From an uncultured Bacteroidota bacterium (GTDB taxonomy: Bacteria > Bacteroidota > Bacteroidia > Chitinophagales > Chitinophagaceae): a DNA stretch of 36,788 nucleotides. The notes below the pieces were generated by a model that searched no databases, was not told where the DNA came from, and saw only the letters and a list, made by a program, of their open reading frames with translations. The position numbers and the translations under genes are program-made. The stretch is from positions 1 to 36,788 of the forward strand of contig CAIVEH010000056.1 of assembly GCA_903904855.1 (NCBI GenBank), written 5' to 3'. Positions 1-36,788 of the stretch are shown here, piece after piece. Each line of letters begins with the position of its first letter. The first letter of the stretch is position 1.

Positions 1-109
1 AACAAGTAAGATGGTGTACTTTATTTAATCAACATCACCTAGCTTGTCCTTGAATGGAAATAGGTAAAATTGCCTTATGTAGCCTCAAATACTTTACAAA
101 AAACAAAAA

Positions 110-1027
110 TTACGGCAGTGCCTTTATTGCTTCTATAAGTTTGTGTTCTTCTTCAGTATGGTTCACATCGTGTTTTACGAAGGTTTTACCGGTTACAACC
201 TCGTATAGTTCAATATACCTTTCAGATATCTGCCCTACCACTTCTTCTGTCATTTCCGGTACATTCTGGCCTTCTTTTCCCTGGAAACCATTATCCATAA
301 GCCATTCGCGCACAAATTCTTTAGATAACTGGCGTTGTTGTTCTCCTTTCTTCTGGCGTTCTTCATATCCTTCCAGGTAAAAATACCTCGAAGAATCAGG
401 TGTATGTATTTCATCTATGAGGTAGATCTGGTTGCCTATTCTGCCAAACTCATACTTTGTATCTACCAGAATAAGACCCCGTTCTTTAGCCATTTCCCTG
501 CCCCGCTCAAACAATGCGAGGGTATATTTTTCCAATTGCTCATATTCTTCTTTCGAAACCAGTCCGCTGCTGATAATTTCTTCACGCGATATATCTTCAT
601 CGTGGCCTTCGTGCGCCTTGGTAGTAGGCGTAAGAATTGGCTTTGCAAAAAAATCATTTTCCTTCATGCCGTCTGGCATTGCTACTCCGCAGATCGTGCG
701 CTTGCCGCTTTTGTATGTGCGCCATGCATGACCAGTGAGGTTGCCACGCACCACCATTTCCACAGGGTATGTTTCGCATTTATAACCTATAGTAGCATTT
801 GGCAGCGGGGTAGAGATCATCCAGTTAGGCACTATATCCCTTGTAGCAGCAAGAAACTGGGCTGCAATCTGGTTAAGCACCTGGCCTTTATAAGGTATTG
901 GTTTAGGCAGCACAACATCAAATGCCGATATCCGGTCGCTCACCATCATAACCATATATTTGTCGGCAATGGTATAAACATCACGTACTTTTCCTTTGTA
1001 AAAGTTAGTTTGTCCTGGTAAGTTCAT
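110..1027 (-). CDS. purC: Phosphoribosylaminoimidazole-succinocarboxamide synthase
   Basis: SAICAR synthetase joins CAIR and aspartate with ATP in purine biosynthesis (cytosolic). The 305-residue protein opens with the family's substrate/ATP region (YKGKVRDVY near residue 11, [12 protein letters not shown] near 30) and carries the signature [11 protein letters not shown] near 185 followed by [13 protein letters not shown]. Its length matches the longer SAICAR synthetases (about 300 residues) rather than the 235-residue E. coli type. The ATG at 1027 is used because a TAnnTTTG box lies about 40 bp upstream and the N-terminus begins directly at the catalytic fold. It is followed on the same strand upstream by asnS, about 190 bp away with a terminator between, so it is probably monocistronic. 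Identification is firm. Confidence 0.97.
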
Positions 1028-1064
1028 AATAGCAATTCTGTTTAGGATTAAAAATTTTGGAGTG

Positions 1065-1072
1065 CAAAGGTA
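1065..1072 (-). promoter_or_regulatory. Probable -7 box of the purC promoter
   Basis: Read on the minus strand this is TACCTTTG, matching the Bacteroidota -7 consensus TAnnTTTG, 38 bp upstream of the purC ATG. No TTG/TTTG element was found at the expected 19-20 bp further upstream, so only the -7 half is supported. Confidence 0.5.
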
Positions 1073-1162
1073 AGAGAATAGGATAATAAGTGCGTGCGTG
1101 ATTAATTACATCATACATGAACCCTATTCAGCCATTGGGAGATAAGATATACTAAAATAAGA

Positions 1163-1189
1163 TATGCCACACCTTAAGGGCGTGGCATA
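1163..1189 (-). terminator. Intrinsic terminator of asnS
   Basis: An 8-bp stem (TATGCCAC / GTGGCATA) with an inner GCCC-TTAA-GGTG pairing is followed on the minus strand by TCTTATTTTAG. It sits 27 bp past the asnS stop and separates asnS from purC. Confidence 0.75.
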
Positions 1190-1215
1190 CATATAAATTT
1201 TATATTTTTCAGAAA

Positions 1216-2643
1216 TTAAAACTCAGCATTCTTAGGCGTTCTCGGGAATGGTATTACGTCGCGAATATTGGTCATACCGGTAATGAACTGCACCATCCGC
1301 TCAAAGCCCAGCCCGAAACCTGCATGTGGCACTGTGCCGAATCGGCGGGTATCCAGATACCAGTACATTTCATCGGTAGGTATGTGCATCTCATTCATGC
1401 GCTGCATCAGCTTGTCCAGGCGTTCTTCCCTCTGCGATCCGCCTACTATTTCGCCAATGCCCGGCGCCAGTATATCCATAGCGGCTACTGTTTTGCCATC
1501 ATCGTTCTGGCGCATATAGAAGGCCTTGATATCTTTCGGATAGCCGGTTACAATCACCGGTTTCTTAAAATGCTTTTCTACAAGATAACGTTCGTGCTCG
1601 CTCTGCAGGTCTATGCCCCAGCTTACATCATACTGGAATTTCTTCTTCTTGTATGCAGGTGAATCAAGCAGTATTTTAATCGCTTCGGTATAAGTAATAC
1701 GTTCAAACTGATTGTTGAGTACAAACTGCAGTTTTTCAATCAGGCCCAGTTCGCTGCGCTCATTCAGTGGTTTTTGTTTTTCCTCATCGGCAAGGCGGGT
1801 AGCCAGAAAATCAAGGTCTTCGCGGTTGTGCTCCAGGCTGTAGTCGATCACATATTTCAGCAGGCCTTCAGCAAGGTCCATATTATCGTAAATGTCATTA
1901 AAGGCAACCTCTGGCTCTATCATCCAGAACTCGGCCAGGTGGCGGGGGGTATTGGAGTTTTCGGCACGGAACGTAGGGCCGAAGGTATATACCTCGCTGA
2001 ATGCCATGGCTCCCAGTTCGGCTTCCAGCTGGCCGCTTACAGTAAGGTTGGTAGCACGTCCGAAGAAGTCTTCTTTGAAATTAATGGTGCCATCCTCATT
2101 ATGCGGCGCATTATCGAATGGCAGGGTTGTAACCTTAAACATCTCACCTGCGCCCTCGGCATCCGATGCGGTAACTATAGGCGTGTGCAGGTATACAAAA
2201 CCCTTGTCGTTGAAAAATTTGTGAATGGCATAGGCCACAGCATGGCGTACCCGGAAAACAGCTCCGAAGGTATTTGTGCGGAAACGCAGATGGGCTATCT
2301 CCCGCAGGTATTCCAGGCTGGGACGGTTCTTGAGTTGCAATGGAAATTGTTCCGGATCGCACTCACCAAGCACAGTAATATTATGTGCCTTGATTTCCAT
2401 TTTCTGGCCCTGGCCCAGCGATGCTACAACGGAGCCATCTACACTGATGGAAGCTCCTGTGGTTATTTTTTTCACCAGTGCAGGGTCGGTATCCAGGCCT
2501 ATTACTACCTGGAGGTTGGCCATACACGAGCCATCATTAAGCGCTATGAACTGGTTGTTGCGGAATGAGCGTACCCATCCCTTTACGTTTACCTGGTAAT
2601 CGAAAGTTTCGTTCTTTAGAATATCCTTGATCTTGGTTCTCAT
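1216..2643 (-). CDS. asnS: Asparagine--tRNA ligase
   Basis: Charges tRNA-Asn with asparagine in the cytosol. The 475-residue protein has an N-terminal OB-fold anticodon-binding domain (about residues 14-105, including [18 protein letters not shown]) and a class II catalytic core. Motif 2 is seen as [20 protein letters not shown] near 222-241, and motif 3 as [15 protein letters not shown] near 442-456. AsnRS rather than AspRS is indicated by overall length, by the FWMIEPE segment and by the C-terminus [12 protein letters not shown]. The ATG at 2643 begins the usual MRTKIKDIL-like start. A short CCCC/GGGG palindrome lies in its 5' leader. A terminator follows the gene. Confidence 0.97.
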
Positions 2644-2652
2644 AAAATATAA

Positions 2653-2674
2653 CCCCCGGCCCCTGAAGGGGGGT
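2653..2674. repeat. Short CCCC/GGGG palindromic repeat in the asnS leader
   Basis: The core CCCCTGAAGGGG lies within a CCCCCGG...GGGGGTGC context only 10-20 bp upstream of the asnS start codon. Related copies occur at the DUF559/ispF junction (near 8729-8745) and at the 3' end of hutU (9197-9217), so this is a dispersed repeat rather than an asnS-specific leader. Confidence 0.55.
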
Positions 2675-2827
2675 GCTTTATGTTTTAAAATTCAGCTTTT
2701 TATCGCTGTTCCACTTTAAGAGGCATGGTGGAATTGATCGCGAAATTAAGGTATGGTTTTCCAATAATAGTAAATATTTTCTCTTTAGTATTTTTCGGAA
2801 AACTTAAGACAAAAATACCGGAGCTAT

Positions 2828-3208
2828 TTAATTCTTTGGGAAAAACAGGTATTTGATAGCTAGTAACATTAATAATACTCCAAATATCCTTTTCAGCGTT
2901 ACTTCGCTAAGATTCAGGGCAACCCTGCTGCCTATATAACTACCTGCAATAAATGCAACTATTAGAATACCTGCAAATCTGAGATCAACATAACCAGCTT
3001 TATAATAATTAATTACCGCCAGCAACCCGATTGGTGGCAGCAGCATAACCAGCGATGTGCCCTGTGCCATTTTCTGGCTAACACCAAAAAGGAAAACCAG
3101 AGCCGGAACTATCACAATACCTCCGCCTATACCTACCATACTGCTCAATATTCCTGCCAGCAGGCCCAATACCAGTAATAATAAGATGGTTGTCATGTTT
3201 AAATTCAT
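2828..3208 (-). CDS. Half-size TauE/SafE family membrane permease
   Basis: A 126-residue, very hydrophobic protein with about four transmembrane segments (roughly 6-26, 31-50, 52-68/77-95, 105-122). The motif SSMVGIGGGIVIVPAL near residues 22-37 is the hallmark of the TauE/SafE (DUF81) family, anion or sulfite/organosulfonate exporters of the inner membrane. Full-length members have two such repeats and about 240-260 residues; this one has a single repeat. It ends cleanly in FFPKN with no continuing frame, and single-repeat members are common, so it may work as a homodimer. A TATTTTTG box at 3256-3263 (minus strand) lies 48 bp upstream. The substrate cannot be deduced. It is divergent from exbB. 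Confidence 0.85.
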   Translation of the reverse strand: MNLNMTTILLLLVLGLLAGILSSMVGIGGGIVIVPALVFLFGVSQKMAQGTSLVMLLPPIGLLAVINYYKAGYVDLRFAGILIVAFIAGSYIGSRVALNLSEVTLKRIFGVLLMLLAIKYLFFPKN

Positions 3209-3457
3209 TTTACTGAGTCTGAAGTCTGAATTTTCCGTGCAAAAAAAATATTTTTCAAAAATACAAAGGAAATGGCTTGTAATTACGTCTATGTAATTAA
3301 AGCATGAATTTATTTGAGCACACCTTTATCTTTGAGAACTTATACAATAATTCAGTACAATTTTGGTTATATGGGACTGTAAACAGTAACATAACACTGG
3401 TTTTGAATCGCGATAAAATTAAAACCCTATATTTGAAAATTAATTTCCCCCTCAAAA

Positions 3458-3487
3458 TTGTTTTTTAGGGTGGTACTTATATCTTTG
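3458..3487 (+). promoter_or_regulatory. Promoter of the exbB-exbD-exbD-tonB unit
   Basis: TTG (3458-3460), a 19-bp spacer and TATCTTTG (3480-3487) match the Bacteroidota sigma-ABfr consensus. Transcription should start near 3494, giving a leader of about 54 nt before the exbB ATG at 3548. The rest of the 3209-3547 gap is AT-rich with no gene. Confidence 0.75.
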
Positions 3488-3547
3488 CAAACGCACAAAA
3501 AGTTATTTCACTAATATTCATAAAACAAACCAATAAAAAACAGAGTT

Positions 3548-4393
3548 ATGGCAGATGTAAAAACAGCCGCAGCAAGACCATCAGCTACCCACGGAAGCAG
3601 TGCAGGTAAGCCAAAAAATTCAAGTAATTTCCTGTACAATCTGATTATCGTAGTAGCCTGCATTGTTGTGGGGTATGTTACATGGAAGTTCGTATTAGGT
3701 GCAGACAGCAACTTCCTTGATAAAGAAAAACAAAAAGCTACAGGTGTGTTCGGTCTCATGTACCAGGGTGGATTTGTGGTGCCTATCCTTCTTGCTACAC
3801 TCTTCACGCTGCTTTGTTTTGTGGTTGAGCGTGCCCTGACAATTTTCAAATCAAAAGGCAAAATGGATGCCGGCGAATTTGTACGTAAAGTACAGTACCA
3901 TCTGGCTAATAAGAATATTGATGCAGCCATCGCTGAGTGCGACAAGCAGAGCGGTTCTGTGGGCAATGTAATGCGTTCGGGCCTGGTTAAGTATAAGGAT
4001 ATGACAACCAATCATGACCTGGATACTGAACAGAAAGTACTGAGCATTCAGAAAGAAATAGAAGAAGCAACAGCGCTGGAACTGCCTATGCTCGAGAAAA
4101 ACCTGGTGTTCTTATCTACCATTTCTTCCTGCGCTACACTCCTTGGACTGTTCGGAACGGTATTAGGTATGATCCGTTCGTTCCAGTCAATGAATACTGC
4201 TGGCGCACCCGATGCTGCTGCGCTCGCTGGTGGTATCTCTGAAGCGCTGATCAATACCGCATTAGGTATCAGTACTTCGTTCATTGCCATCATCGCTTAC
4301 AACTTCTATACCACTATTATTGATGGTATCACTTATGGTATTGATGAGAGCGGCTTCACACTTACCCAGAGCTTTGCTGCTAACTACAAATAA
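3548..4393 (+). CDS. exbB: MotA/TolQ/ExbB proton channel family protein
   Basis: Inner-membrane proton channel subunit that, with ExbD, uses the proton motive force to drive TonB. The 281-residue protein has an Ala/Lys-rich cytoplasmic start, a membrane segment at about 28-50, a second at 76-100, a cytoplasmic helical domain (105-185) and the paired channel helices at about 187-212 and 233-256. Family motifs LLGLFGTVLGMI (198-209) and GISEALINTALG (229-240) are present. It is longer than E. coli ExbB (244) because of the N-terminal extension with an extra helix, common in Bacteroidota. It is first in a unit with two exbD genes and tonB and is served by the promoter at 3458-3487. Confidence 0.94.
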   Translation: MADVKTAAARPSATHGSSAGKPKNSSNFLYNLIIVVACIVVGYVTWKFVLGADSNFLDKEKQKATGVFGLMYQGGFVVPILLATLFTLLCFVVERALTIFKSKGKMDAGEFVRKVQYHLANKNIDAAIAECDKQSGSVGNVMRSGLVKYKDMTTNHDLDTEQKVLSIQKEIEEATALELPMLEKNLVFLSTISSCATLLGLFGTVLGMIRSFQSMNTAGAPDAAALAGGISEALINTALGISTSFIAIIAYNFYTTIIDGITYGIDESGFTLTQSFAANYK

Positions 4394-4406
4394 GTCTTCA
4401 GTCCTA

Positions 4407-4450
4407 AGTCTTTAGTCTAAAGTCGTTTTTTAATCTTTAGACTAAAGACT
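4407..4450 (+). repeat. Perfect 16-bp inverted repeat between exbB and exbD
   Basis: AGTCTTTAGTCTAAAG (4407-4422) and its exact complement (4435-4450) flank a 12-nt T-rich loop, and pairing can extend outward past a one-base bulge. No T-run follows, so it is not a standard terminator. It may attenuate or process the mRNA between exbB and the exbD genes. The left flank is built of repeated agtctt/agtcct units, so it may also be a simple repeat insertion. Confidence 0.7.
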
Positions 4451-4545
4451 TTAGGCTAAGTACTTGAAAAAAAATATACGAAATAGGTTTGTGGAAATTT
4501 ACAGCTCCCGGATCTTATTAGTTTAACAGTTGAAGAAATAATAAA

Positions 4546-5205
4546 ATGCCCCACGCAAAACTCCCAAGGAAAAGCACGCATATTGACATGACGGCAATGT
4601 GTGATGTGGCTTTTCTGCTGCTCACGTTCTTTATGCTGGCTACCAAATTCAAACCAGAGGAGCCGGTAGTAGTAAAAACACCTTCTTCCATTTCAGATAT
4701 TCAGTTGCCTGATGTAGATATTATGCTGCTTACTGTTGATACCAGAGGTCGGATATTCTTCTCGATAGATAACAAGATTAAAAGGAAAGAACTGATTGAA
4801 GCAGTTAATTATGAAAAAAATCTCAATCTGACGGAAGCAGAAAAGAATATGTTTGCTATCGATGCATCAGAAGGTATTCCATTCAGCCAGCTGAAGTCAT
4901 ATCTTGACGCCTCGCCTGAGGAAAGGAAAACTATGGAGACCAACGCGCCCGGTATACCAGTTGATACCTCTGTTTATGCTCCGAATAATGACCTCGCTAC
5001 ATGGATTAAGAATGCAAGAAATACCAACCCTAGGCTGCGTATCTGTATCAAAGCTGATGGTGATGCCTCCTATCCAAGTGTGCAGAAGATTATTAAAACA
5101 CTGGAAGGCTGGAAAATTTTTAAGTTCAACCTCATTACTAATTTAAAAGGAGTGCCTCCGGGAACTGCCGCTGCCGAAGAAGCTGCTGCAGCAAAGAAGG
5201 GGTAA
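4546..5205 (+). CDS. exbD: ExbD/TolR biopolymer transport protein (first copy)
   Basis: Second component of the TonB motor. A short basic cytoplasmic start is followed by one transmembrane helix (about residues 17-34, MCDVAFLLLTFFMLATKF) containing Asp20, equivalent to the essential membrane Asp25 of E. coli ExbD. The rest is a periplasmic domain, enlarged to 219 residues by an insert around 85-150 and closing with an Ala/Glu-rich tail. E. coli ExbD has 141 residues; the longer form is usual in Bacteroidota. It lies 152 bp after exbB, beyond the hairpin, and 55 bp before a second exbD. The two copies may form hetero-oligomers around one ExbB pentamer. Confidence 0.92.
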   Translation: MPHAKLPRKSTHIDMTAMCDVAFLLLTFFMLATKFKPEEPVVVKTPSSISDIQLPDVDIMLLTVDTRGRIFFSIDNKIKRKELIEAVNYEKNLNLTEAEKNMFAIDASEGIPFSQLKSYLDASPEERKTMETNAPGIPVDTSVYAPNNDLATWIKNARNTNPRLRICIKADGDASYPSVQKIIKTLEGWKIFKFNLITNLKGVPPGTAAAEEAAAAKKG

Positions 5206-5260
5206 AGTGATAGATAGATAAGTTGATTTTTTTAAGATATAAAAGTAAAAAACTTCTGAT

Positions 5261-5851
5261 ATGGCAGAATTGGATACCTCGGGCGGGGGGCATAAAAAGG
5301 GCCCCGGCGTCAAAAAAGGTAAAAAACTGAGTACAAGAATTGATCTTACCCCCATGGTGGATCTTGGGTTCCTGTTGATAACATTCTTTATGTTTACCAC
5401 AACACTGGCCAAGCCCAAAACCATGGAGATAAACATGCCTTATAAAGATCCGAGTATGAAACAGGAGGATCAGAATAAGATTAAGGAAAGTGTGGCCCTG
5501 ACTATTTTATTGAGCAAAAACCACAAGATTTATTATTACGAAGGAATGGCTACCGACCCTACCAAGCCACCAGATATGAAGGGTACTACTTTTGCAGCTA
5601 AAAATGGTATAAGAGATGAGATAATAGCTAAAAAGAAGAATGTAGATGCCATGAAGCAGAGCGGTGCATTGGGCCCTAAAGACCAGATGACTGTACTTAT
5701 TAAACCCGATACCACCAGTACTTATGGCGACCTGGTAAATATGCTTGATGAAATGAATATTAATGATGTAAGGGTTTATGCAATTATTGATATTACTGAC
5801 GTAGACCAGGAATTTATCAAAGCCACAGAGATTGCCAATGGAATAAAGTAG
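5261..5851 (+). CDS. exbD: ExbD/TolR biopolymer transport protein (second copy)
   Basis: A 196-residue paralogue of the preceding gene. A Gly/Lys-rich cytoplasmic leader (1-25) precedes the family start RIDLTPMVDLGFLLITFFMF, where Asp34 is the conserved proton-carrying residue of the single membrane helix (about 32-50). The periplasmic domain (about 55-196) ends in the typical segment DLVNMLDEMNINDVRVYAII. Sequence between the two copies is divergent outside the helix, so the duplication is old. It is 55 bp after the first exbD and 66 bp before tonB, consistent with one transcript. Confidence 0.92.
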   Translation: MAELDTSGGGHKKGPGVKKGKKLSTRIDLTPMVDLGFLLITFFMFTTTLAKPKTMEINMPYKDPSMKQEDQNKIKESVALTILLSKNHKIYYYEGMATDPTKPPDMKGTTFAAKNGIRDEIIAKKKNVDAMKQSGALGPKDQMTVLIKPDTTSTYGDLVNMLDEMNINDVRVYAIIDITDVDQEFIKATEIANGIK

Positions 5852-5917
5852 GTTGAAAAGTTACCAGGTTGATTGCCTTTTAACTGTTAGCTTTTTACAA
5901 AAGATAAAAATAGTACG

Positions 5918-6709
5918 ATGGAAATTAATAAAATACTCTTAAGCGACTATATCGACATCATATTTGAAGGCCGTAATAAAGTCTACGGAGGATATGAGTT
6001 GCGCAAAAACTATCCTAAAAGAATCACCTTATCATTATTGGTTCTGGCTGGTATTGCTCTTTTTGCAGCAACTTATGTTATCATAAATATGAGTGCCGGA
6101 AAGGAAAAGAAAATTGTCGCAATACCCAAGCAGGTAACTCTGGCAGAACCACCGCCAATTGATCCTAAAAAGCCACCGCCACCGCCGCCACCGCCACCTC
6201 CACCACCGGTTAAACCAACTGTGAAGTTTACGCCTCCGGTGATCAAGAAAGATGAAGAAGTAAAGGAGGAAGAAGTTCCGCCGCCACAGAAGGAAATTAC
6301 AGCTTCAGGTATCAAGGATGAAAAGGGAGATCCGAACGGAATAGATCCGGGTATTGTAGATAAAGGTCCGGGTACAGGAGTTGTGGCTCCGCCACCTCCG
6401 CCGGCTATTTTTAATTATGTGGAGCAGATGCCTTCTACCGATTACGATATACATACATACCTGGCAAAAAACACCCATTACCCTGATGCCGCTAAGGAAG
6501 CAAATATCGATGGTCGTGTAATTGTGAAATTTGTGGTAAACGAAGATGGAAATGTTTCGGATGTGCAGATAGTAAGGGGTATAGGCGGAGGATGTGACGA
6601 AGAAGCCAAACGAGTAGTGCAATCTATGCCTAAATGGAAACCAGGTAAGCAAAATGGTAAACCGGTTAAGGTTTATTTTACATTACCTATTGTATTCAAG
6701 CTTGAGTAG
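5918..6709 (+). CDS. tonB: Energy transducer TonB
   Basis: Links the ExbB/ExbD motor to outer-membrane TonB-dependent receptors. The 263-residue protein has a cytoplasmic start with the Bacteroidota-type segment FEGRNKVYGGYELRKNYPKR (17-36), one membrane helix (about 36-57), a proline-rich periplasm-spanning stretch (78-125, with twelve consecutive prolines near 86-97, plus a second Pro cluster at 158-162) and a C-terminal TonB domain (about 175-263). The last includes HYPDAAKEANIDGRVIVKF and MPKWKPGKQNGKPVKVYFTL. It is the last gene of the unit and a strong terminator follows within 25 bp. Confidence 0.95.
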   Translation: MEINKILLSDYIDIIFEGRNKVYGGYELRKNYPKRITLSLLVLAGIALFAATYVIINMSAGKEKKIVAIPKQVTLAEPPPIDPKKPPPPPPPPPPPPVKPTVKFTPPVIKKDEEVKEEEVPPPQKEITASGIKDEKGDPNGIDPGIVDKGPGTGVVAPPPPPAIFNYVEQMPSTDYDIHTYLAKNTHYPDAAKEANIDGRVIVKFVVNEDGNVSDVQIVRGIGGGCDEEAKRVVQSMPKWKPGKQNGKPVKVYFTLPIVFKLE

Positions 6710-6732
6710 AAAAAGAAAATTATAAAAAAGGA

Positions 6733-6763
6733 AGAGGGCTGCTTTTGCAGCCCTCTTTATTTT
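6733..6763 (+). terminator. Terminator of the tonB unit
   Basis: A perfect 10-bp stem AGAGGGCTGC / GCAGCCCTCT with a TTTT loop is followed by TTATTTT, 24 bp after the tonB stop. Confidence 0.92.
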
Positions 6764-6844
6764 CCAATCTGACATGCAGATGCCGTTTTATGCCCAATAA
6801 ACTTTAAAAACCAGCATAACACTAACAATTGCGTGCTTAAATCG

Positions 6845-6885
6845 GACGTTTGCTAGCCGTGCTTTTGCGCCTCCGCGTGAGACTA
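6845..6885. repeat. Partial relative of the dispersed ~130-bp repeat
   Basis: The stretch GACGTTTGC...TTGCGCCTCCGCGTGAGA resembles the middle of the repeats at 27203-27331 and 29236-29364 (GACGTTTGCATATTGCGCCT...GTGAGA). The flanks do not match, so this is a partial or more divergent copy. Confidence 0.5.
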
Positions 6886-6977
6886 CTTTTTTCTCAATTT
6901 ATGTATGCCCAATTGGGAAAGCAGCAATACCAGTGCAAAATAATTGCCATTACGGCTATAAACCTTAATTTTACGCT

Positions 6978-7718
6978 ATGAATCTCCGGTACACGGCCTT
7001 TTTACTTTTACTTTTCTTTTGCTGTTGCCACAAGAGCAGTGACAAAAAGATTCCAGTGGCAGCTTTTACATTTAGTACAAGCTACGATTCTGTAATTAAT
7101 ACCTATGCCAATACATCCTTTGCTTATTCCATAAGTATTAATGTACTGACCGGCAGCATTACCGGCAATTCGGTATCCTATACACTTACCAACCTCCCTA
7201 CAGGTGTTACAGATTCGCCCCTTACAATGATTACAAGCGTTCAACTTGGCGGCATATTCCATATTAAGGTTGGGAATGTTGCTACCGGCGCATATCAGCT
7301 CGACCTTGAAAGCAATTGTACTGCAACCGGAAAATCGCACCACAGTGTTATTCTGAATGTTTTGCCGTTGCCAGATTATTCTAATACACTTGCAGGCACT
7401 TATCCGGGTTCAAATAATTATTGTACGCCATCCAATCAATTTTATTTGTATTCACCAGTAATTACTGCCGTTTCGGGCACACCCTTCACTATCAAAATCA
7501 GCAACGTAAGGGTTTTTGATACTACGCTAACGATTACGGCTTTGCTTTCTACAAGTGTCGTCATCCCTTTTCAGACTATTGGTTCCTATTCCATAAGGGG
7601 AACAGGTAATTTCACACACGACAAGGCTCCTAATGCTTCATTATATATGCTCACCCTATACGACAGTACTGTGCATGGACACGACAGCGAAGCCTGTCTG
7701 ATGCATATCCAGCATTAA
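6978..7718 (+). CDS. Hypothetical lipoprotein
   Basis: A 246-residue protein with a lipoprotein signal: a hydrophobic run (residues 5-14) ending in FFCCCHKSSDKK, where one of Cys15-17 is the likely lipidated cysteine. The mature part is rich in Thr, Ser, Val and Asn and has alternating beta-type patterns, suggesting one or two beta-sandwich domains. Three more cysteines (in ESNCTAT, NNYCTPS and SEACLMH) follow. No family is recognised. It converges with another small lipoprotein, leaving only 11 bp between stop codons. It is probably anchored in the outer membrane, and its function is unknown. Confidence 0.75.
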   Translation: MNLRYTAFLLLLFFCCCHKSSDKKIPVAAFTFSTSYDSVINTYANTSFAYSISINVLTGSITGNSVSYTLTNLPTGVTDSPLTMITSVQLGGIFHIKVGNVATGAYQLDLESNCTATGKSHHSVILNVLPLPDYSNTLAGTYPGSNNYCTPSNQFYLYSPVITAVSGTPFTIKISNVRVFDTTLTITALLSTSVVIPFQTIGSYSIRGTGNFTHDKAPNASLYMLTLYDSTVHGHDSEACLMHIQH

Positions 7719-7729
7719 GCCAGCAATTA

Positions 7730-8164
7730 CTAGTGTTGCTTGGTATATAAATTCCAGACAATCGGGTTAACCGATGTATCTCTCAGTGTCATAACTTCAG
7801 CCGAAAGCGTATCTATCTGCTCAATGACCTGGTCGGTAATGGAGCCGGAAAAGTATAATTTGAGGTAAGTATTATTATTCAGCAATGCCCAGGTAAAGGA
7901 ACCTGTATTGCTGCCTGCTGATGTTACCATTCCGCTGCCATCACTGCTGAATGCATAAATGTGGGTACTGTCGTAAGATGTTGGCGCAATCAATTCGTTA
8001 TTATCAATTTTTCCGTTCCTGTTTGAGTCAGTAGCTATCCTTGTTATTCTCCAGTTTCCGGTAAGATTATTTTGCTGAACCGATGAAGATGCGCTCTTTT
8101 TGCAGGAGAAAACAAAAATTGCCAAAATACAGGTGCAGGATATAATTATAAGGTATTTCTTCAT
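7730..8164 (-). CDS. Small lipoprotein, lipocalin-like
   Basis: A 144-residue protein from the ATG at 8164. The signal peptide MKKYLIIISCTCILAIFVFS ends in a lipobox with Cys21, followed by CKKSASSS. The body (LTGNWRITRIATDSNRNGKI... and the alternating beta pattern FTWALLNNNTYLKLYFSG... ending in IVWNLYTK) looks like the lipocalin-like lipoproteins frequent in Bacteroidota. The segment DSNRNGKIDNNEL resembles a calcium-binding loop (D-x-N-x-N-x-K-x-D). A start further upstream at 8194 is possible but would lie before the -7 box at 8181-8188, so the MKK start is preferred. The precise role is unknown. Confidence 0.75.
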   Translation of the reverse strand: MKKYLIIISCTCILAIFVFSCKKSASSSVQQNNLTGNWRITRIATDSNRNGKIDNNELIAPTSYDSTHIYAFSSDGSGMVTSAGSNTGSFTWALLNNNTYLKLYFSGSITDQVIEQIDTLSAEVMTLRDTSVNPIVWNLYTKQH

Positions 8165-8180
8165 TATCGGAATTTGGACA

Positions 8181-8188
8181 CAAATATA
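8181..8188 (-). promoter_or_regulatory. -7 box before the lipocalin-like lipoprotein
   Basis: Reads TATATTTG on the minus strand, matching TAnnTTTG, 16 bp before the ATG at 8164. A transcript from here would exclude the longer reading frame beginning at 8194. No -33 element was found. Confidence 0.45.
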
Positions 8189-8233
8189 AGCCACCTCAGG
8201 TATAGCATTCTGTAAAAAAGACCAGAAATTAAG

Positions 8234-8722
8234 TTAAACAACAGCAGTATTTTTTTTCAGCAGCACATTTGCAGTAGCTACAATACCCTCTTCCCGTCCA
8301 ATAAAACTTAACTGCTCTGTAGTTGTAGCCTTGATGGAAACATCCTCAGCAGATATATTCAATATGCCTGCTATTGCTGCTCTCATTTCATCTACATATT
8401 TTCTGATCTTGGGAGCTTGCAGTAAAATGGTACTATCTATGTTTACCAGAGAATAACCCCGCTCACAAACCAACTGATAAGATCGTTGCAGCAGCACCTT
8501 GCTGTCTATGCCTTTATAAGCGGCATCTGTATCCGGGAAATGCTGACCTATATCTCCAAGGCTTAAAGCGCCCAGAAGGGCATCGCAAATGGCGTGGAGC
8601 AACACATCTGCATCTGAGTGTCCCAGTGCGCCTTTATTATGAGGAACATGAATGCCCCCGAGCCAGAATTCCCTGCCCTCTACCAACTTATGAAAATCTA
8701 TTCCCTGTCCTATTCTGTACAT
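8234..8722 (-). CDS. ispF: 2-C-methyl-D-erythritol 2,4-cyclodiphosphate synthase
   Basis: Fifth enzyme of the MEP isoprenoid pathway: converts CDP-ME 2-phosphate to the cyclic diphosphate with release of CMP. The protein is 162 residues from the ATG at 8722 (a TTG three codons upstream is less likely). Metal ligands are visible as Asp9 and His11 in RIGQGIDFHK and His43 in GHSDADVLLHAICDALLGA. The CDP-binding loop near the C-terminus reads IKATTTEQLSFIGREEGI. Length and spacing are normal for the family. It lies downstream of the DUF559 gene, separated only by the CCCC/GGGG repeat. Confidence 0.97.
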   Translation of the reverse strand: MYRIGQGIDFHKLVEGREFWLGGIHVPHNKGALGHSDADVLLHAICDALLGALSLGDIGQHFPDTDAAYKGIDSKVLLQRSYQLVCERGYSLVNIDSTILLQAPKIRKYVDEMRAAIAGILNISAEDVSIKATTTEQLSFIGREEGIVATANVLLKKNTAVV

Positions 8723-8752
8723 AAACCCCAAACCCCTAAAGAGGCTTCCCTT
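8723..8752. repeat. CCCC/GGGG-type repeat at the DUF559-ispF junction
   Basis: The plus-strand sequence CCCCAAACCCCTAAAGAGGC belongs to the same family as the palindromes at 2653-2674 and 9197-9217. It supplies the last codons and stop of the DUF559 gene (GKPL-stop) and all of the leader of ispF. Confidence 0.5.
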
Positions 8753-9131
8753 TATTTTCTGATGATTGTAACCTGATATAATTTTCGATAATTGATATCA
8801 CCTTTTCTAACGACTTTTCCACTAGTATATTTGTAAATCTAAGAAAACTTATTCCTTCTGCCTCAAGATTTTTTTGGCGTGTCTCGTCATTTGTGCGAAC
8901 CTCATTTTCTGCATGTACATTTCCATCAATTTCAATGATCATTTTCAAAGAATGACAATAAAAGTCTGCAACATAAATACTGATTGGGTGTTGTCTTCTG
9001 AATCTGTGGCCTGGAGGTTTTTGTTTTAAGTAGAACCACATCATTAATTCTGCATGAGTTGGATTGTTCCTTAAAATCCTGGCTTTTTCAAAGATTAAGT
9101 TAGATGCTTTTAGAAACATTTTCTTTTCCAT
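8736..9131 (-). CDS. DUF559 (Vsr-like) endonuclease domain protein
   Basis: A 131-residue protein of the DUF559 family, small PD-(D/E)xK-fold proteins related to very-short-patch repair nucleases. The family start is visible (ARILRNNPTHAELMMWFYLK, 17-36), then GHRFRRQHPISIYVADFYC (41-59) and the putative catalytic core Asp56, Glu67, Asp69 and His73 within KMIIEIDGNVHAENE, and the closing GISFLRFTN (93-101). Substrate and role are unknown for most members. It sits between hutU and ispF with no functional link to either. The C-terminal residues NKGKPL derive from the intergenic repeat. Confidence 0.88.
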   Translation of the reverse strand: MEKKMFLKASNLIFEKARILRNNPTHAELMMWFYLKQKPPGHRFRRQHPISIYVADFYCHSLKMIIEIDGNVHAENEVRTNDETRQKNLEAEGISFLRFTNILVEKSLEKVISIIENYIRLQSSENKGKPL

Positions 9132-9182
9132 ACTAAAAACAATTTAGCTAAATTATTATTCATTGATCAGGATTAGATCCAG

Positions 9183-10865
9183 CTAAATCCTTGGTTCCCC
9201 TTTAGGGGTCAGGGGTTTCAGATACTTACTGGCAGTTTCTTCAGCTATTTCATAGCCTGCATCCGCATGTCTTATGACACCCATTGCCGGATCATTGAAA
9301 AGCACTCTTTTAAGACGCTCTTCGGCTTCATCAGTGCCATCAGCCACAATTACCATACCTGCATGAAGCGAATATCCCATTCCTACTCCTCCGCCATGAT
9401 GAAATGATACCCAACTGGCACCACCTGCCGTATTGATGAGGGCATTGAGTATTGGCCAGTCGGCTACAGCATCGCTGCCGTCTTTCATGGCTTCTGTTTC
9501 CCTGTTTGGGCTTGCTACCGAACCTGTATCCAGGTGGTCGCGGCCAATAACTATCGGGGCCTTTACTTTGCCTGTTCTTACCAGTTCGTTGAACATAAGT
9601 CCTGCTTTTTCCCTTTCACCCATTCCCAGCCAGCATATACGAGCCGGCAATCCCTGAAAGGCTATCCGCTCACGGGCCATAATAAGCCAGCGGTGCAGGC
9701 CCTTATTGTCAGGAAACAGCTCCATCATTGCTTTATCGGTAGTATAGATATCCTCCGGATCGCCGCTCAGCGCTACCCACCGGAATGGCCCCTTGCCTTC
9801 GCAAAACAATGGACGTATATAGGCTGGTACAAACCCTGGGAAATCGAAGGCATTTTCAACACCACGCTTATCATGAGCCTGACCACGCAGATTGTTTCCA
9901 TAATCAAATGTTATAGCGCCCCTTTTCTGCAGTTCCAGCATCTGGCGCACATGCCTTGCCATTGTGTCCAGCGAGCGTTTTATATATTCCTGTGGATTAC
10001 TGCTGCGCAATATATTTGCCTCAGCTACACTCAATCTTTCGGGGAAGTAGCCTATCAGTTCATCGTGTGCCGATGTCTGGTCTGTAAGTGTATCAGGTGT
10101 TATGTTCCGGTCTATGAGTCTTTGTAGCAGGTCTACCACATTGCAGCACACGCCTATCGAAACGCGCTCTTCGTTTTTCTTTGCCTCCAGCGCCCAGTCT
10201 ATGCCTTCATCTATGTTGTTCGTCCATTTATCCAGGTAGCGGGTTTCTATACGTTTTTTTATACGCCATTCTTCCATTTCTGCGGCCAGGCAAACGCCTT
10301 CATTCATGGTAATGGCCAATGGCTGAGCGCCACCCATTCCACCAAGTCCGGCTGTAACATTCAGCTTGCCCTTAAGGGAGCCGTCATAATGCATATTGGC
10401 CAGCGATAGGTACGTTTCATAAGTACCCTGCACAATTCCCTGTGATCCTATATATATCCAGCTACCCGCGGTCATCTGGCCATACATCATCAGTCCCTTG
10501 GCTTCAAGTTCCCGAAAGTGCTCCCAGGTTGCCCACTTGCCTACCAGGTTGCTGTTGGCTATAAGTACCCTTGGCGCGTTTTTATGCGAGCGCAGCACAC
10601 CTACCGGTTTTCCCGATTGTACCATCAGCGTTTCATCTTCCTCCAGGTTTCTGAGGCATTCCAGTATTTTATCAAAGCTCTCCCAGTTGCGGGCTGCCTT
10701 TCCATTGCCGCCATACACTACCAGGTCTTCCGGCCGTTCAGCCACTTCCGGGTCCAGGTTATTCTGAATCATACGGTAGGCTGCTTCTGTGATCCAGTTT
10801 TTGCAGGTTAGCTGTGTGCCGTGCGGTGCATGAACTATGCGGCGGCCGGTGATTATTGCTGACAT
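9183..10865 (-). CDS. hutU: Urocanate hydratase
   Basis: Converts urocanate to imidazolonepropionate, the second step of histidine degradation, using bound NAD+ as an electrophile. The 560-residue protein has the NAD-binding glycine motif [12 protein letters not shown] (171-182), the urocanase signature around the catalytic cysteine ([14 protein letters not shown], Cys411, matching Cys410 of the Pseudomonas enzyme), and the conserved [19 protein letters not shown]. The length is normal, but the last residues ([11 protein letters not shown]) are encoded by the dispersed CCCC/GGGG repeat and replace the usual tail. No hutH, hutI or hutG lies in the window. A TAATTTTG box stands upstream at 10901-10908. 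Confidence 0.97.
9197..9217. repeat. CCCC/GGGG repeat inside the 3' end of hutU
   Basis: CCCCTTTAGGGGTCAGGGG matches the family of short palindromes at 2653-2674 and 8723-8752. Here it is translated as part of the hutU C-terminus (residues PLTPKGE). Confidence 0.6.
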
Positions 10866-10900
10866 TCAGGTTGTTTTAAAAATCTTTAAGATTCCGGCTT

Positions 10901-10908
10901 CAAAATTA
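10901..10908 (-). promoter_or_regulatory. -7 box of hutU
   Basis: Reads TAATTTTG on the minus strand, fitting TAnnTTTG, 36 bp before the hutU ATG. No clear -33 element at 19-20 bp. Confidence 0.45.
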
Positions 10909-11257
10909 CTATCCTAAAAGAAGAATCCGGCGTTTGAACCGCTGAAATTTAAAATGAATTATAGTGCTATGTGTCTGTGATATTGTCAGCAATGTATATC
11001 TATGGTTTATTTGATCATCGTCACTAAGTAGGGATTTATTTTCAAAATGTTTTTCAGTTGTATTCCTAATTTTTAGAATTACATGATGCAAATGTGTATT
11101 CAAAATTGCCCCGGTCAACGAAATCAACAAATTTAAATATGAATTTTCGCATGAAAAGAAATTTTATTTCTGTTATATTCGGTCATTAAAATATAAATAT
11201 CATGCATATCGAAGGTTTTTTTGCCTTTTTTCAGTTTTTTTAACTGAAAATGAATTT
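10909..11257. other. AT-rich intergenic region between hutU and the DUF4783 gene
   Basis: No convincing gene on either strand. A 9-bp inverted repeat (TTTTCAGTT at 11228-11236 and AACTGAAAA at 11242-11250) lies at the right end, just before the first sigma-54-like site; it could be a terminator or an operator. Confidence 0.5.
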
Positions 11258-11274
11258 TTGGCCTGATTTTTGCT
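11258..11274 (+). promoter_or_regulatory. Sigma-54-like promoter, distal
   Basis: TTGGCCTGATTTTTGCT fits the -24/-12 pattern: GG and GC separated by exactly 10 bases, in the context TTGGC...TTGCT. It lies 128 bp upstream of the DUF4783 start. The call is by motif only. Confidence 0.4.
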
Positions 11275-11346
11275 GTAGTTAATATGCTATGTGTGGGCTG
11301 AAAAAATTATTAATTATTTTGTAATAAACGTTGCAAAAAAAGTTTT

Positions 11347-11363
11347 TTGGCTTGATTTTTGTA
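11347..11363 (+). promoter_or_regulatory. Sigma-54-like promoter, proximal
   Basis: TTGGCTTGATTTTTGTA repeats the distal site with GT instead of GC at -12, at the same 10-base spacing. Transcription would start near 11374, about 28 nt before the ATG at 11402. Confidence 0.4.
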
Positions 11364-11401
11364 GTATTTTTACTGATCAAATGGGCATGTGTGTTAGCGT
11401 T

Positions 11402-11806
11402 ATGAATAACTTTATTAAAAAAATAGCATTATTAGTTAACTTTACATTGGTGTTTTTTACGGTTCAAGCTCAAAACAACGGGTCACCTCTCGAAGATATG
11501 GTGAATGCGTTGAAGAATGACCGTGTAGCCGAGATGGATAAGTATTTCGATAGCTTTGTGCCTATCACAATTAATAATGTTCAGGCTATTTACAGCCACA
11601 ATCAGGCCAATATTGTCCTGAAGGATTTCTTTGAAAAAAATAATCCTAAAGACTTTACCGTAATGGAAAATGGAGCGCCCGATAATTCTTCCAAATTCCT
11701 TATCGGCTACTTTACCACTCCCGCTGGTGCTAAATATAATGTATACATACTTATGCGGCTCAAAGGCTCCTTTTATATCCAGGATTTCAAGCTTAATAAG
11801 GAGTGA
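11402..11806 (+). CDS. DUF4783 family secreted protein
   Basis: A 134-residue protein from the ATG at 11402; a longer frame exists but would begin upstream of the proximal promoter-like site, and only this start gives a clean signal peptide (KKIALLVNFTLVFFTVQAQ, cut near residue 23). The mature domain resembles DUF4783 proteins of Bacteroidota: a small NTF2-like fold with PLEDMVNALKNDRVAEMDKYFDSFVPITINN near the start, QANIVLKDFFEKNNPKDF in the middle and YNVYILMRLKGSFYIQDFKL at the end. Function is unknown; periplasmic location is inferred. The gene stands alone with two sigma-54-like sites ahead and a terminator behind. Confidence 0.82.
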   Translation: MNNFIKKIALLVNFTLVFFTVQAQNNGSPLEDMVNALKNDRVAEMDKYFDSFVPITINNVQAIYSHNQANIVLKDFFEKNNPKDFTVMENGAPDNSSKFLIGYFTTPAGAKYNVYILMRLKGSFYIQDFKLNKE

Positions 11807-11842
11807 TAATCTGAATACTATTTCTTTAAACAATAATCTTAT

Positions 11843-11868
11843 CCGGCATGTTTCATGCCGGTTTTTTT
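11843..11868 (+). terminator. Terminator of the DUF4783 gene
   Basis: Perfect stem CCGGCATG / CATGCCGG with a TTT loop followed by seven T residues, 37 bp past the stop. The following 250 bp (to 12118) hold no gene that I can see. Confidence 0.92.
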
Positions 11869-12118
11869 GTGCTTTCTTAAATCACTTATTCTGTACGTAG
11901 GGAAATGGCATTTACCTGATGATAATCAGGAAGCATCCATGGATGAGCACAGAAACAGCCTGTGGCTGATGATTTGATTTAATAACAAGAAATAGAGGCA
12001 TTATCTCTGGCAGGAATTACTTTTTCTAAGCACTGGTATTATACCAACTTATTACTTCAATCGGGCAATTCCCACTTTGTTTCAATTCCGGTTCTCAACT
12101 TTAGCTTGGTAGGCACAT

Positions 12119-12150
12119 AAAAAAAGCCCGGCTTTGGTAAAGCCGGGCTT
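12119..12150 (-). terminator. Terminator of the NUC-like gene
   Basis: A perfect 12-bp stem AAGCCCGGCTTT / AAAGCCGGGCTT with a 3-nt loop. On the minus strand it ends in a run of T residues and lies 20 bp past the stop of the gene at 12170. Confidence 0.93.
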
Positions 12151-12169
12151 AATGAAATATGATTATTGA

Positions 12170-12886
12170 TTAATTATTCTGAGTCGCAGTTACATAGGAT
12201 GCATTGATCACGCCGTTCACAAAATGAACACCGGCAAGAGACTCAATGGTATTCAGGTCAACCTTATGGTTAGCCAGTTTATCCTTGGGGTTAAATGGCT
12301 CTACATTGTGAAACTCATAGCACAGGTATTCATCTGTACTTGGAATGTAGATTACTTTCCAGCACCACTCCGGTACTGTGATATTATTGGCAGCGCCTAT
12401 TACCCAGTTACGGCCAACTGTACCTGCAAACACTTTAATTTTCTTGAATTTCTTAGTCTTGATGATTTCCTTTTCATGAAGTTTTGTCCAAAGCTCTTTG
12501 AAGAGGTTTTTAGGCATTGGCATAACATTTGTAAAGTAAAAGCTTTCTGTAAAAGCATCTTTGTCACAGGTATTTTCTTCTGGTGCCATCATCTGGGCAT
12601 TGTCAAAAAGGGAGTTATTGTAATCTCCTTTCAGATCAGTTGCATCAGGCAATTGTGGGTCAGTTGCCAGTGTAATACCAGTCTCACCTTTCATCTTTAT
12701 ACAATTAAAAAGGTCTGGTGTGAGCGAATAAACAACCAATACAGGCACGTGCTGGGTTTTGGAAAAATAAGAGGTGAAATTTTGATTTCTTACCTTCACA
12801 ATATCCTGTCCGTGAGATGGAAAACTTAAAACAATAAGCAACAGAGCCGCCAGTTTCGAAGCGCTTTTACAAAGTCCTTTTTGCAT
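12170..12886 (-). CDS. Secreted DNA/RNA non-specific endonuclease-like protein, catalytic residues lost
   Basis: 238 residues from the ATG at 12886 (an ATG three codons earlier is also possible), with a signal peptide (about 1-26, ending SFPSHGQ). The body follows the layout of the NUC (Serratia nuclease/NUC1) superfamily: HVPVLVVYSLTPD (46-58), SLFDNAQMMAPE (92-103), ESFYFTNVMPM (114-124), LFKELWTKLHEKE (128-140), AGTVGRNWVIG (154-164) and VPEWCWKVIYIP (171-182). The invariant DRGH motif is here DNAQ (95-98), and the Asn and Glu that bind Mg in active enzymes align with Phe/Lys and His in the LFKELWTKLHE segment. It therefore looks like a non-catalytic relative, perhaps binding nucleic acid or a partner. 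The family assignment is by motif pattern and needs a profile search. Confidence 0.65.
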   Translation of the reverse strand: MQKGLCKSASKLAALLLIVLSFPSHGQDIVKVRNQNFTSYFSKTQHVPVLVVYSLTPDLFNCIKMKGETGITLATDPQLPDATDLKGDYNNSLFDNAQMMAPEENTCDKDAFTESFYFTNVMPMPKNLFKELWTKLHEKEIIKTKKFKKIKVFAGTVGRNWVIGAANNITVPEWCWKVIYIPSTDEYLCYEFHNVEPFNPKDKLANHKVDLNTIESLAGVHFVNGVINASYVTATQNN

Positions 12887-13081
12887 ATAAACCATTTATT
12901 CTAGTTAACTTTTCAGAGAAAACAGATTCTCCAGCGATAAAAATATGACTTTCGGGGAATTTTTTATAATTAAATCCCAATTTTTGCAACATTAATTAAA
13001 TTTTATGGTTTTTCAAGCAGTTTAAGGCCATTTCTGTAAGTATTTTTGCATTGTTTTTATTCTTTAAAAAAATTGTAGTCA

Positions 13082-13180
13082 ATGCGAGAAGACAGAATTA
13101 TTAATATTGTTTTCATTGTGGCGGTTCTGGGTTTATCTTTTGCCGGTATTTATTACCTGAGTTGCAAAATGCTCCATTAA
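13082..13180 (+). CDS. Possible 32-residue single-span membrane protein
   Basis: An ATG at 13082 opens a frame encoding MREDRIINIVFIVAVLGLSF followed by AGIYYLSCKMLH and a TAA stop. Residues 7-26 form one clear transmembrane helix with a charged N-terminus and a short C-terminal tail. The frame is short enough to arise by chance, but composition and the clean fit (stop 4 bp before the end of the convergent plsC gene) make it worth listing. No clear promoter was found. Confidence 0.4.
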   Translation: MREDRIINIVFIVAVLGLSFAGIYYLSCKMLH

Positions 13181-13184
13181 TTAT

Positions 13185-13925
13185 TCAATCATACTGATTG
13201 TAAGCTTTAAGAGTGGTTTCCATCAGGTTGTATACCTGTTGCTTCAACTCTGGCAGATTTTCCAATGTGAGCCCTGAAACAGGCACCGGGTCCAGGAAAA
13301 CCACCCGGTTCAGGCCAGGCCATAATTTCCACCATGCGCTGTAATGCCACCGACTTACTGTATCTGGCAGCAGTACCGGTAATATGGGTATGTGGGTATT
13401 AATAGCAAGTCTGAATGCTCCATCATAAAATTCCTTAAGCGGTCTGCCTGTTTCATTAAAAGTACCCTCAGGGAATATAATAATGCTCCCTTCGTGATGC
13501 AGCACTCGCCACAAAAGGCGCATACTTTTTGCGCGGCTGTAAACACTGCTCCGGTCAACCATTATGACTAACTGTTTATAGATAAACCCCACCACTGGTA
13601 TTTTAGATATTTCTTTCTTGCCCAGTGGCCTGAAATATCCCCTAATGGATGGAAATATTACCAGTGTATCGATATAGGAAATATGATTGGCTACTATAAT
13701 AAACTTTCCCTCTCCGGGCATTTTACCAATAGTTTTTACCGGCATTCCTATAAGCCATAGCCACAAAGATGACCATTGCCTGATCAGCCTGAAAATGGCC
13801 CTTCTGCCTTTTGGTCTTCCACCTATGCTTAAGACCAGAAAAGCCGGAAAACATACCAGTATACTGATGGTAAATGTCAGCAATACCCAGGCGGTAAAGA
13901 ATGGCTGTAAGACTTTTCTGAACAT
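13185..13925 (-). CDS. plsC: 1-acyl-sn-glycerol-3-phosphate acyltransferase
   Basis: Adds the second acyl chain to lysophosphatidate in phospholipid synthesis at the inner membrane. The 246-residue protein starts with a membrane anchor (about 10-34) and holds the PlsC/AGPAT motifs: I, the catalytic NHISYID with His81 and Asp86 (HxxxxD); II, GYFRPLGKKE near 96-105; III, FPEGTFNETGRP at 151-162; IV, ILPVLLPDT further on. The glycerolipid acyltransferase family also includes lyso-ornithine and other lipid acyltransferases, so the exact acceptor is not certain. It lies 22 bp downstream of the cytochrome-b-like gene on the same strand. Confidence 0.9.
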   Translation of the reverse strand: MFRKVLQPFFTAWVLLTFTISILVCFPAFLVLSIGGRPKGRRAIFRLIRQWSSLWLWLIGMPVKTIGKMPGEGKFIIVANHISYIDTLVIFPSIRGYFRPLGKKEISKIPVVGFIYKQLVIMVDRSSVYSRAKSMRLLWRVLHHEGSIIIFPEGTFNETGRPLKEFYDGAFRLAINTHIPILPVLLPDTVSRWHYSAWWKLWPGLNRVVFLDPVPVSGLTLENLPELKQQVYNLMETTLKAYNQYD

Positions 13926-13947
13926 GGGTTATTTTGTCATCCCGGCA

Positions 13948-14445
13948 CTATAATTTCGGACTCTGAACAGTATCAATTGCAGTTGAGTTTACTGGCAAAT
14001 AAGGCCGTCCTACCAATGCTTTCCATTGCCATGGAATCATAGCAACAAATAGACAAAGAGGTATAAAAGAGCACCAGAACAGGCGCTTGAATTTCTTTTC
14101 GCTGTCAATAGATTTCTTAACTACAGAATAGCCAACATGCACAAGAATAATCGCAACTATCATGCCCACAGAATGTTCCACTGCCCAGAACCTGGAAACG
14201 GGATTTTTCATTACTGATCCGGTTTTAAGCATTCCTGATCCAATAACAAAAGTATAATATAGAATCAGACCGAGAACCAGTTGAAGATCGCAAAATATGA
14301 GCAGCGCAAGTGCAAACATCTTATTTCCTTTGCCAAATTGTTTTTTGCCCATCAGGCCAAAAAGACTCTGTGCTGCTACAATTAGCGCGAAAAACAGAAT
14401 AAAATAACGGATAACACTGTGTAAATAAAGTAACATGGAATGCAT
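13948..14445 (-). CDS. Cytochrome-b-like integral membrane protein
   Basis: A 165-residue protein with four predicted membrane helices (about 10-30, 43-66, 90-108, 123-141). Histidines fall at or near helix ends (His9 in LLYLHSVIRYF, His90 in WAVEHSVGM, His102 in ILVHVGY), consistent with the family often labelled 'cytochrome B' in Bacteroidota, although heme binding is not proven. The C-terminal PWQWKALVGRPYLP (about 138-152) also looks conserved in such proteins. It may start at residue 4 instead (14436). It lies just upstream of plsC on the same strand. Role unknown; probably a small membrane redox or structural component. Confidence 0.7.
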   Translation of the reverse strand: MHSMLLYLHSVIRYFILFFALIVAAQSLFGLMGKKQFGKGNKMFALALLIFCDLQLVLGLILYYTFVIGSGMLKTGSVMKNPVSRFWAVEHSVGMIVAIILVHVGYSVVKKSIDSEKKFKRLFWCSFIPLCLFVAMIPWQWKALVGRPYLPVNSTAIDTVQSPKL

Positions 14446-14537
14446 AAGTCTGATTTGAAAAATTAAAGTAATTCTGGTTTAGAATTTAAAGTTAGCAGGA
14501 AAGTCTATGAAAAAAAATTTCTTTATTATAATTTAGT

Positions 14538-15083
14538 TTAAAACCCATTAATATTCATTCGCTCTCTGAATCTTTTTATGTGTTCGGTATGGTGGCGGCT
14601 ATGCCATGCATACAAGGCAACCAACTCCCATATTGGAAAAAACCTTTGATGCTCTGGATGAAAATAGGTGCGTTCCCAGTCTGATAGCTGCATATGCTTT
14701 AATAATACTACCATCCGCCTGTGTATGGTATGCAGTAGCGTAACGGAGATGTTTACCGGCACCAGTTGAGTATCTGGCAATTCAGCCCACGCATTTTCAT
14801 CATAAGGTTTTACGGTAGGTTTATCTTCAGTAAGAGCCAGTTTCAGGCGGATGTAGGCGTTAAGGTGGCTGTCGGCTACATGGTGTACCAATTGTTGAAT
14901 TGTCCACCCGTCTTCACGGTACGACATCTGCAGATGTTCATGGTCCAGGTTTTCGATACAGGTATCCATCCATAGTGGCAGTGCCTCAAGGGTAGATATC
15001 CACTTACTGAGCGATTCAGGAGTAAATGAATCAGGTTTTTGGTACCTGCCAATCGGATATTTTAATTGTTCCAGATCGTCCAT
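14538..15083 (-). CDS. YfiT-type DinB-superfamily metalloprotein (putative thiol transferase)
   Basis: A 181-residue four-helix DinB-fold protein of the YfiT/BstA group, described in databases as putative metal-dependent hydrolases or bacillithiol S-transferases. Family segments are clear: LKYPIGRYQKP (7-17), YREDGWTIQQLVHHVADSHLN (55-75), RLKLALTEDKPTVKPYDE (79-96), DWERTYFHPE (135-144) and LYAWHSRHHTEHI (157-169). His67 or His68, His161 and His165 would form the metal site. Whether this organism makes bacillithiol cannot be told from the window. It appears to be transcribed alone. Confidence 0.88.
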   Translation of the reverse strand: MDDLEQLKYPIGRYQKPDSFTPESLSKWISTLEALPLWMDTCIENLDHEHLQMSYREDGWTIQQLVHHVADSHLNAYIRLKLALTEDKPTVKPYDENAWAELPDTQLVPVNISVTLLHTIHRRMVVLLKHMQLSDWERTYFHPEHQRFFPIWELVALYAWHSRHHTEHIKRFRERMNINGF

Positions 15084-15180
15084 AACATCATTTTAATGAA
15101 TTTCAGCCAATATACGCCCCTCTTGCTACAATCATACAAAAGTGCTGTGTAGAATTTATTTTATTGATTTTAATCAAACA

Positions 15181-15208
15181 AAAAAGCTGCGGTTGTTCGC
15201 AGCTTTTT
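15181..15208 (-). terminator. Terminator of the TPR gene
   Basis: Perfect stem AAAAAGCTGCG / CGCAGCTTTTT with a 6-nt loop, flanked by T-runs on both strands, so it can act bidirectionally. It begins 9 bp past the TPR gene stop. Confidence 0.88.
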
Positions 15209-15216
15209 TGTTTTAC

Positions 15217-16842
15217 TTATTTGGTTTTTGGTTTAGCAGTTCCGGTCTTCTTTGGTGCATTGCCGGCATTTTCGGCATCCTCAATTTGCTTCAGAAGAGA
15301 ATCATTCGGGTCAACTGCCCTTACCTTCTCCTCCATTGCCTTAAGATTCTCATTGTCCTTCTTGTTATAGTAGTATATAAGCAGGTATTCAAGGGCAATT
15401 TTCATATCATTTTTCTTATCGTAGTTAGGGCCTACTTTTTCAAGCCATGTTGTGAAATCAGCCACAGCGGTACCTTCTTTACCTTCAGAGTCAATTGCCG
15501 CAGCTGCACGTCCATGCCAGTAAATAGCCGGATTAGAATCGGGATACTTAACCTTAAATTCATCGAATGTTTTAAGCGCAGTAGGGTAGTCTTTACAGTA
15601 ATAGAACATACAGCCTCTCCAGAAATAAATTGTCTGGCTTGCATCAGGATTCGCTTTAATCAGGTTGTCATACCACTCAGCCGATTTGCAATAGTTTTTC
15701 TTTGCTTTAAAGGCTTCAGCGATATCCTTGTAAATATCAGTTTTGTTTTTGGCAGTATCACCGCTTACACCCTTGGTATAATAATATCCTGCTGAATCGA
15801 GCATGTCCATTTTCAAAAATAATTTACCAAACTGTATATACGCTCCGGGAGTAATTTTGGATGGTGTCTGCATCTTAAAATAAATACGCAGATTCTTCAA
15901 TGCCTCAATAGAGTCACCACATTCGGCCTGCGAGAATCCAAGAATACCATATAGTTCAGTCTTGGCTGCCGGATCTGTTTGTGATGGCAGTAATTTCTTG
16001 GCCAGTTCGGCGGCATCGCAATAGCTCTTGGCGTTATACATCAGTTCGGCATATTGTTTCTGATCTGCTGCAGAATTATCAGATAGCTCCATATACTTTT
16101 TCATGTTCTCCAGCGCTTTTGAGTAGTTGCCTGAGCGATAATAGGCATCAGCCAGCGATTTGTAAGGCAATGGATTGGATGGGTCAGCATCCTTTGCCCT
16201 TGCATAGTTATCAAGTGCGCTGATGTAATTACGGGCTTCATACCAGGTATCTCCGATACGCGAAAATGCCAGTGAATTTTTAGCATCCTTTTCTGTTACA
16301 TGTTCATAATTGGTCATAGCATCACCTGCGCCACCAGGTATTTTCCGGTAAACATCTCCTATGCCTATGTGCACATCAGCATCATCTGTTTTTGTAAGCA
16401 CATCCTTATACCAGCTGACAGCCTGCTGGTAATCTCCTCCATCAGTATAGGCTATTGCATCTGCTGCAAATTTCTCCTGCTGCCATTCTTTCTTTTTTGA
16501 TTTCGATGCCAGGTCTTTAGCTATCTGCATACCATTACTTGCATTTTTATTGGCAAAAGCCACACGCGCTACACCCGAAATATTTGCAGGATCTTCGGGG
16601 AATTTCGCGAAAATGCTGTTCGCTTCTTTTATGTTGCCTGATTCAAGAACTAAGAGACCAAGAAAATAATTGGCTTTAGGATCGGCAGCTGCAAGAGGTT
16701 CCAGTATTTTCCGGGCGCTCTGGTATTTTTTAAAGAAATACATTTTTATACCGCTTGCCAGTGTGGCATCCTGTGCAGATACATTTATGCAAAAGGCGAT
16801 TGCCAAAAGGGTTATTACTGCTTTACTGATTGTGTACTTCAT
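15217..16842 (-). CDS. Secreted tetratricopeptide-repeat protein
   Basis: A 541-residue protein with a signal peptide (1-23, ending INVSAQ) followed almost entirely by TPR-type helical repeats. Clear units include ANYFLGLLVLESGNIKEANS, YQQAVSWYKDVLTKTDDADV, NPLPYKSLADAYYRSGNYSK and YCKSAEWYDNLIKANPDASQ; a further part ends in DNENLKAMEEKVRAVDPNDS. The tail (about 525-541) is Lys/Pro/Thr-rich. Such proteins are periplasmic scaffolds; no enzymatic domain is present. It lies 30 bp after the PstS-like lipoprotein on the same strand, so the two are probably co-transcribed and may act together. Confidence 0.9.
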   Translation of the reverse strand: MKYTISKAVITLLAIAFCINVSAQDATLASGIKMYFFKKYQSARKILEPLAAADPKANYFLGLLVLESGNIKEANSIFAKFPEDPANISGVARVAFANKNASNGMQIAKDLASKSKKKEWQQEKFAADAIAYTDGGDYQQAVSWYKDVLTKTDDADVHIGIGDVYRKIPGGAGDAMTNYEHVTEKDAKNSLAFSRIGDTWYEARNYISALDNYARAKDADPSNPLPYKSLADAYYRSGNYSKALENMKKYMELSDNSAADQKQYAELMYNAKSYCDAAELAKKLLPSQTDPAAKTELYGILGFSQAECGDSIEALKNLRIYFKMQTPSKITPGAYIQFGKLFLKMDMLDSAGYYYTKGVSGDTAKNKTDIYKDIAEAFKAKKNYCKSAEWYDNLIKANPDASQTIYFWRGCMFYYCKDYPTALKTFDEFKVKYPDSNPAIYWHGRAAAAIDSEGKEGTAVADFTTWLEKVGPNYDKKNDMKIALEYLLIYYYNKKDNENLKAMEEKVRAVDPNDSLLKQIEDAENAGNAPKKTGTAKPKTK

Positions 16843-16872
16843 TGTACTTTTCTTATATTATTTGTTAAATAA

Positions 16873-17775
16873 TCACTTGTTTAAATCAACGTCTCTTATT
16901 ACAATTTGTTCCTTCAGAGGGAAAAAATGTGCGTGCAGAAAAATCAGCTGCCCTGCATGGTTTCCCAGGAAATTGGCGAAGGCTGTTCCCAGGCCATGGT
17001 GGCTCTCTGCGCTTATGTAATATAGTTTTCGGGTGAGCGGGTAAGATTTCAATGCAATATAGGCCTGGTAAGGTTTGTAAAACTGTCCGTCTTTATTGTT
17101 TTTAATAGAAACCACTTTTACATTTTTGATAAATGTTCCGGCCCTTGAGGTGTCTTCATTAGCTAGTACAAATCCCATGCCAACAAATCCGATGGCTCCC
17201 GGGTTTTTCGAAACATAATCAATAACGTCATTATTTGTTTTTGCTGCAAACACATTTGTACCCAGTTTTCCGCCATTCAGCACAGAATCTGTAATAAAAC
17301 GGAGAGTACTCGATGCGCCATTGTCGAAAACAACAGTATATTTTTTCTTGTACTCACCTTTTAATATGCCTGTAAGGGCCGCCATATCAAGCAATGTATC
17401 TGTCGACTCATTGTTTACAATCACTGCTATTCCATCTCCTGCCAGTGCCTCGCTTGTCGGGAATATTTTTTTCTGGGTACAGATATCTTTCTCTGCCTGG
17501 CTGAGGCCTCTGGTAACCAGTATTATTCTTGCCTTGTCATTAAAATAATCTTTAAAACACTCAGCTTCAGGCTTGTAATGAATCGTAACATGCGCTTCGG
17601 GATAGCTGCTGTCGAACACTTTTCTTTGTTCTTCTATTACAGGCTGATAGGTTTCATCGGCCGAAATATCGATTGCTCCTTTACCCAGTGTATCCGCTGG
17701 TTTTGGCGTATCATCGCATGAAAGCATTACAACACTAACGGATAAAACGAATAAGATATTATTCAGCAAACGCAT
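16873..17775 (-). CDS. PstS-like substrate-binding lipoprotein
   Basis: A 300-residue lipoprotein (lipobox VVMLSC, Cys20) with the type II periplasmic binding fold of phosphate-binding PstS proteins. Typical pieces are ISADETYQPVIEEQRKVFDS (37-56), ARIILVTRGLSQAEKD (82-97), the GDGIAVIVNNES segment (113-124) and ASSTLRFITDSVLNG (154-168), then KNPGAIGFVGMGFV near 190-203. It lacks the classical phosphate-loop TGS-type start, and no pstC, pstA or pstB follows; instead a TPR gene does. Binding of phosphate is thus uncertain. Proteins of this layout are often found singly in Bacteroidota. A weak TAAAATTG box (minus) is at 17784-17791. Confidence 0.8.
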   Translation of the reverse strand: MRLLNNILFVLSVSVVMLSCDDTPKPADTLGKGAIDISADETYQPVIEEQRKVFDSSYPEAHVTIHYKPEAECFKDYFNDKARIILVTRGLSQAEKDICTQKKIFPTSEALAGDGIAVIVNNESTDTLLDMAALTGILKGEYKKKYTVVFDNGASSTLRFITDSVLNGGKLGTNVFAAKTNNDVIDYVSKNPGAIGFVGMGFVLANEDTSRAGTFIKNVKVVSIKNNKDGQFYKPYQAYIALKSYPLTRKLYYISAESHHGLGTAFANFLGNHAGQLIFLHAHFFPLKEQIVIRDVDLNK

Positions 17776-17894
17776 AAGGAGCGCAATTTTAGCTATAATT
17801 TTAAAGAATCAGGGGTGGTTATATCTGTTGTAACAATAATTTAACAGGGCGCAATCTTTTGATTCGGGAAATTAAAAGGAGCCTGCTATAAAGA

Positions 17895-18140
17895 CTATTC
17901 AATCTCTTTCCGGGTCGGTAAAACAACTTTTATTCCTTTATAGAACCGGAAAGCGCCACCCACCAGCATCATTCCTCCCAGCAACCATGCTATAAAAGGA
18001 GGCACGGGCATATTGCCAAAGGCTTTATAAATAATCAACCATAATCCTATTCCCACATAAAACACGCCCATACCTATATCCATCACAGTACGGAATCCCT
18101 GGTTCGATGTTCTTCTGGCATCACTTTCTTCGTAGCTCAT
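17895..18140 (-). CDS. Small two-helix membrane protein
   Basis: An 81-residue protein from the ATG at 18140 (MSYEESDARRTS...). A start at 18182 would add 14 residues but would place the TAGATTTG box (18164-18171) inside the coding region, so the shorter form is preferred. Two membrane helices are predicted (about 21-38 and 50-64, with PVPPFIAWLLGGMMLVGGAF), and the cytoplasmic tail is basic (YKGIKVVLPTRKEIE). No family recognised. It lies upstream of the PstS-like gene on the same strand, 119 bp away. Confidence 0.65.
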   Translation of the reverse strand: MSYEESDARRTSNQGFRTVMDIGMGVFYVGIGLWLIIYKAFGNMPVPPFIAWLLGGMMLVGGAFRFYKGIKVVLPTRKEIE

Positions 18141-18163
18141 TAGGTAATAATTATTTTGTGGTG

Positions 18164-18171
18164 CAAATCTA
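18164..18171 (-). promoter_or_regulatory. -7 box of the two-helix membrane protein gene
   Basis: TAGATTTG on the minus strand matches TAnnTTTG, 23 bp before the ATG at 18140. It helps to choose the start codon. Confidence 0.5.
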
Positions 18172-18273
18172 AGATTATTCATTCTCTGATTCTATAGATG
18201 CTTGTATCGCTGAATTCCATAAAACACAGTTTGAATTACCAGACAATTGCAGAAATAATAATAATACAAAGTA

Positions 18274-18301
18274 TTGTTAATAATATGAATTAGTACCTTT
18301 G
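18274..18301 (+). promoter_or_regulatory. Promoter of the first DUF4139 gene
   Basis: TTG (18274-18276), 17 bp, then TACCTTTG (18294-18301), 49 bp before the ATG at 18351. The spacer is slightly short, but the -7 box is exact. An AAACACAGT element shared with the leaders of the two following paralogues lies at 18222-18230. Confidence 0.55.
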
Positions 18302-18350
18302 CACTTGTGGAAAGTTTCCTTTCAGTTGTCTTCTTTATAAAATCATCTTT

Positions 18351-19982
18351 ATGAGTTTCACACATCCTGTGCTGGCATCGGTACTTTTTTTATCAGTTTT
18401 AAGCTCTGCAAACGCCCAGACAAAGCAAAAGTTGAATATTGACGAAGCAACCGTTTTCCTTAATGGGGCCGAACTTACCAGTAGAGCAAAGGTGAACCTG
18501 GTAAAGGGGGAAAATGAAATACTCTTCAGCAATGTGGCTGGCGATATAAATAACCAGAGCATCAGCGTTAGCGCTTCGAATGGCGTGGTGGTTGAGGCTG
18601 CTACTTTCCAGAACAACTATCTGGGCGATGAGATATTATCCCCTCGGGCCAGAGAAATAAAAGACAGTATTGAGATATTGAATGATTCAAAAAAACTGAT
18701 CAATGATAAGCTCACTGTGATTACTGAAGAAATTGCAGTGCTGTTTAATAACAAAAAAGTAGGTGGCGAGAATACCGGTCTCTCGGTAACGGAACTGACC
18801 AAATTGCTTGATCTTTACAATGCCCGGTATGAATCCTACCTCAACCAAAAAGGCAGGCAGGAAGAACTGCAGAAGAAAACAGATGAACGAATTGCCAAAC
18901 TGAAAAGGCAACTGGACGAAGAACAGAAAAAAGGGGTACAACCCGGTGGGCAGATGCTGGTGAAGTTCTTTGCAAAAGAAGCAACTTCAACATCAGTAGT
19001 AATAGATTATATAGTACCCAATGCAGGCTGGGCACCCACTTACGATGTTATGGCCGATGCTGTAAACCTGCCGGTGAAGCTATTCTATAAAGCCAATATC
19101 CACCAGAACAGTGGCGTTAGCTGGAACAATGTGAAGCTAACACTGAGTACCGGTAACCCCAACGAAGGGGTTAATGCTCCGAGCCTTACACCCTGGTATC
19201 TTGCTTTTTATATGCCACCCCCTCCACCCCCTAAGATAACTATGTCTGCCAAACCTCAATATAAAGCTGCAATGAGCAGGAGAGGTGGTGATGCAATGGG
19301 TGTAGCTGGTGGATTAAATGATAATGCAGAGGAATCATCTATCAACGATTATGTATCGGTTGATAATGCCGGAGTAAACACCAATTTCGAAATCGACCTG
19401 CCATATACCATACCATGCGATGGCAAGCAACATCTGGTTGCTGTAAAGAAATATGAGCTGCCAGCAACATACCGCTACTTTGCAGTTCCCAAGCTTGATA
19501 AAGATGCATTCCTGCAGGCACAGGTTACCCATTGGGAAGACCTGAATCTGCTGCCCGGCACAACCAATATCTTCTATGAAGGCACCTATGTGGGCCAGGG
19601 CATGATTGATGTACGCAACGTGAAGGACACTTTCACTATATCGCTGGGCAGGGATAAAAAAGTTATCGTAAAAAGAGACCGTGATACACAACGCAGAAGT
19701 GTGAAGACAATTGGCACCAATGTGCGCGAGGAATTTGCCTACAGCATTACCATACGCAATACCCGTAAGGAAAATATTAACCTGACTATAAACGACCAGA
19801 TTCCGGTGAGCAATGATAAAGACATAGCCATCGAAGACATCGAAAACGGCGGGGCAGACATTGATCCAACCACAGCACTAATGACCTGGAACCTGGTATT
19901 GCAACCAAACGAAACCAAAAAACTTAGCTTTGGCTTCACTGTAAAATACCCGAAGGGAAAGACTATTAACAATCTGAGATAG
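18351..19982 (+). CDS. DUF4140/DUF4139 (MuiA-family) protein, paralogue 1
   Basis: A 543-residue exported protein. Order: signal peptide (1-22, ending NAQ); DUF4140 domain (about 27-120; INIDEATVFLNGAELTSRA, NGVVVEAATFQNNYL); a coiled coil (about 120-195); DUF4139 domain (about 200-543) with VIDYIVPNAGWAPTYDVMAD, a low-complexity loop (288-330) containing six prolines and MSRRGGDAMGVAGG, then the highly conserved block DNAGVNTNFEIDLPYTIPC. The family includes Streptomyces/Pseudomonas 'mucoidy inhibitor A' proteins; the biochemical function is unknown. It is first of three tandem paralogues, with its own promoter and terminator. Confidence 0.88.
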   Translation: MSFTHPVLASVLFLSVLSSANAQTKQKLNIDEATVFLNGAELTSRAKVNLVKGENEILFSNVAGDINNQSISVSASNGVVVEAATFQNNYLGDEILSPRAREIKDSIEILNDSKKLINDKLTVITEEIAVLFNNKKVGGENTGLSVTELTKLLDLYNARYESYLNQKGRQEELQKKTDERIAKLKRQLDEEQKKGVQPGGQMLVKFFAKEATSTSVVIDYIVPNAGWAPTYDVMADAVNLPVKLFYKANIHQNSGVSWNNVKLTLSTGNPNEGVNAPSLTPWYLAFYMPPPPPPKITMSAKPQYKAAMSRRGGDAMGVAGGLNDNAEESSINDYVSVDNAGVNTNFEIDLPYTIPCDGKQHLVAVKKYELPATYRYFAVPKLDKDAFLQAQVTHWEDLNLLPGTTNIFYEGTYVGQGMIDVRNVKDTFTISLGRDKKVIVKRDRDTQRRSVKTIGTNVREEFAYSITIRNTRKENINLTINDQIPVSNDKDIAIEDIENGGADIDPTTALMTWNLVLQPNETKKLSFGFTVKYPKGKTINNLR

Positions 19983-20006
19983 CTGATTCTTAAGATTTCA
20001 TTAAAC

Positions 20007-20043
20007 ATAGCCCACAGGTTCAACCGTGGGCTATCTTATTTAT
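20007..20043 (+). terminator. Terminator of DUF4139 paralogue 1
   Basis: Stem ATAGCCCAC / GTGGGCTAT with an inner GGTT/AACC pairing, followed by CTTATTTATTT, 24 bp past the stop. Confidence 0.85.
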
Positions 20044-20100
20044 TTCTGTCAAAGCCTTGTATATCTTATTGCTCAAAACGGCTCCCTATAGCCACACCTA

Positions 20101-20158
20101 AAACACAGTAATGTAATTTGTTTCAAACCACCCAAGGTCAGCAGTGAAATTTACGTCT
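20101..20158 (+). promoter_or_regulatory. Conserved leader block of DUF4139 paralogue 2
   Basis: Two blocks, AAACACAGTAATGTAA (20101-20116) and TTACGTCT (20151-20158), recur with the same 50-bp offset, and the same 86-bp distance to the ATG, upstream of paralogue 3. No standard TAnnTTTG box is conserved between them, so this is probably the promoter/operator region, read by an unidentified factor. Confidence 0.5.
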
Positions 20159-20186
20159 GCTCTTATATACCAAAGCACCAAAGTAT

Positions 20187-21827
20187 ATGAGACACACAAC
20201 AATTTTACTCGGAACTTTACTCGCGGTTTTAATTGTCTCAAGAGCATCAGCTCAGCCACAGCAAAAACTTAAAATAGAAGAGGCTGTTGTATTCCTTAAA
20301 GGAGCCGAACTGACCAGCAGCGCCAGGGTTAACCTTGCTGCAGGCGAAAATGAGATATTGTTTACAAATGTGGCCGGGAATATTAACACACAAAGTATAA
20401 CAGTAGGCGCTTCTGGCGGTGTGGTGGTAGAAGCCGCAACTTTCCAGAGCAATTACCTTACCAATAATATTATTACTGCAAGGGCTAAGGAGATAAAAGA
20501 CAGTATCGAAATTCTTGAAGCAGGTAAAAACCCGGTCAATGATAGGCTGTTGGTTATTGAGGGACAGATTTCATTACTGACTGAAAATAAAAACGTAGGT
20601 GGCGATAATAATGGTCTTTCAGTAGCTGAACTGACTAAGCTGCTGGATCTTTACAGCGCCAGGTACGAGGGCTACCTGAATCAAAAAGGCCGGCTTGAAG
20701 AGGTGTTGAGGAAAACTGATGAAAGAATAGACAAACTCAATCAGCAAATGAATGAGGAGCAAACCAAAACTGTGCAGCCCGGTGGCCAGATACTGGTGAA
20801 GTTTTATGCAAAACAAGCAACTGCATCACTGATTACTATCGACTATGTGGTAACAAATGCCGGTTGGTCGCCTGCTTATGATATTATGGCCGACAAGGTT
20901 AATATGCCCATAAAACTCGCTTATAAAGCCAACATTTACCAGAACACAGGTATAAACTGGAACAATGTAAAACTCACGCTGAATACAGGTAACCCAAACG
21001 AAGGTGTCAATGCCCCGGCGCTAAATCCATTGTATCTGGCCTTCTATGTTCCACCGCAAACCTATAATCAGGATAATTCAAACGCCCTGCGGGAGGTAGT
21101 GGTGGTTAGACAATACAAAAAAGCATTGGTTAATTCCGATAATGCCTCAGCCTCATTGGTTCTGAATAAGGAAAATCAGGCTACAATTAGTGATTATGTA
21201 TCTGTAGATAATGCCGGTGTGAATACCAATTTCGAAATAGATCTGCCTTATACCATATCCTGCGATGGTAAGCAGCATCTGGTGGCTGTAAAGAAATATG
21301 AACTGCCGGCTACTTACCGCTACTTTGCAGTACCTAAGCTGGATAAGGATGCCTTCCTGCAGGCCCAGGTAACACAATGGGAAGACCTTAACCTGCTGCC
21401 GGGTACTACCAATATTTTTTATGAAGGCACTTATGTAGGCCAGGGAAATCTGGATGTACGCAATTTGAAAGACACCTTTACTATATCACTGGGCAGGGAC
21501 AAAAAGATAGTGGTAAAAAGAGACCGCGATACCCAGCGCAGAAGTGTGAAAACAATCGGCACCAATGTGCGCGAGGAATTTTCCTACAGTATCTCTATCC
21601 GCAACAATCGTAAGGAAAATATAAACCTTATTATACAGGACCAGATGCCGGTGAGCAATGATAAAGATATTGAGCTCGAAGCCCTGGATAATGGAGGTTC
21701 CGCAATAGAAGAGAATACAGGTATAATGAACTGGGATATACAGCTGAAACCCAATGAAACAAAAAAAATGGAGTTTGGCTTTACCGTAAAATATCCCAAA
21801 GGTAAAACTGTACTTAATCTGAAATAG
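20187..21827 (+). CDS. DUF4140/DUF4139 (MuiA-family) protein, paralogue 2
   Basis: A 546-residue paralogue of the preceding gene with the same layout: signal peptide (1-22), DUF4140 (about 27-120), coiled coil (about 150-195), DUF4139 (about 200-546). The variable loop (288-335) contains LREVVVVRQYKKALV (301-315), which resembles the 'EVVV' junction that precedes the plug of SusC-like TonB-dependent receptors. After the loop, residues from VDNAGVNTNFEIDLPY are almost identical to paralogue 1, while the DNA differs at many synonymous sites. This indicates an old duplication kept under strong protein-level constraint. Confidence 0.88.
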   Translation: MRHTTILLGTLLAVLIVSRASAQPQQKLKIEEAVVFLKGAELTSSARVNLAAGENEILFTNVAGNINTQSITVGASGGVVVEAATFQSNYLTNNIITARAKEIKDSIEILEAGKNPVNDRLLVIEGQISLLTENKNVGGDNNGLSVAELTKLLDLYSARYEGYLNQKGRLEEVLRKTDERIDKLNQQMNEEQTKTVQPGGQILVKFYAKQATASLITIDYVVTNAGWSPAYDIMADKVNMPIKLAYKANIYQNTGINWNNVKLTLNTGNPNEGVNAPALNPLYLAFYVPPQTYNQDNSNALREVVVVRQYKKALVNSDNASASLVLNKENQATISDYVSVDNAGVNTNFEIDLPYTISCDGKQHLVAVKKYELPATYRYFAVPKLDKDAFLQAQVTQWEDLNLLPGTTNIFYEGTYVGQGNLDVRNLKDTFTISLGRDKKIVVKRDRDTQRRSVKTIGTNVREEFSYSISIRNNRKENINLIIQDQMPVSNDKDIELEALDNGGSAIEENTGIMNWDIQLKPNETKKMEFGFTVKYPKGKTVLNLK

Positions 21828-21873
21828 CTAACTAAATCCTGCATTCGCGTGTAATAGTTTTAGTAGTGTTTTT

Positions 21874-21913
21874 ATGCGCCTGATTCCTTCAGATTCAGGC
21901 GCATTTATTTATT
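21874..21913 (+). terminator. Terminator of DUF4139 paralogue 2
   Basis: Perfect 10-bp stem ATGCGCCTGA / TCAGGCGCAT followed by TTATTTATTT, 47 bp past the stop. Confidence 0.9.
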
Positions 21914-21948
21914 TAAAACCACACGTTTCAACTGACATAAAAATCGAT

Positions 21949-22006
21949 AAACACAGTAATGTAAATTATTGAAAACAACCAAAGTTCTGCTGTCTTAATT
22001 ACGTCT
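21949..22006 (+). promoter_or_regulatory. Conserved leader block of DUF4139 paralogue 3
   Basis: AAACACAGTAATGTAA (21949-21964) and TTACGTCT (21999-22006) repeat the leader of paralogue 2 at the same spacing and the same distance from the start codon (86 bp). Confidence 0.5.
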
Positions 22007-22034
22007 CTCTAAGTATACCAATCAACCAGATTTT

Positions 22035-23774
22035 ATGAGACACACAACACTTTTTATCGGAGCATTAATTACCATTTTTATAGCCAATGGCGCCTTGGCA
22101 CAGCCACAGCAAAAACTTAAAATTGAAGAGGCTGTTGTTTTCCTCAATGGGGCAGAACTCACCAGCACATCACAAGTGAATCTGGCTTCTGGAGAAAATG
22201 AAATCCTGTTCACGAATGTTGCCGGAGATATTAATACACAGAGTATCACAGTAGGTGCATCGGGTGGCGTGGTTGTAGAGTCTGCTACATTTCAGAATAA
22301 TTACCTGGGCAAGGATATACTCACTGCACAGGTAAAAGAAATGAAAGACAGCATCGAAATTCTTGCTGCAGCCAAGAAGCCGCTGAATGATCAGCTGACT
22401 GTCTTAAATGAACAGCTCTCTTTACTGGCCGCCAACAAAAAGGTTAGTGGCGAAACCAACGGATTATCGGTTACCGAACTTACCAAACTCCTTGACTTGT
22501 ACAGCACAAGGTATGAGGGCTACCTGAGCCAGAAAGGCCGGCTGGAAGAGTTGCTCAGAAAAACTGATGAGCGGATAGGCAAGTTGAATCAACAGGTAAA
22601 TGAGGAACAAAAGAAGGGCGTGCAACCCGGCGGGCAGATACTGGTGAAGTTTTATACAAAAGAAGCTACGGCCTCCCTGATTACCATCGACTATGTAGTG
22701 CCCAATGCCGGCTGGTCGCCAACCTACGATATTATGGCCGATGCGGTAAACAGACCTATCAAGCTAGCATACAAAGCCAATATTCACCAGAACTGTGGCG
22801 TGAACTGGAACAATGTGCGCCTCAGTCTCAGTACCGGCAACCCTAATGAAGGCGTTACTGCGCCAGTACTTAGCCCTGTATATCTGGCTTTTTACAGGCC
22901 TCCGGTTGTAAATAATTATCAGAATCAGAGCCGCACGCTCGACAGGACAGAAATTGCTGCAATACCTACTAACCAGGTAACCGACATTGTATCCACTACT
23001 ACTGGGGTTTACCAATCGCAGAGAGGTAGTAATTATTCTTTGGGTGGTGCCAGAACTTCAGGTACATTATATATCGTAGATGGTGTGCAGGTGCAGGGTA
23101 GCGCTGGTGTTCAATCCCAGGATAATGCTACTATTGAGCATTATGTTACTGTAGATAATGCTGGTGTTAACTCCACCTTCGATATAGAGCTTCCCTATAC
23201 CATACCCTGCGATGGTAAGGAGCACCTTGTGGCAGTGAAGAAGTATGAACTGCCCGCTACTTACCGCTATTATGCAGCTCCTAAACTGGATAAAGATGCA
23301 TTCCTTCAGGCACAGGTTACCAGTTGGGAAGACCTCAACCTCATGACCGGCCCGACCAATATTTTTTATGAAGGCACTTATGTGGGCCAGGGCACACTCG
23401 ATCCGCACAGGGTAAAGGATACACTCACTATCTCGCTGGGCAGGGATAAGAAAATAGTGGTAAGGAGAGAACGGGATACAAAGCTGCGCAGTGTAAAATC
23501 AATTGGTACCAATGTTAGGGAAACTTTTGCCTACAGCATCATGGTTCGTAATAACCGCAAGGAAAGCATCAATCTTACCATTCAGGATCAGCTACCCGTA
23601 AGTAATGATAACAACATAGTACTCGAAGATATCGACGATGGTAATGCAGAAACAGAAGAGAATACCGGCTTTATGAAATGGAATCTGGCTATAGCGCCTA
23701 ACGAAGTAAAGAACCTAGAGTTTGGTTTTACAGTAAAGTATCCTAAGGGGAAGATAGTAGCGAATCTGAGGTAA
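22035..23774 (+). CDS. DUF4140/DUF4139 (MuiA-family) protein, paralogue 3, with receptor-plug-like insert
   Basis: A 579-residue paralogue: signal peptide (1-22), DUF4140 (27-120), coiled coil (about 150-195), DUF4139 (from about 200). The loop that is short in paralogues 1 and 2 is here extended (about 288-367) and reads like the plug of a TonB-dependent receptor: DRTEIAAIPTNQVTDIVSTT (303-322), GVYQSQRGSNYSLGGARTSG (324-343), TLYIVDGVQVQGS (344-356). The order and spacing of 'IPT...DIVSTTTGV...GGAR..GTLYIVDGVQV' are those of Bacteroidota receptor plugs. After it the DUF4139 core resumes with DNAGVNSTFDIELPYTIPC. No beta-barrel follows. The function is unknown. Confidence 0.88.
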   Translation: MRHTTLFIGALITIFIANGALAQPQQKLKIEEAVVFLNGAELTSTSQVNLASGENEILFTNVAGDINTQSITVGASGGVVVESATFQNNYLGKDILTAQVKEMKDSIEILAAAKKPLNDQLTVLNEQLSLLAANKKVSGETNGLSVTELTKLLDLYSTRYEGYLSQKGRLEELLRKTDERIGKLNQQVNEEQKKGVQPGGQILVKFYTKEATASLITIDYVVPNAGWSPTYDIMADAVNRPIKLAYKANIHQNCGVNWNNVRLSLSTGNPNEGVTAPVLSPVYLAFYRPPVVNNYQNQSRTLDRTEIAAIPTNQVTDIVSTTTGVYQSQRGSNYSLGGARTSGTLYIVDGVQVQGSAGVQSQDNATIEHYVTVDNAGVNSTFDIELPYTIPCDGKEHLVAVKKYELPATYRYYAAPKLDKDAFLQAQVTSWEDLNLMTGPTNIFYEGTYVGQGTLDPHRVKDTLTISLGRDKKIVVRRERDTKLRSVKSIGTNVRETFAYSIMVRNNRKESINLTIQDQLPVSNDNNIVLEDIDDGNAETEENTGFMKWNLAIAPNEVKNLEFGFTVKYPKGKIVANLR

Positions 23775-23793
23775 GGGTTATTTATTATTAAGG

Positions 23794-23843
23794 GCAGTTT
23801 TCAGCAACCTGAAAAGGCAGTTGAAAACTGCTTTTATCTTTTT
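23794..23843 (+). terminator. Terminator of DUF4139 paralogue 3
   Basis: Stem GCAGTTTTCA / TGAAAACTGC around an 18-nt loop, followed by TTTTATCTTTTTG. It lies between convergent genes and may also serve the XRE gene ending at 23846. Confidence 0.82.
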
Positions 23844-23845
23844 GT

Positions 23846-24079
23846 TTAAGAAACAGACTCATCTGAGACCACTCCATCATCCTTATATTCCAGTATGTCT
23901 CCAGGCTGGCAGTTGAGGGCTTTGCATACAGCCCCAAGCGTGGAAAAACGGATGGCCTTACCCTTACTTTGTTTCAGTATAGATAAGTTGACGACAGACA
24001 CCCCTACCTGCTCCGATAATTCATTAAGGCTCATTTTCCTCCTGGCCATCATTACATCCAGGTTTACTATTATTGACAT
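23846..24079 (-). CDS. Small XRE-family transcriptional regulator
   Basis: A 77-residue protein consisting of little more than one Cro/C1-type helix-turn-helix (about residues 10-64). Recognition parts are LNELSEQVGVSVVNLSILKQ (18-37) and IRFSTLGAVCKALNCQPGDIL (43-63). This is the YozG-like type that usually lies beside a membrane protein gene (often DUF2975). Here the partner is the 167-residue membrane protein 12 bp upstream, in the same transcript. It may autoregulate the pair; the target is not known. Confidence 0.88.
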   Translation of the reverse strand: MSIIVNLDVMMARRKMSLNELSEQVGVSVVNLSILKQSKGKAIRFSTLGAVCKALNCQPGDILEYKDDGVVSDESVS

Positions 24080-24091
24080 AGCCAGAGTTGA

Positions 24092-24595
24092 TTAGATAAT
24101 TAATGAATTTTCGAAGGTTTCCATCATGCGCTCATAATTCTTTTCATTTCTTCCCCACGAAACGATACCAAAGAAACATGCCGAACAGAAATCCACTTTT
24201 GACGTTCCGTTATTTTCGGTAATATCTACATAAATATTTTCTCCCCAGGAACAGAAGCTGATAGATGAAGTAGCAAACAAAATGCCCGCTGCCTTATCGG
24301 CATGACGAACCTTAAATCCGGCTTCAGTTAAGACCTCTTTCATTTTTTCGAACAAAATGTCTTTTGGCAGATCAAATTGCATTTGATGAAGAATTTTGCT
24401 GGTAAGCACATTATACTTGCTGGTGAAGTAAGGCTTGAAGTAAATACTGTTACGCACAATCATACTAAACAGGAATAGCGCAGCAGATATTACAGCAAAA
24501 CCAATAAACAACTCTGGTGCTTTTTTTAGTATTGTCAGCATCAATACCATGTAAATAGCAAAAATAATCACACTTGTACTTGCAGATTTTTTCAT
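24092..24595 (-). CDS. Membrane protein partner of the XRE regulator
   Basis: A 167-residue protein with two membrane helices (about 7-23 and 29-47) and a soluble C-terminal domain of about 110 residues that reads as alpha/beta (LPKDILFEKMKEVLTEAGFK, then beta strands around ILFATSSISFCSWGENIYVD and SKVDFCSACFFG). Cysteines in SFCSW and FCSACFF are notable. No family recognised. It is first in a two-gene unit with the XRE regulator and has the best-formed promoter of the window (24627-24657). The regulator may control a membrane-linked process sensed by this protein; that is inference from context. Confidence 0.7.
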   Translation of the reverse strand: MKKSASTSVIIFAIYMVLMLTILKKAPELFIGFAVISAALFLFSMIVRNSIYFKPYFTSKYNVLTSKILHQMQFDLPKDILFEKMKEVLTEAGFKVRHADKAAGILFATSSISFCSWGENIYVDITENNGTSKVDFCSACFFGIVSWGRNEKNYERMMETFENSLII

Positions 24596-24626
24596 AAAAA
24601 GTTTTTTAAAGAGTTTTTAATGATCA

Positions 24627-24657
24627 CAAATGTACAACCAGAATATTGAAAAACAAA
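24627..24657 (-). promoter_or_regulatory. Promoter of the membrane protein-XRE unit
   Basis: On the minus strand TTTG (24657-24654), exactly 19 bp, then TACATTTG (24634-24627): a full match to the Bacteroidota consensus. The leader to the ATG at 24595 is about 25 nt. Confidence 0.8.
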
Positions 24658-24732
24658 AAAAAATTATCGTTTATCGATAAATAATTATCCTTTTGCAGTG
24701 AATGCCATCCATAATAGTACGCATTTTACATA

Positions 24733-24946
24733 CCCCGGCTCTTTCGGATTTGTAATCCAATGTCGCTTAATTAAGAAAGCCTGATAGGGTGCAGATGTGA
24801 TTAGCTGGTGGTGAAACCACCGGTAAGCATACGTAATCCCCAACCACGAAGGTGGTCGAATGTAGGTTTGGTAATTCTTAAAATCCTTAATCAAACGACA
24901 TTGGATTTATAATCCGAAAGCGAATGGCCGGGGATTTAATATCCCC
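24733..24946. repeat. Inverted-repeat element with REP-like palindromes
   Basis: Two arms of about 40 bp face each other. The left arm (24733-24775) runs CCCCGG...CTTTCGGATTTGTAATCC, then AATGTCGCTTAATTAAG. The right arm (24886-24933) is its imperfect reverse complement (CTTAATCAAACGACATTGG, then ATTTATAATCCGAAAG, ...CCGGGG). Each arm carries the palindrome GGATTT-x-TAATCC type, and a third palindrome, GGGGATTTAATATCCCC, lies at 24930-24946. The core holds two small hairpins (GGTGGTGAAACCACC and ACCACGAAGGTGGT). This looks like a non-autonomous mobile element or REP cluster; no transposase is present in the window. Confidence 0.7.
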
Positions 24947-25216
24947 CGATTTCATCCCTGCATCTACTTCCTGGCCGAGACTCCCCATCAGGACGATGTT
25001 TCCTGGTAGCAAAGCAAGCCTGCCAATATAACTGCCCTGCCGGTACTCGGGTCAGGGATTCGCCGTTAATCAACGCAGGAAAGCTGAAAATAATTGAATC
25101 AGGCAAATCATGGTTCAGACGCCTATACCTTCACAACCCGGAAATATTATGCCAAGGTATGAGACGAATTTTATCGATCTATTAAGTCTAATTAATGCGC
25201 TACCACCCACCCACTC
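24947..25216. other. Non-coding region after the inverted-repeat element
   Basis: No gene I can defend. On the minus strand an open frame without a start runs from about 25055 to a stop at 24889-24887 and crosses the element's right arm (reading ...GRLALLPGNIVLMGSLGQEVD...). It looks like translated repeat rather than a gene and may mark the element as longer than its inverted repeats. Confidence 0.35.
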
Positions 25217-27088
25217 TTACTCCTTAATAAACTTTCTAACCTCAGTTTCATTGATTTTCAGCAGGTAAATACCCGGAGGTAATGAAGCAACATTTATAAG
25301 CGCTTTTTCGGCATGGCATACCTGCGAATATACTTTTTGCCCCAGTATGCTTGTAATGATTATGGAATGAATTGTTCCTGTTGCGGTAACATTAAGCTCA
25401 TCATGAACTGGATTCGGGTAAATACTGACGGCGTTGTAGCTTTCTGTAGCCGGAACCCCGGTCAGCGACTCGCAGGATAATGTAGAAACTGTTACATTAA
25501 TAGTTACAGCACAGCCATCGGGTAGTGTATAAGATATTGTGGTTGTCCCGGGGGTCACAGGTGTTACATAGCCTGCTGTATTTATGGTAGCTGTCGAAAC
25601 AGTGCTGCTGTGCCATGTTCCGCCAGGTGTGGCATCACTTAGCGTATCTGTAGCTCCCATGCAGGTTAGTGTATCGCCAGCTATGGGTGATGGAGACAAG
25701 TTTACAGTTACTGGCCATGTTGCAGAGCATACTCCTGCCAATGTATAGGTGATTGTCAGAGTACCGGTAGTAATAGGGGTCAGTACACCGGAAAGTGATC
25801 CTACCGAGGCTACTGCAGGTGCGCTGCTGGTCCACCGGCCGCCGGTGACGGCATCCGACAAATGAACTGTATCTCCGGTGCATACAGGTGTATGACCGGT
25901 AATGGGCCCTGGAACTGGATCAACCGAAAAGGAAGTAGTGGTAAAATTGACCCCATGGGTATAGGTAATAGTAACAACACCTACCGACATTCCTTGTACA
26001 ATGCCGGTTGTAGCCCCCACGATTGCTATCGAGGTATTACTGCTGGTCCATGTTCCGCCTGGTGTTGTTACGTGCAAAGTATCCTGAACCTCCCCGCACA
26101 GATATTTTAAACCGGTTATACTATCATTGAGCGGGCATGTGGGGCAATCGATGTGATACTCAATAACAGGGTATTGAACCATTGCTGCGCCAAAGCCACC
26201 TGCTGTCCATGCCCAGTTTGGAATGTATTTCCCACCCCAGCCTGCATCCGTAGAGCCTATAACCTTGAAATAACCTGAATTACTATCGGTACGGGAGTAG
26301 GGTGGGAATACAGGCACACCACTGGTACCTGCATATTCTACCTGCGGAGCAAAGGCCCCGTATTTATTGGTGCCTGAAATGTATGTTACAGTATCGAATG
26401 GGGTAAATGACGCATCTCCGCTGATAAAGGTTAAAGACATGGAGGCGCAATTGCCAGCCGGTACTGTATAAGGTGTGGTTAATGCAATGACCTGGTCATA
26501 AACAGGAGACGCATCGGCGGCGGTTAGTACTATCTTTTGCACATATGGCGCAGTTGGAACTGTCAGATAATGTCCTGCCCGGTTGTTCAGGCTGTCGTGC
26601 GGCATGTTGAGGAAGTTGATAGTGTCAGCGCCATACCACGAAAGCCATATCGACCCGTAAAAATAATAATCCGGCAGGTTGGTGGTTCCGGTACCGTTGC
26701 CATATACAAAGCTCAGCACCAGGGTATCGTTAATCAGGGGTTTTGCCGGGTTACGCTTATAGCTGCCGTGGATCCGTACCGAATCAATGGTGTATGCATC
26801 GCTGTGACGGACGCGTATAGTATTGCCATAAAGAGTAGCGTTGTTCCATGGCCTAACAAATGGATCAAAAGACAAGCCTACCGACACAAAATTATTAGTT
26901 TGATAAATGCCGTAAAGAGGGTTTGCGAAAATAGCTGTGGTATCGTTCCAGATATTATAATCGGTATAGGCTACAGTCGTTTCGTTGGCAAGGTACTGGC
27001 CATAATTATACCAGCGTTGGCCAGGCTGCGCCGAGCTGTAAAGCGAACAGAAAATAATTGTCAACGATAAAAGCAGGACTTTCTTCAT
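25217..27088 (-). CDS. T9SS-exported protein with Ig-like (Big_2-type) repeats
   Basis: A 623-residue secreted protein. Signal peptide 1-20 (ending YSSAQ); an N-terminal region of about 300 residues with no recognised domain (PGQRWYNYGQYLANETTVAY near the start); three bacterial Ig-like repeats between about 330 and 540 (GTWTSSNTSIAIVGATTGIV, GRWTSSAPAVASVGSLSGVL, GTWHSSTVSTATINTAGYVT), each closing with TITYT or TISYT; and a C-terminal type A sorting domain of about 75 residues (VSIYPNPVHDELNV ... LPPGIYLLKINETEVRKFIK). The last directs export through the type IX system and anchoring at the cell surface. Probably an adhesin-like surface protein. A TATCTTTG box (minus strand) is at 27138-27145. 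Confidence 0.9.
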   Translation of the reverse strand: MKKVLLLSLTIIFCSLYSSAQPGQRWYNYGQYLANETTVAYTDYNIWNDTTAIFANPLYGIYQTNNFVSVGLSFDPFVRPWNNATLYGNTIRVRHSDAYTIDSVRIHGSYKRNPAKPLINDTLVLSFVYGNGTGTTNLPDYYFYGSIWLSWYGADTINFLNMPHDSLNNRAGHYLTVPTAPYVQKIVLTAADASPVYDQVIALTTPYTVPAGNCASMSLTFISGDASFTPFDTVTYISGTNKYGAFAPQVEYAGTSGVPVFPPYSRTDSNSGYFKVIGSTDAGWGGKYIPNWAWTAGGFGAAMVQYPVIEYHIDCPTCPLNDSITGLKYLCGEVQDTLHVTTPGGTWTSSNTSIAIVGATTGIVQGMSVGVVTITYTHGVNFTTTSFSVDPVPGPITGHTPVCTGDTVHLSDAVTGGRWTSSAPAVASVGSLSGVLTPITTGTLTITYTLAGVCSATWPVTVNLSPSPIAGDTLTCMGATDTLSDATPGGTWHSSTVSTATINTAGYVTPVTPGTTTISYTLPDGCAVTINVTVSTLSCESLTGVPATESYNAVSIYPNPVHDELNVTATGTIHSIIITSILGQKVYSQVCHAEKALINVASLPPGIYLLKINETEVRKFIKE

Positions 27089-27137
27089 ATCAGCTAATTT
27101 TTGGTGGTTATGGATATTTGTTTAAACGTGGCCTAAA

Positions 27138-27145
27138 CAAAGATA
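27138..27145 (-). promoter_or_regulatory. -7 box of the T9SS protein gene
   Basis: TATCTTTG on the minus strand, 49 bp before the ATG. No -33 element seen. Confidence 0.45.
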
Positions 27146-27202
27146 ACATTTTAGTTATTTTTTTCTCTTGCTTATAGAAAAATATTCAGCACAAAAAAAA
27201 GC

Positions 27203-27331
27203 TAATACCAAATAGACATTATAAACCGGCATTGGTATTCTTTGCGGCCTTAAAATTGACGTTTGCATATTGCGCCTTCGCACCTTGGCGTGAGATTTTT
27301 TCATGCCGTTCTTTATAGTCTAATCGGTATA
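27203..27331. repeat. Dispersed ~130-bp repeat, copy 1
   Basis: This stretch and 29236-29364 are about 85 percent alike over their whole length by eye (shared TAATACCAAAT start, CCGGCATTGGTATTCTTTGC, GTTTGCATATTGCGCCTTCG, GTGAGATTTTTTCATGCCG). The outer ends are imperfect inverted repeats of each other (TAATACC...CCGGCAT and TATACC...ACGGCAT). Read on the minus strand it gives ISRQGAKAQ, a variant of the SRKGAKAQR string commonly produced by intergenic repeats of this type in many bacteria, so no protein is implied. Confidence 0.8.
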
Positions 27332-27412
27332 AAGAGAGCAGATAACTGTTCCCGTTTTTTATTTTGAGCAAATTCGTTGGTGTAGAATACAAACAATAGC
27401 AGACACAAAAAT

Positions 27413-27441
27413 AAAGATCCCGCCGGGAAGGCAGGATCTTT
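27413..27441 (-). terminator. Terminator of rpsL-rpsG
   Basis: A 12-bp stem with one mismatch (AAAGATCCCGCC / GGCAGGATCTTT) around GGGAA; on the minus strand it is followed by ATTTTTGTG. It closes the ribosomal unit 28 bp past rpsG. Confidence 0.88.
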
Positions 27442-27468
27442 GATATATGCGGAAATGATAGTGTGTGG

Positions 27469-27936
27469 TTAAACTTTGAAATGCGAAAACGCCTTGTTGG
27501 CTTCAGCCATACGGTGGGTATCTTCTTTCTTTTTGAAAGCGCCGCCTTCACCTTTTGCTGCTGCTACTATCTCGTTGGCCAGCTTGTCGGCGATGGTTTT
27601 ACCATTCCGGTCGCGGCTGTAACGTATGAGCCATTTCATGCTCAGTGATATTTTGCGGTCAGGGCGAACCTCAGAAGGAATCTGGAAGGTAGCGCCACCT
27701 ATACGGCGGCTGCGAACTTCAACAGCTGGGGTTACGTTGTTCAAAGCGCGTTTCCACACTTCGTAACCTTCTTCGTTGTTCATTTTTGTCACTTTGTCCA
27801 GTGCGTCGTAGAAAGCGCCCAATACCACGGTTTTGTTGCCGCCTATCATAAGGCAGTTAACGAAACGGGTTACATTCTTATCGTTGAATTTGGGATCCGG
27901 GGCTAACGGAAGTTTCTTTGCTTGTGCCTTTCTCAT
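27469..27936 (-). CDS. rpsG: 30S ribosomal protein S7
   Basis: Primary 16S-binding protein that nucleates the head of the small subunit. The 155-residue protein has the S7 start [19 protein letters not shown], the RNA-binding and assembly segments [20 protein letters not shown] and [19 protein letters not shown] (73-91), and the C-terminal [13 protein letters not shown]. Length is normal (about 155). It lies 33 bp after rpsL as in the str operon, but a terminator follows immediately and fusA is absent, which departs from the usual rpsL-rpsG-fusA order. Confidence 0.98.
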
Positions 27937-27969
27937 TTAAAGAGGCTTATATTAAATAGTTATTAAAAA

Positions 27970-28386
27970 TTATTTTTTCTTGGCTGGTGCTGCACCTTTG
28001 GCTGCTCCTGCTTTTACTTTTTCTTTCTTTGTACCATATTTACTACGGCTCTTCTTACGGTCTTTTACACCGGCAGTATCGAGGGCGCCGCGCACAATGT
28101 GATAACGCACACCTGGAAGATCCTTAACACGACCACCGCGGATAAGCACGATTGAGTGCTCCTGGAGGTTGTGGCCTTCACCCGGGATGTATGCAATCAC
28201 CTCTACTTTATTGGTAAGGCGCACTTTGGCAACTTTACGGAGGGCAGAGTTTGGTTTCTTTGGCGTTGTTGTATAAACGCGGGTACAAACACCGCGGCGT
28301 TGCGGGCAGGAATCCAGTGCACGGCTCTTTGATTTGGCCCTGATCACTTCACGTCCTTTACGTACTAATTGTTGTATTGTAGGCAT
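27970..28386 (-). CDS. rpsL: 30S ribosomal protein S12
   Basis: Decoding-centre protein of the small subunit. The 138-residue protein contains all conserved segments: [33 protein letters not shown] (39-58) and [20 protein letters not shown] (84-103). The lysines where streptomycin-resistance changes fall (in TPKKPNS and GRVKDLPG) are unchanged, and the Asp that is methylthiolated in other bacteria is present. A Lys/Ala-rich tail (about 124-138) extends it beyond the 124 residues of E. coli S12. First gene of the rpsL-rpsG unit. Confidence 0.98.
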
Positions 28387-28418
28387 GCTGAATGCTATGT
28401 AATTTTTTAAACGGAGCG

Positions 28419-28426
28419 CAAAGATA
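28419..28426 (-). promoter_or_regulatory. -7 box of the rpsL-rpsG unit
   Basis: TATCTTTG on the minus strand, 33 bp before the rpsL ATG. The expected -33 TTTG is not seen at 19-20 bp. Confidence 0.5.
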
Positions 28427-28742
28427 GGGGAATAATTTAAAAGTAAAAACTAAAAATGCAAAAAAGTTTTTATCGGGAAGGGATTTTATTTCTACAGTAT
28501 TGTGGATTAAGTGCAAATTTAAGAAAAACCTCCGGCTCATATGCTGAGTTCCGGAGGTTTTTGAGTGGATTTTCCTGTTTACCGGATTTTTGATCTCCTG
28601 ATGTTTGTAGCTTTTTGTTTGAGTTAAAGGCAGGTTTGGAGATGTGATCGCGGTGAAACAGGAATTATTTTTGATTACGGGATGTTTCTGACTTAAAATC
28701 TGAAGTGCAGAAGGCCCCATAAAAATGACTGGTAAGCGATAA
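28427..28742. other. Intergenic region downstream of the 97-residue protein gene
   Basis: About 315 bp without a gene. It contains a strong hairpin (28524-28562, listed separately). The 180 bp between that hairpin and the stop at 28743 is unusually long for a simple 3' tail; a small RNA is possible, but I recognise no family in it. Confidence 0.5.
28524..28562 (-). terminator. Intrinsic terminator
   Basis: A perfect 12-bp stem AAAAACCTCCGG / CCGGAGGTTTTT with a 15-nt loop and T-runs on both sides. It lies 180 bp beyond the 97-residue protein gene and upstream of rpsL, and most likely ends transcription from the former. Confidence 0.8.
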
Positions 28743-29036
28743 TTACCTTACCATCCTGAATTCATAAACTTCTGGAAGCACTTTTCGTATTGCAACACAG
28801 CGCAGGCAATTTTCAGCTATAGCATGTCCATGTTCAGTTTTGCCGCTGAAGGAATACTCTTTGCCTATTTCAAATGATTGTCCTTTGGCAAATTTGCCAC
28901 CTGTGAGCGCAACAGCCACCAGTTCGTGACCATTTTCAATTGCTTCGCCATGACCGCCGGTATAGATAGCTGCAGGTGGCAGCATTTTCGGACAATGGTA
29001 GGCAGAAACTTCCTTGATCAATACAATTGTGAGCAT
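28743..29036 (-). CDS. Hypothetical protein of 97 residues
   Basis: A cytosolic-looking protein (no signal peptide or membrane helix) starting MLTIVLIKEVSAYHCPKMLP, with a central IYTGGHGEAIENGHELVAVA and a C-terminal half containing EHGHAIAENCLRCVAIRK. Cys15, Cys79 and Cys82 plus several His residues could bind metal, but no family is recognised. The composition is that of a real small globular protein. An ATG at 29036 follows the AT-rich leader. A LytTR-type promoter at 29391-29500 points toward it from about 350 bp upstream, with a repeat element and two hairpins in between, so whether it drives this gene is uncertain. Confidence 0.6.
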   Translation of the reverse strand: MLTIVLIKEVSAYHCPKMLPPAAIYTGGHGEAIENGHELVAVALTGGKFAKGQSFEIGKEYSFSGKTEHGHAIAENCLRCVAIRKVLPEVYEFRMVR

Positions 29037-29119
29037 AAAATAAAATTTATTTGTTTGAGTTAAGCTTTCCTACTCTGTTCAAGGCTTTTCGGATTCCCCC
29101 TCCCGTTTTGATACCTGTG

Positions 29120-29141
29120 CGGGGCAGGCCCCGTTTTTTTT
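29120..29141 (+). terminator. Orphan terminator-like hairpin 1
   Basis: CGGGG-CAGG-CCCCG followed by eight T residues on the plus strand. No gene on this strand ends upstream, so either a short RNA or a lost gene precedes it. Confidence 0.7.
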
Positions 29142-29151
29142 AGTGGTTTGA

Positions 29152-29212
29152 GGGTCTCCACTGTTTGCGCGAACTTCTTATAACGATGGGTTCTGAGACC
29201 CCTTGTTTTTTT
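29152..29212 (+). terminator. Orphan terminator-like hairpin 2
   Basis: GGGTCTC (29152-29158) pairs with GAGACCC (29195-29201), enclosing a structured 36-nt loop, followed by CCTTGTTTTTTTG. It is 11 bp after hairpin 1. It could end a small RNA or be part of a repeat. Confidence 0.55.
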
Positions 29213-29235
29213 GTTGTTTGAAGAACTATAAGGGA

Positions 29236-29364
29236 TAATACCAAATGGATATTCTAAACCGGCATTGGTATTCTTTGCGGTCTTAAAAATGACGTTTGCA
29301 TATTGCGCCTTCGCGCCTTAGTGTGAGATTTTTTCATGCCGTTCTTTCTAGCCTAATGGGTATA
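29236..29364. repeat. Dispersed ~130-bp repeat, copy 2
   Basis: Second full copy of the element at 27203-27331, in the same orientation. It starts at TAATACCAAATGG and ends at CTAATGGGTATA; its ends are imperfect inverted repeats. It lies between the divergent LytTR-type promoter and the next minus-strand gene. Confidence 0.8.
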
Positions 29365-29390
29365 ATTTCATTTTTCCCCTAGAGCTGATA

Positions 29391-29500
29391 CAAACATACT
29401 ATGCAGATCAGCTGATGAAAAGATGGAGGTAGCCAACGGCGGAAAAGAGGCGTGAATTGCGGAAACTGAGTAGTGAACGGCGGAAATGAAAAAGTGAAAA
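29391..29500 (-). promoter_or_regulatory. Divergent LytTR-type promoter with four phased sites
   Basis: On the minus strand, sites TTTTCAC (29500-29494), CGTTCAC (29479-29473), AATTCAC (29458-29452) and CGTTGGC (29438-29432) recur every 21, 21 and 20 bp; the last three are preceded by TTTCCGC. The -7 box TATGTTTG (29398-29391) begins 40 bp after the start of the nearest site. Spacing and the cgTTcAc core fit LytTR direct repeats (9-bp half-sites, about 12-bp gap). Confidence 0.65.
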
Positions 29501-29587
29501 ACCTCTTTAAGTCGTGCTATAGCCTCTTTATCAGGCTTTTATAAAAACAAATATGTTATTTCAAATTTTGTTTTGTGGGTTAAATAC

Positions 29588-29676
29588 CATTCACGAAATC
29601 ATTTCCGCCGTTCGTGCTGTGTGGCGGCATTTGGCTACTTACCACTTTTCACCAGCTGCCCGGCATCGTACGTTTG
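29588..29676 (+). promoter_or_regulatory. LytTR-type promoter of small secreted protein 1
   Basis: Sites CATTCAC (29588-29594), CGTTCGT (29609-29615, preceded by TTTCCGC) and CATTTGG (29628-29634) start 81, 60 and 41 bp before the -7 box TACGTTTG (29669-29676). No -33 TTTG is present, as expected for an activator-dependent promoter. The start codon is 20 bp beyond the -7 box. Confidence 0.68.
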
Positions 29677-29695
29677 TATCACAAAAACGGAAACA

Positions 29696-30109
29696 ATGAA
29701 ATCAATCAGCATCTTATTCCTGGCTTTAGCTGCCAGCTTTACTCAGGCAAAAGGCCAGCAGGCATTCAAAAATGTATCGATAGAGCAAGCGGAGCATCAT
29801 TATGTGGTGCAATTCTCAGTGCCATCTGAGACTAATATATACCAATACCGCATTGAGGCAGGCAACGACAGCACAGATATGGAGGTTACAGGCGTGGTGA
29901 AGCCCAGGGGAAACAGCCAGCTGGAGCGGGACTATATGTATGAGACCTTCGACACAGGTTATAAATATTACCGTGTTGTGGCTGTGAGTATGGGCAGCCA
30001 GCTGAAATACTCCCATATACTTAGCCGCCCGCCCGCAGATACAAGGCCTGAGCATAACCCTGGTGTACATAAACAAATGGAAACCAATATATTGGCAAGG
30101 GGCAACTAA
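29696..30109 (+). CDS. Small secreted FN3-like protein 1
   Basis: A 137-residue protein from the ATG at 29696. The frame is open further upstream, but the promoter lies there and only this start gives a signal peptide (KSISILFLALAASFTQAKGQ, cut near residue 20). The mature part looks like a single fibronectin-type-III-like beta-sandwich: HYVVQFSVPSETNIYQYRIE, then TGVVKPRGNSQLERDYMYE and GYKYYRVVAVSMGSQLKYS, the pattern seen in domains before T9SS tails. It ends with METNILARGN, shared with its paralogue at 31957. Exported, function unknown; probably controlled by the adjacent LytTR regulator. Confidence 0.8.
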   Translation: MKSISILFLALAASFTQAKGQQAFKNVSIEQAEHHYVVQFSVPSETNIYQYRIEAGNDSTDMEVTGVVKPRGNSQLERDYMYETFDTGYKYYRVVAVSMGSQLKYSHILSRPPADTRPEHNPGVHKQMETNILARGN

Positions 30110-30156
30110 TGCAAGGCAAATTATAGTAGATCTCGAGCTATAAACTGACTTTTCAT

Positions 30157-30182
30157 AAGCGCCCCGTGGCGCTTTTATTTTT
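30157..30182 (+). terminator. Terminator of small secreted protein 1
   Basis: Perfect stem AAGCGCC / GGCGCTT with loop CCGT followed by TTATTTTT, 48 bp past the stop. Confidence 0.88.
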
Positions 30183-30263
30183 GGTATATATGAGATATAT
30201 TGATTCACTAAGATGTAACTTAGACCTGATACAACCATACAGAAAAGAAATTATCTTTAGGCT

Positions 30264-31022
30264 ATGGAAACCGTTTACATTAGTGCTGTAATAGTTGATG
30301 ATGATGAGTTTTGCTGCTTTCAACTACAGGACCTGATAAAAAAGTACTCATTGGGTATAAACGTTCTGGCTGTGTGCAATTCGGGGGCTGAAGGGCTGAT
30401 AAAGATAGCAGAACTAAAGCCAGACCTGATATTTCTGGATGTAGAAATGCCGGGAATGAATGGTTTTGAAATGATCAGGAAACTGCCTGCTGGCAACTCT
30501 GAGATTATATTTACCACCAGCCACGACCATTATGCCATAAGGGCTATACGTTTTTCGGCGCTCGACTACCTGGTGAAACCCATTGACCCCAATGTGCTTC
30601 AGGAGGCTATTAGCCGGCTGAAAGATAAACTGAACACTAAACCAACCACTGAACCCCGCCCCTTGGAAATAATGGGTATACCCGCCGAGAAGAAACTGAA
30701 CAACCTGGCAGTGCCTACTATGGAGGGGCTGCTGTTTGTGGGCCTGCAGGATATAGTGCGCTGCGAAAGCGATGACAAGTACACGAAAATATTTACAGTT
30801 GATAAAAAAATGATCATGGCCAGCCGCACCATGGGCGATTTTGAAACCATACTGGAGCCGCATGGGTTTTTCCGCATACACAAATCATATCTCATTAACC
30901 TGAAACACCTAAAAAAATACCTGCGCGGCGATGGTGGCCAGGTAGTAATGACCGATGGCTCTACACTGGATGTGAGCCGGAGGAAGAAGGATGAACTGAT
31001 GGAATTGGTTGGGCAGTTTTAG
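30264..31022 (+). CDS. LytTR-family response regulator
   Basis: A 252-residue regulator. Receiver domain (about 5-120): acidic pair in VIVDDDEFC (10-18), phosphoacceptor Asp59 in LIFLDVEMPGMNGFEM, Thr/Ser in FTTSHDHYA (83-91) and Lys105 in DYLVKPID. LytTR DNA-binding domain (about 148-250): LLFVGLQDIVRCESDDKYTK, GFFRIHKSYLINLKHLKKY and LDVSRRKKDELMELVGQF. LytTR proteins bind direct repeats about 21 bp apart, which is exactly the layout seen at 29391-29500, 29588-29676 and 31848-31936. No LytS-type kinase is nearby; the nearest kinase is the hybrid HPt-containing protein at 33384. A damaged copy of its 3' end lies at 31616-31717. Confidence 0.93.
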   Translation: METVYISAVIVDDDEFCCFQLQDLIKKYSLGINVLAVCNSGAEGLIKIAELKPDLIFLDVEMPGMNGFEMIRKLPAGNSEIIFTTSHDHYAIRAIRFSALDYLVKPIDPNVLQEAISRLKDKLNTKPTTEPRPLEIMGIPAEKKLNNLAVPTMEGLLFVGLQDIVRCESDDKYTKIFTVDKKMIMASRTMGDFETILEPHGFFRIHKSYLINLKHLKKYLRGDGGQVVMTDGSTLDVSRRKKDELMELVGQF

Positions 31023-31083
31023 GTCAAATAATTAAAATAATTTCAGGATTTTATTCGGCCCGGATAGGAGGTCGCTAATTGTT

Positions 31084-31347
31084 TCATTCGTAATGAAATC
31101 TAAGGGAGATAATCTCTATAGTATTTTTATCTTGTACCCGATACACAATTCTATGTTCCTGTTTGATTCGTCTCGACCAGCAACCATGTAAGTCGTATTT
31201 CAGCGGTTCAGGTTTACCAATACCTGAAAAGGGTGTATCTTCAATAGATTGGATTAATGCAGTAATCCGGTTCAATACTTTTTTATCTCCGGACTTTTTC
31301 CAGAACTGGATATCTTCCTGTACAGCAGGTGCATAAATTATTTCCAA
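31084..31347 (-). CDS. Txe/YoeB-family toxin (mRNA endoribonuclease)
   Basis: An 87-residue RelE-superfamily toxin that cleaves mRNA at the ribosome. Residues typical of YoeB are present: Glu47 in GIGKPEPLKYDLHGCWSRRI, Arg59-Arg60 and Arg66 in RRIKQEHRIVYRV, and His85-Tyr86 in the C-terminal RFHYE. Length matches the family (about 84-90). Its ATG overlaps the end of the antitoxin gene by 10 bp, indicating translational coupling. The pair lies between the LytTR regulator and the remnant copy of its 3' end, on the opposite strand. Confidence 0.93.
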   Translation of the reverse strand: MEIIYAPAVQEDIQFWKKSGDKKVLNRITALIQSIEDTPFSGIGKPEPLKYDLHGCWSRRIKQEHRIVYRVQDKNTIEIISLRFHYE

Positions 31348-31562
31348 AGGTCAGCTGTTTTAATAGCCTTACCTTTCCCATTATTTAGCTGGTTAATACC
31401 TTTAAGAATATGTTTGCGGTTAGCCTCATTTGAAAGGAGATGGTCAGTATCCGTTTTAGTGGCGTTCTTTGTTAATAAAGCCTTTACTTTTTTCAATACA
31501 ATATCACTCTCTGTATTGAGTAACAACTGCATAAGTTCCAGTTTTTCAGCCTGAATATTCAT
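31338..31562 (-). CDS. Antitoxin of the YoeB-type module
   Basis: A 74-residue protein rich in Lys, Asn and Leu, encoded directly upstream of and overlapping the toxin gene. It starts MNIQAEKLELMQLLLNTESD, a helical N-terminal part, and ends in a probably disordered region (NGKGKAIKTADLWK) that would wrap the toxin. It has no Phd/YefM signature that I can see; antitoxins of this short leucine-rich type commonly accompany RelE/Txe toxins in Bacteroidota. Identification rests mainly on gene order and overlap. Confidence 0.85.
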   Translation of the reverse strand: MNIQAEKLELMQLLLNTESDIVLKKVKALLTKNATKTDTDHLLSNEANRKHILKGINQLNNGKGKAIKTADLWK

Positions 31563-31615
31563 AGTACAAAATTAAGAAATGATTTTCAATTTGAAACAAC
31601 AGAATATTAAAAATT

Positions 31616-31717
31616 ACCTGCGCGGCGATGGTGGCCAGGTAGTAATGGCCGATGGCTCGACTGGATGTGAGCCGGAGGAAGAAGGATGAACTGATGGAAT
31701 TGGTGGGGCTGTTTTAG
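31616..31717 (+). pseudogene. Remnant copy of the 3' end of the LytTR regulator
   Basis: These 102 bases match 30917-31022 closely (start ACCTGCGCGGCGATGGTGGC, end GGATGAACTGATGGAATTGG), with only a few changes. One is a 2-base loss at the segment GGCTCgaCTGG (GGCTCTACACTGG in the intact gene), which shifts the frame. Weak similarity may extend a further 25 bp upstream. The rest of the gene is missing. It marks a tandem duplication of the regulator region, now interrupted by the toxin-antitoxin pair. Confidence 0.88.
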
Positions 31718-31771
31718 GAAAGCATCAAATCTGTTTGTCTTCTTGAAAATGCAAATAAAAAGACTTTTATG

Positions 31772-31805
31772 ATAATCCATAACGACTATGGATTATTTAT
31801 TTGGG
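31772..31805 (+). terminator. Terminator-like hairpin after the regulator remnant
   Basis: A perfect 10-bp stem ATAATCCATA / TATGGATTAT with a 5-nt loop followed by TTATTTGGG. The A/T-rich stem makes it moderate evidence. It separates the remnant from the next promoter. Confidence 0.5.
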
Positions 31806-31847
31806 ATAAAAGAGGTTTCATTCTTAATCTAGCCTGTTTTCTGCTGC

Positions 31848-31936
31848 CATTCACGAAATAATTCCCGCCGTTCACTTCTCGGTATCGCCATTGACTACTT
31901 TATGCTTTTTACCGGCTGCAGGGCATCGTACGTTTG
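31848..31936 (+). promoter_or_regulatory. LytTR-type promoter of small secreted protein 2
   Basis: Sites CATTCAC (31848-31854), CGTTCAC (31869-31875, preceded by TTCCCGC) and CATTGAC (31889-31895) start 81, 60 and 40 bp before the -7 box TACGTTTG (31929-31936). Layout and sequence mirror the promoter at 29588-29676, and the -33 element is again missing. Confidence 0.68.
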
Positions 31937-31956
31937 TATCACAAAAAAGGAAACAA

Positions 31957-32370
31957 ATGAGATCTCTCAGCATAATTATCCTGGCAATAGCAGCCAGCTA
32001 CATACAGGCAAAAGGACAGCAGGCATTTAAAAATGCTACTATACAGCAAACAGAAAACCATTATGTGGTGAGCTTCTCGGTGCCCAATGAAGTTAACATT
32101 TACCAGTACCGCATAGAGGCTGGCAACGACAGCACCCGGATGGAAGTAACCGGCGTGATAAAACCAAAAGGCAACAGTGTAATGGAGCGCAGCTACCAGT
32201 ATGAAACCTTTGATACAGCATATAAGTATTACCGGGTTGCAGCAGTGGGCATGGGTAGCCAGCTCATGTACTCAGCGATACTGAGCAGGCAAAATTCAGA
32301 TACAAAGCCGGGTGCTCAGCCCTGCGCCCCAAAGCAGTGTGAAACTAATGTGATTGCAAGGGGGAATTAA
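31957..32370 (+). CDS. Small secreted FN3-like protein 2
   Basis: A 137-residue paralogue of the protein at 29696, of the same length. Signal peptide RSLSIIILAIAASYIQAKGQ (about 1-20), then the same beta pattern: HYVVSFSVPNEVNIYQYRIE, TGVIKPKGNSVMERSYQYE, AYKYYRVAAVGMGSQLMYS, and the shared ending CETNVIARGN. The mature N-terminus (QQAFKNATIQQ) is near identical to that of protein 1. The C-terminal part has two extra cysteines (CAPKQCETN) that protein 1 lacks. Start chosen for the signal peptide and the promoter position. Function unknown; expected to be co-regulated with protein 1. Confidence 0.8.
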   Translation: MRSLSIIILAIAASYIQAKGQQAFKNATIQQTENHYVVSFSVPNEVNIYQYRIEAGNDSTRMEVTGVIKPKGNSVMERSYQYETFDTAYKYYRVAAVGMGSQLMYSAILSRQNSDTKPGAQPCAPKQCETNVIARGN

Positions 32371-32799
32371 TGGATATAACGCTAGGTTTGATACTCTATC
32401 ATTCTAAAATACTGACCATTTTTCAAGCTGCATTTATTCGTAATATTGTAAATAATTTTGCAATAAAAAGTGGAAACTCAACAAATAACATGTGTTTCAC
32501 AACATTTTAGGCTCATTTCAAAACATTTTCGTAATGAGTATTAATATATTTGTACCTTACAGCTGGGAATAATCATAAACAAGTGCGGTAGATTTAAATA
32601 AAAATACATTTGCCTGCTTTTGTCTTAATATTATTTGTTTGAATTACACAGATTTTACTAAATTGAATTAGGAGAAGCTAATTTCGCTGAATATCGGCGC
32701 TATCATAAAGGAACAAAACCTGAACGCACAGGGGAGCTATGCGGAAGGCGGATTCTGAAAAGCCTAAATAATAGAGTAGGAAAAAATTAATGTTTTTTT
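32371..32799. other. Intergenic region before the Cys/His-rich protein
   Basis: About 430 bp. Two -7-like boxes are present, TATATTTG (32545-32552) and TACATTTG (32605-32612), neither with a -33 partner. An open stretch without a start codon just after 32671 reads EKLISLNIGAIIKEQNLNAQ and continues GSYAEGGF to a stop near 32758; it is preceded by an in-frame TAG and may be a gene remnant or chance. Confidence 0.4.
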
Positions 32800-33231
32800 A
32801 TGCAAGAAGGACAACAGAAAAACACAGGCGGTATACCAACATCAGGTGGAAGTGACCAAGATCATGACAATCACCATCATCATGATGATTATGATGGCGG
32901 GGGAACTACAAACTGGACATGCACCCGTTGCGGTCTTCAAATGGCTACAAGCAATGGTACTGGTAATAAGCCGGTGCCTCCGCGGTCAGATGCCAACCTT
33001 TTTCCTATTTTCTTAACTGCTAACCAAGGCACAAGTTGGGAACCAGTACCGCCATTATTGGGAGATTTGCAACACAACTGGGGCTGGAGCGACACATATA
33101 ATGTATATATGTGTAACCTATGCGGTCTGACAGACCAAACTAATCAGCCTAATGGGAATCCTCCACCTGCCCAATCACAATTTTTTGCCGCATCAGATTT
33201 TTGTCATAAATGGGTTGGTCAACCATCGTAG
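32800..33231 (+). CDS. Cys/His-rich hypothetical protein with two CxxC pairs
   Basis: A 143-residue protein without signal peptide or membrane helix. After a Gly/Gln-rich start comes a His/Asp stretch (DHDNHHHHDDYD, 21-32), then CTRCGL (41-46) and, 60 residues later, CNLCGL (105-110); Cys135-His136 is near the end. The two near-identical C-x2-C-G-L knuckles could together bind one zinc ion. The middle is rich in Pro, Asn, Gly and Trp (TSWEPVPPLLGDLQHNWGWS). No family recognised. It lies between small secreted protein 2 and the hybrid kinase, and a long hairpin follows it. Confidence 0.55.
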   Translation: MQEGQQKNTGGIPTSGGSDQDHDNHHHHDDYDGGGTTNWTCTRCGLQMATSNGTGNKPVPPRSDANLFPIFLTANQGTSWEPVPPLLGDLQHNWGWSDTYNVYMCNLCGLTDQTNQPNGNPPPAQSQFFAASDFCHKWVGQPS

Positions 33232-33306
33232 CGTGTATACGGTCTGTTTGTGTAATGTATAAATAAGGTATATTAGAGCGGCGAAAAAAGATCATTTCAT
33301 GCCTCT

Positions 33307-33350
33307 ATAAACGTATAAAAGTTCCTAAACCGGAACTTTTATACGTTTAT
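33307..33350. terminator. Perfect 19-bp inverted repeat before the hybrid kinase
   Basis: ATAAACGTATAAAAGTTCC (33307-33325) and its exact complement (33332-33350) around a 6-nt loop. No T-run follows on the plus strand, so it is either an unusual terminator for the gene ending at 33231 or an operator or attenuator for the kinase gene, whose start codon is 33 bp beyond. Confidence 0.6.
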
Positions 33351-33383
33351 GAAAAACGTTTTCTTTTATTTCAGACGATCAAA

Positions 33384-36179
33384 ATGAAACGGATACTATT
33401 ATTGTTGTTTGGTTTCCTGGCTATGCATGCTTATGCCCAGCCTAAAATGGGGAAGGAATTCATTGATTCCTTGACAAAAGAGCTGAATTCCACCAGCCCG
33501 CCTAAAGCAGACTCGTTAAAAACTGCTATACTGGTAGAATTATGTTTTGATTACTATGCTATTAATCCTGATAAAGGCATACAATATGGCCTACAGGGCC
33601 TGGAGATAGCCCAAAATTCAAACCTGAAAAACCAGGCTTCCCTTGCTTACAACTACCTGGGCGCCAACTATTGTGTAAAGGGAGACTATCCGAATGCATT
33701 TAATTGCTGGCTAAAATCGTTGAGCCTGAGTGAAGAACTTGGAAATAAAAAAAGGGTTGCAAGTACCTCAAAAAATATTGGGAGGATATATGTGCAGCAA
33801 AAGGACATCAATAATGCTTTAAAATATTATAACAACGCACTGGCCATCTATGAGGAAATAAAGGACACCATGGATATCCCACCTGTATGGGGGGATATCG
33901 GTAGTGCATATGCTGCTCTAGACAATTATCCGCTTGCGCTCGAATATTATTATAAAGCGCTTGAAAAAAACAAAAAATATAGTAATAAAATTTATACTAT
34001 TAATAATATTGGTAATATAGGGTTGGTATTGATGGAACAAGGGAAAGATTACCAGGGTGCCCTTGAAAATTTATTCCTGGCGCTGAAGATGAATGAGGAA
34101 ATAGGTGATGTGTACAATTCATTAATTAATTTGGGCAACATTGGGCTAAGTTATCTTTCCATTGCCAAGGATACAACAGGCAAGATCAAAAGAAGTGATT
34201 TGATACCGTTTGGTAAGGCTGCTAACCTCAGTAAGTCTATCGAATATTTTGATAAATGCATAGCATTGTGTAAGAAAACCTCTGATCTATATAACTTTGA
34301 GGTATATAGTGAAAAAGTTTCTCAGGCACATGAATTAGTAGGAAACTATAAATCCGCCCTTGAAAATTATAAACAATATGTAAAAGCAAAAGATTCTGTA
34401 TTTAATATTGCGAACAATACGAAAATCACTAACCTCGAAACCAAGCGTGCGGTAGAACTTAAAGACAAGCAAATAGAAATAGACAAGCTGGAAGTAGCCA
34501 AAAAGAAAAATGAGCGTTGGTTTCTGATGGCAGGCATAGGTGGGCTACTGGTGATAGTAACGATCAGTATCAGGAATAACCGTAAACAAAAGGTGTATAC
34601 TGTTTTGCTGCAAAAAGAAAAAGAACAGGTTTCGGCTGAAAAGGAAAACGCTGTGCAGCAGAGGTTGCGGGCTGAGCAAAGCGAGGCGTTCAAGCAGCAG
34701 TTTCTGGCCAATATGAGCCATGAGATACGCACGCCTATGAATGCCGTAATGGGTATGACCAGCCTGGCGTTGGATACCGGTGTGCCGGAGAAACAGAAAA
34801 TGTACCTGGAGGGGATCAAAAAATCATCAGATAATCTGCTGCACATCATCAATGATATTCTCGACCTCTCGAAGATAGAAGCGGGCAAGATGGAGCTGGA
34901 GGAGATCGACTTTTCGCTGGCCGGCACACTGGAGCAGGTGAAGCAGGTGCTGAGCTACCGGGCCGAGGAAAAGGGGCTGCAACTGATTACTTACATAGAC
35001 CCGGCTGTGCCTGATGTGGCTATTGGCGACCCGGTGAGGCTGGGGCAGGCGCTGCTGAACCTGGCAGGCAATGGCATAAAATTTACAGAGCAGGGCAGCG
35101 TGAGCATAGAAGTGAAGCAGCTAACCGAAGGTGTGCGGTTTTCGGTAACGGATACGGGCATAGGCATACCCAGGGATAAACTGGAACTGGTGTTTGAAAA
35201 ATTTTCGCAGGCCAACAGCTCAGATACCCGGAAGTTTGGCGGTACTGGGCTGGGGCTCAGTATCAGTCAGCAACTGGTGGAGCTGATGGGCGGGCATATA
35301 GGTATAGAAAGTGAGGAGGGGTCAGGCACAACTTTTTCGTTTATACTGAACCTGCCCATCGGATCGGAGGAAAGGCTGAAACAGCGGCTGGCTGCTGAGG
35401 AAGATGTGGATGGCAGCGCGCTGAATGGCCTTAGCATATTGGTAGTAGATGATAATGAGTATAACCGCATAGTGGCACGCGATACACTGGAAGCAAAGGC
35501 TAAGGTAAAGATTGATACCGTGGCCAGCGCCAAAGAAGGGCTGGCGCTGCTGCAGCAAAAACACTATGATGTGGTGCTGATGGATGTGCAGATGCCTGTG
35601 ATGAATGGCTTTGATGCCACCCGCTACATAAGGGAACAAATGGACGTACCGGTAAAAAATATACCGGTAATAGCGCTCACGGCATCGGTACTGCGCACCG
35701 ATCTGGACAAATGCAAGGCTGCGGGGATGAACCTCTATGTATCTAAACCATTTAAGGCCAGTCAGCTTATTGGCGCTATTGCTGAGGTGCTGGGGCTGAG
35801 TGGAGGAACTAAAAGACCAGCTCCGGTAATAGTGAAGGGAGTAGCGGCCGGTACAGTAACTGATCTAACCTACCTGACCACCTACTGCGAAAGTGATAAG
35901 GACCGAATAGCAGGATATGTAAAAATGTACCTTAAGGCCGCAGCGGGTTTTGAAGAAAAGGCAAGGGCTGCAATTGCCTCATGCAAGGCGGAAGATGCTG
36001 CAGCGCTGGCTCATGCGTTTAAACCCAAGTGGACAATGATGGGAATGGCCCAAAGTATAGATCTTGGCCAGAAAATTGAGTATATGAGCAAGGAGCTGGG
36101 CAATGAACCGCATATTAAGAAAAGTCTGGAAGAGCTTATTGTTTACAATAATCAATCGATAATAGAACTGCAGGCGTGA
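33384..36179 (+). CDS. TPR hybrid sensor histidine kinase with receiver and HPt domains
   Basis: A 931-residue membrane kinase. Signal peptide 1-18 (AYAQ); a periplasmic sensor of about six TPR units (about 45-335, e.g. YNYLGANYCVKGDYPNAFNC, STSKNIGRIYVQQKDINNAL); coiled coil; one membrane helix (379-396); a second coiled coil (405-437); HisKA with His446 (LANMSHEIRTPMNAVMGM); HATPase with Asn563 (NLAGNGIKFTE), DTGIGIP (590-596) and GGTGLGLSI (619-627); a receiver with Asp734 (VVLMDVQMPVMNGF) and Lys788 (SKPF); and a C-terminal HPt domain with His878 (AHAFKPKW). The full phosphorelay set points to a separate output regulator, for which the LytTR protein at 30264 is the nearest candidate. The signal sensed is unknown. 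Confidence 0.95.
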   Translation: MKRILLLLFGFLAMHAYAQPKMGKEFIDSLTKELNSTSPPKADSLKTAILVELCFDYYAINPDKGIQYGLQGLEIAQNSNLKNQASLAYNYLGANYCVKGDYPNAFNCWLKSLSLSEELGNKKRVASTSKNIGRIYVQQKDINNALKYYNNALAIYEEIKDTMDIPPVWGDIGSAYAALDNYPLALEYYYKALEKNKKYSNKIYTINNIGNIGLVLMEQGKDYQGALENLFLALKMNEEIGDVYNSLINLGNIGLSYLSIAKDTTGKIKRSDLIPFGKAANLSKSIEYFDKCIALCKKTSDLYNFEVYSEKVSQAHELVGNYKSALENYKQYVKAKDSVFNIANNTKITNLETKRAVELKDKQIEIDKLEVAKKKNERWFLMAGIGGLLVIVTISIRNNRKQKVYTVLLQKEKEQVSAEKENAVQQRLRAEQSEAFKQQFLANMSHEIRTPMNAVMGMTSLALDTGVPEKQKMYLEGIKKSSDNLLHIINDILDLSKIEAGKMELEEIDFSLAGTLEQVKQVLSYRAEEKGLQLITYIDPAVPDVAIGDPVRLGQALLNLAGNGIKFTEQGSVSIEVKQLTEGVRFSVTDTGIGIPRDKLELVFEKFSQANSSDTRKFGGTGLGLSISQQLVELMGGHIGIESEEGSGTTFSFILNLPIGSEERLKQRLAAEEDVDGSALNGLSILVVDDNEYNRIVARDTLEAKAKVKIDTVASAKEGLALLQQKHYDVVLMDVQMPVMNGFDATRYIREQMDVPVKNIPVIALTASVLRTDLDKCKAAGMNLYVSKPFKASQLIGAIAEVLGLSGGTKRPAPVIVKGVAAGTVTDLTYLTTYCESDKDRIAGYVKMYLKAAAGFEEKARAAIASCKAEDAAALAHAFKPKWTMMGMAQSIDLGQKIEYMSKELGNEPHIKKSLEELIVYNNQSIIELQA

Positions 36180-36510
36180 TGGAAAATAGTGAACACCAGG
36201 AAAAGTGATTTTTTAAGAGAGTGGTGCAAATGGATCTGTTTCCGTGATTCAGAGAAAGAGACGAAATCTTCTGACTATTTTGAAACTTTGTGATGTTTTA
36301 ACCTGTTTTTGGTTATCTGAAATACGAATGGATCAAGTTGAAAAGTAGAGGGAACCAGTTAAAACGATAGAATCCTCCTGATGCTCATCTAACGGTTTTA
36401 TTCCTCTCCCGTTTGCAACGGTAATCGATGCAGTGCGTTTGCATTACGCACATAACTTACATACCAATACTTCAGTATTTCACGCTCCAAAAAATAAATA
36501 TGCTAAAATA
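36180..36510. other. Intergenic region after the hybrid kinase
   Basis: About 330 bp with no gene seen on either strand and no clear terminator directly after the kinase stop. Confidence 0.5.
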
Positions 36511-36542
36511 TTTGGAAATTTGAATTGCTTATTGTACATTTG
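36511..36542 (+). promoter_or_regulatory. Consensus promoter before a short reading frame
   Basis: TTTG (36511-36514), 20 bp, TACATTTG (36535-36542): a full Bacteroidota promoter. Transcription would start near 36549. Confidence 0.7.
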
Positions 36543-36578
36543 TCCAGAATTTAATCATAAATAACAGATTATATAACT

Positions 36579-36656
36579 ATGAAGTCATCTAAATTCCACA
36601 TTATCTGTTGCAAATCGGATATAGAATTTGCGAATCTGCAGCAAATAAATAGGTAG
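36579..36656 (+). CDS. Possible 25-residue peptide
   Basis: An ATG at 36579, about 30 nt after the expected transcription start, opens MKSSKFHIICCKSDIEFANL followed by QQINR and a TAG. It has adjacent cysteines (Cys10-Cys11) but no membrane helix. A 9-bp inverted repeat (ACATTATCT at 36598-36606, AGATAATGT at 36655-36663) spans most of it, so the transcript may instead be a structured leader or small RNA. Only the promoter supports it. Confidence 0.3.
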   Translation: MKSSKFHIICCKSDIEFANLQQINR

Positions 36657-36721
36657 ATAATGTAGAACAGACACTCTAGCCAAGCAGCACTGTAATTCGA
36701 ATAAAATTATGCATTGTAATA

Positions 36722-36788
36722 TTTGATGGCTTTGCGGTCTTGCTTTTATATAATACCTATTATCAATTGATTGGTTTGCGGCTTTGCT
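36722..36788. repeat. Degenerate direct repeat at the right edge, possibly part of a dispersed repeat
   Basis: TTGATGGCTTTGCGGTCTTG (from 36723) and TTGATTGGTTTGCGGCTTTG (from 36767) are similar 22-bp units 44 bp apart. The second is preceded by TAATACC (36751-36757), the same start as the ~130-bp repeats, and the TTTGCGG word is shared too. It may be the beginning of another copy or relative cut by the window end. Confidence 0.4.

Follow-up and report, generated by a model that had tools for sequence, protein, structure and literature searches.

Most LytTR regulators bind direct repeats of 9–11 nt separated by spacers of 11–13 nt, according to the accessible part of PMC4847170. These repeats are placed ∼10 bp upstream of the −35 element in the available text of PMC6193735, and the proximal repeats of AgrA are centred near −60 in that of PMC4227749. 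As described in the accessible portions of the same three sources, the operators of AgrA, YpdB and the streptococcal HdrR/BrsR are likewise direct repeats upstream of a promoter. The operators of RcoM1 and CoxC, at CO oxidation genes, comprise three LytTR-bound direct repeats with a spacing of approximately two helical turns near −35 (PMC11347149, in the portion available). No mapped LytTR operator from Bacteroidota was found in a literature search with partial coverage of the matching literature, and two Flavobacterium papers, within their accessible text, mention LytTR proteins and yielded no binding site.

The window, the whole stretch of 36,788 nucleotides analyzed here, contains three arrays of repeated sites, located about where the first-pass annotation had placed them (Table 1). 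Each array consists of three sites whose starts lie 81, 60 and 40 bp upstream of the −7 box, with a start-to-start spacing of 21 and then 20 bp. The nine sites score between 7.1 and 14.6 bits with a matrix whose training set was this genome's own seven arrays and which therefore favors them. Ten sites had originally been claimed, at 40, 60, 81 and, once, 102 bp from the box; the first three distances stand, while the fourth minus-strand site, at 102 bp, scores −1.4 bits and was rejected. The earlier comparison with the period of LytTR direct repeats is borne out, as the site spacing fits the repeat length and spacing given in the accessible descriptions of published operators.

Table 1. Features of the window discussed in the text (scores of operator sites from the trained matrix).
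Feature	Position	Strand	Details
97-aa gene downstream of minus promoter and leader	28743..29036	-	no Pfam match
DUF805b RNA (RF02914), leader of minus promoter	29067..29102	-	35.7 bits (gathering score 35.6)
−7 box, minus promoter	29391..29398	-	TATGTTTG
TTTT at −33 position, minus promoter	29418..29421	-	19 bp upstream of box
Minus array site 3, proximal to box	29430..29439	-	CCGTTGGCTA, 12.7 bits
Minus array site 2	29450..29459	-	CAATTCACGC, 9.8 bits
Minus array site 1	29471..29480	-	CCGTTCACTA, 14.6 bits
sg1 array site 1	29587..29596	+	CCATTCACGA, 12.8 bits
sg1 array site 2	29608..29617	+	CCGTTCGTGC, 7.1 bits
sg1 array site 3	29628..29637	+	CATTTGGCTA, 8.5 bits
TTTT at −33 position, sg1 promoter	29646..29649	+	
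−7 box, sg1 promoter	29669..29676	+	TACGTTTG
sg1, 137-aa protein	29696..30109	+	signal-peptide-like start (by eye), then beta sandwich, weakly FNIII-like
Response regulator, receiver and LytTR DNA-binding domain	30264..31022	+	Pfam PF00072 6e-22, PF04397 1.2e-19
sg2 array site 1	31847..31856	+	CCATTCACGA, 12.8 bits
sg2 array site 2	31868..31877	+	CCGTTCACTT, 11.9 bits
sg2 array site 3	31888..31897	+	CCATTGACTA, 12.9 bits
TTTT at −33 position, sg2 promoter	31906..31909	+	
−7 box, sg2 promoter	31929..31936	+	TACGTTTG
sg2, sg1 paralogue	31957..32370	+	71% identity to sg1
TPR-hybrid histidine kinase	33384..36179	+	TPR, HisKA, HATPase, receiver (Pfam)

The consensus of the Bacteroidota −33 element is TTTG. 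The plus-strand promoters had been described as devoid of this element, which proved incorrect: of the 21 arrays examined, 20 have a TTTT, differing from TTTG by one letter, 19 bp upstream of the box, and the remaining one has a CTTT. All three −7 boxes of the first-pass annotation were confirmed. An exact TAnnTTTG is present in 12 of the 21 arrays, including all seven of this genome, and the first letter is G or C in the other nine. By sequence, the array promoters are predicted to be of the Bacteroidota housekeeping type, whose consensus TAnnTTTG is located at −12 to −5 (PMC9723704, accessible part). The gap between the end of site 3 and the TTTT is 8 bp, compared to the ∼10 bp given in the available text on published LytTR repeats, which places the arrays, like those, just upstream of the −35/−33 region. 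A LytTR protein might, alternatively, bind the arrays and repress, as does CoxC, a LytTR repressor whose operator has three direct repeats (PMC11347149, available portion). The CoxC operator is described there as overlapping the −35 box, whereas site 3 here stops short of the TTTT, and a weak −33 element is in keeping with dependence on an activator; we consider repression improbable.

The arrays are real and exceed chance, and their specific feature is the phased triple. Genome-wide, the single motif TTTCCGCNNTTCAC with at most one mismatch occurs at 36 places, compared to 25 for the reversed pattern, and was dropped as a marker; a pair pattern gave 29 matches (two of them the sg arrays) against 21 for its control, and was also discarded. 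In genome-wide searches, single motifs and pairs are barely above control, and the phased triple is specific. Within the window, TTTCCGCNNTTCAC with up to three mismatches was matched 50 times; in 100 shuffles, the mean was 28 and the highest count 43. A contiguous site-3 pattern, matching 21 of 35 genomes of the genus, many by chance, was rejected as well. A profile built from 12 arrays of this genome and a second genome of the genus (G026) finds seven arrays in this genome, all among those it was trained on, with E ≤ 3.4e-16, the next match being at 0.055. Four of the seven lie outside the window (one on contig C37, two on C54 and one on C248).

Any two of the window arrays agree at 61–67 of 98 bases (∼27 for shuffled sequence), and their sequences indicate that the three are related copies rather than independent; this common origin, like the RNA leader of the minus promoter, had gone unnoticed in the first-pass annotation. 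This likeness would be expected if the arrays were copies of one duplicated promoter with sites under no selection. A comparison of site conservation is not decisive on its own, as the sites of orthologous sg promoters show a conservation of 0.59, compared to 0.40 for the remaining positions, and this was matched by 5 of 65 circular shifts of the site mask. Against unselected duplication, the in-phase triple is kept upstream of unrelated genes in held-out genomes, and identity among sg orthologues is 52% over the 98 bp of the array region, compared to 29% over the next 98 bp upstream. We regard this explanation as extremely improbable.

The profile was applied to the 33 other genomes of the genus, with 118 first-look candidates scored per genome. 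Strong arrays (E<1e-5) were identified in six (E 2.5e-12 to 9.8e-7), and the other 27 gave nothing better than 4.3e-4. Strong arrays are present in five of the six genomes with an orthologue of the LytTR regulator of the window, compared to one of the 27 without (one-sided Fisher 1.5e-4, in a test that treats these related genomes as independent events); for the 23 near-complete held-out genomes only, the counts are two of three and one of 20 (Fisher 0.034). In G012, which has the orthologue, the profile finds no array, and a weak candidate of 8.9 bits lies ∼160–220 bp upstream of the LytTR start, in divergent orientation.

The LytTR gene encodes a predicted response regulator of the receiver-LytTR type, with Asp12, Asp13, Asp59 and Lys105 invariant across eight orthologues. 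In named genomes, the 80 LytTR loci listed out of 493 include one close orthologue (68%), from the uncultured Bacteroidetes MAG Umea_bin-07769, the other matches being at 44% or less. The gene sg (secreted gene, putative) adjoins the LytTR gene in seven of eight orthologous loci, and its promoter carries an array in all seven; sg copies elsewhere have a promoter of their own without an array (7/7). The reading we favor, with a probability of about 0.65, is that a LytTR-type response regulator, most likely the product of this gene, uses the arrays as operators and acts as an activator.

The assignment to this particular protein, suggested in the first-pass annotation, gains from the co-occurrence and from the sg promoters, and is weakened by the 11 LytTR domains of this genome, ten of them besides that of the window, and by the arrays of G024. 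That genome has two strong arrays, one of them in a promoter syntenic with that of G022, and three LytTR domains, none orthologous to the regulator of the window. The 6-kb LytTR locus of G022 was sought in G024 and left no real trace; a single 27-bp match looks like a dispersed repeat. Another of the 11 proteins could, therefore, bind the arrays, with the LytTR gene of the window merely travelling with its neighbor sg, and two of the three LytTR proteins of G024 do group firmly with proteins of this genome (on C262 and C193). That a regulator is shared with G024 would in itself leave unexplained both the co-occurrence, for which only the LytTR protein of the window was profiled across the genus, and the restriction of the sg promoter array to loci where the LytTR gene adjoins. 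We judge this alternative to be rather unlikely.

LytTR proteins are not the only regulators to bind direct repeats spaced by two helical turns, so a regulator of another family, such as an OmpR/PhoB-type protein, could also bind phased sites; in G006, one of the array targets is a response regulator too, of the LuxR type. The half-site length, the spacing and the distance to the −33 region fit the published LytTR operators, as far as the accessible descriptions go, and the DNA-binding regulator repeatedly observed beside sg arrays is a LytTR protein. Binding by another family is, thus, distinctly improbable.

The sg proteins gave only a weak FNIII match in a fold search (E 7.8e-4, TM 0.44–0.48), and a query with sg1 in named genomes returned 22 pattern matches, none of which was confirmed. 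At one sg copy away from the LytTR gene, an array precedes the gene before sg. Other array targets in the genus include an OAA lectin, lipase-like (by Pfam) and beta-propeller-like (by eye) proteins. The four sg arrays of this genome and G026 lead directly into the gene, and the other nine of their 13 arrays all run into a probable DUF805b RNA leader. Two of five array leaders here and two of four in G026 are above the Rfam gathering score of 35.6, and the other five score 29.5–35.3. Rfam classes DUF805b (RF02914) as a cis-regulatory RNA, and the genes that follow the array leaders are not DUF805 genes by Pfam in the eight of nine scanned, the ninth being cut by a contig end. A search of the literature, judged from listings, found general papers on structured RNAs and no paper on the DUF805 RNA motif. 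Among 29 distinct DUF805b upstream regions, two (L084 and L077) beat all 200 shuffles in a test for period-21 triples; this test proved too blunt, as in the upstream regions with known arrays (C37, C54 and C248) 5 to 23 of 200 shuffles scored as high.

Under the favored reading, phosphorylated molecules of the window's regulator would occupy three half-sites on one side of the helix, with two helical turns from one to the next. The pair closer to the promoter would be centred near −58, just upstream of the weak TTTT element, and the bound regulator would help the housekeeping RNA polymerase to use the TAnnTTTG promoter. The neighboring TPR-hybrid kinase, with homologues near the LytTR gene in G026, G020 and G029 (43–58% identity), is the likeliest candidate phosphodonor; the partnership is uncertain because the kinase has a receiver domain of its own. 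The predicted regulon here would comprise seven promoters: those of sg1 and sg2, encoding putative small secreted proteins, and five whose transcripts would pass through a DUF805b leader before reaching a small gene or, in one case, a lipase-like one. The analysis shows the geometry and conservation of the arrays, the small number of promoters that carry them and the co-occurrence of arrays and regulator gene, whereas regulator binding, promoter activation, phosphorylation, the signal and what the leader does are inferred. The first proposal, a small regulon in which the operator geometry is fixed, is well supported, and it is probable that the phased-site promoters of this genus place a few genes for surface or sugar-binding functions under positive control by a single two-component regulator, many of them by way of a conserved RNA leader. 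More tentatively, and with the odds somewhat against it, one LytTR regulator may govern, through an invariant triple-operator module, a set of proteins that are exported or bind carbohydrates and whose membership is prone to turnover; in the lineage of this genome and G026, the module would be welded to the DUF805b leader, with the regulator setting transcription and the RNA setting translation or elongation. If so, DUF805b would have a partner at the promoter level and would be placed in a physiological context. The prediction can be tested: it names seven promoters with fixed site positions, a single candidate regulator and a single candidate kinase.

Compared to the known systems, as far as the accessible parts of their descriptions extend, the arrays differ in several respects. 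In the LytTR Regulatory System (LRS, PMC6193735), autoregulatory repeats lie in the promoter of the regulator's operon, whereas none of the seven arrays is at the LytTR gene's own promoter, the nearest upstream being that of sg1. The RcoM1 site consensus, TTCNNGCA, is unlike the sites here, and CoxC is a membrane MHYT-LytTR repressor, whereas the candidate here is a receiver-LytTR protein with Bacteroidota-type promoters (PMC11347149). The YpdB site, GGCATTTCAT, resembles by eye the CRTTCAC core of the arrays. AgrA, YpdB and HdrR/BrsR use two repeats, rather than three, in hosts of other phyla, and a DUF805b leader, found here, is unmentioned for their operators in the available text. The regulon prediction is sound and of a kind already known, and the link between array promoters and an orphan DUF805b leader is new, tying a catalogued RNA leader to a specific transcription module.

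The three TAnnTTTG boxes and the three arrays proposed in the first-pass annotation were recovered in place and, judged from sequence, appear to represent a real, small and conserved regulon with LytTR-type geometry. Every window array holds three sites, which start 81, 60 and 40 bp ahead of the first T of the box. Against a site matrix built from seven arrays of this genome, nine of the ten sites claimed score 7.1–14.6 bits, whereas the supposed fourth minus-strand site scores −1.4 bits and does not hold. The −33 element, said to be missing from the plus-strand promoters, is present, since 20 of 21 arrays carry TTTT at this position, 19 bp before the box and one letter off the Bacteroidota −33 consensus.

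Features of the window and arrays or genes of related genomes
Feature	Location	Strand	Remark
Three tandem paralogous genes	18351-23774		543–579 aa; similarity by eye
130-bp repeat, second copy	27203-27332
97-aa gene	28743-29036		slot between minus promoter and ribosomal protein genes (those named by eye)
DUF805b element	29067-29102	-	minus-promoter leader
130-bp repeat, first copy	29236-29365
Minus array	29430-29480	-
sg1 array	29587-29637	+
sg1	29696-30109	+	small secreted-protein gene
LytTR regulator	30264-31022	+
YoeB-type toxin gene and small partner gene	31084-31718	-
sg2 array	31847-31897	+
sg2	31957-32370	+	small secreted-protein gene
Second DUF805b element	32745-32782		47.4 bits
TPR-hybrid histidine kinase	33384-36179	+
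OAA-family lectin	G026, L129:299-1081		PF17882, 9.6e-51
Array	G029		R1 E 2.5e-12
Arrays	G006		R1 E 3.7e-10 and 1.4e-7
Arrays	G022		R1 E 4.3e-10 and 3.8e-7
Arrays	G024		R1 E 9.9e-10 and 4.0e-8
Array	G020		R1 E 6.2e-7
Array	G005		R1 E 9.8e-7

Individual motif matches carry little weight: with at most one mismatch it occurs at 36 places genome-wide versus 25 for a reversed control, and with at most three it matches 50 times in the window versus a maximum of 43 across 100 shuffles. The phased triple differs. Four further arrays were found in this genome (5.61 Mb, 271 contigs; the 36,788-bp window is contig C56), two on C54 and one each on C37 and C248; a motif search yielded one, and regions upstream of DUF805b RNA elements (Rfam RF02914) yielded three. 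Profile R1, made from 12 arrays (seven of this genome and five of G026, the genus member whose LytTR gene most resembles that of the window), was run on 35 genus genomes, with 118 first-look candidates scored in each. Partly by construction, as these are the training genomes, it returns seven arrays here (E≤3.4e-16; next match 0.055) and six in G026, including one outside the training set (C44). Six of the 33 held-out genomes have an array at E<1e-5 (Table), and among the candidates scored in the remaining 27 nothing is better than E 4.3e-4.

The window arrays share 61–67 of 98 bases pairwise, versus ~27 for shuffles, and probably descend from one promoter module; given this likeness, the evidential weight rests on the held-out genomes. 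In a set of seven orthologous sg promoters that takes in those of the window and G026, identity is 52% over the 98-bp array region and 29% over the adjoining upstream 98 bp. Mean conservation in this set is 0.94 in the CTTTT region, 0.84 in the box, 0.59 in the site columns and 0.40 elsewhere. When the site mask was shifted circularly over these promoters, 5 of 65 shifts equalled the true mask, in part because core-flanking bases are also conserved.

The assignment of the arrays to the window LytTR regulator, a protein with a receiver and a LytTR domain, is likely but unproven. Orthologues (67–94% identity) occur in 7 of the 34 other genus genomes (G026, G022, G029, G006, G012, G005 and G020); outside the genus, the best of the matches listed reaches at most 46%. 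Strong arrays are found in five of six held-out genomes that encode an orthologue versus 1 of the 27 that do not (one-sided Fisher 1.5e-4) and, in the near-complete subset (n = 23; ≥90% complete, ≤5% contaminated), in two of three versus 1 of 20 (Fisher 0.034), the genomes in both comparisons being related and the events not independent. An sg homologue lies directly upstream of the LytTR gene at seven of eight loci, counting the window (G012 is the exception), and all seven of these sg promoters have an array. None of seven sg copies away from the LytTR gene has one in its own promoter (G001, G002, G033, G034, G009, G020-C79 and G006-C87); on G006-C87, an array stands before the gene preceding sg, which encodes a LuxR-type response regulator. 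A TPR-hybrid kinase is located near the LytTR gene in this genome, G026, G020 and G029 (43–58% identity). The TPR gene of G005, truncated at a contig end, matches the window kinase at 31% over 227 residues, and that of G022 resembles it by eye. At L253, L254, L256 and L257, loci of four genomes without the orthologue, GTGTTTTCACGGT-like repeats seen by eye replace the array upstream of sg homologues.

G024 (98% complete, 90 contigs) counts against this assignment, as it has two strong arrays and three LytTR domains in all, none orthologous to that of the window. One of its array promoters is syntenic with that of G022, and a search of G024 for the G022 LytTR locus gave no real trace. This combination could reflect recent loss, an assembly gap or a different regulator; in this genome there are ten LytTR domains besides the window regulator. 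G012, which has the orthologue, shows a weak, divergent array-like stretch (8.9 bits) about 160–220 bp upstream of the LytTR start, which R1 misses. In the window, the toxin gene and its partner are flanked on one side by the LytTR gene and on the other by a 112-bp duplicate of the LytTR 3′ end (94% identical). Both the gene pair and the duplicate are absent from G026, and the arrangement looks like an insertion with a long target duplication.

The slot of the 97-aa gene is occupied in G026 by the lectin. Pfam identifies class-3 lipases on C248 (this genome) and C44 (G026), and finds no match for 7 of 10 target proteins scanned, the 97-aa product among them. One of the targets in G024 carries a type IX secretion tail. 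The sg product is modeled as a beta sandwich (AlphaFold2, mean pLDDT 77) with weak FNIII likeness.

A DUF805b element follows five of the seven arrays here and four of six in G026, its AGAGTARG core lying 131–357 nt downstream of the box. All nine leaders are alignable across the element; two of five and two of four, respectively, exceed the gathering threshold, the others scoring 29.5–35.3 versus 35.6. At the four sg arrays of these two genomes, the gene begins within about 20 nt. The non-sg arrays in G022, G024 and G006, four in all, gave no DUF805b match at E≤0.01. With 150 of 2,647 first-look candidates scored, this genome has at least 16 matches above threshold and at least 33 at ≥27.7 bits; for 28 of these 33, no such array stands immediately upstream. 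All 14 control genomes have matches at E≤1, none above threshold. The higher-scoring second element of the window precedes a 143-aa gene at 32800, with no array directly before it. The minus-promoter leader also contains, ahead of its DUF805b element, the first copy of a 130-bp repeat whose two copies are 91.5% identical. At L084 (G000:C119), CATTCGGCAG occurs three times at exactly 21 bp, about 200–255 bp before DUF805b; this operator-like array, whose score was reached by none of 200 shuffles, is unlike those of the window and may belong to another LytTR protein. ACCGTT-AACGGT-like palindromes were seen by eye upstream of other DUF805b leaders (L065, L070, L074 and L080).

TAnnTTTG is placed at −12 to −5 in Bacteroidota (PMC9723704); on this numbering, site starts fall near −93, −72 and −52, the midpoint of the proximal pair is close to −58, and TTTT spans about −35 to −32. 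Most LytTR operators described in PMC4847170 have repeats of 9–11 nt and spacers of 11–13 nt. LRS repeats usually lie ~10 bp upstream of −35 (PMC6193735), and the proximal AgrA repeats are centred near −60 (PMC4227749). Triple operators have precedent in RcoM1 and CoxC, each with three repeats (PMC11347149). CoxC is a repressor whose operator overlaps −35 (PMC11347149), whereas the sites here are upstream of the −33 TTTT, a position that would suit activation. What is new is the link with DUF805b and the occurrence in Bacteroidota.
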